IMG/VR virus record: IMGVR_UViG_3300017991_000029
Span: 1-44,238 of that record
Length of the DNA stretch: 44,238 nt
Origin: a virus
Reading direction: 5' to 3' (one strand)
Below, piece after piece: positions 1-44,238 of the stretch. The translations under genes and the position numbers were made by a program. The notes below the pieces were generated by a model. It was not told the origin of the DNA and ran no database searches. It was given only the letters and a program-made list of their open reading frames with translations. Position 1 is the first letter of the stretch. Each line of letters opens with the position of its first letter.

Positions 1-123
1 AGTGTAAGGTATTCTATAACAGACGTGCCGGAATGGAGCGGTATCTGCATTTAATCGGGGTGCCTAATGGGTTCCTGAATTGCTCTTTCGATAACTTCAC
101 AAATAGGAAAAGGGCAATGAAGA
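1..123. repeat. Terminal direct repeat, left copy
   Basis: The first 123 bases are identical to 44116-44238 at the other end of the window. An open reading frame passes in frame through the join. This shows that the sequence closes into a circle or is circularly permuted. A short exact overlap of this kind is typical of a circular contig left untrimmed by an assembler. A true 123 bp terminal repeat on a linear virion genome cannot be excluded from sequence alone. Confidence 0.95.
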
Positions 124-563
124 AATCCGAAGGATTCCCAAGGAAACAACAGTCGATATTGTTAAATGGATCAGTCGGCTCAGGTAAGACACATCTGGCG
201 GTTGCTATCATTAGATACCTTGCAGAGAGCGACATTAGGCAAGCCCGATTTGTCAATAGTACCGGTTTATTTATTGAGTTAAGATCGGCAGTTCAAGCCG
301 GATCAGAGCGGGAAGTATTGAATAAATACTGTAAAAATCAGATCGTTGTATTCGACGATATAGGCTCTGAGAAGATCACTGATTATGTTCAGGCGTCTTG
401 GTATCACATCATTGACAAGAGATATGCGGAGAGGCTCCCGACTATTTACACCACGAATATGGCTCTTGGCGATATTGCTGAATACTATGACGATCGCATA
501 GCCAGCCGATTAGCGTCTGGCATCAGCATTAAATTTAACTCAGAAGATAGGAGGCTCAAGTAA
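1..563 (+). CDS. DnaC/IstB-like AAA+ ATPase, helicase loader (3' part; the gene starts at 43977)
   Basis: This is the C-terminal part of a 233-residue protein whose start lies at 43977, across the circular junction. Walker A is GSVGSGKT (residues 103-110 of the full protein). Walker B is VVFDD (about 162-166), and a sensor I-like TIYTTN follows at 194-199. This is the arrangement of DnaC-type replicative helicase loaders, which place the hexameric helicase on origin DNA in the cytoplasm. The gene follows a replisome-organiser gene, as expected for a loader. No DnaB-like helicase is encoded nearby, so it presumably loads the host helicase (inference). The stop overlaps the next start as TAATG. 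Confidence 0.9.
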   Translation, partial: CKVFYNRRAGMERYLHLIGVPNGFLNCSFDNFTNRKRAMKKSEGFPRKQQSILLNGSVGSGKTHLAVAIIRYLAESDIRQARFVNSTGLFIELRSAVQAGSEREVLNKYCKNQIVVFDDIGSEKITDYVQASWYHIIDKRYAERLPTIYTTNMALGDIAEYYDDRIASRLASGISIKFNSEDRRLK

Positions 564-805
564 TGAGCGCATATCAGCTCAATGAAATCTGTCCCGCCTG
601 CAGGGCAAGCTACTGGACATGGAATGGAAAATGTACCGGAAAGCTGAAAAGGAAAAAATGCCTCAAGGATCGATCCGCTGAGGTGGCTCAAGGTAGGACG
701 GATAAAAGGTCAACAGAATTTTATGCCGGAAAGAGACCGTCCGGGCGGTCTTGGAGCAAGAAGCTTCATAGATACTTAAAGGTAGACGAGAAAAACGTAA
801 CATAA
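563..805 (+). CDS. Small basic zinc-ribbon-like protein
   Basis: This 80-residue protein starts at the ATG overlapping the stop of the helicase loader. It has Cys pairs near the N-terminus (CPAC at 10-13) and two further Cys at about 24 and 33, followed by a strongly basic tail. I do not recognise the family. The Cys spacing suggests a metal-binding nucleic-acid protein, which fits its position inside the replication block, but the function is unknown. Confidence 0.75.
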   Translation: MSAYQLNEICPACRASYWTWNGKCTGKLKRKKCLKDRSAEVAQGRTDKRSTEFYAGKRPSGRSWSKKLHRYLKVDEKNVT

Positions 806-853
806 CCGAAGGGAGAACGGAACACCTATGAAATTTTCCGGGAAGGAATCTCA

Positions 854-1204
854 ATGATGATCTCTTATCAGATAAAGAAAACCAAGGAAATAAACGACTT
901 GAGAAGCCCGAATCGGATTGATGAAAAAATGTTTGTCAAGATAGCCGCAATGTCAGCGGCTGGACAGAATCTGCCTGAATATGCAATTTTAGACAAACAA
1001 AAGAGGGTTATTGCGTTCTGTAAGGATCAGCAGGAAGCTGAAAAAATTAGAGAAGCCATGATGTTTTATCAATCTATCTATTGCATAGTTTGCGATACTC
1101 CGGCACGGTATATCGGGGAGAAGGCCGGTTGTGATTGGTTCCGGTGCGCTCAGTGCGGAACAGAGTTCAACGACATTATGAGAAAGGCGGCAGATCGGGA
1201 ATGA
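854..1204 (+). CDS. Hypothetical protein with C-terminal zinc ribbon
   Basis: This 116-residue protein has AAGGA about 7 bases before the ATG at 854. A second ATG at 857 is equally possible. The C-terminal third carries CIVC followed some 17 residues later by CAQC, a four-cysteine zinc ribbon. The N-terminal part is mixed alpha/beta with no motif I recognise. The stop overlaps the NinG start. Its position suggests a role in DNA metabolism, but this is only context. Confidence 0.8.
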   Translation: MMISYQIKKTKEINDLRSPNRIDEKMFVKIAAMSAAGQNLPEYAILDKQKRVIAFCKDQQEAEKIREAMMFYQSIYCIVCDTPARYIGEKAGCDWFRCAQCGTEFNDIMRKAADRE

Positions 1205-1773
1205 TTAAAAGAAAACGTAAAAAGAAAAAAGATCGAGGCAATCGAGGTCTGGCGTTTGAGAAGGAGACCAGGGTTCCGCTTAATCAGCTTGAGGCACGTC
1301 TCTGGCGGTGGTTCTCTGAATATGTCAGGCGGTCTGGAGCCAATGATTTCGGTATGGTGTATTGCTATACTTGTAATCGCTATCTATACTGGAATGAATC
1401 ACAAGCAGGGCACTTTGTACCAAGAGGGCGGAAGGCCGTAAAATTCAACGAGCAGAACGTAAAGCCACAGTGTCCAAGGTGTAACCATCCATTATGGGGG
1501 AAAGGAGAATCCGGAAAATTTGCTATCCGTCTGGACAAAGACTATGGCAGAGGGACAGCGGAAAGACTCCAGAGTTTAGGATCGATCCGGGGCGCAAAGC
1601 TTGGTAGAGTCTGGATCGTTCAGAAAATCGGAGAGTACAAGGAGAAGGTACATGAACTGCGAAGGAGCATGAAGCATATTGACGAGGCTCACAAGCCGGT
1701 CAGGAGACCAACACGTATGAAGGCTCAGAGTAGTCGGTTTATCAGTGAGATTGACCAGAGGGACGTTTTATAA
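1201..1773 (+). CDS. ninG: NinG/Rap-like recombination nuclease
   Basis: This 190-residue protein uses the ATG at 1201, which overlaps the previous stop (ATGA). The open frame extends upstream, but this start gives a lysine-rich N-terminus typical of the family. The core matches lambda NinG: a CYTC pair, then QAGHFVPRG, then NVKPQCPRCNHPLWG. This is a zinc-knuckle HNH-like nuclease fold with the GHF histidine and the CPRCN motif. Lambda NinG (Rap) resolves branched recombination intermediates. Here it would act with RecT/Bet, the DUF2800 nuclease and SSB at 39.5-42.2 kb. Confidence 0.88.
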   Translation: MIKRKRKKKKDRGNRGLAFEKETRVPLNQLEARLWRWFSEYVRRSGANDFGMVYCYTCNRYLYWNESQAGHFVPRGRKAVKFNEQNVKPQCPRCNHPLWGKGESGKFAIRLDKDYGRGTAERLQSLGSIRGAKLGRVWIVQKIGEYKEKVHELRRSMKHIDEAHKPVRRPTRMKAQSSRFISEIDQRDVL

Positions 1774-1797
1774 CCAATAACAGAAAGGATTTGTATT

Positions 1798-2025
1798 ATG
1801 AAGGTGACAAAACGCTATAATCAATACCGGAGAGATTTGTGTATTGACATGGAGTGCGAGGGGTGCGGAGCAACAGAGACTAACATCACGGCATATGATG
1901 ATCGGAATTTTTGGGATAATGTCGTGCCGAATTTCAAATGTAAAAAGTGCGGCAAGTCCTCCAAAGATTTAGGCGTTCAGCCGGACAGCGTTGAAACAGT
2001 ATACCCTGAAGGTATGCAGATATAA
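1798..2025 (+). CDS. Small double-Cys zinc-ribbon protein
   Basis: This 75-residue protein is preceded by AGAAAGGA. It has CEGCGA at about 19-24 and CKKCGK at about 46-51, a four-Cys treble-clef or zinc-ribbon layout, with a YDDRNFWDN stretch between them. Similar small proteins of this pattern are common in phage early regions and have no assigned function. It is the fourth Cys-pair protein in a row here. Confidence 0.82.
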   Translation: MKVTKRYNQYRRDLCIDMECEGCGATETNITAYDDRNFWDNVVPNFKCKKCGKSSKDLGVQPDSVETVYPEGMQI

Positions 2026-2043
2026 ACCAGAAAGGATCAAGCA

Positions 2044-2667
2044 ATGAGTAACAGAGGCGAGAAGTGCGAGGCATCCGGTAGGCTGGTATCGGATTATACC
2101 GAAGATCAGACCGGATCAAGGAATTTCAAGTGTCCTGAGTGCGATCGTATGGTCACACTCCGGAAGCCACTTGGAGGAGGCGGAGAGGGTCAGTTGCAAA
2201 TATCGAGGCACTCTCCAGAGGAGCCGGGGCAGTCGGTTCCGAAGAAAAAGCGGTCGGAGCCGAAGCCGATGCTGGCAGAAGAACCGGAGATAATTCACGA
2301 TATTGACGAGGAGCCGGTTATTCAAGGACCGGATCAGGCCAGAGGGATCAATCAGGTGAAGGTTCGGAGTAAAGCCAAAGCAAAGCTAAAGCAAACGTCA
2401 AGCGATGCTTTCGTCCGGAAAGACAAGGTGGGTAAGGTTCGCCTGACGAAGCTGGAACACTGCAGGGAAAGGATCATGGCGATCTTGAAGGAAGTTGAGG
2501 AGGAACTACATAAGGCCGGAAGCAATTTGATCTGGGTTAATGCCAGCAGAAACTGGATATATCTTATGGATCAAGCAGTTGGCATGGAAGAGGGCTGTAA
2601 ATATACTATGGTCGATACTATCAATGAGATCAAAGGGGCAGGAAATAAAAACACAAGAGCGGCCTGA
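2044..2667 (+). CDS. Zinc-ribbon N-terminus, Pro/Lys-rich linker, unknown C-terminal domain
   Basis: This 207-residue protein has an AAAGGATC-type ribosome site. Residues 4-45 hold a ribbon with CEASG and, 24 residues later, CPECDR, followed by VTLRKPL. The same arrangement (C-x-SG, then CPEC, then V-LRK) occurs in the protein at 37991-38470. A disordered Glu/Pro/Lys segment follows (about 55-130). The last 70 residues look like a helical domain with amphipathic helices. Function unknown. It may be a DNA-bound scaffold or regulator (inference). Confidence 0.78.
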   Translation: MSNRGEKCEASGRLVSDYTEDQTGSRNFKCPECDRMVTLRKPLGGGGEGQLQISRHSPEEPGQSVPKKKRSEPKPMLAEEPEIIHDIDEEPVIQGPDQARGINQVKVRSKAKAKLKQTSSDAFVRKDKVGKVRLTKLEHCRERIMAILKEVEEELHKAGSNLIWVNASRNWIYLMDQAVGMEEGCKYTMVDTINEIKGAGNKNTRAA

Positions 2668-2782
2668 AAAGCCTCTGGAGTTCACAGACTATAAGGAGTT
2701 TCTCCGACACGTAAATGAGCGTGTCGATGCCGGGGAGTCAGTAGCGGCATTATACCGCCACGGTACTTTTACCAAGGCATAG
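2624..2782 (+). CDS. Small hypothetical protein
   Basis: This 52-residue protein starts at the ATG at 2624, inside the end of the preceding gene. There is no clear Shine-Dalgarno site, and the frame stays open upstream to 2540, so the start is uncertain. The coding character is good after about residue 15, with an acidic, helical segment (DYKEFLRHVNERVDAGES). It is the last gene before a strong terminator. Function unknown. Confidence 0.55.
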   Translation: MRSKGQEIKTQERPEKPLEFTDYKEFLRHVNERVDAGESVAALYRHGTFTKA

Positions 2783-2793
2783 GCGGATCACAG

Positions 2794-2823
2794 AGCCGGG
2801 GTATTTACTCCGGCTTTTTTATT
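2794..2823 (+). terminator. Intrinsic terminator after the replication block
   Basis: A 9-bp stem beginning AGCCGG and ending CCGGCT, with one G-T pair and a 4-base loop, is followed directly by a run of six T. It lies 11 bases after the last stop of the early operon. It should end transcription coming through the junction from 39.4 kb. Confidence 0.88.
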
Positions 2824-2904
2824 GTCCTATCGTCAAGGAATCTCAAGGGTATTCCCTTATTTTAGATCAAAAACCAAGGTGAAATATATTTATTAAAAAA
2901 CTAC

Positions 2905-2933
2905 TTGTTATCCACGTGCCAGAATGGTATATT
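2905..2933 (+). promoter_or_regulatory. sigma70-type promoter with extended -10
   Basis: TTGTTA (2905-2910), a 17-base spacer and TATATT (2928-2933), with TGG just before the -10 as in extended -10 promoters. It lies between the terminator at 2.8 kb and the next gene, and predicts a transcription start near 2940. The promoter at 39363 has the same -35, the same -10 and the same spacer length. Confidence 0.8.
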
Positions 2934-2950
2934 CTTTTAAAAGGAACTAC

Positions 2951-3196
2951 ATGCCAATGAAAAAGCGGATTAACGGACATACTTATAATACGAATACAGC
3001 CAAGCTTATGGTGTCTGTCAAGGGTGATCTTGACAGGGGGGGAAACTGGTATAAGGAGATGTTATACGAGACCGAAGATCACCTGTATTTCCTTGTCGGC
3101 GTTGGTGGCGAGTTAACCAGGTGGAACGGAGAAACTGGCCTTATTGCTCTGGATAAGGATGCGGTCGATTTCTGGCGGAAAAAGCGGAATTGCTGA
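2951..3196 (+). CDS. Small hypothetical protein, first gene of accessory operon
   Basis: This 81-residue protein has AAGGA 5 bases before the ATG at 2951. An upstream in-frame ATG at 2924 lies inside the promoter and is rejected. The protein is basic at the N-terminus and has a beta-rich middle (ETEDHLYFLVGVGGELTRW). The pattern MKKRINGHTYNT suggests a small beta-strand domain. Unrecognised family. It is the first gene transcribed from the 2905 promoter. Confidence 0.75.
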   Translation: MPMKKRINGHTYNTNTAKLMVSVKGDLDRGGNWYKEMLYETEDHLYFLVGVGGELTRWNGETGLIALDKDAVDFWRKKRNC

Positions 3197-3206
3197 AAGA
3201 ATCACT

Positions 3207-3545
3207 ATGTATAAGAAGAAGTTTACAAGAGAGGAATTGATTGACATTTGCGAAAAAGCAATAGTCAAACATGATGAATGGCACGATCGATACAGTTCAG
3301 CGGCTCAAGGTCAGGTCGGTCGGTTGTGGGCTTATCTCAAGGCAGGATGCAGATTTACTATCTGTCTTGGAGCGGACGTCTCAGGCTGTCAGACGGATGA
3401 AAACACGATCTGGCTCGATGTTTATTTCAGCGGCTTTGCCGCTACTGAAGCTGGAGACGGAGAACTTGGGGTTGAGGGCTTCTACCTCCCACAGCCAGGG
3501 CGCCTTGCAGACGTCAAGAAGAATGGCGGAGGGGATTGGTATTGA
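3207..3545 (+). CDS. Hypothetical protein
   Basis: This 112-residue protein starts at the ATG at 3207, 11 bases after the previous stop, with a weak AAAGA site. The frame is open upstream to 3144, but that would overlap the previous gene. The N-terminal helix (FTREELIDICEKAIVKHDEW) is followed by a beta-rich part with Cys residues. The GRLWAYLKAGCRFTIC stretch looks like a real fold, but I cannot name it. Confidence 0.72.
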   Translation: MYKKKFTREELIDICEKAIVKHDEWHDRYSSAAQGQVGRLWAYLKAGCRFTICLGADVSGCQTDENTIWLDVYFSGFAATEAGDGELGVEGFYLPQPGRLADVKKNGGGDWY

Positions 3546-3694
3546 AACCTCCTAAAAGATGCGACTGTGGCAGATGTATGACTGACTTGTCTCAAGGGTT
3601 GGGGGAGAGGCACTTATATTGTGTCAAGTGTAAGTCTCACTATTATCAAGGTAAGTTCTGGACAAAAAAGGAATGGAGTAAATCTAATGAGTAA
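3542..3694 (+). CDS. Tiny zinc-ribbon protein with TTG start
   Basis: This 50-residue frame starts at TTG 3542, 7 bases after GGAGGGG (3528-3534), and overlaps the end of the previous gene by 4 bases (ATTGA). It has CDCGRC at residues 7-12 and CVKC at 27-30, a clear zinc-binding pair arrangement, followed by an aromatic/basic tail (HYYQGKFWTKKEW). It overlaps the next start (ATGAGTAA). The overlaps on both sides, the strong ribosome site and the Cys pattern make it a likely gene despite its length and unusual start. Confidence 0.7.
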   Translation: MKPPKRCDCGRCMTDLSQGLGERHLYCVKCKSHYYQGKFWTKKEWSKSNE

Positions 3695-3944
3695 TGCTGA
3701 AATCTGGATCAGGGTTATACTGGCGTTCATGGCGATCGTCGCTGTTCTTTATGTTATCATCTGGCTTTTTTCTGAGTCCCGCCATATCAGCGAATTGCGG
3801 AAGGCTTATAAAGAGTCAAGGAGTCTGAGAGGGCGTATTCTACGGTATCTGGATGATTACGACCGTCAAACTCAGAAGGTTGGCTACTCAGCGTATGAGA
3901 CCAAAACCCTGATCGATGAACTGAGGCGGATCGCAAGGGAATAG
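3687..3944 (+). CDS. Small single-pass membrane protein
   Basis: This 85-residue protein starts at ATG 3687, overlapping the preceding stop. A hydrophobic helix runs from about residue 7 to 28 (IRVILAFMAIVAVLYVIIWL). A highly charged helical tail follows, rich in Arg, Lys and Glu. The topology is probably N-out/C-in by the positive-inside rule. There is no catalytic motif. Its position in an early accessory operon, not the lysis cassette, argues against a holin. It may act at the host membrane, for example in superinfection exclusion (speculative). Confidence 0.75.
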   Translation: MSNAEIWIRVILAFMAIVAVLYVIIWLFSESRHISELRKAYKESRSLRGRILRYLDDYDRQTQKVGYSAYETKTLIDELRRIARE

Positions 3945-3947
3945 GTT

Positions 3948-4136
3948 ATGGCAAACAGAAAATATTACGGCGAGTCCAGACCGGACGCTCCTCAAGGGGA
4001 TGTTTACCGCCAGAAAGAATGGAGAGGGTCGAGTTATCCTCCGGGCTGGTATGAATCAGATCGGGCTTTACATAGGAGAATAATCGAGGAGAGAAAGGCT
4101 CAGAAGGCCGCAAAGAAAGGGGTCAGGCATGGCTAA
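3948..4136 (+). CDS. Small basic hypothetical protein
   Basis: This 62-residue protein starts 4 bases after the previous stop. It is rich in Tyr, Arg and Lys, with a PPGWYESDRALHRR segment and a basic C-terminus (KAQKAAKKGVRHG). It is likely mostly helical in its second half and could bind nucleic acid. No family recognised. Its stop overlaps the next small start. Confidence 0.65.
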   Translation: MANRKYYGESRPDAPQGDVYRQKEWRGSSYPPGWYESDRALHRRIIEERKAQKAAKKGVRHG

Positions 4137-4197
4137 GATAAGCCGGGAACTGGCGAATGATAGTTGTCGGCACATTGATATTTATGTTGGATTTTAA
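4129..4197 (+). CDS. Very short peptide gene ending in HIDIYVGF
   Basis: A 22-residue frame starts at ATG 4129, overlapping the preceding stop. GGGG of AAAGGGGTC lies a few bases upstream. Its last eight residues, HIDIYVGF, are identical to the last eight residues of the 40-residue frame at 4441-4563. It may be a truncated paralogue of that protein rather than an independent gene. Each copy is followed by a gene for a small SH3-like or beta-rich protein. Confidence 0.4.
   Translation: MAKISRELANDSCRHIDIYVGF
4166..4196 (+). repeat. 31-bp direct repeat, copy 1 (copy 2 at 4532-4562)
   Basis: The 31 bases here match 4532-4562 with three differences, and 19 of them (4169-4187 and 4535-4553) are identical. 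Both copies encode a C-terminal HIDIYVGF followed by a stop. The repeat probably records a local duplication. Confidence 0.85.
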
Positions 4198-4216
4198 CAT
4201 AAGGAGTAAGGGGAGT

Positions 4217-4432
4217 ATGATAAATTTTGATACAATTAAAGTAGGTGATGCGTGTAAAATTGTCGGTATGGGAGCACCGGGATTTGCTAAGTTAGGTGAT
4301 ATTGTCACAATAACAGAAGTCGGCAATATGAGGGTAGATGTTAAAAGAGCTGACGGAGAAACAGCTTTTTTCGCATTAACTTGTGGGGCATCAAGGCTTG
4401 AATTAGTCGAACCCCAACCCACAGAGGGGTAG
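4217..4432 (+). CDS. Small beta-rich (SH3-like) hypothetical protein
   Basis: This 71-residue protein has AAGGAGTAAGGGGAG just before the ATG at 4217. In-frame codons upstream belong to the preceding small frame's region and are rejected. The pattern KVGDACKIVGMG, GDIVTITEV, VDVKRADG, SRLELV is that of a KOW/SH3-like barrel. Such small barrels are common in phage accessory regions. The role is unknown. Confidence 0.72.
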   Translation: MINFDTIKVGDACKIVGMGAPGFAKLGDIVTITEVGNMRVDVKRADGETAFFALTCGASRLELVEPQPTEG

Positions 4433-4440
4433 GGTGAATT

Positions 4441-4563
4441 ATGATATTTTGTTGTGACAACACCGGTGTTCATGAATTGACCGGCGAGATCGAGTGGCTT
4501 AATTTTGGCCTATTTGACCCGAGAGACGGTCGTTGGCACATTGATATTTATGTCGGCTTTTAG
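4441..4563 (+). CDS. Small hypothetical protein ending in HIDIYVGF
   Basis: This 40-residue frame starts at ATG 4441, 8 bases after the previous stop, with AGGGGTAGGG as ribosome site. The sequence begins MIFCCDN, contains EIEWLNFGLFDPRDGRW and ends HIDIYVGF. It is acidic and aromatic. The matching C-terminus at 4129-4197 suggests the motif matters or that the locus duplicated. Function unknown. Confidence 0.6.
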   Translation: MIFCCDNTGVHELTGEIEWLNFGLFDPRDGRWHIDIYVGF

Positions 4564-4576
4564 AAAGGATCTGATT

Positions 4577-5044
4577 ATGAAGCCTATGAAGAAAGGTAGT
4601 AAAGTGACGTATGTCACAGCCAACAAGCGAGAGGTCGGCATTGTTAAATCCGAGCATGATAATCCTAATTATCTTTTTGTCGTTTTTAATTGCGGCGGAG
4701 AATGGGATAAATACGAGGACTATACAGCGGCATTGACGAGAACGTCTGATCTGATACGTTGTTGGCACCCTCACCCGACAGTCGGAGAGATCACAAGAGA
4801 ATATCTTGAGAAGAACGGCTACTCCGGCCTCATTCAGCCGGACGCTGAATGCGGTTGCAGTCTTGATGAGCTGAACGACTGTGACGAGAATTGTATGGAA
4901 TGTATCGCTGGCTTTAAAGGCGCTCCGTCAGAAGATGCGTTTTATGCCGATGCTGATTATTGTATCTATACTACCAAGGAGTTGGCGGATCAGTCGTTTG
5001 AAGCATTTGAACAACTCAAGGAGAAGGTGAAGCAGGAGAAGTAA
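4577..5044 (+). CDS. Hypothetical phage protein with Cys-rich ECGC-type motif
   Basis: This 155-residue protein has AAAGGATC 6 bases before ATG 4577. The longer upstream frame is rejected because it runs through the 4441 gene. Residues 1-60 look like a small beta barrel (KKGSKVTYVTANKREVGIV). Residues about 75-120 hold REYLEKNGYSGL, then ECGCSLDELNDC and CMECIAGF, a Cys cluster seen in many phage early proteins near ParB or methylase genes. It probably binds zinc. The biochemical role is not known to me. Confidence 0.78.
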   Translation: MKPMKKGSKVTYVTANKREVGIVKSEHDNPNYLFVVFNCGGEWDKYEDYTAALTRTSDLIRCWHPHPTVGEITREYLEKNGYSGLIQPDAECGCSLDELNDCDENCMECIAGFKGAPSEDAFYADADYCIYTTKELADQSFEAFEQLKEKVKQEK

Positions 5045-5045
5045 T

Positions 5046-5198
5046 ATGAGGGTTGTGTTTCAGGAATCTACCGAAGATACTTATAAAATTTATTATGCAG
5101 AATCTTGTCATATTGATTTAAGGGTGTTTGTTAATCCGGAGCCAAAGGAAATAACAATAGTTGGAGTGATACAGAATGACAGAAAAAAGCTACGTTAA
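5046..5198 (+). CDS. Small hypothetical protein
   Basis: A 50-residue frame starts at ATG 5046, one base after the preceding stop, with AGGAGAAGTAAT as ribosome site. The composition alternates hydrophobic and polar residues (TYKIYYAESCHIDLRVFV, EITIVGVI), which suggests a small beta sheet. It overlaps the next gene by 23 bases. No family recognised. Confidence 0.6.
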   Translation: MRVVFQESTEDTYKIYYAESCHIDLRVFVNPEPKEITIVGVIQNDRKKLR

Positions 5199-5412
5199 CA
5201 AGGGAGGCCGTCCCCGCCTTGCTCCGGATCAAGAGAGTGAAGTAGTAGGATTCGCTCTCCCCCAGGCAGAGAAGGCCGAACTGGAGAGAATCGCCAGACT
5301 TAACGGAATGAGCGTGTCTGAGGCAATGCAGATGCTGGCTCGTAACTTTATATATGAAGGGAATGAGATATGCCAAAAACCAATACCAGCAAGGCAATCG
5401 ACGGCAAGCTGA
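5176..5412 (+). CDS. Ribbon-helix-helix DNA-binding protein
   Basis: This 78-residue protein starts at ATG 5176 after GGAG. NKGGRPRLAPD is an AT-hook-like basic stretch. It is followed by a short strand and two helices (VVGFALPQAEKAELERIARLNGMSVSEAMQMLA), the layout of small ribbon-helix-helix repressors and MobC-like proteins. It may autoregulate this operon or act with the adjacent ParB-like protein (inference). It overlaps the ParB-like gene by 43 bases. Confidence 0.7.
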   Translation: MTEKSYVNKGGRPRLAPDQESEVVGFALPQAEKAELERIARLNGMSVSEAMQMLARNFIYEGNEICQKPIPARQSTAS

Positions 5413-5915
5413 AAATTGTCGATCGGAAAATCAGTGAACTGATCCCGGCAGAGTATAATCCAAGGGTATTGCGGGACGAGGACAGGCTCCAGATAAAAAA
5501 ATCGCTGGAGAAATTCGATGCTGTCGATCCGGCCATTATCAATATGGCGGAGGATCGTAAAAACATCATAGTCGGAGGCAATCAGCGGATAAGGGTCGCC
5601 AGTGAAGATTTAGGCTGGTCAACGTTTCCTTGTGTTCATATAGTCTTGACATTTGACGAGGAGAAAGAATTGAATGTCAGGCTGAATAAGAATGTTGCTC
5701 AATGGGATTGGGACGCTCTCATGGCGGATTTTAACCCGGAAGATTTGCTGGACTGGGGATTTCATAAGAATGAACACTTATTCTTGGCGATATGGGCGAC
5801 ATCCGAGGAGAAGCCGAAGAAGGGCTGCAGGAAGCCGATCTCCAGACCGAAGTTATCAGCTTCAGCGTTCCGTCACTGGTTAAAGAGCAGATCGAGAGGC
5901 GGATCGATTTCGTGA
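5370..5915 (+). CDS. ParB/Srx-like domain protein, C-terminus possibly frameshifted
   Basis: This frame encodes 181 residues. KISELIPAEYNPR at about 19-31, followed by ADD/GGNQRIRVASEDLG and LNVRLNKNVAQWDWDALM, is the ParB/Srx fold seen in many phage proteins beside terminase or DNA-modifying genes. Some members are nucleases and others are NTP-dependent DNA clamps. After KNEHLF the frame turns into a Ser/Arg/Lys-rich tail typical of out-of-frame reading. A -1 shift at about 5781-5785 would continue as LGDMGDIRGEAEEG and join the next frame. The stated end is therefore uncertain. Confidence 0.8.
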   Translation: MPKTNTSKAIDGKLKIVDRKISELIPAEYNPRVLRDEDRLQIKKSLEKFDAVDPAIINMAEDRKNIIVGGNQRIRVASEDLGWSTFPCVHIVLTFDEEKELNVRLNKNVAQWDWDALMADFNPEDLLDWGFHKNEHLFLAIWATSEEKPKKGCRKPISRPKLSASAFRHWLKSRSRGGSIS

Positions 5916-6247
5916 TTGACGGTGCCCCAAGTATCAAGCGGCATCCGTCAGTAAGTATGATGCTCGGGAAGTTTGACTCAAAGCTGAATATCGAAGATGA
6001 TAAAGAGATCACAGAGGACGAGGCTTTCCACGCATTTGTAGCGATCGGCTTTTTCCGGTATCTGGCGGCTATGAAGAACCGGAACAAGAAGATGTATAAA
6101 TGTGTTCTGGCTCTGGATGAAGATTCACTGGCTTTGCTGGACGAGGTAATCACAATTTTGAAGGGTAAGGATGCGATCGATCGGAGAGGTTTCCCCAAGG
6201 TTATGGCGGAGGTATTGCATGATTACGCAATGGCTCAAAAAAAATAA
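5792..6247 (+). CDS. Unknown acidic/helical protein, perhaps the C-terminal part of the ParB-like protein
   Basis: A 151-residue frame overlaps the ParB-like frame by 124 bases. That is far more than other overlaps here, and its ATG at 5792 has no Shine-Dalgarno site. In the middle it reads VISFSVPSLVKEQIERRIDF, then a helical domain with FHAFVAIGFFRYLAAM and VLALDEDSLALLDEVITILKG. I recognise no family. Either it is a separate, translationally coupled gene, or it is fused to the ParB-like domain by a frameshift, natural or from a sequence error. It overlaps the radical SAM start by 29 bases. Confidence 0.65.
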   Translation: MGDIRGEAEEGLQEADLQTEVISFSVPSLVKEQIERRIDFVIDGAPSIKRHPSVSMMLGKFDSKLNIEDDKEITEDEAFHAFVAIGFFRYLAAMKNRNKKMYKCVLALDEDSLALLDEVITILKGKDAIDRRGFPKVMAEVLHDYAMAQKK

Positions 6248-8009
6248 GAAAATGGCAGTTAAATACTGCTACCGTCCGAATGAAGTAACTCAAGAAGATT
6301 CATTTGACGATCCCGGCCTGAATGTCGTGATCGTTTCCCTCTCCCCTCAACAGGACGTGCAGTTTTCCCTCGGTACAGATATAATATTTAATCGATTGAG
6401 GCACCGTGCCGGCATATTTGTGGACATGGCGGTTCACTTAAAGAGCGAGGTCAGGGGGATGCTTGGCAAAGCCCCGGTTCCGGCTTTATACAGTCAGCAT
6501 CCAGTCCGGGACTTTGACATAGTGGGCTTGAGTCTTTATTACGTGGGATCGTTTTTTAATGCGATCCCTTTTTTGCGTTCAGCGAAGATCAAGCTTCTGG
6601 CGGTTAACCGTCTGGACGATCAAGGACCGTTGGTGATTGCCGGAGGAGGAGCGATTACATCAAACCCTGAGCCGTTGGCAGAGTTATTCGACATTATAGT
6701 TATAGGTGACGGAGAAACTCCGGTCGATTGGATTACTGAGAACTGGCAGAAAGTCAAGTCCGGGAAGATCAGTAAAAAGGCGTTCTTGAAGAGAGCGGAC
6801 AAATTGGATTATTTGTATGTCCCTATGCTCAAGACGGATCAGACGGTTAAACATATCCACTGTGAGGACTCGATCGATGATAGCGTTCTGACTCATAATG
6901 ATTTTATTGCCAAGAGCCAGAATAAGGTTCTGGAGATCATCCGGGGATGTTATTATAAGTGTAATTTCTGCCAGTTGTCGTTTCTTAAAAGTAAAGCTGT
7001 CCCGGCAAGCCCAGAGCGAGTTGTAGAGGCAATCAAGACATATCCGAAGGGTGCTTCTGTTTATCCTTTCGCTCCAGACGAGTGTAGCTATAAGCATTAC
7101 GACAAGATTCTGGCTAATATCGGAGATCGGATGCTGTACCGATATAACCAGAGGATCAATAGTTTTGCCAAGTCAGGGACAAGCAGGCAGAGCCTTAATG
7201 ACTATCGAGTAGCTTTCGGCTTGGATGGCGTGTCTCAGAGGGTAAGAGATGTATTGAAAAAGCAGATCACTCTGGAGGAGATCGAAACCGCGTTCCGGAA
7301 GGCTTTCATGAATTTTGATGTCATTAAGTGTAATATGGTGATTGCTTTCCCTTTTGAAACTCCGGAAGATTGGGACGAGTTCGACGAGTGGCTTCTCCAC
7401 ATCCTTGAAATGAGGCGAGAGGTTTCTCCGGATAAGACTCTGACAGTTCAAGAGGCGATCGATGCTAAGGAGTATTATCAAGGCGGAGGCAAGAAAAACC
7501 TGAAAGAGCTGTATGGTAAGGAAAAATTTATTATGTTTCATATAGCGCCGACTCCATTCACTCCTGAGCCGCATACTCCAATGGAATATATGGGGATCGG
7601 GGATGTCGAATATGCCTCAAGACGTTTAATGGCGATCCAGAAGAAGGCTCTGGCTGATTATGGCATGGTGAAGGTTCAAGGTCTCAACAGTCGGCAGAAT
7701 ATCCAGACTTCCACAGCTATCAAGCATAGTGGAAGGGAATTGCTCAACGTCTTTTATAATATAGGCGCAGTCAATGGGAAGTGTAACGAGCAAGGTATCA
7801 GCGGTATGTATGAAGTTTTCTTCCGGACTGCAAGAAAGTTGAAAATTGATCTCCGTAAATGTTATGCTGATAAAGACCCGAAGTGGCAGGCTCCATACAG
7901 ATTTATTCAGACAGGCAATGAGAGCCTGAAAGATCGGCGTCGATCTCAGATGATTAAAACAATCAAGGGCTGGAATGGCGAACGGAAAAAACGGAAAAGA
8001 TCCTCTTGA
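6219..8009 (+). CDS. Cobalamin-binding-type radical SAM enzyme
   Basis: This 596-residue protein has GGAGG (6208-6212) 6 bases before ATG 6219. The later ATG at 6252 has no such site. The N-terminal half resembles B12-binding domains: PVRDFDIVGLSL, VIAGGGAITSNPEPLAELFD and IGDGE. Cys244-x3-Cys248-x2-Cys251 (CYYKCNFC) is the radical SAM iron-sulphur motif. Downstream VAFGLDGVSQRVRDVL and NMVIAFPFETPEDW resemble the TIM-barrel part of YgiQ/TIGR03960-type enzymes. The reaction is unknown; radical methylation or rearrangement are typical of the class. It overlaps the small terminase start by 35 bases. The C-terminus is very basic (GERKKRKRSS), compatible with a nucleic-acid substrate. Confidence 0.88.
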   Translation: MITQWLKKNKKMAVKYCYRPNEVTQEDSFDDPGLNVVIVSLSPQQDVQFSLGTDIIFNRLRHRAGIFVDMAVHLKSEVRGMLGKAPVPALYSQHPVRDFDIVGLSLYYVGSFFNAIPFLRSAKIKLLAVNRLDDQGPLVIAGGGAITSNPEPLAELFDIIVIGDGETPVDWITENWQKVKSGKISKKAFLKRADKLDYLYVPMLKTDQTVKHIHCEDSIDDSVLTHNDFIAKSQNKVLEIIRGCYYKCNFCQLSFLKSKAVPASPERVVEAIKTYPKGASVYPFAPDECSYKHYDKILANIGDRMLYRYNQRINSFAKSGTSRQSLNDYRVAFGLDGVSQRVRDVLKKQITLEEIETAFRKAFMNFDVIKCNMVIAFPFETPEDWDEFDEWLLHILEMRREVSPDKTLTVQEAIDAKEYYQGGGKKNLKELYGKEKFIMFHIAPTPFTPEPHTPMEYMGIGDVEYASRRLMAIQKKALADYGMVKVQGLNSRQNIQTSTAIKHSGRELLNVFYNIGAVNGKCNEQGISGMYEVFFRTARKLKIDLRKCYADKDPKWQAPYRFIQTGNESLKDRRRSQMIKTIKGWNGERKKRKRSS

Positions 8010-8625
8010 TGCCGCTCTTGATGCGGTAAATAAGGGTGGTCGGCCTAAGATAGAAATTGATCGAGAACAATTTGAAAAGCTGTGCGGTCTCCAAGCTACT
8101 CAGGAGGAAATCGCTGGCTGGTTTCATTGTTCACACGATACAATTCAGGCTCGCTGTATTGAATGGTATGGAGAGGGGTTTTCCGTAGTCTTAAAAAAGG
8201 TCGGGGTAAGCGGGAAAATCAGTCTCCGCCGTCTCCAGTATCAGAAGGCTCAGGAAGGGAATACATCTATGCTGATCTGGCTCGGCAAACAGTGGCTTAA
8301 CCAGCAGGATACTATACCGCCAGACACAAGCAATCAGCAGGGGCAGATTATCAGCGAGATTGACGACATGGTTCAGCGTGCAGATTTGAAGGGTGGTAAC
8401 AATGGGAAGAAGAAAAAAGCTAATGGATCGGGCAAGAAGAATGGCAAGAGTAACGGATCAAAGGGTAATGGATCGACTAAGAAGAAGAATTGCAAAAATG
8501 GCAAAAAGCCCACTGTTAAGAAAACTGCCAAAAAATCAAAGCCTGTCAGTCGCAAGGTAGTGAAGAAGAAGAAAGTCTCTAAAGTCAAGAAGAAGAAAAC
8601 AAAATCTCTTGACGTACCAGTATAG
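7975..8625 (+). CDS. terS: Terminase small subunit-like HTH protein with lysine-rich tail
   Basis: This 216-residue protein has GGRPKIEIDREQFEKLCGL, then a helix-turn-helix (ATQEEIAGWFHCSHDTIQ), then RLQYQKAQEGNTSMLIWLGKQWL. That is the usual small-terminase/packaging HTH layout, and it sits directly upstream of the large subunit. It would recognise the packaging site on phage DNA. The last ~85 residues are unusual: repeated NGSGKKNGKSNGS-type Gly/Ser/Lys blocks and then runs of KKTAKK and KKKK, like histone H1 or bacterial H1-like proteins. Internal repeats in this tail could vary in length by slippage. Confidence 0.82.
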   Translation: MANGKNGKDPLDAALDAVNKGGRPKIEIDREQFEKLCGLQATQEEIAGWFHCSHDTIQARCIEWYGEGFSVVLKKVGVSGKISLRRLQYQKAQEGNTSMLIWLGKQWLNQQDTIPPDTSNQQGQIISEIDDMVQRADLKGGNNGKKKKANGSGKKNGKSNGSKGNGSTKKKNCKNGKKPTVKKTAKKSKPVSRKVVKKKKVSKVKKKKTKSLDVPV

Positions 8626-8633
8626 CGGGGAAT

Positions 8634-9851
8634 ATGGAGTTATCACCGAAGCAAGCGTGGAGCGTTAAGGAGGCTCAAGCCAGATTGAATATCTGGGAGG
8701 GGTCAGTCCGGGCATCCAAGACAGTGGCCTCAATCATCAGGTTCATACAATTCGTTGGCAGAGAAGCCGGTAAGGGTGTTATCCCTATGGTCGGCAAGAC
8801 AGAGCGGACGTTAAAGACGAACATTCTCGATCCTATGAAAACGCTCTGTGGGCGGTCGTTCCATTACTCAATGGGAAATCATACAGCATGGCTATTCGGC
8901 AGGGAACTGGCTTTATACGGTGCCTCTGATGAACGAGCAGAGCAGAAGATCAGGGGATTAACAGCGGCAGGAGCATACGGAGATGAAATCACTCTCTGGC
9001 CGGAATCATTCTATCAGATGCTACTATCCAGAATGTCTGTGGAGGGTGCCAAGTTTTTCGGAACAACGAATCCGGACAATCCATTTCATTGGTTCAAGAC
9101 CGGGACGCTTGATAGAGCGGAAGTCCTTGACCTGTTTCATGCTCATTTTTTAATTGACGATAATCCGTTTCTCGATCCTATGTTTGTCGTATCATTGAAG
9201 AAGGAATATACAGGCGTCTGGTATGAGCGCATGATTGAAGGTAAGTGGGTTATGGCAGAAGGAGCGGTTTATCCGTTTTTTGATAAACGATCTGGAAGGT
9301 GCGTCATTAAAAGACATCCCGCCAAAGCCGATTATTATTTTGCCGCTTGTGATTATGGCACTGAAAACGCATTTGTCATGTTGCTGTTCGGTGTCAATGA
9401 GAGGACGAAACCCAGAGTTTGGTGCGAGCGTGAATACTACTATTCAGGCAGAGACGAGCGGAAGCAGAAAACCGATGTTGAATATTCAGCCGACATGGAC
9501 GACTTCTTCGGCGATATTCGTCCTCGCGTTATATACGTTGATCCGTCAGCCTCCTCATTCATTGCGGAATTGAAGCATAAGTATGTCGTTAAACATGCAG
9601 ATAATGACGTGGCTAACGGAATCCGGACTCAATCCAGAATGCTGAAAACTGGAGAGTATGCGATCTGTGAGTGTTGCGAGCATACGATTGAAGAGTATGG
9701 CGGTTATGTCTGGGATGCGAAAGCGGCGCTCATAGGAGAGGATAAGCCAATCAAGAAGAACGACCATTGCAAGGATGCCGAGAGGTATGGTCTCCATACT
9801 CAATTCGGAGACAGTAAGAAATATTTGTTAAATAGACTTGTAACCATGTGA
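8634..9851 (+). CDS. terL: Terminase large subunit
   Basis: This 405-residue protein is preceded by GGGGAA. The ATPase carries WEGSVRASKT at 21-30 (Walker A), GAYGDEITLW (Walker B with the catalytic Glu) and GTTNPDNPFHW (coupling motif). The C-terminal nuclease shows ACDYGTENAF, VIYVDPSAS and DHCKDAERYGLH, with the metal-binding Asp residues of the RNase H-like fold. It pumps DNA into the prohead through the portal and cuts it. The family is the PBSX/Terminase_6-like group. The length is typical. It forms a cassette with the small subunit and portal. Confidence 0.95.
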   Translation: MELSPKQAWSVKEAQARLNIWEGSVRASKTVASIIRFIQFVGREAGKGVIPMVGKTERTLKTNILDPMKTLCGRSFHYSMGNHTAWLFGRELALYGASDERAEQKIRGLTAAGAYGDEITLWPESFYQMLLSRMSVEGAKFFGTTNPDNPFHWFKTGTLDRAEVLDLFHAHFLIDDNPFLDPMFVVSLKKEYTGVWYERMIEGKWVMAEGAVYPFFDKRSGRCVIKRHPAKADYYFAACDYGTENAFVMLLFGVNERTKPRVWCEREYYYSGRDERKQKTDVEYSADMDDFFGDIRPRVIYVDPSASSFIAELKHKYVVKHADNDVANGIRTQSRMLKTGEYAICECCEHTIEEYGGYVWDAKAALIGEDKPIKKNDHCKDAERYGLHTQFGDSKKYLLNRLVTM

Positions 9852-9866
9852 CGAAAGGGTATAGCC

Positions 9867-10412
9867 ATGCACATCGAGATTGACATTAAGGATAACCTTA
9901 TTGACAAGTGGGGAACTCTCATTATCGCACCAGTGGCGTATGATATTGAGAACTCTGTGATCTTAACTCCCGGCTTTGAGTATCGTGTAGAAGAAGGAAA
10001 GCCGACAATTCAGATTAATGTTGGAAATAAAGCTGTCAATGGTGTAGCGGTTAAGAAGGATAGTCTGCTTGATGTAGATAATTTTTGCCTTTACTGCCAG
10101 AAGCCCTTTGCGGAAGAGCGGTTTGAGCGCCACCTTGAGAACAGCCCTGATTGCTACATAAAAGAAATAATGAATCATGGCCAGCCAGAAGATATGTTGA
10201 TCTGCAACTATTGCGGTAAAGAGGTTCAGCGGAAAAGCTATATGGATCATTATAATTCTGAGGAATGCCAGAGGTCAGACGATCTTGATATGGGCGGCTA
10301 TACTGAATGTAAGTATTGCCAGCAGATGATCCCGAATACTCATTACTCCAATCATATTGCCAGACATGAGAACAATGTCCCGGCAGAGGAAGGGAAGAAG
10401 GATGCAAAGTAG
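9867..10412 (+). CDS. Protein with three C2H2/C2HC-like zinc fingers, between terminase and portal
   Basis: This 181-residue protein has GAAAGGG upstream of ATG 9867. Residues 1-70 look like a beta-rich domain (IEIDIKDNLIDKWGTLIIAP). Then come three finger-like repeats: CLYCQKPF...H...C, CNYCGKEV...H...C and CKYCQQMI...H...H, each about 22-25 residues with Cys-x2-Cys. This is an unusual eukaryote-like arrangement for a phage structural block. A role in packaging or head assembly is suggested only by position. Confidence 0.85.
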   Translation: MHIEIDIKDNLIDKWGTLIIAPVAYDIENSVILTPGFEYRVEEGKPTIQINVGNKAVNGVAVKKDSLLDVDNFCLYCQKPFAEERFERHLENSPDCYIKEIMNHGQPEDMLICNYCGKEVQRKSYMDHYNSEECQRSDDLDMGGYTECKYCQQMIPNTHYSNHIARHENNVPAEEGKKDAK

Positions 10413-10671
10413 TCCATATTCCAACACCAGCAACAATGGGCTGGCGATCTATTTTATTGCCGTTGCAATTTGCTGTATTGTTATTGTGGCGGCTCTCAAG
10501 ATGTCAGAGCCGATACAGGAAGTGTACGTTCCGCTCCATATCAATCTGAGAGCGGACTTGTATTCTATCGTAGAAATTGATACAATCTATACAGACGATT
10601 TCAGCTATAAACGGATCAGATACCGGAATCTGCCTCATAGCAACCACATTAACAAAGGGGTAGGAAAATGA
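10402..10671 (+). CDS. Small single-pass membrane or signal-anchor protein
   Basis: This 89-residue protein starts at ATG 10402 behind a purine-rich GGAAGGGAAGAAGG site and overlaps the zinc-finger gene by 11 bases. A hydrophobic helix runs from about 14 to 32 (LAIYFIAVAICCIVIVAAL). It is followed by a beta-rich outer part with many Tyr and Ile. An earlier in-frame ATG at 10357 lies inside the upstream gene and is not preferred. Its presence between terminase and portal is odd, and no function can be assigned. Confidence 0.72.
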   Translation: MQSSPYSNTSNNGLAIYFIAVAICCIVIVAALKMSEPIQEVYVPLHINLRADLYSIVEIDTIYTDDFSYKRIRYRNLPHSNHINKGVGK

Positions 10672-12047
10672 CGAATAAATCTCCTTCGGAAGTGTTGAGG
10701 GCTTCCGGAATGAACGTACCAGAAGGTAAAACGGCAACACACGTGGACGGTTGGGTTAATTTCCTGACTGGTCTTGGTCTTGCCCAGCGTGACAAAAAGA
10801 AGAATACAATCTTTTCTGCTGACGGTGCCCTGGACTCCACGACCTTGGCGGAACTTTATAGAACAGACGGATTCAGCAAGAAAATTGTCGATCTGCCTGT
10901 TTATGAAATGCTCCGAGAGGGCTTTGAAGTAACAGGCGATACAGATAATGAGATAATCAACTATCTGGACGATCGGCAGTTGAATAAGGCTCTGTGGAAT
11001 TTCCTCACAGCGGACGGCTTATTCGGCGGAGCAATCCTTATACTTGGGTTAAACGACGGTGGCAAGCTGGAAGAGGAGTTGGATTTAAAGAGCCTGCAGT
11101 CAATCGACTGGTTCCGCGTCTACAACAGAAACTCAGTCAACAAGACAAACAGTAAAGTCACCGATCCGGAAAATCCCAGATTCGGTCTGACTTACCTGTA
11201 TGAAATCAATCCGAAAAGCGGATCGCCGTATAAGGTGCATTGGTCAAGGGTAATCGAACTCTCTGGTAGACCGATTCCCAGTGAATCTCTCAGCGCTCAA
11301 AATCAAGGGTGGGGTGACTCTGTGTTACTTGCGGCGTATGAGGCTTGCCGCAGTCTTGGCTCGATCTATTCCTATACAGAATCCATTATTGACGATTTTG
11401 TCACGACCATTATTTCTATGAAGGGTCTGGCTGATGCTATCGCAATGGGCAGAGAGAATGATCTCTATACTCGGCTACAGGTAATGGACATGGGGAAGTC
11501 CTTAATGTCAACCTTGTTGCTGGACGAGGAAGAATCATTTGAAAAGAAAACATCGACTGTAACCGGCCTGAGTGAATTGATCGATCGGTTTGTGGATCGC
11601 CTTAGTAGCCAGACCGGTATTCCTGTGCGTGTTCTCATGGGGAAACAGTCCGGTGGCCTGAATAATGAAGGTCAGGGCGAGACAAGAGACTGGTACGATA
11701 AGATTGCGGCACGTCAGCGTGAACAGTTACAGCCAATATTAGAGCGGATCATAGAACTTGCCATGATTTGCAGTCAAGGACCGACTCAGGGAAAAGAGAT
11801 CGAGAATTGGGCTATCGAGTTCAAGCCTCTGTGGCAGATGTCAGAGAAAGAGGAGGCCGAGGTTCGCAAGATTCAGGCTGAAACCGATCAGGTTTATATT
11901 GATTCAGGTGTTCTGGCTCCTGAAGAAGTTACGCTCTCCAGATTCGGCGGAGACAGCTATTCAACAGAGACCACATTGATTTTAGAGCCGGATCAGATCA
12001 GGGCAAATCTCAAGGGTAATCCTGAACCTACTGCTGACGAAGATTAA
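10668..12047 (+). CDS. Portal protein (DUF1073 / HI1409-type)
   Basis: This 459-residue protein overlaps the previous stop (ATGA). The signature of the family is visible as IPVRVLMGKQSGGLNNEGQ, then RDWYDKIAARQREQLQPILERI at about 320-365. The N-terminus has LYRTDGFSKKIVDLPVYEMLREG, also typical. Portals form a dodecameric ring at one capsid vertex through which DNA enters. Its place directly between terminase and the MuF-like gene supports the call. The length is normal. Confidence 0.92.
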   Translation: MTNKSPSEVLRASGMNVPEGKTATHVDGWVNFLTGLGLAQRDKKKNTIFSADGALDSTTLAELYRTDGFSKKIVDLPVYEMLREGFEVTGDTDNEIINYLDDRQLNKALWNFLTADGLFGGAILILGLNDGGKLEEELDLKSLQSIDWFRVYNRNSVNKTNSKVTDPENPRFGLTYLYEINPKSGSPYKVHWSRVIELSGRPIPSESLSAQNQGWGDSVLLAAYEACRSLGSIYSYTESIIDDFVTTIISMKGLADAIAMGRENDLYTRLQVMDMGKSLMSTLLLDEEESFEKKTSTVTGLSELIDRFVDRLSSQTGIPVRVLMGKQSGGLNNEGQGETRDWYDKIAARQREQLQPILERIIELAMICSQGPTQGKEIENWAIEFKPLWQMSEKEEAEVRKIQAETDQVYIDSGVLAPEEVTLSRFGGDSYSTETTLILEPDQIRANLKGNPEPTADED

Positions 12048-12058
12048 GGGGGTTATTA

Positions 12059-13099
12059 ATGCCAACTCCGAAAAAGAATGAATCTGAAAACGCATTTGTT
12101 CAGCGGTGTATTTCATTCGTTGTGAAGAATGAGGGGAAAAAGCCGGATCAGGCTTATGCTATCTGTAAAGGTCTATGGGATAAGAGTCAGAAGGATGTAA
12201 ATTCTGATAGCGTCCCATACGTCAAGAAAAATAGCACCCTTGAATATCTCAACGAGAGGAAGGCCGCAGGCGATTCCAGATTCAAGCGATCCAGAAGGAG
12301 AAAGCCCCCAAGGATGTTGCACCCTGTATCGATCGAGCGATCTTATCAGTCATTACTTCTGTCAATGGTTAATGAATGGCAGAAGATCACCAGTGAGACG
12401 CTTGAGGGCTTAATTCCACTATTGGCAAAGGAGGCCAGACAGGATCAATGGTCAGAAGGTGCCGAGCGGCTTATAGCGCAGTTGAGATTGAAGATCGAGG
12501 AAAAGCCGTTTCCTATCAATACCGTCTCTCAGCAAATAGGAGAGCGGACAGCAGAGTGGAATGATAAACAGTGGCGTAAGGTTATGAAGGCTACCCTGGG
12601 CGTTGACATCCTACAGTCTCAGCCTTGGTTGAAGGATCAGTTGAACAACTTTGTAAGTCAGAATGTGACGTTAATCAAGGATCTACAGTCTCAGACGCTG
12701 GATCGGATCGAGGGAACTGTCCAGAGAGGCTTTGCTCAAGGTCTCCGGCATGAGGAGATCATGAAACAGATTGTCGGTCGTGATAAGAGCGTTTTCAGCA
12801 AAGCGAAGAGCAGGGCGAGGCTTATTGCAAGAGATCAGGTCTCCAAGTTAAATGGCAATCTGACGAGGTTGAAGCAAAAAGAGATCGGTGTTACTCATTA
12901 CATCTGGCGCACATCTGAGGACGACAGGGTAAGGCCGACTCATAGAGCGAATAACGGGAAGATTTTCTCATGGGATGATCCACCTATTGAGACTGGACAT
13001 CCCGGACAAGACTATCAGTGCCGTTGTTGGGCGGAAGCATATTTCGGTGAGGAATTTGCGACCGAGGAGCAGATTAAGGCATTCAAGGCGGCGGCATAG
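12059..13099 (+). CDS. Minor head protein, SPP1 gp7 / Mu gpF-like
   Basis: This 346-residue protein has the PF04233-type core at about 215-335: RARLIARDQVSKLNGNLTR, then THYIWRTSEDDRVRPTHRANNGKIF, then HPGQDYQCRCWAEAYFG. The N-terminal 50 residues (ENAFVQRCISFVVKNEGKKPDQAYAICKGLW) look like the small domain often found at the start of such phage proteins. It is a minor capsid component usually near the portal vertex, needed for head morphogenesis. It follows portal directly, as usual. Confidence 0.9.
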   Translation: MPTPKKNESENAFVQRCISFVVKNEGKKPDQAYAICKGLWDKSQKDVNSDSVPYVKKNSTLEYLNERKAAGDSRFKRSRRRKPPRMLHPVSIERSYQSLLLSMVNEWQKITSETLEGLIPLLAKEARQDQWSEGAERLIAQLRLKIEEKPFPINTVSQQIGERTAEWNDKQWRKVMKATLGVDILQSQPWLKDQLNNFVSQNVTLIKDLQSQTLDRIEGTVQRGFAQGLRHEEIMKQIVGRDKSVFSKAKSRARLIARDQVSKLNGNLTRLKQKEIGVTHYIWRTSEDDRVRPTHRANNGKIFSWDDPPIETGHPGQDYQCRCWAEAYFGEEFATEEQIKAFKAAA

Positions 13100-13114
13100 A
13101 GAGGAGTGATTCGC

Positions 13115-13363
13115 GTGAAACAATCGAAACTGGATCGGATATTTAAGTATCTGGAGATTATCGGCCTCAGTAGCGGTTTGCTGTTTGGCTTCTGGCTCAG
13201 AGTGGTCAGGCCGGCATTCCGGCAAATAGTTAAAGAGGAATTGCTCTGGGTTAATACTCTGGCGTCCGAAGTGGCGACTCCAGAACAGTATAAAACTGCC
13301 ATTCTCAAGTTTGAGGCCATGAAGAAAAACGGCGAATACATCCCGGCAAGAGCAAGTAAGTGA
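13115..13363 (+). CDS. Small membrane-associated protein, GTG start
   Basis: This 82-residue frame uses GTG 13115, 8 bases after GGAG (13103-13106). The earlier in-frame GTG at 13106 overlaps that ribosome site. A hydrophobic segment spans about residues 12-28 (LEIIGLSSGLLFGFWL) with basic flanks, and a helical tail follows. It could be a small membrane protein of the head module. No family recognised. Confidence 0.65.
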   Translation: MKQSKLDRIFKYLEIIGLSSGLLFGFWLRVVRPAFRQIVKEELLWVNTLASEVATPEQYKTAILKFEAMKKNGEYIPARASK

Positions 13364-13442
13364 GCATGGGCGAAGCATTGGTGAAGCATTGCTTTAGCAT
13401 TTGGAAGCAAGTAAAGTAAAAGAAGTAAAGGAAACAAATTAA

Positions 13443-13637
13443 ATGACAGCAAACAAGATCAAGATAAACGGCTGTATTTTGGTGTTCCTTGAAAAGATGA
13501 AAGAATATCTGACCGATTACAAAAAGCAAAAATTCACTGGTCAGATCACTTTTGTTCTTCACTGGAGAGACGGAGGAATTGCAAAGACGAATGTCCGGGT
13601 AGAACACGATTTTAACAGAGGGGTTGACAGCGGCTGA
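13443..13637 (+). CDS. Small hypothetical protein
   Basis: This 64-residue protein has AAAGGAAA about 10 bases before ATG 13443. It contains KINGCILVFLEKMKEYLTDYKKQKFTG-type amphipathic helix/strand and then a beta-rich end (ITFVLHWRDGGIAKTNVRV). Its 3' end contains a strong promoter -35 (13624). Similar short proteins often sit between head genes. Function unknown. Confidence 0.65.
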   Translation: MTANKIKINGCILVFLEKMKEYLTDYKKQKFTGQITFVLHWRDGGIAKTNVRVEHDFNRGVDSG

Positions 13638-13652
13638 GAAATAGCTTATACT
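13624..13652 (+). promoter_or_regulatory. Strong consensus promoter before the capsid assembly genes
   Basis: TTGACA (13624-13629), a spacer of exactly 17 and TATACT (13647-13652): a perfect -35 and a 5/6 -10. Predicted start of transcription is near 13659. It begins in the end of the preceding small gene and reads into a hairpin leader in front of the protease/scaffold gene. It is the only strong promoter I see inside the structural block. Confidence 0.82.
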
Positions 13653-13664
13653 TACTATTGGAAG

Positions 13665-13775
13665 ATGTACAATGGTTGCGGTTTCTCGTCTAACGACCTG
13701 AGTAACTCGCCCAAGCAGAGGGCTTCTGATCCTTTCTCTTTTGCTTGGGCATTTTCTTTTAGGAGGCATCCTTGA
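13665..13775 (+). CDS. Possible 36-residue leader ORF
   Basis: An ATG at 13665, with GGAAG right before it, opens a 36-codon frame. Its TGA (13773-13775) overlaps the TTG start of the protease gene, an arrangement that could couple translation. The frame passes through the terminator-like hairpin at 13709-13760. The peptide is Ser/Phe-rich and without a motif. The short distance to the predicted transcription start (about 6 bases) weakens the case. It may be only a by-product of the structured leader. Confidence 0.25.
   Translation: MYNGCGFSSNDLSNSPKQRASDPFSFAWAFSFRRHP
13709..13760 (+). terminator. Terminator-like hairpin (attenuator or end of a small RNA)
   Basis: A perfect 9-bp stem, GCCCAAGCA (13709-13717) with TGCTTGGGC (13742-13750), encloses a loop with a further 4-bp inner stem. 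The stem is followed by the T-rich ATTTTCTTTT. It lies 50-100 bases after the 13624 promoter and ends where the AGGAGG of the protease gene begins. It could stop transcripts as a ~100-nt RNA, attenuate the capsid operon, or respond to an antitermination factor. Confidence 0.7.
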
Positions 13776-14914
13776 AAGTAACCAGATACGACCGAGGCAG
13801 ATTCAAGAAGAAGGCAGTTAAGACAGACGAAGGATTTTTAAGGACAGATGCGATAGTAACCAGAACTGGAGTGTTCTATTATCGCAACCCAGACGGATCA
13901 ACGAGACGCGAACTTCGCCACCCAGACGATATACTTGCCCTTGATTCAATCGAATCTATGAAGATGATCCCCATTACCAACGATCACCCACTTGAAGGGC
14001 TTGTCACAGCCGATACAGCAAAAAAATTACAGGTAGGATCGACCGGAGAGAATATCAGGCCAGACGGCAATGATGTTATTGCTCCGATTGTAGTCACTGA
14101 CGAAACCGCTGTGAATGACGTTGAGAACGGGAAACAGGAATTGTCCCTCGGATATGAATTAGAGCTTGTTGACGAGCAGGGCAATTATGACGGTGAAGAT
14201 TACGACTTCCGGCAGACGAATGTCAAGTATAATCATCTGGCCATTGTAGATAGTGCGAGAGCCGGTTCAAGGGCTCGCATCCACATGGATAGCGCAGAGG
14301 AGATCGACAAACCAGATTCAAATAATGATGATGATGTACCCAACAACAAACCCGATAAAGGAGGCAATATGTCAAAGTATCGGAAAGACGGTATCGAATA
14401 CGACGCCGCACAGGAAGTGGTTAACCATATCGCTACTCTGGACACAAAGATAGCCGATCTTGAACAGGCTAACTCTGATGTCAAGGGCGAACTGGACACG
14501 ATCCGGGCGGAACGTGATTCATTGAAGGAGGAGCTGGATAAACTCAAGGAAACCAACACAGACGAGGCAATCGCCAAGGCTGTAGCGGCAAGACGTGACC
14601 TTGAGAGCAAGGCTTCTAAGGTTCTCAGCGAGGACGATATGAAGGATCTTATCGGCAAGTCTGATAAGGAAGTTCAGATCGCAGTTATCAAGAGCGTATC
14701 TCCGGATGCCAACCTTGATGATGAGACTGACGCCTACATATCAGGCCGTTTCGATTCTGCTGTTGAAAACAGCGAGTCTCGCAAGAAGAACAACGCCGAC
14801 AATGCTCAGAAAGTCAATCAGCGGGGCGATGACGATGACGAGGACGTTGTAGGCAAGGCTCGTCAGGACATGATAGACGACATGACCGGCAAGAAGAAAC
14901 CCGACACCGAGTAA
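13772..14914 (+). CDS. Prohead protease (DUF2213-like) fused to scaffold, TTG start
   Basis: This 380-residue protein has AGGAGG (13761-13766) 5 bases before TTG 13772. Residues 1-170 match DUF2213-type phage proteases: GVFYYRNPDGSTRRELR, MIPITNDHPLEGLV, LSLGYELELVDEQG and YNHLAIVDSARAG (the probable active region with His and Ser). Residues 200-380 are a long acidic/basic coiled coil (ADLEQANSDVKGELDTIRAE) typical of scaffolds, with an Asp-rich end. The protease would cut the scaffold and itself during head maturation. An internal ribosome site makes a separate scaffold likely (see 14369). Confidence 0.88.
   Translation: MKVTRYDRGRFKKKAVKTDEGFLRTDAIVTRTGVFYYRNPDGSTRRELRHPDDILALDSIESMKMIPITNDHPLEGLVTADTAKKLQVGSTGENIRPDGNDVIAPIVVTDETAVNDVENGKQELSLGYELELVDEQGNYDGEDYDFRQTNVKYNHLAIVDSARAGSRARIHMDSAEEIDKPDSNNDDDVPNNKPDKGGNMSKYRKDGIEYDAAQEVVNHIATLDTKIADLEQANSDVKGELDTIRAERDSLKEELDKLKETNTDEAIAKAVAARRDLESKASKVLSEDDMKDLIGKSDKEVQIAVIKSVSPDANLDDETDAYISGRFDSAVENSESRKKNNADNAQKVNQRGDDDDEDVVGKARQDMIDDMTGKKKPDTE
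14369..14914 (+). CDS. Nested scaffold protein from an internal in-frame start
   Basis: Inside the protease-scaffold gene a near-perfect AAAGGAGG (14357-14364) stands 4 bases before ATG 14369, in frame (codon 200). It would give a 181-residue scaffold alone: coiled coil from about residue 25 to 75, then an acidic C-terminus. Lambda C/Nu3 and several other phages use the same nested arrangement to make many scaffold copies and few proteases. That this start is used here is inferred from the ribosome site and domain boundary. Confidence 0.75.
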   Translation: MSKYRKDGIEYDAAQEVVNHIATLDTKIADLEQANSDVKGELDTIRAERDSLKEELDKLKETNTDEAIAKAVAARRDLESKASKVLSEDDMKDLIGKSDKEVQIAVIKSVSPDANLDDETDAYISGRFDSAVENSESRKKNNADNAQKVNQRGDDDDEDVVGKARQDMIDDMTGKKKPDTE

Positions 14915-14984
14915 TCTTTTTTATTCGGCTGTCATAAATTTGAAAATCAGTATTTTTTAACTTAATTCACAGGAGAGGCCAGTT

Positions 14985-15704
14985 ATGAGTGAATATGATC
15001 TTAATCAGGCCGCACCGTATGCCGGGATGAAATCGGATTCTCGCTTTGACGAGGTTAAGTCCTACGCCGCAGAAGAGGAAATTCAGTTCGGTTATGCAGT
15101 TGGTGCGGAAGCCGGTAACGTGGAGTCTGTAAGTCTGATCCGCAAGGATAACGCAAAGCTTGTCTTTGATGCAGATTTCGTTGCCGACAATGCAATCAAC
15201 GGCAAAGTCAACACTGTATCATGGGTGGAAGTCGATTTCGATACCGACCATGACACCACAGCGGCGGCTTTGGTAGTGGCAATCGGAAATCTGGCAGGGG
15301 TGACGTGTGTTCTTGATCCTGCAGACGCCAACAACAGGACATTTCTGATCGAGGCCGAGGGAACCACCATAGCAGTGACTGATGTTGCTGTAACCGGAGG
15401 CGCATCCCAGGCAGGGTCAACGGTAACGCTGTCAGGCGACAACTTGTTCAGAGGTATTGCGCTCAGCACACACAACGAGAACGGCAAGTATTTGGCAACA
15501 GATACAGTCAGCGTTCTTACCAAGGGGCAGGCTCATGTCGAGGTATCAGCCGCTGTTACTGCTGATGCCGATGCTTATGTGGACACAGCCACCAGCAAGT
15601 TCACGAGTGCTTCGTCCGGCAATATTCAGACTGGCGGAAAGTTCCGCTCGACCACAGCCGGTGCAGGAATCGCAGAAGTAGAGATCAACCTCCCGAATTT
15701 CTAA
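14985..15704 (+). CDS. Capsid decoration / structural cement protein with inserted repeat domain
   Basis: This 239-residue protein has AGGAGAGGCC before ATG 14985. The N-terminus (EEIQFGYAVGAE) and C-terminus (FRGIALSTHNENGKYLATDTVSVLTKGQAHVEV, ending in GAGIAEVEINL) match the small beta-sandwich cement proteins encoded just before major capsid genes. Residues 57-149 are an extra domain starting AKLVFDADFV and ending GGASQAGST. That domain recurs in the sheath (18838) and, more diverged, in baseplate J (26143). The protein would sit on the outer capsid surface. Confidence 0.85.
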   Translation: MSEYDLNQAAPYAGMKSDSRFDEVKSYAAEEEIQFGYAVGAEAGNVESVSLIRKDNAKLVFDADFVADNAINGKVNTVSWVEVDFDTDHDTTAAALVVAIGNLAGVTCVLDPADANNRTFLIEAEGTTIAVTDVAVTGGASQAGSTVTLSGDNLFRGIALSTHNENGKYLATDTVSVLTKGQAHVEVSAAVTADADAYVDTATSKFTSASSGNIQTGGKFRSTTAGAGIAEVEINLPNF

Positions 15705-15758
15705 GGGTGTGTTTGAAGCTGTTAACTATATTTTAAAACCCTAATAAGGAGTTTCAAT

Positions 15759-16694
15759 ATGTCAAGAGAAAAAATCGTATCGCGCAAGCTGGATGCGAAC
15801 GAGACAATTTTCTTTGCAAGGGAGCTTGAGTATGTAAAAGCCAAGGTGTACGAAAAGAAGTACGCCGAACTGAAAGCAAAATCTTTGCTTCCGGTTTCTA
15901 CTGATGCAGGCCCCGCCGCAGAGACGATCACCTATACTCAGTACGATCAGCACGGAGTAGCGAAGATCATAGCGAATTACGCAGATGATCTTCCCAGAGT
16001 TGACGTATCTGGCGAGCAGAAAACAAGCAACGTTCGCGGGATCGGCGACAGCTACGGTTTCAACATTCAGGAAATCCGTGCCGCAAACGCAACAGGCAAG
16101 AACCTGTCAGCCCGCAAGGCCAACGCCGCCAGACGTGGGATCGAACAGGTTGAGAACAGTATCGCATGGTATGGCGACACCGCTTACGGTCTTGTTGGTC
16201 TGTTCTATAACGCCAATGTTACCAAAGGTGCGGCAGTGACAGGAGACTGGGCAACTGCAACAAACCTTGAGATACTCGGTGACATGATGGCCGCAGTAGA
16301 CAATATGATCGACATAACCAACGGAATGGAAGTGCCGAACCAGATACTGCTCCCGATCGCTCAGTATTCCAAAATCTCTTCAAGCCCGATGCAGGCCGGA
16401 TCGGACACAACTGTTCTTGATTTCTTCAAGAAGAACCGTCCGGGCATTGAAGTTGACTGGCTTGTAAATTGCAAAGATGTCAGCCCTGTTCCTTCAACCG
16501 GAGCGGCCGGCCCGACAGACATCATGGTAGTTTACAAGAGAGATATAGACAATCTTTCCCTTGAAATACCGCAGCCGTTCGAGCAGTTCCCGGCTCAGGA
16601 AAGAGGTCTTGAACAGGTCGTTGACTGCCACGCTCGTAACGGTGGAGTTATAGTCTACTACCCGCTCTCAGTCAGCATCGTTGAAGGCATCTAA
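15759..16694 (+). CDS. Major capsid protein (DUF2184-type, HK97 fold)
   Basis: This 311-residue protein starts at ATG 15759 after AAGGAG. The pattern (ARELEYVKAKVYEKKYAEL, ETITYTQYDQHGVAKII, VRGIGDSYGFNIQEIRAA, RRGIEQVENSIAWYGD, IPQPFEQFPAQERGLEQVVDCHARNGGV) matches DUF2184 capsid proteins of the encapsulin/HK97 fold. The order protease-scaffold, decoration, capsid is standard. No separate delta domain is visible, consistent with a separate scaffold. A G+C-rich hairpin follows 33 bases after the stop. Confidence 0.92.
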   Translation: MSREKIVSRKLDANETIFFARELEYVKAKVYEKKYAELKAKSLLPVSTDAGPAAETITYTQYDQHGVAKIIANYADDLPRVDVSGEQKTSNVRGIGDSYGFNIQEIRAANATGKNLSARKANAARRGIEQVENSIAWYGDTAYGLVGLFYNANVTKGAAVTGDWATATNLEILGDMMAAVDNMIDITNGMEVPNQILLPIAQYSKISSSPMQAGSDTTVLDFFKKNRPGIEVDWLVNCKDVSPVPSTGAAGPTDIMVVYKRDIDNLSLEIPQPFEQFPAQERGLEQVVDCHARNGGVIVYYPLSVSIVEGI

Positions 16695-16726
16695 GCAGTA
16701 CAACTGTGAAGATCGACATAATTAAG

Positions 16727-16746
16727 GGCGGAGGGAATGCTCCGCC
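16727..16746 (+). other. Hairpin after the major capsid gene
   Basis: GGCGGAG (16727-16733) pairs perfectly with CTCCGCC (16740-16746) around a 6-base loop. It is followed by pyrimidine-rich TCCTTCTC rather than a run of T. It may stabilise the 3' end of capsid mRNA or slow transcription into downstream genes. It is weaker than a standard terminator. Confidence 0.55.
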
Positions 16747-16777
16747 TCCTTCTCAAACATCTAAAGGGAGAATCCAG

Positions 16778-17053
16778 ATGATTGTAAGAAATAAGAAAAC
16801 CTGTGTTATCGGGATCGGAACGATCCAGCTAATACCCGGAGACAATACTTTGAATGAGAAGCAGGCCAAGCAGATCAAGGCCAATGCTCGATATGAGTAT
16901 TACAAAGAGCATAATGTGATCTCAGAGGTCACGAAGAGCAAGGATGCTCAGCCTGCAAAGGAAACGCCAAAGCCAGAGATCAAAGGTATTGACGAAAAGC
17001 CTGAGTCACCAAAAAATGCGACCAAGAAAAAGGCAAAAAAGAAAAACAAGTAA
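16778..17053 (+). CDS. Small head/connector-region protein with Lys-rich tail
   Basis: This 91-residue protein starts at ATG 16778, 7 bases after GGGAG. An upstream GTG (16706) would put the post-capsid hairpin inside the gene. Residues 1-50 form a small beta/alpha domain (IVRNKKTCVIGIGTIQLIPGDNTLNEKQAKQIK). The rest is a Pro/Lys/Glu linker ending KKKAKKKNK. Such proteins commonly lie between capsid and DUF4054 adaptor. Function unknown. Confidence 0.72.
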   Translation: MIVRNKKTCVIGIGTIQLIPGDNTLNEKQAKQIKANARYEYYKEHNVISEVTKSKDAQPAKETPKPEIKGIDEKPESPKNATKKKAKKKNK

Positions 17054-17087
17054 GCAGGGCAATAAAATCTAATGAGGATAAAAAAAT

Positions 17088-17474
17088 ATGTCTGTTTCAA
17101 TATTAGATACGATAGAGGCGAGGAGGCCAGGAACCGTTCAAGATAGTAGGCTTACTACCCTTATTGCCCTTGCCGAAGAGCAGACAGGAACAGCGTATGG
17201 CGACTTCTATAATTTAGCAGTCGCCTTACTTGTTTGTCACTGGCTTGAACGTGACGGATCAACTGGTTCCAGAGGCACCGGTCGCAGTGGTCAGATAACA
17301 TCAGAAAAAGAAGGCCAGCTGTCAAGGTCTTACGGTCAAGTGTCTGGCGAGTCGAATAACGATCTTGCATCTACGAGTTATGGGCTGGAACTCCAACAGC
17401 TGAGAAAAACCAACTTTAAGCCTGTGCATCGCCAGATGCCTTTTTATCCGACAGGAATAACGAGGTTTCAATAG
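17088..17474 (+). CDS. Head-tail connector, DUF4054-like
   Basis: This 128-residue protein has DSRLTTLIALAEEQTGTAYGDFYNLAVALLVCHWL at 19-54, then a Gly/Ser-rich loop and SEKEGQLSRSYG. This is the profile of the DUF4054 connector family that docks under the portal. The C-terminal YGLELQQLRKTNF is also typical. Its stop overlaps the GTG of the next gene (TAGTG). Confidence 0.85.
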   Translation: MSVSILDTIEARRPGTVQDSRLTTLIALAEEQTGTAYGDFYNLAVALLVCHWLERDGSTGSRGTGRSGQITSEKEGQLSRSYGQVSGESNNDLASTSYGLELQQLRKTNFKPVHRQMPFYPTGITRFQ

Positions 17475-17986
17475 TGCCTAAGTCCGAAGTAATTGACATA
17501 GATCATGGCTGGAGGCGGATCGCCTCTACGCTTAAGTGGCTACGAAGGAGCTATACAAAGGTCGGCTTTCCCCAAACCGGGAGAGCCGGCGCGCCTCGCC
17601 GTAAGAGAGGTAAAATGCCTCAAGATATGAGCGGAGTTGTCACTGTCGCCGCTGTCCACGTGTTCGGCGCTCCAAAGAGGAATATCCCTCAACGTGATTT
17701 TTTCAGGCCGAGCATTGACGGAGCAAAGAAGAGGATAGCGAGATTACAGACAAGAGAGTATAATAAGTTGCTGGACGGTACAATTACTGTCAGAGAAGGT
17801 CTGAGCGTAATAGGAGAGTACACCACGAATGTTGTAAAAAAAGGAATTAGAGATTTAAAATTGCCCCCTCTGGCACCGTCTACACTGGCGAGAAAGAGGA
17901 GCAGATATAACGACAATAATCCTAATCCGCTGATCGACACCGGACAAATGTTGCAGAGCGTTCAGCATCAGGAAGTGATAAAATGA
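17474..17986 (+). CDS. Neck / tail-completion protein, GTG start
   Basis: This 170-residue protein starts at GTG 17474 overlapping the preceding stop. The C-terminal PLAPSTLARKRSRYNDNNPNPLIDTGQMLQS motif is characteristic of HK97-gp10/neck-type proteins of phage connectors. The middle has VHVFGAPKRNIPQRDFFRPSI, likewise typical. It probably joins head to tail. It lies in the standard connector order after the DUF4054 protein. Confidence 0.82.
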   Translation: MPKSEVIDIDHGWRRIASTLKWLRRSYTKVGFPQTGRAGAPRRKRGKMPQDMSGVVTVAAVHVFGAPKRNIPQRDFFRPSIDGAKKRIARLQTREYNKLLDGTITVREGLSVIGEYTTNVVKKGIRDLKLPPLAPSTLARKRSRYNDNNPNPLIDTGQMLQSVQHQEVIK

Positions 17987-18315
17987 GCAGTTTTAGAAAG
18001 CCTCATACTGTCAAGCGTAAGAATGCTGACGGAGAGTACGTTGACGGCATCTGGCAGGCGGCTACCGAAACTGATATTTACATAATGGCAAGTGTGCAAC
18101 CAGCAACAGCACAGGATATGCAGTCATTGCCAGAAGGAAGGAGAAAGGCGGGATCGTTCATTCTGTATACAGATACAGCTCTAAAGACCGTAGATACAGA
18201 GAATCCCGATACTATTGACTTGTTTGGCGATACTTATGAGGTTATTACTTCAAAGCCATGGCAGAATGATGTCATTAACCATTACGAGTGTATAGTGAGC
18301 AAGATTGACGCATGA
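17983..18315 (+). CDS. Connector/tail-completion protein
   Basis: This 110-residue protein overlaps the previous stop by 4 bases. The pattern VKRKNADGEYVDGIW, IMASVQPATAQDMQSLPEGRR and FILYTDTALKTV is one I associate with small head-closure or connector proteins of contractile-tailed phages. The YEVI...W...Y-C-V end fits the same group. The exact ring position cannot be told from sequence. Confidence 0.75.
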   Translation: MSSFRKPHTVKRKNADGEYVDGIWQAATETDIYIMASVQPATAQDMQSLPEGRRKAGSFILYTDTALKTVDTENPDTIDLFGDTYEVITSKPWQNDVINHYECIVSKIDA

Positions 18316-18836
18316 TAGAGTATGATACAATAAAAAAGGGCTTTTACGATTGGGCTGTGGCGGTCACAGGTAAAGCTGTGATCTGGGAAAACCAGAATGC
18401 GCCGAAGCCTGATCTGCCATATATTACTTTGTTTATGACAAGCATTCAGCGTGTCGGAGACGACTATCAGGCTACCAGTGCGAACGGTTCCGGCGTTATT
18501 GAAATCACAGGGAATCGTGATTTTACCTTACAGGTTCAAGCCCTTGGGGAAGGTGCGATCGTGGCTCTTGAAAGCCTGTCCTCCTCTTTACAAATGCCAA
18601 CAGTGCTTGAAACGCTGAGAAACTCCTGTATTGTGTTTGTCCAAAACATTACGCCTATACAAGACATCTCTGGCCTCTGGGATTCGCAGTTTATTCCGAG
18701 AGGAATGATAGATTTTCAATTCAGGACAGCTTCCGAAACAACTGACACTCCGGGCTATTTCGATCAGGTCTCCGGAGAAGGAAAATTGAATGATGCTTCT
18801 GGATCAACTATAACCACAATTCCCATAGGGGGTTAA
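18312..18836 (+). CDS. Neck/tail terminator protein (LIC_12616-like)
   Basis: This 174-residue protein has VIWENQNAPKPDLPYITLFM at about 24-43, the recognisable core of the phage neck-terminator family encoded just before the sheath. Its position supports this: connector, terminator, sheath, tube. It would cap the tail end that meets the head. The ATG overlaps the previous stop (ATGA). Confidence 0.82.
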   Translation: MIEYDTIKKGFYDWAVAVTGKAVIWENQNAPKPDLPYITLFMTSIQRVGDDYQATSANGSGVIEITGNRDFTLQVQALGEGAIVALESLSSSLQMPTVLETLRNSCIVFVQNITPIQDISGLWDSQFIPRGMIDFQFRTASETTDTPGYFDQVSGEGKLNDASGSTITTIPIGG

Positions 18837-18837
18837 A

Positions 18838-20196
18838 ATGTCTGGACTCAGTGACATTGTAGAAGTAACCATAACAAGACAGGCTCAGCCAGTCTCAGCC
18901 GCAACCTTTTCGATCCCGTTAATACTTGGAGAGAGTGATATTCTCGATCCGAGCGGCTCCGGGAAAACGGCGTCCTATGCTTCGCTGTCCGAAATGGTAA
19001 GTGCCGGCTGGTCTGATGCAAACGAGGAGTACAAGGCCGCCGCCGCAATGTTCTCTCAGGATGTTAGCCCGAATACGGTTATCATTGGCAGAGTAGACAC
19101 AGCCGGTGGAGAGACGTTCAACGCGGCTCTCGATGCTATCCTGATATTACGTCAGGACTGGTATGCCATTGTAGCCTGCACCAGAGACAGTGCAACGACC
19201 GATGCGGCAAAGCTGGTTTTTGATGCTGATTTCGTAACCGGAAACACGATTGACGGTAAGGTCAATACTGTGGCGTGGGCTCAGGTTCCGTTCAATACGG
19301 ATCACGATACAACCGCCTCAGACCTTGAAACGGCGATCGGCGCTCTTGCCGGGGTAACGTGTACTCTGGATGCTGGCGATCCCACGAACCGGACGTTTGA
19401 TATTTCGGTATCAGGCTCAGAACTTGTCATTACAGATGTTGTAGTCGCCGGAGGAGCGTCCCAGGCGGGAAGCACTGTTAATTACGGAGACGACATCATT
19501 GACGTGGCACAGTGGGCACTTGCCAACGAAAAGCTGTTTATCACAGCTCTGGCAGATACCGCTATCAAAGAGGCTGGCGGAGGTATAGCCAAGGTTCTCA
19601 AGGATGCCGCAAATGACAGAGCGGCAGTAATCTTCTACGGTAACGCCGCTGGCGGAGATACAGCATTCACGCCTTATGCAGAGGCGGCTCTTATCGGAAA
19701 GATCCTTCCGAAAACTCCCGGATCGTATACTGCCATGTTCAAGACTTTGGCGACTGCAAAGCCGGACGTTCTGACCAGTGCCGAACTTTCGTATATCTGG
19801 AGCCATAACGCCAACAGTTACAATACTGTGGCTGGCATTAACATACTCCGGGAAGGCCAGACAGCAGAAGGGACTTTCATTGATACGCGGATCGGTGTTG
19901 ACTGGCTCGCCGCAAGGATTCAGGAGAGAATCTATCAGCGGTTTGTCGATCTTGACAAAATTCCGTTTACCGATGCTGGAGCGGCTGTCATTGAAGGAGA
20001 ACTGAGGGCACAGCTGGACGAGGCTATTGATGTAGGATTCATAGCCGAAGATCCTGCCTATACAGTCACGGTTCCCAAGGTCGCTGACGTTGACGATGCC
20101 GACAAGGCTAATCGCCTGTTACCGGACATCGAATTTGAGGCCACAGAGGCCGGTGCTATTCACAAGACGATCATCAGAGGTCGTATAGTCGTTTAA
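18838..20196 (+). CDS. Contractile tail sheath (DUF3383-type) with inserted repeat domain
   Basis: This 452-residue protein has MSGLSDIVEVTITRQAQPVSAATFSIPLIL at the start, EYKAAAAMFSQDVSPNTVIIGR, WALANEKLFITALAD and a C-terminal GVDWLAARIQERIYQRFVDLDKIPFTDAG. All are features of DUF3383 sheath proteins. Between the CTRDSATT loop and DDIIDVAQWAL, residues 124-216 form an extra domain. By hand alignment, 61 of 93 positions are identical to the domain in the decoration protein at 14985. Removing it leaves a continuous sheath. The sheath shows that this is a contractile-tail phage. Confidence 0.92.
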   Translation: MSGLSDIVEVTITRQAQPVSAATFSIPLILGESDILDPSGSGKTASYASLSEMVSAGWSDANEEYKAAAAMFSQDVSPNTVIIGRVDTAGGETFNAALDAILILRQDWYAIVACTRDSATTDAAKLVFDADFVTGNTIDGKVNTVAWAQVPFNTDHDTTASDLETAIGALAGVTCTLDAGDPTNRTFDISVSGSELVITDVVVAGGASQAGSTVNYGDDIIDVAQWALANEKLFITALADTAIKEAGGGIAKVLKDAANDRAAVIFYGNAAGGDTAFTPYAEAALIGKILPKTPGSYTAMFKTLATAKPDVLTSAELSYIWSHNANSYNTVAGINILREGQTAEGTFIDTRIGVDWLAARIQERIYQRFVDLDKIPFTDAGAAVIEGELRAQLDEAIDVGFIAEDPAYTVTVPKVADVDDADKANRLLPDIEFEATEAGAIHKTIIRGRIVV

Positions 20197-20253
20197 TAAA
20201 AAGCGGCTGTAAAACTGAATGTATAAATAATAATTTTTTACGGAGGATAGAAA

Positions 20254-20700
20254 ATGCCACCTACAAAACCGAGAACATACGATCCGAAACTGGTTGTCTT
20301 AACCGTTGCTGGTACTCCTATCGGCGGCTATGCTGACGGAACAATGATAACCGTAAACAGAGAGTCAGACGCTTTTACGAAGTATGTCGGGACTCAGGGC
20401 GTGGTCAGCAGGGCTAAGAGTAACGACAAGTCCGGCTCGGTCACGATCTTTCTTGCTCAGACCAGTCCGAGTAATGACGTTCTCAGCGCCATTGCAAAGG
20501 ATGACGAGCTGTCCAACAACGGTGTTGTGCCTGTTGTCGTCAAGGATATTGGCGGAACCAGTGAACATTTTGGCACTTTCGCATGGATCAGAAAAGTTCC
20601 TGAAAGTGAATATGCCAGAGAGATCAATGCCAGAGAATGGGTGCTGGACGCATCGAGTCTCGATCAGAATGTCGGAAGCAATCTTCCGCCTGTATTATAA
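20254..20700 (+). CDS. Tail tube protein (DUF3277-like)
   Basis: This 148-residue protein has ACGGAGGATAG before ATG 20254. YDPKLVVLTVAGTPIGGYADGTMITVNRESDAF followed by KSGSVTIFLAQTSPSNDVLS is typical of DUF3277 tube proteins that follow DUF3383 sheaths. It stacks as hexamers to form the inner tube that is pushed through the host envelope. Confidence 0.9.
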   Translation: MPPTKPRTYDPKLVVLTVAGTPIGGYADGTMITVNRESDAFTKYVGTQGVVSRAKSNDKSGSVTIFLAQTSPSNDVLSAIAKDDELSNNGVVPVVVKDIGGTSEHFGTFAWIRKVPESEYAREINAREWVLDASSLDQNVGSNLPPVL

Positions 20701-20739
20701 GGGCTTTAAACTTTTTACTCCACCGAGAGGAGTGCCATT

Positions 20740-21219
20740 ATGGCTATTGAAACGACTAAGACAAAGATCGGGGAAAATACCTATACGGTTTCCCAGTTTC
20801 CCGGCAGAGAAGGTTTTAAGATAAAGGCTATTCTCATACGTAAAGTAGCGCCTGCTTTGGCTAACTTGGCAGGCGCTCTTGACTTCTCAAAAGTCGAGGA
20901 CATCAATCAACTTCTGGATATGAACATAGACGGCGGAATGATTTCCAAGTCCGTTCAGGCGTTAGTGAATAATCTTGAGGAGGAGGAAACTCTTTCGCTG
21001 ATTATGCGTATGCTGAGACACACACGGATGAATGATGCCGAGATTGACGATGCCCTTTTTGACGGTACGTATGCTGGCAACTATGACGAGCTATATAAGG
21101 TGCTGATCTTTATTATCAAGTATAACAATTTTTTCAAGCTGACCGGACTGTCCTCTATTATCGCCAAGACGGCGGCTCCGGTAAATCAGCAAAAGAGCGA
21201 AGATCAGAAAAGCGAATAG
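20740..21219 (+). CDS. Tail assembly chaperone, short form
   Basis: This 159-residue protein lies between tube and tape measure, the usual place for the chaperone. It has an N-terminal beta part (ENTYTVSQFPGREGFKIKAIL) and a helical acidic body (LVNNLEEEETLSLIMRMLRHTRM). A slippery T TTT TTC at 21129-21135 lies in frame near the end. A -1 shift there leads into an 90-codon extension. This is the classic two-product chaperone arrangement that coats the tape measure during tail assembly. Confidence 0.85.
   Translation: MAIETTKTKIGENTYTVSQFPGREGFKIKAILIRKVAPALANLAGALDFSKVEDINQLLDMNIDGGMISKSVQALVNNLEEEETLSLIMRMLRHTRMNDAEIDDALFDGTYAGNYDELYKVLIFIIKYNNFFKLTGLSSIIAKTAAPVNQQKSEDQKSE
21129..21135 (+). 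other. -1 ribosomal frameshift site T TTT TTC
   Basis: In the zero frame this reads AAT TTT TTC, so both codons can re-pair after a one-base backward slip. That is the canonical X XXY YYZ form. The -1 frame is open from 21126 to 21407 while the zero frame closes at 21219. Similar shifts are conserved in tail chaperone genes of many phages. Confidence 0.75.
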
Positions 21220-21407
21220 CCAAAATATTAAGCCGCTTATCTGATGAAATGAAGTTTGAGGGCTATATCTGGCGACTGGTGCTTGAGGGAATATCGTTGC
21301 ATGATCTTGAGACGAATTGGAGTATGGACGATGTTTTCCGGGCAATAGCGGCTCTCAATGTAAAGGCTGACATTCAGAGCGAGATGCTCAAAGGGATTGA
21401 CAAGTGA
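21135..21407 (+). CDS. Tail assembly chaperone, -1 frameshift extension
   Basis: These 90 codons in the -1 frame begin QADRTVLYY after the slip and contain RRSEKRIAKILSRLSDEMKFEGYIWRLVLEG-type helices, then DLETNWSMDDVFRAIAALNVKADI. The end resembles the C-terminal part of long-form tail chaperones. Without a shift, re-initiation at ATG 21249 would give a 52-residue protein (MKFEGYIWRL...). The TGA overlaps the tape-measure GTG (GTGA). Confidence 0.75.
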   Translation, partial: QADRTVLYYRQDGGSGKSAKERRSEKRIAKILSRLSDEMKFEGYIWRLVLEGISLHDLETNWSMDDVFRAIAALNVKADIQSEMLKGIDK

Positions 21408-23095
21408 TAATAAGAGAACTGATAACAAAGCTTGGCTACCAATTAGATGAAACTCAGCTGAACAAGTATGCCAATAAGACGAAACAGGTTTCAAAGAACT
21501 TGCGGAACGTAGGCAAGCGGATGTCGCTGTTTGTCACCCTGCCGATCCTTGGCGCTACTGGTGCAATGGTTAAAGCCGCCAGCGAGGCGGAGGAGGTTGG
21601 TAGTAAGTTTTCAGTTGTTTTCAGTAAGATCGAGAATGACGCAAACAAGGCGGCTAAGAATTTACGTAATAATTATGGGCTTGCCTCTTCCAGCGCAAAG
21701 AACCTTCTCGCCAACACTGCAGACCTGTTAACAGGCTTTGAGTTTTCTCAGGAAACAGCCCTTGAGTTATCAGAACAAGTCCAGCAGTTGTCAGTCGATC
21801 TGGCATCTTTCCAGAATGTTCAGGGTGGAGCGGAAGAGGTTAGCAGGAAGTTGACCAAGGGAATGCTCGGAGAGTTTGAAAGCCTGAAACTCCTCGGAGT
21901 GGCTATTAACAAGGACGTTATTGCAGCCGAAAAATTAAAACTCGCTCAAGAGGGCATCACATTTGCATCTGAGCAACAGGCCAAGGCGTATGCGGTTCTC
22001 AGGATCGCTCAGAGGCAGTCGAAGAATGCTATCGGTGATTTTCAGAGAACTCAGGATCAGTTTGCAAATTCATGGCGGGTTATGGTCGAGCGCTTAAAGG
22101 AGGCGGCAATCGGATTTGGAAAGATCCTTCTCCCTGCCGCGACCCGCGTCCTTGTTGTCGTTAAGAATGCAATCAAGTTTGTGGCCGATCTAAGTCCCGG
22201 CATGAAACGGATCATCTTGGTAGTAGTCCTTCTGGTTGCCGCCCTTGGCCCGTTGCTGACGATCGCAGGAGCGATCCTTGCTCTGGTTCCGGCTATCATA
22301 GCAGGGGCAACAGTCGCAGGGGGAGCCATTTCAGCGGCGATCTGGCCGATCACACTGATTACAGCCGCCATTGTTGCGTTAATCGCAGTAGGGGCACTAT
22401 TGATGCAGGACATAGAGACCTGGGCGAAGGGCGGAGACTCACTTCTGGGGCGGTGGCTCGGTAGCTTTCAAAATTTCAAGAACGGTGTAATGGCTATCTG
22501 GAATACGTTGTTGACAGTTGGCCGGTTTGTCTTGAAAACAGCTATCGATCTGGTAATGCCATTTATCAAATCGATCTGGCAGATGTTCAGCGGATTATTT
22601 AAGGTTCTCGGCGGCTTGCTTCAAGTGTTCGGAGGTATCCTTACTCTTAATGTGGAAACGATCGTTGAGGGATTGAAGAACATTTTTAAAGGTCTGCTGG
22701 ATTTTATAATCGGATTTGCAAAAACGCTGTTTCACTGGATCATTTTCCCATTCAGGCAAATGTTTGTTCTGGCTAATAACCTTGCCGAAGCCTTGGGAAC
22801 TGTAACTGGCAAAGCAGGCGGCATCGGCGGAGTTTTAAAGGGTATTGGCAATTTCTTGACAGGCGCAGGAAACATCGGTGCTGGCATTGGTGGCGGAGAA
22901 GTCGCCCTTGCCGGTGCCGGTACTACGAATAATACGACTGTCGGAGGAGCCAAGAGTACCAATATAAGGCAGGGAGATATTACGATCAATGCTCCAAGAG
23001 CAGGGGCATCAGCAGAGGAGATCGCAAATACTGTTGGTATGGAAATTGACAGACGCAATAGACAGGCGCTTGCCGAGGTTCCGGAGGAGGAATAA
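21404..23095 (+). CDS. Tape measure protein, GTG start
   Basis: This 563-residue protein has AAAGGGATTGACAA before GTG 21404. It opens with a helical part (LDETQLNKYANKTKQVSKNLRNVGKRM). A long coiled region follows, then a strongly hydrophobic stretch at about 265-335 (IILVVVLLVAALGPLLTIAG). The C-terminal part is Gly-rich. This is the usual tape-measure plan. At the usual ~0.15 nm per residue the tail would be about 85 nm (inference). No lysozyme or peptidase motif is apparent. Confidence 0.92.
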   Translation: MIIRELITKLGYQLDETQLNKYANKTKQVSKNLRNVGKRMSLFVTLPILGATGAMVKAASEAEEVGSKFSVVFSKIENDANKAAKNLRNNYGLASSSAKNLLANTADLLTGFEFSQETALELSEQVQQLSVDLASFQNVQGGAEEVSRKLTKGMLGEFESLKLLGVAINKDVIAAEKLKLAQEGITFASEQQAKAYAVLRIAQRQSKNAIGDFQRTQDQFANSWRVMVERLKEAAIGFGKILLPAATRVLVVVKNAIKFVADLSPGMKRIILVVVLLVAALGPLLTIAGAILALVPAIIAGATVAGGAISAAIWPITLITAAIVALIAVGALLMQDIETWAKGGDSLLGRWLGSFQNFKNGVMAIWNTLLTVGRFVLKTAIDLVMPFIKSIWQMFSGLFKVLGGLLQVFGGILTLNVETIVEGLKNIFKGLLDFIIGFAKTLFHWIIFPFRQMFVLANNLAEALGTVTGKAGGIGGVLKGIGNFLTGAGNIGAGIGGGEVALAGAGTTNNTTVGGAKSTNIRQGDITINAPRAGASAEEIANTVGMEIDRRNRQALAEVPEEE

Positions 23096-23097
23096 GA

Positions 23098-23715
23098 ATG
23101 CCGACATTAATATTTAAAAAAGAAACTGGCAAGATCGGTGTTATCAAGCTGGATGCGACTTTGAACGAGGATCATGCTTTTACGAGTGAAATCCCTCAAT
23201 ATCCAGTAGAGAGCGGAGCCGACGTCAGCGATCATATAATTCCAAAGCCACGTATGGTAAGTATGAGAGGATTTGTAACAAATTCTCCTATTGTCAACAT
23301 TGAGGCTTCCAATGCCTATAAGGTTGGGAGTGCAATCAACGAGCTTCGGAACATTTACAATAATCGTGAACTTATTACGGTTGTGACTGGTCTTGAGGTC
23401 TATTCAGATGTTGCAATGGAATCTCTCAGCATTCCGGTTGACGGACAGACTGGACAGGCTCTGATCTTTAATGCGACATTCAAGAAGGTCAGGTTTGTTA
23501 CTGCATCAACAGTGATAATTCCAAATGTCAAGCCGATCGTAGAGCGGACAGCCGCCTCAACAGCAAACACAGGGAACCAGCAGACTGAGGACATAGGAGA
23601 CGTGGAGAATCCAGACGCAGAAGGCCCGAAAGAAAAATCATGGCTTGCCAAGGTAATAGACAGATTCAATCAGCATGAAACCGACAAGCTTACCCCGAAA
23701 GGAATTGGCACATGA
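23098..23715 (+). CDS. Baseplate protein with Dit-like N-terminus
   Basis: This 205-residue protein starts with LIFKKETGKIGVIKLDATLNEDHAFTSEIPQYPVE, followed by DVSDHIIPKPRMVSMRGFVTNSP. This matches the Dit-like phage tail domain found after tape-measure genes in small contractile phages. The C-terminal third is a Thr/Glu/Pro-rich linker with a short basic helix. It likely forms part of the central baseplate hub. Confidence 0.82.
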   Translation: MPTLIFKKETGKIGVIKLDATLNEDHAFTSEIPQYPVESGADVSDHIIPKPRMVSMRGFVTNSPIVNIEASNAYKVGSAINELRNIYNNRELITVVTGLEVYSDVAMESLSIPVDGQTGQALIFNATFKKVRFVTASTVIIPNVKPIVERTAASTANTGNQQTEDIGDVENPDAEGPKEKSWLAKVIDRFNQHETDKLTPKGIGT

Positions 23716-24038
23716 GCGTACGAATACCATTAAGGGTGTTTCCGTCTTATACTCAGGTCGTCAATCTGGAGGGCAAGCAGTATAAGTTGAAGGTCGATTA
23801 TAACCAGTCGCATGATTTTTATACGATTGGCTTTTATACGGTCGATGATGTCCCGATAGTGACAGGGATCAAGGTTGTCAGAGATTACAACGTATTGAGG
23901 CCGTATGCAAGTGTGGAGCTTCCACAGGGAATGCTCTTTTTTACCGATCTATCCGGGACGGTTGACCGTATCGGGTATGAGGACGTTGAGAGCCTTGTAG
24001 CAGGGCTTTACTTGACACAAGAGGAATTAAGTGCCTGA
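23712..24038 (+). CDS. Baseplate plug-like protein (Pam3 gp18 type)
   Basis: This 108-residue, wholly beta-rich protein contains KQYKLKVDYNQSHDFYTIGFYTVDDVPIVTGIKVVRDYNVL and LPQGMLFFTDLSG. That matches the small plug proteins found between Dit-like and hub genes in this phage group. It overlaps the previous stop by 4 bases and the next start by 8. It should sit at the centre of the baseplate. Confidence 0.8.
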   Translation: MSVRIPLRVFPSYTQVVNLEGKQYKLKVDYNQSHDFYTIGFYTVDDVPIVTGIKVVRDYNVLRPYASVELPQGMLFFTDLSGTVDRIGYEDVESLVAGLYLTQEELSA

Positions 24039-24909
24039 ACTTTTAAAAGATCGAATGATTAAAGTCAGTGTCGGCAAATCTGGCAGTCTTGACGGTGTTG
24101 GTTTTTCTCAGAGCCGGGTCACATTCAATGTGGTCAAGACATCTGACAAGACTCCAAACAGCGGAGAGGTTGTCATTTACAACTTGTCGAGAGAGACCAG
24201 AGAGAAGATAAGTGATCTTGATAATATCATTGTGATAGAAGCAGGGTATAGAGAAGCTGACGGCTTGAAAACTTTGTTTGCTGGCGATCTGACAGAGATC
24301 GGAGAGCCGAACATTGGAGAGCCGGACGTAGGACTGAAGCTTGTTGCGGGATCAGGGATTGACGTTCAGAGAAAAGCTATTGTGTCTCTTTCGTTCAAGG
24401 GTAAGACCAGTGCCAGATCGGTATTAAATCAGGTAATCTCAGAATATGGCAAGCTGAATATAGATCGAGGAATAATAACGGATGATATTCCTAATCGGTT
24501 CTATGACAATGGCTTTGCGTTTGTCGGGACGATCAACAGAGTGCTTAATTCTGTGACTAAGTATCTGGGCTTAGACTGGACGGTTGAAGATCAGAGCCTT
24601 AAAATTGTTCCTGCCGGCAGTGACGACGGAACCGAGGCAGTTTTCCTATCTGCCGAAACAGGCATGATCGGCATTCCAGAGAGGATTCAGCTTTCCAAGG
24701 ATAAGGCCAAGAAATCAGATGCGGCTCCGGGCTGGAAGGTCAAGTCGTTTTTAAATCCGACAGTTCAGCCAAGAGGTAGAATAAGGCTCAAGTCGCCGAT
24801 CAGGAACATAGACGGCATATTCAGGGTAGATCGCGTGGAGCACGTAGGAGACAATTACGGCGGTGACTATATGTCAACAATAGAATGCGAGTTAATTAAG
24901 AATGTCTGA
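24031..24909 (+). CDS. Baseplate hub protein, GTG start
   Basis: This 292-residue protein starts at GTG 24031 after GAGGAA. Its pattern is that of gp27/gpD-like hub proteins: RVTFNVVKTSDKTPNSGEVVIYNLSRETREKI, then LFAGDLTEI, then TSARSVLNQVISEYG and NRVLNSVTKYLGLDW, with RIRLKSPIRNIDGIFRV at the end. A hub trimer carries the spike. Its position directly before the spike gene agrees. Confidence 0.85.
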   Translation: MPELLKDRMIKVSVGKSGSLDGVGFSQSRVTFNVVKTSDKTPNSGEVVIYNLSRETREKISDLDNIIVIEAGYREADGLKTLFAGDLTEIGEPNIGEPDVGLKLVAGSGIDVQRKAIVSLSFKGKTSARSVLNQVISEYGKLNIDRGIITDDIPNRFYDNGFAFVGTINRVLNSVTKYLGLDWTVEDQSLKIVPAGSDDGTEAVFLSAETGMIGIPERIQLSKDKAKKSDAAPGWKVKSFLNPTVQPRGRIRLKSPIRNIDGIFRVDRVEHVGDNYGGDYMSTIECELIKNV

Positions 24910-25522
24910 CCAGACCGAATTAATTAATCGATTGATCGAAAACCGGCTGTCCGATATTCATACAGCTATTCCGGGAAGGATAGAGAAGTATGACTATAAG
25001 AAGCAGGAGGCGGAAGTAACCCCGACAATAAAGAGGCGTTATGCAAATGGAGATGTTAAGGAGTTGCCTCGCCTGTCTGGCGTACCTGTTCAGTTCCCTG
25101 CCTGTAAAGACGGTAGCCTGACATTTCCAGTCAAGAAGGGTGACCCGGTATTAATAGTGTTTTCTGAGAGGGCAATAGAAACATGGCTTTCAAAAGGCAA
25201 GGTTTCAGCGCCTGATGATCCGAGGAAATTCAGCCTCACTGATGCGATCGCAATTCCGGGGCTGATCCCTTTTTCACAAGGTGGGCTTGCAACAGACAAT
25301 ACGAGCGTTCAGCTGAACTATGGAACCATGCGGTTGAGAATGGAGAAAAGGAAAGTCGCCCTGGGTAATGATATAGCGGAAGTCCTCCAGACGATCTCAG
25401 ATACGTTACAGGCTCTTACTACAACGACCGTTGCAACTGCATTGGGGCCTCAGCCGCTTTCGTCTGCCGCTGTGTTGGCTCAGCTTAAAATTAAGATCGA
25501 TTTAATCAAGGGCGATTTATGA
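24902..25522 (+). CDS. Baseplate spike (gp138-N/gpV-like)
   Basis: This 206-residue protein has IHTAIPGRIEKYDYKKQEAEVTP at about 16-38 (an OB-fold). PVQFPACKDGSLTFPVKKGDPVLIVFSERAIE and LTDAIAIPGL are also typical of the Gp138 N-terminal domain family. The C-terminal part (TSVQLNYGTMRLRMEKRKVALGN) would form the beta-helical needle. It is the membrane-piercing spike at the tube tip. Confidence 0.88.
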   Translation: MSDQTELINRLIENRLSDIHTAIPGRIEKYDYKKQEAEVTPTIKRRYANGDVKELPRLSGVPVQFPACKDGSLTFPVKKGDPVLIVFSERAIETWLSKGKVSAPDDPRKFSLTDAIAIPGLIPFSQGGLATDNTSVQLNYGTMRLRMEKRKVALGNDIAEVLQTISDTLQALTTTTVATALGPQPLSSAAVLAQLKIKIDLIKGDL

Positions 25523-25785
25523 GTTTAAGTGCAACAGCAACCAAACAGAAGCTGGTGGCCTTAATCAAAGAGAAGATCGAGGCGGCGTCCTCTGTTCAAG
25601 TAGACGACACTGATCCGAGTTACAATGCTTTCTGTGACGGCGTGGCTGAATCGATAATTGAATCAATTTTATCTGGAGGAGACAGTTTTCTGGAAGTCAG
25701 CATTCCTGCTGGCGAGGTGGTTGTTGACGTTGTAGGCGGTTCTCCTGTTTTTAATTCTTCTCCTATTTCTTGTACGGTGGCGTGA
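25519..25785 (+). CDS. Small baseplate-region protein
   Basis: This 88-residue protein lies between spike and wedge genes and overlaps the spike stop (ATGA). It has a helical N-terminus (TKQKLVALIKEKIEAA) and a hydrophobic, Val/Gly-rich C-terminus (LEVSIPAGEVVVDVVGGSPVF). It could form the spike tip or fill a baseplate gap. No family recognised. Confidence 0.7.
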   Translation: MSLSATATKQKLVALIKEKIEAASSVQVDDTDPSYNAFCDGVAESIIESILSGGDSFLEVSIPAGEVVVDVVGGSPVFNSSPISCTVA

Positions 25786-25786
25786 T

Positions 25787-26146
25787 ATGCAGGACATAAA
25801 ACTTGACAAAACTACCCATGATGTCATTTTTGAAAATGGCGATCTGGTATTAATAAGCGGTCTGGACAGAGTTGAACAGCAAATTAAAATCCGGCTGTTA
25901 TTCTTTTACGGAGAGTGGTTTTTGAACAGCACTTTCGGAGTCCGCTATTATGAAGATGTCCTTGTCGGCAATCCGAATTTTGACCAGATCGAAGATATGT
26001 TAAAGGCGGAAATAGCCGATGTTGACAGCGTGAATGAGATAACAGAATTTTCAAGCAATTTTATCAGTTCTTCAAGACAGCTCAATGTAGAGTTTACCGT
26101 TAATACGGATTTCGGCACTCTTGAAGGATCGGAGGTATTAATATGA
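25787..26146 (+). CDS. Baseplate wedge protein, gp25/GPW-like
   Basis: This 119-residue protein has LDRVEQQIKIRLLFFYGEWFLNSTFGVRYYEDVL at about 25-58, followed by IEDMLKAEIADVDSVNEI. This is the GPW/gp25 (DUF2634-like) wedge pattern, including the conserved EWF and the helix leading to the sheath-initiating part. It connects wedge and sheath and precedes baseplate J as usual. Confidence 0.88.
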   Translation: MQDIKLDKTTHDVIFENGDLVLISGLDRVEQQIKIRLLFFYGEWFLNSTFGVRYYEDVLVGNPNFDQIEDMLKAEIADVDSVNEITEFSSNFISSSRQLNVEFTVNTDFGTLEGSEVLI

Positions 26147-27876
26147 GCGGCCTTAGTGAAACAGGTTTTGAGATAAAGAGGCTCGATCAGATTCAGTCTG
26201 CCATTGAGAACGGCCTTATTAACAAGCTTGGAACTCTTAATACAAATCCGGATTCTACGATCAGTCAGATCATTGGAATTATAGCGTATCAGCTTGCCTT
26301 AATCTGGGAAGAGCAACAGAACACGTATTTGAATACCTATCCGTCCAGCGCCAGCGGCGTATCTCTTGAGCGTGTCGCTGAATATATCGGTATCACAAGA
26401 TTACAGCCGACAGCCAGCACAGGGACTATTCAGCTTATGGCTGAATACTCGGACGCTCCTCTTGTGATCCTTGACGGCAAGCAGGCCAGTTCATCCAGCA
26501 ATGGAGAAGTGTTTGAATTGGTGGCGGATGCTACAATTCAGAAGTCTGCCGTTCAGAGATCACAATTTTTCCTTGAGGCTCCAACTCCGGGGCAGACATT
26601 CTCAATATTCATAAATTCGACCGAGTATGATATAACCGCTCTGTCAAGTGATGTTGAGGCAGTCGCAGAGCAGTTAAGGGACGAGATCAATACCGCTCAG
26701 AACAATGTAACAGCGGTTTCCAATCCGGAAGGTGAGGAGGGGTCAATAATCCTTACTGTCAATGATCTGTCAAGTACGTATTCTACGGATTATGGAGATC
26801 GCGTTGAGGACAGCGATATGAGGCTTTGGAGTCCGGGAACGGTTGTCAGCTTAAATCTGGGGCAGATCGTTGCTCCGGTTTATACGATCGATACGATCGA
26901 AACTCCTGTAAGCGGCTGGCAGGAAGTAACCAATTTGGCGGCTGTTACTCCGGGAAGGGCTCTTGAGACGGATGCAGAACTAAGGTCGAGAATGATTGAT
27001 TCTGTATATTCCGGCAACTCCACGCCGGATGCGATCCGGACGAAGGTTCTCAATGATGTTCCGGGTGTTACGGATGTTGTCGTTATCGAGAATGAATCGA
27101 ATACACGGATCTCAAGGCTGACATTCGATATTAATTTTGTGACCGGAAACAATATCGATATGGATGTCAACGGAGCGGCGATCACAACGGTTCCGTATAA
27201 CACAAGTCAAGCCCAGACAATGACTGATCTGGCTGATGAACTGTTAAATGATTCTGAGATATATGCAGTCAACATCGATCCGGAAGATACCAGAACTCTG
27301 GAGATTTACGCAGAAACGATCGTTATTGAAAATATCGTAGTGTCCGGAGGGGCTAATCAGGCGGACGGCAGATTTCTTCCGGGTGTTCCCGGTAAGGCAT
27401 TTGAAACAGTAGTGCAGGGAGCAACAGGACAGTATCAGGCCGTTGCCAATCGCATATTTGAAGTGAAACCGGCAGGCATACAGGCTTTCGGTGCTATCAA
27501 TGAGACTGTGACCGACAGCCAGGGCATAACTCATAACATTGGATTCAGCGAGCCGATAGATATTTATTCATGGGTGACTGTCAATATAACCAAGTATTCC
27601 GAGGAGGACTTTCCGAATGACGGTGTTGATCTTATCAAGCAGGCGATTGTAGATTATGGTTCAACTCTGGGGCTGAATAACGATCTTTTATATCAGCGGT
27701 TCATAGGCCATGTTTTTACAGTGCCGGGGATCGCAACGGTACAGATCAAGCTCTATACAACAACCAATGCTGGTAAGACTCCTGATCCTGCTGATTATGC
27801 ACAGGAGAATCGGGCGATTGGTGCGACAGAGCTTCCGCTGTTCGATGTTGCAAGAGTTATTGTAAACGAATTATAA
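26143..27876 (+). CDS. Baseplate J-like wedge protein with inserted repeat domain
   Basis: This 577-residue protein has TLNTNPDSTISQIIGIIAYQLALIWEEQQ near the start. AVTPGRALETDAELRSRMIDSVYSGNSTPDAIRTKVLNDVPGVTDVVVIENES at about 268-320 is the baseplate J core. Residues about 324-410 (TFDINFVTGNNIDMDVN to VVSGGANQADG) are an insertion related to the domain in the decoration and sheath proteins. The J core resumes at VPGKAFETVVQGATG. Residues about 145-215 form another beta domain (FSIFINSTEYDITALSSDVEAVAEQL) of similar topology but lower similarity. Confidence 0.9.
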   Translation: MSGLSETGFEIKRLDQIQSAIENGLINKLGTLNTNPDSTISQIIGIIAYQLALIWEEQQNTYLNTYPSSASGVSLERVAEYIGITRLQPTASTGTIQLMAEYSDAPLVILDGKQASSSSNGEVFELVADATIQKSAVQRSQFFLEAPTPGQTFSIFINSTEYDITALSSDVEAVAEQLRDEINTAQNNVTAVSNPEGEEGSIILTVNDLSSTYSTDYGDRVEDSDMRLWSPGTVVSLNLGQIVAPVYTIDTIETPVSGWQEVTNLAAVTPGRALETDAELRSRMIDSVYSGNSTPDAIRTKVLNDVPGVTDVVVIENESNTRISRLTFDINFVTGNNIDMDVNGAAITTVPYNTSQAQTMTDLADELLNDSEIYAVNIDPEDTRTLEIYAETIVIENIVVSGGANQADGRFLPGVPGKAFETVVQGATGQYQAVANRIFEVKPAGIQAFGAINETVTDSQGITHNIGFSEPIDIYSWVTVNITKYSEEDFPNDGVDLIKQAIVDYGSTLGLNNDLLYQRFIGHVFTVPGIATVQIKLYTTTNAGKTPDPADYAQENRAIGATELPLFDVARVIVNEL

Positions 27877-27889
27877 GGGGTAAATAAAT

Positions 27890-29239
27890 ATGGCATTTCC
27901 AAACGGTTGGAATAGAAAGACAATGCGCTTTGCTAATACTGAAGATGTCTTTTATACTGGTTTAAGCGGCGAGGTCGAGGTGCTTTTGACGGCGGATAAT
28001 TTGCCCTCAGAGATGTTTGACGCCGACGGCTCGTATCCGGCAAAAAGTGACGGTGGAGATATTCGCATAAGTAAAGACGCTGATGGAAGCACTCAGCTTG
28101 CTTGCGAGATTGTCAATTTTACGATAGACAACAACCCGGCTAATGGTCGGGCTGAAATATGGGTTAAACTTCCGGACGGTTTGGCTTCCGTGAATGATTC
28201 GGGAACAACGTCGTCAACATCTTCAGGTAAACTGATTGATAGTTCTCAAAATTTTACAAGTACGGTAAGCGCAGGGGACGTAGTGTATAATACTACTGAC
28301 GAGACTTTCGCCCTCGTCATAAGTGTTGACAGCGATACACAACTTACGCTCGACACGAATATTATGGCTTCCGGCGAAACATATAAAATCTATGATGAAG
28401 ATAATAAATTTTATGTGTGGTACAATAATTCATCGGCAAGTATGCCATCAGTTTCAGACACATACGGCAGGAATGCTGTATGGACGGACTTCAAGGCTGT
28501 TTGGCACATGAATGAAAACAACGCCGACCAGACTGATTCGACAGGCAATGGGCATACGGCTTCCAGAAATGGGACTCCGGCAAGATTTGACGCAAAATTT
28601 TCCGGCGGGTATTGTCAAGGCTTTGACGGCACATCCGAATGGTTTGAAGTTTCAGACCATGCAGATTTTGATGCGAACCAAGATAATACGATAATGTGCT
28701 GGGCAAAGTCAGGCGATTACGGCGGTGAATGGCGTGGTGTCGTAACTAAAAATCGTGACCAGTCTGACGTTGCTGAACGGGTTGGAATCTGGAGAAACAA
28801 CGCAAATCCGGGCTTATTTGATATAAGGGCTGGGAATCAAACAGGTGACGGTTCAACCTTTACGCAAAATGCGTGGATAAGTCTTTTATTTCGGTGGCAA
28901 TATAACAATCAAGCATTCACCGGCTATTTTAATAATGGTAGTAGTGCGAACGCAAGCGGAACAACGCAAGTGAATGAGCCGAAAGATGGTTCGGGAAATG
29001 TCGCTATCGGTCGCGCTTTGGGTGTGTCTGAATACTTTGACGGCTGGATTGATGAGGTGAGGTGGACAAACGACTATCGGGGCTTATGGAAAACATCAGT
29101 CGATTATCACACGTTTAACAATCCGGCGAATTTTGTCAAAGGTACTGCTCCGGAAGAAGGTGGTGGCGACGTCTCTGTTTTATTAGAAAAAGCACTTCAC
29201 CGCGGTATTCATAAGGGAATTCATAAGGGTATATCATAA
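27890..29239 (+). CDS. Receptor-binding/tail fibre protein with DUF2341-like and LamG-like domains
   Basis: This 449-residue protein has a DUF2341-like domain (NGWNRKTMRFAN to YVWYNNSSASMPS) interrupted by a ~60-residue beta module (GKLIDSSQNFTSTVSAGDVV, then DSDTQLTLDTNI). A concanavalin/LamG domain follows from about 200 (WHMNENNADQTDSTGNGHTA, YCQGFDGTSEWFEV, GYFNNGSSA, FDGWIDEVRW). LamG folds bind sugars, so this is a candidate receptor binder. The C-terminus ends in HRGIHKGIHKGIS. The gene has no GATC site, unlike its upstream neighbours. Confidence 0.8.
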   Translation: MAFPNGWNRKTMRFANTEDVFYTGLSGEVEVLLTADNLPSEMFDADGSYPAKSDGGDIRISKDADGSTQLACEIVNFTIDNNPANGRAEIWVKLPDGLASVNDSGTTSSTSSGKLIDSSQNFTSTVSAGDVVYNTTDETFALVISVDSDTQLTLDTNIMASGETYKIYDEDNKFYVWYNNSSASMPSVSDTYGRNAVWTDFKAVWHMNENNADQTDSTGNGHTASRNGTPARFDAKFSGGYCQGFDGTSEWFEVSDHADFDANQDNTIMCWAKSGDYGGEWRGVVTKNRDQSDVAERVGIWRNNANPGLFDIRAGNQTGDGSTFTQNAWISLLFRWQYNNQAFTGYFNNGSSANASGTTQVNEPKDGSGNVAIGRALGVSEYFDGWIDEVRWTNDYRGLWKTSVDYHTFNNPANFVKGTAPEEGGGDVSVLLEKALHRGIHKGIHKGIS

Positions 29240-29257
29240 AATCTAAGGAGGGCAAAA

Positions 29258-32200
29258 ATGCCAGCGTTTTACAGAAAAAGAAATATCGCAACGCGAGTGA
29301 CTGTCCCGCTGATTGACTCTTCGAGTCGTCCGGATTATTATTCGGGAACGCTGACTTCGCCGACGATAAATATTTATAAGTCAGGCGACGGAAACACCGG
29401 AACAACTCAGACAACGTCCGGCGTCACAGTCACCGAAAAGGGTTCAACTGGTTTATGGGAAATATATCTTCCGCAAGCTGTGATGAATCTCGGCTCGGGT
29501 TATACTGATATGATAATCAAGATTTCTCACTCGTCAATTGACGAACAGACAATTGAAATTGAAACAAGTCTCCGCGCTTCAATGGTTGATTTATTGCAGG
29601 ACGAAAACAATACGTCAGCATTCAAAGCAATCGGAAAAGGGAGCGGAAACGGCGCTTCGTTTATCGGCGGAGATACCGGCGACGGCTTGCTTACTGCGGG
29701 TGGAGCGTCTGGCGGTAGTGGTATAAACGCCTATGCACAGTCAGGTAATGATGACGGTATTTCTGCAAAGGGAGCCGGAAGCGGAATAGGTATATATTCT
29801 AAAGGTGGAGCAACTGGTATTGGCCTCAAGGCTGAAGGCGGTGACACTTCCGGTGACGGCCTTGTTGCAAGGTCGGCTGTTGCCGGTAATGGCAGGGGTT
29901 TTTATGCTCTTGGCAGTGGCGGATTTGAAGGACTCTATGCTCAAGGCTCTTCAAATGCTCCGGGAATCCGTGCCAAAGGAGCCGGTTCATTTCCGGGAAT
30001 TAAAGCTGAAGGTGAAAACGGCATTCTGGCTGTTGCTGATACCAGCTCTGGAGAATCCGGCATTAAAGCGGTTGGTGACGGTGTTGGTCACGGTATAGAA
30101 GGTGACGGCGGAGCGAATGGTAACGGTATTCACGGTGGAGGGAAGAACGGTATAAGCGGAACCGCCACAGAGGGTAGCGGAAACGGAATACAAGGTATCG
30201 GCGGAACATCGAGTGGAAACGGAATATACGGCGAAGCTCTGACTGACGGTAGCGGCTTAAAGTGTCAGGGCAATGGTGTTGCTCCCGGTATTCATGCGAT
30301 TGGCGGAGCGACGGCCAGCGGACTTTTAGCTGTCGGTGGTGGCACTTCCGGTCATGGCATCAAGGCTGAAGGCTCGGCAACAGACGGTCATGGATTCTTT
30401 GCAGAGGCGAAGGGAACCGCTTCCGGTGTTCATGGTATATATGGCCTTGGTAAAAATCAGGGTGACGGCCTCAAGGCGGTTGGCGGATCAGACGGTGCCG
30501 GCATTCACGGTGTTGCAACTGGTACATCAATTTCTAAGGGCGGTATCTGGGGTGAAGTAGCCAGCGGTCAAGGTGACGGAATGAGGCTTGACGGTGGAAC
30601 TCCGGGCAAGGATATTAATGCCAACGAGATAGATCAGATTGACAGCGTTGTAGACTCTATCCAGATCGATACCAACAACATAGAAACGAAAGTGGACGGC
30701 GTTAAGGCTAAGACTGACAATCTGCCTTCCGATCCTGCTGACCAGAGCGAGGTTGAAGCGGCTATATCGACAAGTGAAACAAACGTGATTGCAGAGGTCA
30801 ATGCCAATGAGGCAAAGATCGATGCTCTGAACGATGTCAGCACCGCAGAAGTGCAGACGGCTTGTGACGATGCTCTGGATGCCTACGATTCAGCCGGTGG
30901 GGTAGCCAAAGAAAATAGCGTGTTGGCGATTCAGAACAATACTCGGTTTACCACGAGTATAGCGGGTCACTATCTGATTCCTTCTGCCGGCAGTACTGTT
31001 TATAAGCTGGTAGCGAGGTTCTACGACGGAGACGGTTCTCCGGAGGATGTGGACGACAACGATGTCGGCCTTGATCTCGATACCGCAGACGGAACAGACA
31101 AGAATGCAATTCTCTACAAGGAATTTGCTTGCACCAACGCTCTTGGCAACTCCGGCTTTGCAGGACATAAGAAGCTTGAGCATGGATCGACCGGAGAATA
31201 TTTCTGTTATATCAAGATTGCAAGCACTGAGAGCGTGGCTCAGTTTATGTACGGCTTTAAGCTTGAGGAAGTGTCTGTTGAATTTGGTTATTCCAGAACG
31301 AACCAAGTTCTTGAAGATGATCCAGCCACAGTGGATGCCAACATTGTTGAAGTCAACAGCGTGTCTGTGAGTGACATAGACGACTTCAAGGCAGATGTCT
31401 CGGCTCTCGCAAGTCAGGCCAGTGTCGATACCATTGACGGCAATGTGGACTCGATCGTTGCCAAGTTGCCGACAGGGACTATTTCTGATTTCGATGAATC
31501 TACCGATAAGGTTGAGATTTCCGGAACCAAGAATACTCTGGACGATCTTAACGATCTTTCACAGGCAGGGGCAGAATCGGCGTGTGACTCCTCGCTTGCC
31601 TCGTATGATCCGCCGACAAAAGCCGAAATGGACTCAGGCTTTGCCGCATTGAATGATGTGTCTACTGCAGAGGTGGAAGCGGCGTGTGACGCATCTCTCG
31701 TGTCTTACGATCCGCCTACAAAAGCAGAGTTGGACGCTGTGGAAGTCAAGGTCGATGGAGTAAAAGCAAAAACCGATGATCTCAATTTCAATGGAGACGG
31801 AACGGCAAAACTCCTTGTGGACATCAGAGACGTGAACGATGTTGCTGTCTCAGACATAGATGACTTTAAAGCGGACGTCTCAGGTCTGGCAAGTCAGGCC
31901 AGTGTTGATACGATCGATGGCAATGTTGACTCTATACTGGCCGATACTACGGCAATTCTGGTAGATACCGGAACTGACATTCCGGCTCTTATTGCGGCCT
32001 TGAATGATCTCAGCGAGGCACAGGTTAAGGATCAGATCGATGCCGCCCTGGACACTGATAGCGGAACTGAACTTGGCATAGGTGTTCCAGCGAAGGATGC
32101 GCCTCTCAGGGAACAGATCCAGCTCCTGTTCATGGCACTCAGGAACAAGAAGCATCAGACGTCTAACCTGTATGAAATCTATGACGATGCCGGTGTTGTG

Positions 32201-32266
32201 ATCTCAAAGGCGGCTCTGGCTATCTCAGATGCCGAAGTCACCAGAGACAAGCTTGTAGCGGGGTAA
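29258..32266 (+). CDS. Long tail fibre with Gly-rich repeats and coiled coil
   Basis: This 1002-residue protein is built in sections. Residues 1-110 are a beta-rich attachment domain. Residues about 125-455 are a repeat region with units of about 15-20 residues of the type GNGIxAxGG / GxGIKAEGG. Residues about 460-540 are helical (IDSVVDSIQIDTNNIETKVDG). Next comes a beta domain (VYKLVARFYDGDGSPEDV). The C-terminal part repeats two motifs: DIDDFKADVS-LASQASVDTIDG (twice) and SYDPPTKAE (twice). The Gly-rich part resembles polyglycine-type fibre segments. GATC sites appear only from 30486 on, so the gene looks like a chimera. Confidence 0.85.
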   Translation: MPAFYRKRNIATRVTVPLIDSSSRPDYYSGTLTSPTINIYKSGDGNTGTTQTTSGVTVTEKGSTGLWEIYLPQAVMNLGSGYTDMIIKISHSSIDEQTIEIETSLRASMVDLLQDENNTSAFKAIGKGSGNGASFIGGDTGDGLLTAGGASGGSGINAYAQSGNDDGISAKGAGSGIGIYSKGGATGIGLKAEGGDTSGDGLVARSAVAGNGRGFYALGSGGFEGLYAQGSSNAPGIRAKGAGSFPGIKAEGENGILAVADTSSGESGIKAVGDGVGHGIEGDGGANGNGIHGGGKNGISGTATEGSGNGIQGIGGTSSGNGIYGEALTDGSGLKCQGNGVAPGIHAIGGATASGLLAVGGGTSGHGIKAEGSATDGHGFFAEAKGTASGVHGIYGLGKNQGDGLKAVGGSDGAGIHGVATGTSISKGGIWGEVASGQGDGMRLDGGTPGKDINANEIDQIDSVVDSIQIDTNNIETKVDGVKAKTDNLPSDPADQSEVEAAISTSETNVIAEVNANEAKIDALNDVSTAEVQTACDDALDAYDSAGGVAKENSVLAIQNNTRFTTSIAGHYLIPSAGSTVYKLVARFYDGDGSPEDVDDNDVGLDLDTADGTDKNAILYKEFACTNALGNSGFAGHKKLEHGSTGEYFCYIKIASTESVAQFMYGFKLEEVSVEFGYSRTNQVLEDDPATVDANIVEVNSVSVSDIDDFKADVSALASQASVDTIDGNVDSIVAKLPTGTISDFDESTDKVEISGTKNTLDDLNDLSQAGAESACDSSLASYDPPTKAEMDSGFAALNDVSTAEVEAACDASLVSYDPPTKAELDAVEVKVDGVKAKTDDLNFNGDGTAKLLVDIRDVNDVAVSDIDDFKADVSGLASQASVDTIDGNVDSILADTTAILVDTGTDIPALIAALNDLSEAQVKDQIDAALDTDSGTELGIGVPAKDAPLREQIQLLFMALRNKKHQTSNLYEIYDDAGVVISKAALAISDAEVTRDKLVAG

Positions 32267-32269
32267 AAG

Positions 32270-33028
32270 ATGAGCCATTCAAGTACGACATTATATCATG
32301 CCTTGGCGTTCTCTGAGAACAACGCCATAGGCATGGATATTCCACTACCTAATGAGCACATCCACAGTCAGGATTTGGCTCTGATGTTAGGTGTCTATCC
32401 TGTATTTGTGCCGAGTGGTGACATTGTTACCGATCTCCTACTCCTACTGATAGAGCAGTTCAGATCATACCCTGAATTGCCTGCTCAGAAACTGATCGAC
32501 ATTATTGAAGAAATGCTCCTTGAAGGTCAAGAGGCTTATGATTCAATGTTAGAGCTTGGTAACGATCGATTCATTTCAACGGCAATCGGTGTGCAGTTGG
32601 ATGGATGCGGAGAGATCGTAAATGAAACAAGGTCTGGAAGAGACGATGATGACTACCGGGATGCCCTTTATGCTAAAGTCAAGATCAACATTGGATCGGG
32701 CGAGCCTGAAAGTATTATTGATGCGCTGTCATTTGTAACGTCAGCGGCTCTTATCAGACTGATCGAGCGTTATCCTGCAGGAATTGAAGTCTGGCTGGAC
32801 GACTATGGCTGGGATTCGATCTACGATATAGGCAAGTTAGTTCAGCGGATCGTATCTGCTGGTGTAGATGCTATCGTGACGGCTTCAAGCGTGGACGTGT
32901 TGCCTTTTTCATTTGATACTACCCTTGAGGGTGGGGTTGCTGAAACTGGCGGCTGTCTGGGAGAATTAGATTATACATGGCCTCCAAGCCCTGATCCGGC
33001 TCCGGGGGCATTAACCGAACTGATATAA
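32270..33028 (+). CDS. Baseplate protein, DUF2612-like
   Basis: This 252-residue protein has LLLLLIEQFRSYPELPAQKLIDIIEEMLLEGQEAYDSML, then DRFISTAIGVQLDGCGEIVNETRSGRDDDDYRDALYAKVKINIGSG at about 95-145. That is the recognisable core of DUF2612 phage proteins. They occur after baseplate J and act in the wedge or at the fibre attachment. The C-terminus has an aromatic/Pro-rich tail (TWPPSPDPAPGA). Confidence 0.82.
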   Translation: MSHSSTTLYHALAFSENNAIGMDIPLPNEHIHSQDLALMLGVYPVFVPSGDIVTDLLLLLIEQFRSYPELPAQKLIDIIEEMLLEGQEAYDSMLELGNDRFISTAIGVQLDGCGEIVNETRSGRDDDDYRDALYAKVKINIGSGEPESIIDALSFVTSAALIRLIERYPAGIEVWLDDYGWDSIYDIGKLVQRIVSAGVDAIVTASSVDVLPFSFDTTLEGGVAETGGCLGELDYTWPPSPDPAPGALTELI

Positions 33029-33039
33029 GGAGTGCGTAA

Positions 33040-33828
33040 ATGAATAAGCCGACAACAAAGCCGAGGTGGACGGTATTAGCCAACGGTAACGATAATGACG
33101 TTGCCGATCCGACAAGTGGAAAGTATAATGTCGTGGCTCCCTCGTCTGGAAAGCAAGACAGTGGCTTTGACTTTGAGGAATATCCGCCTCGTCAATTCTT
33201 TAACTGGTTAGCAAGGTGGACGTTCCGCTGGATCGACTGGCTGGACTGGTTTTCAGATAATGTTAAAACGTCCAATGTGGTAAATGATTCTACTCTCAAC
33301 GGTGGGAGCGGAAATCTCAAGAACGTACTGGAAGCCTTGAAAGGTGCGGAGGTCGCTAACGATGCGGCGACACTCTCAGGAGCCACGATCAAGGCTATGC
33401 TCGATCGGCATTTTGCATCCGGCACTCTTGAATGTAAAATACAGAATGGATTGACAACAACGCCGACGTTTGACCTGTATTATTATAAGCATGGCGATGT
33501 AATGACAATCGTTATTCCGTCAGTGACCGGGACGGCTCATGCGACAGAGACATATATAAATCTGAGGCCGAACTCTGGAGACTGGCCTGATTGGCTGTTA
33601 CCGTTTACAGACTTCAAGGTTCCCATTGAAGCTGTTAACGAAAATGAGCGTGTACTTGCGTCCATGAATATGGACAAGATCGCAACAGCGGCATGGCAGA
33701 TCGTACAGGCCAGAGATCAATCGTATGGCGTGAATATGAACGACTCATTCTCAACGTCAGGGACGAAAGGAACTCTGAGAACAACTATAACATATCCGTT
33801 ATTGAATCCGGACGTTACACCGTCTTAA
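33040..33828 (+). CDS. Tail fibre/baseplate-attached protein
   Basis: This 262-residue protein begins KPRWTVLANGNDNDVADPTSGKY and has a PPRQFFNWLARWTFRWIDWLDWF stretch at about 48-70. That conserved start is common in phage fibre proteins. Then come a short helical linker and a beta-rich distal domain (LECKIQNGLTTTPTFDLYYYKHGDVMTIVIPSV). It is the last structural gene before the lysis cassette and may be a short fibre or tip. Confidence 0.78.
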   Translation: MNKPTTKPRWTVLANGNDNDVADPTSGKYNVVAPSSGKQDSGFDFEEYPPRQFFNWLARWTFRWIDWLDWFSDNVKTSNVVNDSTLNGGSGNLKNVLEALKGAEVANDAATLSGATIKAMLDRHFASGTLECKIQNGLTTTPTFDLYYYKHGDVMTIVIPSVTGTAHATETYINLRPNSGDWPDWLLPFTDFKVPIEAVNENERVLASMNMDKIATAAWQIVQARDQSYGVNMNDSFSTSGTKGTLRTTITYPLLNPDVTPS

Positions 33829-33844
33829 ACCGAAGGGGTAGGCC

Positions 33845-34018
33845 GTGAATAGGTGTGCAGATCATAAAGCCCTTGATATACGAATAGGGCGGAACGAAAA
33901 AGACATCCAGAGAATATGGAAGTCAATAAACAATATGACAAAATGGGTTATTGCCGGCATGGGATCGCTCCTGCTTCAAGGTGCATTCTGGGCGTTAAAC
34001 TATTTCAGTAAGGCTTGA
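33845..34018 (+). CDS. XhlA-like holin/membrane lysis protein, GTG start
   Basis: A 57-residue frame starts at GTG 33845, 7 bases after AAGGGG. The first 30 residues form a charged amphipathic helix (ALDIRIGRNEKDIQRIWKSINNM), followed by one membrane helix (WVIAGMGSLLLQGAFWALNYF). That is the plan of XhlA-type proteins, which support holins or bring the lysin to the membrane. It sits directly before lipase and lysin. No second holin is evident, so it may itself be the holin. Confidence 0.7.
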   Translation: MNRCADHKALDIRIGRNEKDIQRIWKSINNMTKWVIAGMGSLLLQGAFWALNYFSKA

Positions 34019-34019
34019 T

Positions 34020-34673
34020 GTGTCTATAATCAAGGATATGTGGAGATACGCAGAGAGAGCATATAAGAAGCCCTCGGCGGTTGTCATGCCTGAATACTCT
34101 ATTCAGACGTTTACTGCAGGAAGTGATTTTGCGTTTGCCTCTGTCGAAGATGATAGGCTTGTCATAGCGTTTTGCGGATCAGACGATCTCCAAGACTGGA
34201 TTAATAATTTAAGGGCTCTTAAAATGAAGGTCGAGGACGGTCGCATCCATAAAGGATTCTATCTGTCATGGGCACCGTTCAAGGGCTGGGTTAATGGTCT
34301 GGTCGAGGCTTTTAATCCATCTGAGATATACATAACAGGCCATAGTCGAGGAGCCGCTCTTGCAACGCTCTGTTCGCGTCATATAGCCAAAAACCTTAAA
34401 ATCCAATGCTGTTGCGTGGCTTTCGCCAGTCCTCGGATCGGCAATAAAGAATACCGCAACGAGTACAATTTACTGCCTGTCAATCATACGGTTGTCGTCA
34501 ACGGTTGGGACATCGTAACAAGCCTGCCGTCTCGGAGGTACGGAAACCGCCATGTAGGGAAGAAGTACCAGCTTAAACAGCCTCTCTGGCACCGGTGGCT
34601 GAGAAGAATCAGGGATCATTACCATGAAAGCTACAGTCGAACAATTCAAAGGAAGTGGCCTAATGCATATTAG
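34020..34673 (+). CDS. Class 3 lipase-like hydrolase in the lysis cassette
   Basis: This 217-residue protein starts at GTG 34020. It shows LVIAFCGSDDLQDWINNL, HKGFYLSWAPFKGWV, and GHSRGAALA with the nucleophile Ser109. Asp164 (NGWDIVTSLP) and His200 or His202 (DHYHE) probably complete the triad. This is the alpha/beta-hydrolase layout of class 3 lipases. No signal peptide is seen. Placed between the membrane protein and the peptidase, it may attack lipid or a lipid-linked envelope layer during lysis (inference). Mycobacteriophage LysB is a functional parallel but not an evident homologue. Confidence 0.88.
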   Translation: MSIIKDMWRYAERAYKKPSAVVMPEYSIQTFTAGSDFAFASVEDDRLVIAFCGSDDLQDWINNLRALKMKVEDGRIHKGFYLSWAPFKGWVNGLVEAFNPSEIYITGHSRGAALATLCSRHIAKNLKIQCCCVAFASPRIGNKEYRNEYNLLPVNHTVVVNGWDIVTSLPSRRYGNRHVGKKYQLKQPLWHRWLRRIRDHYHESYSRTIQRKWPNAY

Positions 34674-35109
34674 AAATTTTGCGGAGTATGGGATCACGTT
34701 CTGCAAGCCGGAGGACATCACAGGGACCGGGGCGAAACTCGATGATGTAAGTATATGGCTGATCGTGATGTTGCAGAAGTTTTACGTCCTTATGTGTAAG
34801 ACATACCCCAATATCAAGATAATACTACTTAAAAACGGCCTGACTTCTGGAGATCATCGGGCGACATGGCACCCCAGAGGATTAGCCGCTGATATTGCGC
34901 TATCCGGGGATTTTAAGATTTATGACATCTGGAAGATCGCTGTGTCTGCTGGCTTTGGTGGTATCGGTCTATATTGGAACGGTGTTGCCTATTCGATCCA
35001 CATCGATCTACGTCCCAGGCCGAAGGGGTTTCCTGCCCTCTGGGCGGCTAACAAGGTAGACGGAAAATGGTCATACGGCTCTGTTTTTTCTGATCCTGCC
35101 GGCTGGTAA
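34663..35109 (+). CDS. Endolysin, M15-type zinc D,D-peptidase
   Basis: This 148-residue protein uses ATG 34663 after AAAGGAAG. An in-frame ATG at 34624 is an alternative that would add 13 residues. GDHRATWHPRGLAADIAL holds His70 and Asp77, and YSIHIDLRP holds His113 and Asp115. These are the zinc ligands and catalytic acid of M15/hedgehog-type peptidases. It would cut peptide cross-links in the host wall at the end of infection. It overlaps the lipase stop by 11 bases. Confidence 0.85.
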   Translation: MHIRNFAEYGITFCKPEDITGTGAKLDDVSIWLIVMLQKFYVLMCKTYPNIKIILLKNGLTSGDHRATWHPRGLAADIALSGDFKIYDIWKIAVSAGFGGIGLYWNGVAYSIHIDLRPRPKGFPALWAANKVDGKWSYGSVFSDPAGW

Positions 35110-35112
35110 GTT

Positions 35113-35320
35113 CCTGCTGTCAAGTTTTCGGTTTTTCCCTGCTGTCAATTTATCATCATTTACCTGCTGTCAAGCTGTGATTTTTCCCTGCTGTCAATTC
35201 TGGTTTTTTCTCCTATTGTCAATTCATAAATTTTCCCCTGCTGTCAATCTTATGATTTTTCCCTGCCGTCAAGTCGTCTGATTTTTCCCTGCTGTCAATT
35301 CCTGCCTCTCTAATTGTCAA
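35113..35320 (+). repeat. Nine iteron-like direct repeats, possible origin
   Basis: Nine copies of a repeat with core CCTGCTGTCAA lie at 35113, 35138, 35163, 35187, 35212, 35237, 35262, 35288 and, diverged, about 35310. The spacing is 24-26 bases, except 22 at the last. Most copies carry a T-rich 5' flank (TTTTTC before the core). Copies 5 (CCTATTGTCAA) and 7 (CCTGCCGTCAA) vary slightly. Such arrays are typical of initiator- or repressor-binding iterons. The array is followed by a T-rich stretch (35321-35330). Confidence 0.9.
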
Positions 35321-35778
35321 TATTTTTTTTCGGTCTCCGGATCGGATCAGAGAATCGGGCAAAAATACCGACAAAAAGCAGTCGGGCAAAAAACCCGAAA
35401 AAAATCGCTGTTTTTGATGTGATTTAGGGGGGTAATCGATTCTGAGGTGCCTTATGGGTCGCTCAGTCGATCTTATAGGGGGGGTGCAATGGTTTGATAT
35501 TCGGAAGGTGCCGATCCTCCCATATAGGGGAAATTCGGTATTTTCTGGCGGATTCTACGAATTGGGTTAATCCGGTCTCCGACATCCAGAGCGGATCAGC
35601 CCGGGATTTTTGAAAACCGGCTTCAAGGAAATAGCCTCTCAGCGGTCTGAGGGGGAAAAAGGATCCTCGGTCAGCCGCATCTATGGCGGAATGGCAGTCG
35701 ATGAAAAATAGTTGTCAAGTGAAAAAATAAGTCGAAGCATATCAATAGGTTAGGTGCTAAAAATAATTAGTAAAATAC
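35321..35778. other. Intergenic region with hairpins and a shared 21-mer
   Basis: No credible gene is seen here. It holds TCGGGCAAAAA twice, at 35356 and about 35382, with the second forming a small hairpin with CCCGA. It also holds GGTCTCCGGATCGG at 35332 and a 21-base sequence at 35481-35501 that recurs at 38995-39015. A hairpin at 35635-35654 pairs CCTCTCAG with CTGAGGGG. The region is probably part of a replication origin or packaging/control region. Confidence 0.6.
35481..35501. repeat. 21-bp intergenic repeat, copy 1 (copy 2 at 38995-39015)
   Basis: GGGGTGCAATGGTTTGATAT plus one T is identical at 38995-39015. Both copies lie in non-coding regions upstream of operon promoters (35779 and 39363), so it may be a protein-binding site or a duplicated control module. 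Confidence 0.85.
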
Positions 35779-35807
35779 TTGCAATTTGTCCGGAAATGCG
35801 GTATACT
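35779..35807 (+). promoter_or_regulatory. Strong promoter of the antirestriction operon
   Basis: TTGCAA (35779-35784), 17 bases and TATACT (35802-35807). Transcription should begin near 35814 and read into the 35853 gene, whose ribosome site AAAGGATC is 10 bases before the start. It is likely an immediate-early promoter, given the antirestriction genes behind it (inference). Confidence 0.82.
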
Positions 35808-35852
35808 ACACACATAAGGTTTAAGGGTTCACTTAATAAAGGATCGGGTAAA

Positions 35853-36047
35853 ATGGAGAACGAAAACAGAGAGGCAAAGCTTCAGAAGGGTGAAAGAGTC
35901 ACCTATCTTGGTTGGCCTGCAACTGTGAAGGGTGTCAGTACTCCCTATTGTTACGGTACACAATACACTATAAGTTATAGGGGTGAAAACGGATTGACAA
36001 CCGCAATAGTAGATGAAAAAATGGTTCATGGAAAAGAGATTTTTTAA
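35853..36047 (+). CDS. Small SH3-like protein
   Basis: This 64-residue protein starts at ATG 35853 behind AAAGGATCGGG. The longer frame from 35754 includes the promoter and is rejected. LQKGERVTYLGWPATVKGV, TQYTISYRGENGLTTAIV suggests a small beta barrel. It is the first gene after the 35779 promoter. Function unknown. Confidence 0.72.
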   Translation: MENENREAKLQKGERVTYLGWPATVKGVSTPYCYGTQYTISYRGENGLTTAIVDEKMVHGKEIF

Positions 36048-36067
36048 CATCAATATAAGGAGGCAGT

Positions 36068-36304
36068 ATGTTTCAGGATAAAGTAGAAGAGGGACTCGAA
36101 CAGGTTAAGCGGATCAACGATGCGTTTGCGGCTCTGGCCGATATCTATGACGCACTTTCGACCGAAGAGCAGATTGAATTTGAAGGGTACATATTCAATA
36201 AGGAATATGAAAAACTTGGTTTCAGGTCTCCGCTGGACGAAGTCAGCCTCCAAGCGAATGACTGGTATTTAGAGACACAAGAACTTGTTAATTGCTTTGA
36301 ATAA
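36068..36304 (+). CDS. Small acidic helical protein
   Basis: This 78-residue protein has AGGAGG 4 bases before ATG 36068. It is acidic and almost entirely helical (EEGLEQVKRINDAFAALADIYDALSTEEQIEFEGYIF), with a second helix at the end. Small acidic proteins in such a place sometimes mimic DNA or bind host factors, but nothing in the sequence proves this here. Confidence 0.7.
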   Translation: MFQDKVEEGLEQVKRINDAFAALADIYDALSTEEQIEFEGYIFNKEYEKLGFRSPLDEVSLQANDWYLETQELVNCFE

Positions 36305-36332
36305 AGGCCATAGAGGCCGGAGAGGATCGAAT

Positions 36333-36692
36333 ATGACTATTGTAAACAGCCCAGAATATGTTAAGTACCTAATATCAACCAAAGGAGTGTTAAAACTTCA
36401 GAACCACGTGGAGAGCCAGATTCTCGACCTAATCCGTGAGGGAGAGACGGTCAGAGCGGAAGTCGAGGCGGCAATCCACTTTTTCAGCAAGAATTTACTG
36501 GCACTTACACAACCATATATGGAACGTGCCAAATACTTACTATCTACCAAGGAGGTGTTACAGATTCAAAGTGACGTAGAGAGCGAGATTCTGGATATTG
36601 CAAAAGATTCCACGCTGATTTGCAACAGCGATCTTCAAGGGATCGTCTCGGTAATGGTAGATAAATTCTCAGCAAAACTTTTAAACATTTAA
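36333..36692 (+). CDS. Hypothetical protein made of two tandem repeats
   Basis: This 119-residue protein starts at ATG 36333 behind GAGAGGATC. The two halves repeat: VKYLISTKGVLKLQNHVESQILDL (about 8-31) and AKYLLSTKEVLQIQSDVESEILDI (about 62-85), each followed by a helix ending FSKNLLAL or FSAKLLNI. This is an internal duplication of a ~50-residue helical unit. No family recognised. Confidence 0.75.
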   Translation: MTIVNSPEYVKYLISTKGVLKLQNHVESQILDLIREGETVRAEVEAAIHFFSKNLLALTQPYMERAKYLLSTKEVLQIQSDVESEILDIAKDSTLICNSDLQGIVSVMVDKFSAKLLNI

Positions 36693-36713
36693 CAGTAAAG
36701 GATCGAAAATATT

Positions 36714-37013
36714 ATGATGTTATTAACAGAAGAAATCCGCAAAAAATTACCTGAGATCGGCGAGACCAGCGAGTTAAAGCGGGAAGAAGTAAAGGTGCCG
36801 CTTAAACTGTTCAATCCTTGCGGATCGTGGACGTGGTATGTGACGGAATTTGACGGAGAAGATTTGTTTTTCGGGTACGTTGATGGCGACTTTCCAGAGT
36901 TGGGCTATTTCTCGTTACGCGAATTAGAAGGTGTAACATTGCCTTTTGGTCTTAAAATTGAACGTGATATGCACTGGAATGACAATACAACCCTTGCCGA
37001 AGTAATGGCTTAA
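36714..37013 (+). CDS. DUF2958-like protein
   Basis: This 99-residue protein starts with MLLTEEIRKKLPEIGET and has VPLKLFNPCGSWTWYVTEFDGEDLFFGYVDGDFPELGYFSLREL, then IERDMHW. That is the DUF2958 pattern, common on conjugative plasmids and in some phages beside antirestriction genes. The start is ATG 36714, with ATG 36717 one codon later as an alternative. Molecular role unknown. It forms a group with the ArdC-like and RadC-like genes. Confidence 0.85.
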   Translation: MMLLTEEIRKKLPEIGETSELKREEVKVPLKLFNPCGSWTWYVTEFDGEDLFFGYVDGDFPELGYFSLRELEGVTLPFGLKIERDMHWNDNTTLAEVMA

Positions 37014-37039
37014 TCAATAATATGAAAGGATCAAAAATT

Positions 37040-37933
37040 ATGAGAAACGCAAAAGTATATCAGATCGTAACAGAGCAGATACTGAATAAATTGGCGGAAG
37101 GTGTTATACCTTGGCGGAAGTCTTGGGCAAGTGAGGAGCCGAAGAACCTTATAACCAAAAAACCATATAGGGGAATCAATCACCTAATGCTCAGCATGTA
37201 CGGATTCAGCAGTCCTTATTATCTCACATTCAACCAGTGCCGCAAGCTGGGCGGACAGGTGAAGAAGGGAAGCAAATCGATCTTAATAGTATTCTGGAAG
37301 TGGATTGAGCTGAGAGACAAGGAGGAGGCGGACGGCGAGAAGAAAAAGGTTCCGTTCCTCCGCTATTATCGCGTATTCAACGTGGAGCAGTGCGAAGGCT
37401 TAAAGGTTCCTGATCCGGTCAAAAACGACAATCCACCTATTAAAGCGGCTGAGAAGATTGTCAAGGGTTATAAGGGTAAGCCCAAGATCAAGCACGGCGG
37501 GAGTTCGGCGTATTACAAGCCCTCAGAGGATTATGTACAGGTGCCTGATAAGGAAAAGTTCGATGATTCAGAGAGCTATTATGCAACATTGTTTCATGAA
37601 TTGATCCACTCGACAGGCCATGAGTCAAGGCTTGGGCGGCTGGAAAAGGGTTATAGTATTCTGGACGGCACACGGAACAAGGAAGAGCTTGTTGCCGAAA
37701 TTGGTGCGGCCTTGCTCTGCAGTCGCACTGGAATAGCCAATGACCAGATACTTGATAATGCCGCATCCTACATAGACGGTTGGTCAAAAGCCTTAAAAGA
37801 AAATCCGGATTGGTTCGTAGCCGCAGGCGGTAAGGCTCAGAAAGCAATGGATCATATTGTACCGGACGAGACAGAAGAGAAGCCGGAGAAAAAAGCCCCC
37901 AAGAAACGTAAAACATCCAAGAAATCCAAGTAG
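37040..37933 (+). CDS. ArdC-like antirestriction protein
   Basis: This 297-residue protein starts at ATG 37040, 7 bases after AAAGGATC. The open frame from 37022 contains that site and is rejected. The N-terminal domain (VYQIVTEQILNKLAEGVIPWRKSW, PYRGINHLMLSMYGF, LTFNQCRKLGGQVKKGSKS) is the ssDNA-binding ArdC/DUF1738 domain. HELIHSTGH at 186-194 is the zincin metalloprotease motif, followed by EELVAEIGAALL. The C-terminus is Lys-rich. ArdC protects incoming DNA against restriction. It is expected to be expressed early. Confidence 0.92.
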   Translation: MRNAKVYQIVTEQILNKLAEGVIPWRKSWASEEPKNLITKKPYRGINHLMLSMYGFSSPYYLTFNQCRKLGGQVKKGSKSILIVFWKWIELRDKEEADGEKKKVPFLRYYRVFNVEQCEGLKVPDPVKNDNPPIKAAEKIVKGYKGKPKIKHGGSSAYYKPSEDYVQVPDKEKFDDSESYYATLFHELIHSTGHESRLGRLEKGYSILDGTRNKEELVAEIGAALLCSRTGIANDQILDNAASYIDGWSKALKENPDWFVAAGGKAQKAMDHIVPDETEEKPEKKAPKKRKTSKKSK

Positions 37934-37949
37934 TAAACAATCATATTCC

Positions 37950-37973
37950 GCAGGGTGCCTCCGGGTGCCCTGC
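37950..37973 (+). other. Perfect hairpin with UCCG tetraloop
   Basis: GCAGGGTGCC pairs with GGTGCCCTGC (10 pairs, two G-T) around a TCCG loop closed by C-G, a UNCG-type very stable tetraloop. No T-run follows. It lies between the ArdC-like gene and the next start and may act on mRNA stability. The related stem GGGTGCC/GGTGCCC recurs in the 38917 terminator. Confidence 0.65.
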
Positions 37974-37990
37974 ATGAAAGAAGGGATCAA

Positions 37991-38470
37991 ATGCTTAAAA
38001 CAATGGCGGAATACACCGGGTTGGCGGTTGTTAGGTTTGGCAACGGATTCGATGTAGTACACTGCAAGAGTAATACCGTTATAGGTCAAGTCAGGCGCAT
38101 CAGACAGGTCGAGGGTCATACTCAGTACGGTTTCTGTGCCAAGTCTGGAGCGATAGAGAGTGATTCACTCGGGGAATATCTTCACGTCATAGACTGGATA
38201 TGTGATAATTGCAAAAAGCTGTCCCGCAAGTATGGCTGTAAAGCATGGAGGAAAGCAAGCCAGAGCATCAAGGCTGTGGCTGGAAGCGTTCTCAAAAATG
38301 GGTTCTGTTCAGGCTCTGGCAAGCGGTATCAGCCGGATAAAATCCCTGAATTGAACGAGGAAGGGAAGGTATACTGTCCTGAGTGCGGCAAGGCGGTCAA
38401 GCTGAGGAAGGATCTCCACGGAATCGATCTTATGGTAAACTCTCATAAACCAATAGGGGGGCGAGCATGA
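37991..38470 (+). CDS. Zinc-ribbon protein of unknown function
   Basis: This 159-residue protein starts at ATG 37991 after AAGGGATC. Residues 1-65 form a beta-rich domain (LAVVRFGNGFDVVHCKSNTVIG). CDNCKKLSRKYGC is followed by a helical piece and then a ribbon: FCSGSGKRY, then YCPECGKAVKLRKD. This last ribbon resembles that of the 2044-2667 protein, so the two may share a partner or origin. It overlaps the RadC-like gene by 4 bases. Confidence 0.75.
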   Translation: MLKTMAEYTGLAVVRFGNGFDVVHCKSNTVIGQVRRIRQVEGHTQYGFCAKSGAIESDSLGEYLHVIDWICDNCKKLSRKYGCKAWRKASQSIKAVAGSVLKNGFCSGSGKRYQPDKIPELNEEGKVYCPECGKAVKLRKDLHGIDLMVNSHKPIGGRA

Positions 38471-38895
38471 TAGTCTCTAAGAAGAAGATGAAAACAACGC
38501 CAATCTCTTGTGCCGCAGATATAGCGGACGTTCTCCACACAATGCTGTCCAAAGAGGACGAGATAGACAGGACAAAAGAGCATTTTTGGGTTATTGGCCT
38601 GAATATCAGCAACACAATATTGTATATCGATCTGTGCCACTTGGGAGGCCGGAACAAGTGCGGTGTTGATATTTCCTGCCTGTTCAGGACGGCGATCATG
38701 AAGGGTGTCAGCAGTTTGATCGTTGCCCACAATCATCCAGGCGGAACGCTTATCGCATCAGAGAATGATAAGCAGTTGACTCAGAAGATAATAGATGCCG
38801 GAAAGCTACTGGGAATAAGTGTTTTGGATCATGTTATTATAACAGAATCTGATCATGTTTCATTGAGGAGGGATACCGTTAGCTTTCAGTTCTGA
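38467..38895 (+). CDS. RadC-like JAB-domain protein
   Basis: This 142-residue protein overlaps the preceding stop (ATGA). HNHPGG at about 88-93, followed by SENDKQLTQKIIDAGKLLGISVLDHVII, is the JAB1/MPN metalloprotease-like motif of RadC proteins. It lacks the N-terminal helix-hairpin-helix of chromosomal RadC, like the short versions on plasmids and phages. The role is not established and may be antirestriction or recombination. A terminator follows 21 bases later. Confidence 0.88.
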   Translation: MIVSKKKMKTTPISCAADIADVLHTMLSKEDEIDRTKEHFWVIGLNISNTILYIDLCHLGGRNKCGVDISCLFRTAIMKGVSSLIVAHNHPGGTLIASENDKQLTQKIIDAGKLLGISVLDHVIITESDHVSLRRDTVSFQF

Positions 38896-38916
38896 TATTG
38901 TCGGATATATCCAAGT

Positions 38917-38947
38917 AAAAGGGTGCCTGTTTAGGTGCCCTTTTTTT
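38917..38947 (+). terminator. Intrinsic terminator of the antirestriction operon
   Basis: AAAAGGGTGCC pairs with GGTGCCCTTTT over 11 pairs (two G-T) with a 6-base loop, followed by further T to 38947. It closes the 35853-38895 operon. Confidence 0.88.
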
Positions 38948-38994
38948 ATTGTTTTTGAAGGTGCCTCCTGTGGTCTCTGTGGGTTGATCTCAGA

Positions 38995-39015
38995 GGGGTG
39001 CAATGGTTTGATATT
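38995..39015. repeat. 21-bp intergenic repeat, copy 2
   Basis: Identical to 35481-35501. Here it lies 50 bases after the terminator and about 350 bases before the recombination-operon promoter. It is flanked by AGGTGCCTC-like words also found near copy 1. Confidence 0.85.
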
Positions 39016-39117
39016 GCCGGGATCGATCCGGGCTTATAGGTGCCTCTCTGTTCGTCTTAGAGAGTGCTATATAGTCCGTATATGGTCGATATTGCCCCGG
39101 CAATGGTCTATGTATCT

Positions 39118-39312
39118 GGATCGGTTCCGGTGGTCTCTGGTGGTCTCTGGTGGTCTCTTGTGATCCGGTCAGGTCTCCGGATCGGTTCCGGTCTCCTGTG
39201 ATGGTCTCCGGATCGGTTCCGGTTCTGTGGATCGGTTCTGGTCTCCTGTGGATCGGTTCCGGTCTCCTGTGGTCTCCTGTGATCCTGTGGAATAGTCCGG
39301 ATCAATTCCGGT
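39118..39312. repeat. Cluster of GGATCGGTTCCGGT and GGTCTCC repeats
   Basis: GGATCGGTTCCGGT occurs at 39118, 39179, 39210 and 39250, with variants at 39229 (GGATCGGTTCTGGT) and 39299 (GGATCAATTCCGGT). Between them stand many GGTCTC(C/T)-type words, including a 10-bp unit repeated three times at 39131-39160. The same GGTCTCCGGATCGG occurs at 35332. No coding potential is credible here; a long reverse frame is low-complexity. It is a possible origin, packaging or regulator-binding region. Confidence 0.85.
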
Positions 39313-39362
39313 ATACACAATACATTATATAGGAATATCGATTTTTATAATTAGTTTTTTAG

Positions 39363-39391
39363 TTGTTATTAGTCTGTGATTATGGTATATT
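39363..39391 (+). promoter_or_regulatory. Promoter of the recombination/replication operon
   Basis: TTGTTA (39363-39368), 17 bases and TATATT (39386-39391), with TGG before the -10. It has the same elements as the 2905 promoter. An A+T-rich stretch lies directly upstream (39325-39362). Transcription would run through recT, ssb and the replication genes to the terminator at 2.8 kb. Confidence 0.82.
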
Positions 39392-39440
39392 AAGGATGCG
39401 TCCAAGATCATTTTTTCACTTAATGGAAGGAGATTTTTTA

Positions 39441-39572
39441 ATGATTGTAAAACCTTGCGAGGCAAGGATCAGGCGGAAGAAAGAGAGGATCGTAAACCAC
39501 AATCAAAGGCAGTTTGTCGCCTGTCTGCCAAGTGGTGTGCGGTTCAGGTTGATTATCAAACGAAAGGGTTAA
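39441..39572 (+). CDS. Small basic protein
   Basis: A 43-residue frame starts at ATG 39441, 9 bases after GGAAGGAG. It is very basic (EARIRRKKERIVNHNQRQ) and ends in a beta-like segment (FVACLPSGVRFRLIIKRKG). It is the first gene behind the 39363 promoter and ends directly before recT. It may bind DNA or RNA. No family recognised. Confidence 0.65.
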   Translation: MIVKPCEARIRRKKERIVNHNQRQFVACLPSGVRFRLIIKRKG

Positions 39573-39573
39573 A

Positions 39574-40566
39574 ATGCCAACAAAAACAGATAAGAAGAAA
39601 AAGCCCAGAGAATCAGGGGCACCCTCCCCGACTCTGGCGGTCGTGAAGAAAGAGAACGAGGCTCTCCGGTCTCAGTTAAGGGGTCAGACGGCTCTTGTAT
39701 CTCAGGAAAAAACGATCGAGGCTCAGGCAGTCCAGTATCTTGACAGTCTGGGATGCAACATATCAGAAGATCAAAAATATCAGTTCCTTAACATCTGTAA
39801 AGTCTATGGCCTGAATCCGTTCATACGGGAAATTTACGCTGTGGCCTATGGTGGAAACTTCAACGTAATAGTTGGGTACGAGGTCTATCTGAAGCGTGCT
39901 GAGCGGTCGGGACAGCTTGCAGGCTGGAAGGTGTGGACAGAAGGGGCAGGAAACGGTCTTGTTGCAAAAATCGAGATCAAGCGGAAAGATTGGAGTGATC
40001 CGTTCTGCCACGAGGTCGGCTATCCAGAGTATGTACAGATGAAATGGGACAAGGATGCGAAGGCGATGCGTCCGACTAAATTCTGGAAAACTAAGCCAAA
40101 GACGATGTTGAAAAAGGTTGTCATGGCTCAAGGCTTCCGGTTGGCGTTCCCTGCAGAGTTGGGCGGTATGCCTTATACTGCTGACGAGTTGCCGGACAAT
40201 ATGAGTAAGGTTCCGGTAGACAATAACACTACACCAAAACCCGGATCGTTTCTCAAGTCTGAGGCGGGTCAGCAGAAAGTTGAAGATGCTGTGCCGACTG
40301 ATGCGGAAGTAGTAGACGAGTCTCAGGATAAAAAGCCGGATTATGGACAGATCAGGCTTGAATTAATGGATAAGGTGAAGGATGCTCCTCAGATCGATAA
40401 TTTCCTGATTGCAAAGGCGTGGATTAAGGAGAAGCAGAATATCGTTAATCTGTCAGACGATCAGGTTCTGCGGTTCTGGCGGAATTACGATGAAATTATT
40501 GCGATCTACAATAACTGGTTAAAGGATAACTATAAGCCCAATGCCGGAGAGGGGGGCAAGAAATAA
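39574..40566 (+). CDS. bet: Bet/RecT-type single-strand annealing protein
   Basis: This 330-residue protein has a basic, disordered N-terminus. The Bet/RecT core follows from about 50: QKYQFLNICKVYGLNPFIREIYAVAYGGNFNVIVGYEVYLKRAERSG, then KTKPKTMLKKVVMAQGFRLAFPAELGGMPY. The C-terminal 90 residues are acidic and helical. It anneals complementary single strands during phage recombination and acts with an exonuclease, here probably the DUF2800 protein next to it, and with SSB. Confidence 0.92.
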   Translation: MPTKTDKKKKPRESGAPSPTLAVVKKENEALRSQLRGQTALVSQEKTIEAQAVQYLDSLGCNISEDQKYQFLNICKVYGLNPFIREIYAVAYGGNFNVIVGYEVYLKRAERSGQLAGWKVWTEGAGNGLVAKIEIKRKDWSDPFCHEVGYPEYVQMKWDKDAKAMRPTKFWKTKPKTMLKKVVMAQGFRLAFPAELGGMPYTADELPDNMSKVPVDNNTTPKPGSFLKSEAGQQKVEDAVPTDAEVVDESQDKKPDYGQIRLELMDKVKDAPQIDNFLIAKAWIKEKQNIVNLSDDQVLRFWRNYDEIIAIYNNWLKDNYKPNAGEGGKK

Positions 40567-40619
40567 GGTATTGACAAACGATAAAATTTCAGGTTAACGC
40601 TAAAACGAAAGGATCAAAA

Positions 40620-41708
40620 ATGCGTGAACATCACAAGTTATTAAGTCCAAGCAGTCTGCCGATGTTAGAACGATGCCCCTGCTTTGAGTCCACTCCGGCT
40701 GGAGAGGCGGCAGAGCGTGGGACAATTCAGCACTCTGCTCTGGAACATCTAATCAAGAACTTTAAACTCAAGCCGGAGAAGGCCGAGAAGGCCAGTTTGA
40801 AGAAATTCAAATTGGATTCAGAGGAGGAGAGTCAAGTCCGCTGGGCGTTCCGCAAGGTTCTTGAGTTGGTCGAGGAACACGGTCTGCCTGTGGACGACAT
40901 CAGGCAAGAGAGGCGTGTCACAGTAGTAAACAACAAGTTCGATCAATTGACATACGGTTACATTGATATTGATTGTCGGCATATTCTATTTGACTATAAG
41001 AGCGGTCAACAGAGAGATTCAGAAGCCCAGATAATGGCGTATGCGGCTGGCGTCATGCAGGAAGGTGGTATTAAAAACGCTACTGCCTATATTCTCTATG
41101 GCAAGGATGCCTATGCTCAAAGATATGATTTCAATATCGATCAATGTATGAGCAGGGTAGAGGGGATCGAGAAATATGTTATGAATCCCGACGCCAAGCC
41201 TCTGGCCTGTGAGTATTGCGGTTGGTGCAAGTCTCACCTTACCTGTCCGGCTGTTATTAAGTCAATGCAGATCATTGGAAACACAATCGATCCAAAGGAC
41301 GTTGACGGTCTGCTGAGCATCAAGCCGGGGAAGGCTGACGCCAAAACCCTTGGCAAGATGAAAATACTTGCCTTGATTGCCGGTACTTGGGCAAAGGCGG
41401 TGGATGCGGAAGCCAGAAGTCGGCTTATGAACGGTAAGAAGGTTGTCGGCTGGAAAGGCGGCTATCGGAAGGGTAAGCAGTTTATTACCGATCTGAACAA
41501 TGCGCATCAGGCACTTGTTGAGGATGCCTCATATCTTTCGACTGAAGAATTTATATCTTGCTGTTCTGCCAGTGTGCCAAAGCTTGCAAAGGCGGCTCAG
41601 GCGGCTCTTGGAGTAGGTGAGAAAAAGGCAAGAGAGGAGATTGAGGGCGTCCTTGGCGATATTGTCGGCAGGGGTGCAGAAATTTTCTATGTGACCAAGG
41701 AAAAGTAA
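40620..41708 (+). CDS. DUF2800-like PD-(D/E)XK nuclease
   Basis: This 362-residue protein has AAAGGATC before ATG 40620. It starts LSPSSLPMLERCPCFEST and has AAERGTIQHSALEHL, YGYIDIDCRHILFDYKSGQ (the D-x-K active site with Asp and Lys), SEAQIMAYAAGVM and CEYCGWCKSHLTCPA (Cys cluster). This matches DUF2800/RecB-like phage exonucleases. It would resect DNA ends and hand single strands to the Bet-like protein. A weak TTGACA lies in the 53-base gap upstream, without a convincing -10. Confidence 0.88.
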   Translation: MREHHKLLSPSSLPMLERCPCFESTPAGEAAERGTIQHSALEHLIKNFKLKPEKAEKASLKKFKLDSEEESQVRWAFRKVLELVEEHGLPVDDIRQERRVTVVNNKFDQLTYGYIDIDCRHILFDYKSGQQRDSEAQIMAYAAGVMQEGGIKNATAYILYGKDAYAQRYDFNIDQCMSRVEGIEKYVMNPDAKPLACEYCGWCKSHLTCPAVIKSMQIIGNTIDPKDVDGLLSIKPGKADAKTLGKMKILALIAGTWAKAVDAEARSRLMNGKKVVGWKGGYRKGKQFITDLNNAHQALVEDASYLSTEEFISCCSASVPKLAKAAQAALGVGEKKAREEIEGVLGDIVGRGAEIFYVTKEK

Positions 41709-41753
41709 GGTTGCTATCTATTAACCATTTAAAAACCAAGGAGAAAAACCATT

Positions 41754-42221
41754 ATGAACGTTGTTCATTTAATTGGCTATGTTGGCGAGAAGCCTAAGTT
41801 CGCCACTACCCAGAATGGAAAGTCGGTTGTCAATTTCAGCCTTGCCACTACTGAGAGGTACGGATCAGGCGAGAACCGGAAGGAAGATACTCAGTGGCAT
41901 AGGGTTGTCGCGTGGAACAAGCAAGCTGACGTTATCGATCAGTACGTAGATAAAGGGAGTCGGCTCTATGTGGGCGGGAAGATCACTCATAGAAAGTATG
42001 AGGATCGAGACGGACGGACTCAGCACATTACAGAGGTTGTCCTGTCTGGCTTTGAATTTCTTAACAACAAAAAGCCGGATCAGCAGAGCGACAGAGGCCA
42101 GAGCCAGGGCGATACCTTTGATTCTGGTGTTGATGACGACTCTCAGCACCCACCACGTGATGGGGCAAGTTCAGTGCCGGAGCCAGATGCTTTTGTTCCG
42201 GAAGATGATCTGCCGTTTTAA
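41754..42221 (+). CDS. ssb: Single-stranded DNA-binding protein
   Basis: This 155-residue protein has the SSB OB-fold: NVVHLIGYVGEKPKFATTQNGKSVVNFSLATTER, then TQWHRVVAWNKQADVIDQYVDKGSRLYVGGKI and YEDRDGRTQHITEVVLSGFEFL. An acidic disordered tail ends in DDLPF, the usual tip that recruits partners. It serves replication and RecT-type recombination. AAGGAG precedes the ATG. Confidence 0.95.
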   Translation: MNVVHLIGYVGEKPKFATTQNGKSVVNFSLATTERYGSGENRKEDTQWHRVVAWNKQADVIDQYVDKGSRLYVGGKITHRKYEDRDGRTQHITEVVLSGFEFLNNKKPDQQSDRGQSQGDTFDSGVDDDSQHPPRDGASSVPEPDAFVPEDDLPF

Positions 42222-42233
42222 GGAGAATTGAAA

Positions 42234-42662
42234 ATGTCAATTCAGAAACAATGGGCGTGCCGTTTCAAGGACGGTGCGCCTCTTATCGAGGATCAAGAAA
42301 GCTTTGAGGCTCAGTGCCACAAGTACGAAGGGAAACAGGGCTATGTATCTCTCAAGCTGTACCGGAAGCAGAAATCAAACCCACAGCAGAGATATTACAG
42401 AGGCGTGTTTGTCAAGATGTTGGCGGATCATCTGGGGTATGATTATGATGATATGCACTCAGCAATATCTATGGAACACCTGCTTGTTGTGCCTGAAGAT
42501 GGAAGCCCTCCGTATGTTATGAGTACTCAATTAGCCGACTGGACAACGGATCGGTGGGAACGCTATATGGCACATCTGAGGCGGTGGGCATTGGATAAGT
42601 TCGGGGTTGTTATTCCGGAGCCTAACGAAATAGACATGGATCAGGTGCGTTATCCGTTCTAA
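42234..42662 (+). CDS. Conserved phage protein next to ssb
   Basis: This 142-residue protein starts at ATG 42234 after AAGGAG. The pattern YRKQKSNPQQRYYRGVFVKMLADHLGYDYDDMHSAI, then MSTQLADWTTDRWERYMAHLRRWALDKFGVVIPEPNEI, is one I know from many phage recombination regions beside ssb or ninG. Functionally it may relate to NinB-like ssDNA-binding proteins, but that is uncertain. Confidence 0.78.
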   Translation: MSIQKQWACRFKDGAPLIEDQESFEAQCHKYEGKQGYVSLKLYRKQKSNPQQRYYRGVFVKMLADHLGYDYDDMHSAISMEHLLVVPEDGSPPYVMSTQLADWTTDRWERYMAHLRRWALDKFGVVIPEPNEIDMDQVRYPF

Positions 42663-42675
42663 CCAAGGAAAGTCA

Positions 42676-42720
42676 ATGTATCGATATGGTCAGATTTATA
42701 AAACCAAGAGAAAGGATTAA
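42676..42720 (+). CDS. Possible 14-residue peptide
   Basis: ATG 42676 has AAGGAAAG just upstream and gives 14 codons ending TAA, which overlaps the next start. The peptide is basic (MYRYGQIYKTKRKD). It may be a leader that couples translation, or chance. Confidence 0.25.
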   Translation: MYRYGQIYKTKRKD

Positions 42721-42722
42721 TG

Positions 42723-43169
42723 ATGATAAGAACCGTCAAGCGAGACGCCATTAAGGCCATTCATAAGAAATGTGATGAATGCAAGTTGGTGGCCTATTGC
42801 AGTAAATGCCCTCTTGGCCCTTGGAGTAATCGGGCAGATGCCAAGAGAACCGATATTTTTAAGGAAAACGATAAGGATCGTTTTTTCAAGGATGTTTTAA
42901 GAACAGCAAAGATGATCCCAAAGCCTTTTTGGTGGTCGTCTCTCCGGCTAATTGTAATGACTGAGCCGTTGCACCCTAATTGGTGGGGGCAGGCATCCAA
43001 GATGTTGAAGGCTGAGGGATTTTATATAAGAAATGATCTTGGAGTTCGGTCAAGTCTTTATAGGAGCCGTAGAGGCGGTAAGGATCTCTGCTGGGATTGT
43101 AAAGTCAATATAAAGAGACCATTTACAAAGGAGAAAAATTGTGAACAAGGCATGGAAGAAGGTGCCTAA
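42723..43169 (+). CDS. Hypothetical zinc-binding protein
   Basis: This 148-residue protein starts at ATG 42723, 6 bases after AAAGGA. ATG 42720 is an alternative. CDECKLVAYCSKCPLGPW at about 16-33 is a Cys-rich zinc site. Later come SSLRLIVMTEPLHPNWWGQASKMLKAEGFYIRNDLGVRSSLYR and CWDC near the end. The middle resembles a small nucleic-acid-binding fold, but I cannot name it. It lies between SSB and the replisome organiser. Confidence 0.72.
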   Translation: MIRTVKRDAIKAIHKKCDECKLVAYCSKCPLGPWSNRADAKRTDIFKENDKDRFFKDVLRTAKMIPKPFWWSSLRLIVMTEPLHPNWWGQASKMLKAEGFYIRNDLGVRSSLYRSRRGGKDLCWDCKVNIKRPFTKEKNCEQGMEEGA

Positions 43170-43305
43170 CTGGTACTATATAACCGTTACCATTAACAAG
43201 AGGCTCAGGAAGAACTATACGTCAAATTATGTTCAGAATGTTCATAATGGCGTGTTTAAATCCAAGAGGCTCAAGCGAGAGATCGAGAGGCTCCTCTATG
43301 AATAA
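43141..43305 (+). CDS. Small basic protein with GTG start
   Basis: A 54-residue frame starts at GTG 43141, 6 bases after GGAG of AAAGGAGAAAAATT. It overlaps the previous gene by 29 bases and the next start by 8. It is strongly basic (KRLRKNYTSNYV, FKSKRLKREIERLLYE) with a helical C-terminus. Good spacing, a strong ribosome site and operon packing support it. No family recognised. Confidence 0.65.
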   Translation: MNKAWKKVPNWYYITVTINKRLRKNYTSNYVQNVHNGVFKSKRLKREIERLLYE

Positions 43306-44056
43306 AGAGAAGGACGCCTATTATTTCAGCCATGATTCTAATGCAAGGCATGATCCGAAAATGAAAGCTTTAATATTTGAGTTCGGCATGGCTGGCTATG
43401 GGGCGTGGTGGGTGCTTGTTGAAATGCTTAGAGAGCAGACCGGATATTGTCTGCCTAATAAGCCATACGTCATTCAAGCATTTGCGGACGATGCGAAAAT
43501 GAAACTGGAAGATGCCGACGCATATATCAAGCTTTGCGTTGACAAATATGAATTGCTGGTTATCAAGAATGGTATGATCTACAGTCCGAGCCTGTTAAAT
43601 CGTATGTCTCACTTAGATGCCAAGAGACAGAAGAGGGTAGAGGCCGGACGGAAAGGCGGTCTGGGAAATCGTAAAGCAGAGGTTAAGCATCCGTTAAGCG
43701 ATGCTGGAGCAAGTAAAGGAAAGGAAACCACAGCAAAGAAAACCACACCTAAGAAGGACAAGCCGGGGAAAACGAAATTCGGTGGATTCGGCCATGTTCT
43801 CTTGACAAGTAAGGAATATAAAACCTTGCGAGACAAGTTAGGTAAGGAGAAGCTGGAGAAGTGTATCGATAAATTAGATTTGGGTATTGAGGCGAAAGGT
43901 TATCAATACAAGAGCCACAATGCCGCTATGTATTCATGGGTAATTCGCGCCGTAGACGAGGAAGAGGAGAGGAAGAATGGAAAGTCTAAAAGACATACTA
44001 AAACGAATGGCCAGCCCGGCAAGTACGACAGTGAAGGAGACGGAGAAAGCTTGTAA
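43298..44056 (+). CDS. Replisome organiser, Lin1244/DUF4373-type N-terminal domain
   Basis: This 252-residue protein starts at ATG 43298. The frame is open to 43229, but that would ignore the gene at 43141. AYYFSHDSNARHDPKMKALIFEFGMAGYGAWWVLVEMLREQ at 7-47 is the DUF4373/Lin1244 domain of phage DnaD-like initiators. A Lys/Thr-rich linker follows (about 130-165), then a helical domain (LRDKLGKEKLEKCIDKLDLGIEAKGYQYKSHNAAMYSWVIRAV) similar to DnaD C-terminal parts. It would bind the origin and bring in the DnaC-like loader encoded next, which it overlaps by 80 bases. Confidence 0.85.
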   Translation: MNKEKDAYYFSHDSNARHDPKMKALIFEFGMAGYGAWWVLVEMLREQTGYCLPNKPYVIQAFADDAKMKLEDADAYIKLCVDKYELLVIKNGMIYSPSLLNRMSHLDAKRQKRVEAGRKGGLGNRKAEVKHPLSDAGASKGKETTAKKTTPKKDKPGKTKFGGFGHVLLTSKEYKTLRDKLGKEKLEKCIDKLDLGIEAKGYQYKSHNAAMYSWVIRAVDEEEERKNGKSKRHTKTNGQPGKYDSEGDGESL

Positions 44057-44238
44057 GTATTGCGCTACTCAGTATTCAGCGTATTATGCGGGAGACAGCG
44101 GATTCTGCTCCGATAAGTGTAAGGTATTCTATAACAGACGTGCCGGAATGGAGCGGTATCTGCATTTAATCGGGGTGCCTAATGGGTTCCTGAATTGCTC
44201 TTTCGATAACTTCACAAATAGGAAAAGGGCAATGAAGA
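43977..44238 (+). CDS. DnaC-like helicase loader, 5' part with zinc knuckle
   Basis: ATG 43977 opens a frame that runs past the window end into position 3 of the left end, giving 233 residues ending at 563. The first ~60 residues contain Cys26-x2-Cys29 and Cys44-x3-Cys48 (CKYC, CSDKC), a small zinc knuckle before the ATPase. Similar zinc N-termini occur in several phage helicase loaders. GGAAGAGGAGAGGAAGA lies upstream. Confidence 0.85.
   Translation, partial: MESLKDILKRMASPASTTVKETEKACKYCATQYSAYYAGDSGFCSDKCKVFYNRRAGMERYLHLIGVPNGFLNCSFDNFTNRKRAMK
44116..44238. repeat. Terminal direct repeat, right copy
   Basis: Identical to 1-123. Together the two copies show that the sequence is circular or circularly permuted with one overlap of 123 bases. 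Confidence 0.95.

Follow-up and report, generated by a model that had tools for sequence, protein, structure and literature searches.

The window analyzed here, a whole stretch of viral DNA of 44,238 nucleotides (IMG/VR record IMGVR_UViG_3300017991_000029), encodes a cement protein of the head, a tail sheath protein and a baseplate J protein, and an earlier note, made from the letters alone, had proposed that all three hold one and the same domain of about 90 residues. Among domains that recur in unrelated virion proteins, it is mainly Ig-like folds that have been described. The locus raises the question of whether the three segments are indeed related, how they came to sit in proteins of head, tail and baseplate, and what they might do there.

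Three homologous segments in the window

The genes and the segments inserted in them are collected in Table 1. Aligned without gaps, the cement and sheath segments share exactly 61 of 93 residues, the figure obtained earlier by hand, and in a single-sequence search (phmmer) the sheath copy finds the cement copy with an E-value of 2.5e-34. The diverged copy claimed for J was recovered from the sheath copy at 2.5e-10 and, used as the query, finds the sheath copy at 2e-10. An HMM built without any copy from the window detected the sheath, cement and J segments at 2.1e-30, 5e-28 and 4.4e-24 (Z=10000), and another built only from the cement copies of other viruses detected the sheath (9e-33) and J (6e-21) segments. 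When 6,820 shuffled ORFs of the window were searched with the HMM lacking window copies, one match at E<=10 was obtained. Pairwise and profile comparisons thus bear out the homology of the three segments, and since cement, sheath and J are non-homologous by Pfam and PHROGs, the domain is common to unrelated virion proteins. A search across the window found no fourth copy. Pfam, PHROGs and NCBIfam hold no model of the domain, sequence searches of solved structures gave no significant match to it, and literature searches for domains shared among the virion proteins of one genome gave nothing on it.

Table 1. Domain-bearing genes of the window and the segments inserted in them.
Feature	Position	Strand	Size or location	Family and matches
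Cement/decoration protein, head	14985..15704	+	239 aa	E217 gp24/Pam3 gp6 family; PF22758 Phage_cement 4.9e-17, phrog_563 3e-14
Domain copy 1	15153..15431	+	Residues 57-149, inserted in cement protein	
Tail sheath protein	18838..20196	+	452 aa	DUF3383 family; phrog_205 3.4e-79, PF11863 1.4e-26
Domain copy 2	19207..19485	+	Sheath residues 124-216, between core strand and next helix	
Baseplate J/wedge protein	26143..27876	+	577 aa	phrog_6 1.2e-47, PF04865 1.6e-12
Second, different small domain in J	26572..26796	+	ORF residues 150-224	Flagellin-IN-like, YTVTINGT type
Domain copy 3, diverged	27112..27378	+	Residues 324-412 of J ORF, inserted in baseplate J	

The second small domain of J matches profile A4 (8.9e-22; 12 sequences, the window's J among them) and is probably native to the J lineage of the window. 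Solved homologues of this J protein are gp88 (9zd7) and Bas63 wedge 2, while the sheath core resembles the solved contractile sheaths of Sf14, PhiTE, Pam3 and E217 in Foldseek; a reliable alignment of the cement insertion site with solved E217 gp24 was not obtained. Downstream of the baseplate genes, a 1002-aa ORF (29258-32266) has no PHROGs match; its location makes it a candidate for a tail fibre or spike.

The DNA of the cement and sheath copies had also been described as visibly alike. It is 62.7% identical within the domain, with sharp edges: identity is 87% over the first 30 domain bases and 13-37%, in 30-base steps, in the flanking DNA, with 20-33% directly next to the domain. However, this likeness only mirrors that of the proteins, because codon identity is at chance level (22 identical codons at the 61 shared residues against 21.7 expected from codon usage) and silent sites are saturated (37% identity at the third codon positions of these residues; NG86 dS undefined). 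The saturated silent sites rule out a recent duplication or gene conversion within this genome; the transfer between cement and sheath is therefore old, and the copies have been kept by selection.

Insertion sites and distribution

The earlier note had allowed that ordinary sheaths, cement proteins and J proteins might all contain the segment as native sequence. The phrog_205 alignment does run through much of the region, and some extra domain sits there in many DUF3383 sheaths. Nevertheless, near-full-length orthologues without the domain occur in each family, namely 23 sheaths, four cement proteins (150-170 aa, at loci L084, L110, L126 and L134) and 12 J proteins; sheaths of 350-360 aa have the site closed. 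The window sheath is 44% identical over its core to those of L006 and L004, in which the insertion site is closed, and at the point occupied by the domain in the window's J, solved gp88 goes from residue 328 straight to 334. The claim that the segment interrupts a continuous core in sheath and J is thus upheld. These empty sites in relatives, together with the rejection of a single origin of the sheath copies (see below), leave native sequence of the three families with next to no probability, and the empty-site orthologues rule it out as ordinary native sequence.

Mapped onto unoccupied references, the sheath insertions lie at about four places (after residues 41, 96-97, 115-121 and 144-150), those in cement at two (58 and 110) and those in J at two (175-183 and 329-331); a third apparent J site, at 342, is probably alignment slack. 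In some relatives the sheath region holds other small domains, of the IN-like YTVTINGT type or of an HNLxxG...YNGTF type. The latter (HNLxxGxxVTVxGF..YNGTF) is an unrelated insert found in the same region of the sheaths of L031:5308-6582, L042, L055 and L077; PHROGs finds the stretch in head proteins too (phrog_5838), which may make it a further domain common to several virion proteins.

Searches of viral contigs and of genome, phage and plasmid collections yielded 146 copies in 127 proteins at 89 loci, some of which overlap on one contig and most of which are metagenomic fragments. The 133 distinct near-full-length copies are distributed among cement (60), DUF3383 sheath (43), baseplate J (19), head-completion/collar (5) and tail terminator (3) proteins, PF04984 sheaths (2) and one unassigned protein, with classes that rest on family models (Pfam/PHROGs) and a few cement assignments set by hand from size, position and low scores. 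The search in other virion proteins suggested earlier was thus productive, adding head-completion and terminator proteins and a second sheath family, PF04984, which carries the domain in Rhizobium phages; at least five non-homologous host families, plus this second sheath family, are represented. At the loci with both genes, the domain is in cement and sheath in 23, in cement only in 19 and in sheath only in three, counts that are not frequencies as the loci were picked for having a copy. As many as seven copies occur per virus: one viral contig, L105 (4274-18121), has them in four proteins (one in cement, one in head-completion, three in sheath and two in J). Tandem copies occur in sheaths and J.

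Among named phages, convincing matches came only from five Rhizobium phages of ~193 kb, where the domain is located in the sheath; that of RHph_N46 (PF04984 family, 776 aa) has two copies, L013:11566-11814, which is diverged, and 11998-12297. RHph_N46 and RHEph12 are cultured carriers of the domain. The one plasmid match, Criblamydia sequanensis plasmid 1 (L091, NZ_LK031773.1), has copies in the same three protein types as the window. This plasmid, on which a phage gene group had already been noted (PMC7846284), combines ParA and DnaB-like genes with genes for head, sheath, baseplate and spike that are arranged as in a myophage, and looks like a phage-plasmid of a chlamydia. The protein encoded by L109:3227-4297 (357 aa), for which neither Pfam nor PHROGs gave a match, holds the domain near its C-terminus (residues 248-338); its remainder looks like a beta-sandwich lectin-like fibre candidate. 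L012 (JAGLZG010000078.1), with a cement protein near that of the window and a domain 73-74% identical, is filed under a Nanoarchaeota MAG and may be a phage contig that ended up in the bin of another organism.

Lateral exchange of the domain

A maximum-likelihood tree was built from the 133 copies; its columns are few and many of its forks unresolved. On this tree the host protein has to change 34 times, where the least possible is 6 and shuffled labels give a mean of 61. Even when only the well-supported branches are counted, there must have been at least 10 changes for cement, at least eight for sheath and at least three for J, and a single clade of all sheath copies is rejected (p 3e-62). 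The domain has been exchanged laterally and not inherited with each host protein. Particularly, the window's sheath copy groups with the cement copies of L004, L006, L007 and L012 (99/78), the other sheaths match it at 49% at best, and close relatives of the window have a sheath without the domain, all of which supports its descent from cement-type copies. The window's J copy groups, on a long branch, with three cement copies (97/98).

The segment had been read as an intragenomic mobile domain. Not only is it a discrete inserted module, but its sheath copy is also of cement-type descent; however, it is neither a recent duplication nor confined to this genome. Copies in different proteins of the same virus have a likeness of 0.362, against 0.347 between viruses, and 87 of 2000 permutations gave a same-virus value as high. 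General intragenomic homogenisation is rejected, the effect being only marginal, and most of the spread is therefore old or between viruses. Since same-virus copies are overall only slightly more alike than chance, the cement/sheath pair of the window is the clearest case of such likeness and not a typical one.

In distant pairs of cement proteins, the domain is conserved above the core in 1010 of 1032, and so appears to be under constraint; in close cement pairs the core is as conserved as the domain, or more, and sheath pairs show no trend of the domain being conserved above the core. Residues N13, T36, G83 and Q86 are conserved and may be structural in role.

Predicted fold and possible role

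AlphaFold2, run on the domain (70 copies), returned a compact model with a pLDDT of 98, in which strands at 2-5, 13-19, 50-54, 63-68, 75-82 and 89-92 accompany one helix of 13 residues (33-45). In the model of the full sheath (pLDDT 86), core strand 110-113 precedes the domain and helix 216-229 follows it; the linkers, at 117-120 and near 216, are of low confidence. Copies are acidic in all host proteins (mean net charge -6 to -9). The one strong match in BFVD, A0A7S5REQ2 (773 aa, 38% identity, TMq 0.83), is probably a Rhizobium phage sheath, from its size and identity. Beyond the domain's own family the fold matches are weak (E 0.017 for the best in the PDB; TM 0.33-0.65): Foldseek TMq values are 0.58 for the A-1(L) sheath, 0.65 for a P-SCSP1u portal-tail chain, 0.54-0.61 for the T7 nozzle and 0.33-0.58 for flagellin/FliD outer domains, none of them at E<=0.001. 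The predicted fold may thus bear a weak resemblance to flagellin/FliD outer domains and to insertion domains of phage sheaths and nozzles. At the sequence level, PF07196 (Flagellin_IN) gave no match to the domain up to E 1 (P0001, P0002), its weak match in the L105 sheath being a stretch that neighbours the domain; profile comparison of the domain with the IN-like group is suggestive only (E 2e-4, probability 46%), and the link to the DUF3383 sheath gp76 is weak (E 0.46). Membership of the Ig-like family was considered as well, and is ruled out by the helix between the predicted strands and by the sheath, nozzle, flagellin and FliD neighbours; the domain has no Ig-type Pfam match, and antibody chains appear among the Foldseek matches only at E>2 and prob<0.1.

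With a probability of about 0.55, we read the segment as a shuffled, solvent-facing accessory module, analogous to the Ig-like domains of phages, that may provide multivalent weak adhesion. It would be an autonomous domain of ~90 residues with a flagellin/FliD outer-domain-like fold, whose first and last strands lie at the chain ends, an arrangement that lets it be spliced into a loop of an already complete protein. Phages would have put it repeatedly into loops of cement, collar/head-completion, terminator, sheath and J proteins, old recombination copying it between virion genes and later losses removing it; in this virus, a cement-type lineage would have given rise to the sheath copy. Because host cores exist with or without it, the domain most likely has no job in core assembly. 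Its shuffled, optional occurrence at multiple sites and in multiple hosts, the tandem arrays and the other sheath-loop inserts fit a solvent-facing accessory domain, and we infer both this exposure and an adhesive role. Many identical weak-binding patches might then be displayed simultaneously on head, neck, tail and baseplate, making multivalent, low-affinity contact with glycans or proteins of the host surface or the environment ahead of specific receptor binding.

Among possible functions, weak multivalent adhesion leads with about one half, followed by stabilisation with one quarter and, lower still, fibre docking. Two of the precedents named below, the capsid contact of a FliD-like domain in ΦcrAss001 and the fibre-holding wedge domain of A-1(L), weigh against adhesion. 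As a stabilising module, the inserted domains would act as additional cement, touching adjacent subunits and making the lattices of capsid and sheath stiffer. Precedents exist: E217 gp24 trimers form a cage, and cement proteins already stabilise (PMC10329688); the FliD-like FD domain of ΦcrAss001 gp36 touches the major capsid protein (PMC10172136); and a tail-stabilising role has been proposed for extra domains of sheaths (PMC9230969). Nevertheless, with about four sites in sheath, two in cement and two in J, and subunits of differing symmetry, a common neighbour surface is unlikely, which would argue against one shared lattice contact; moreover, relatives manage without the domain, and we find stabilisation credible but unlikely. 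A common docking site, the domain being a socket for one fibre or whisker on head, neck, tail and baseplate, strikes us as improbable. One shared ligand would fit the same domain in all these places, and the wedge insertion domain of A-1(L) holds a long tail fibre with an arm along the sheath (PMC10966104), but copies within one genome are nearly as diverged as those between genomes, which is unexpected for one co-evolving partner, and many viruses have the domain in cement and not in the sheath.

Least probable among these roles is a neutral or near-neutral filler, a well-folded domain that spreads by illegitimate recombination, without use, among loops that tolerate insertions. Patchy presence and the different inserts in the same sheath region of relatives would be expected of it; strong conservation of residues across saturated silent sites, a domain that outlasts the core of distant cement proteins, and as many as seven copies per virus speak against it. 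Taken one step further, the reading as an adhesive accessory module would make this undescribed, flagellin-outer-domain-like module a coat patch in general use among contractile phages of the environment, shuffled between the exposed layers of the particle so that one binding chemistry is common to head, neck, sheath and baseplate. We offer this extension tentatively, as possible though rather doubtful; if it holds, the whole particle, beyond its fibres, would be adhesive to hosts or surroundings.

Whatever its role, the domain is a further, uncatalogued shared family with another predicted fold, distributed over five families of host protein and present in as many as seven copies in one virus, and would name many unannotated stretches in environmental phage proteins. 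The clean pairs of orthologues with and without it, available in three host families, make the role of surface accessory domains, and how they move between structural genes, directly askable.

The closest known parallel is that of the Ig-like domains on virion proteins of tailed phages (Fraser et al., 2006, as cited in PMC13320782 and PMC9230969), which are likewise small, optional, laterally exchanged and present in unrelated virion proteins, often sheaths, and for which weak surface binding has been proposed. Unlike them, the domain described here has a predicted fold of strands round a 13-residue helix, and sits inside its host proteins, mostly in uncultured viruses. Extra domains of sheaths lie away from the tube, with adhesion or stability proposed (PMC9230969). 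Binding to a host receptor has been described for tail tubular protein B of a T7-like Vibrio phage, with no part of the protein singled out as the one that binds (PMC7241545); among the Foldseek neighbours of our domain is the T7 nozzle. The FD domain of ΦcrAss001 gp36 is similarly flagellar-cap-like and inserted in a capsid auxiliary protein, but it has 163 residues, is reported from one protein and contacts the capsid (PMC10172136), a likeness rather than an established homology. Flagellin D2/D3, the FliD outer domains and Flagellin_IN (PF07196) are Foldseek neighbours that belong to flagella, whereas the present domain belongs to virions and has no PF07196 match. The insertion domains of the A-1(L) sheath (8kee), P-SCSP1u (8i4m), the T7 nozzle and gp76 (9zdk) resemble our domain in predicted fold and are inserted at comparable positions. 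To our knowledge, each of these is found in a single protein family, whereas the domain described here occurs in five.
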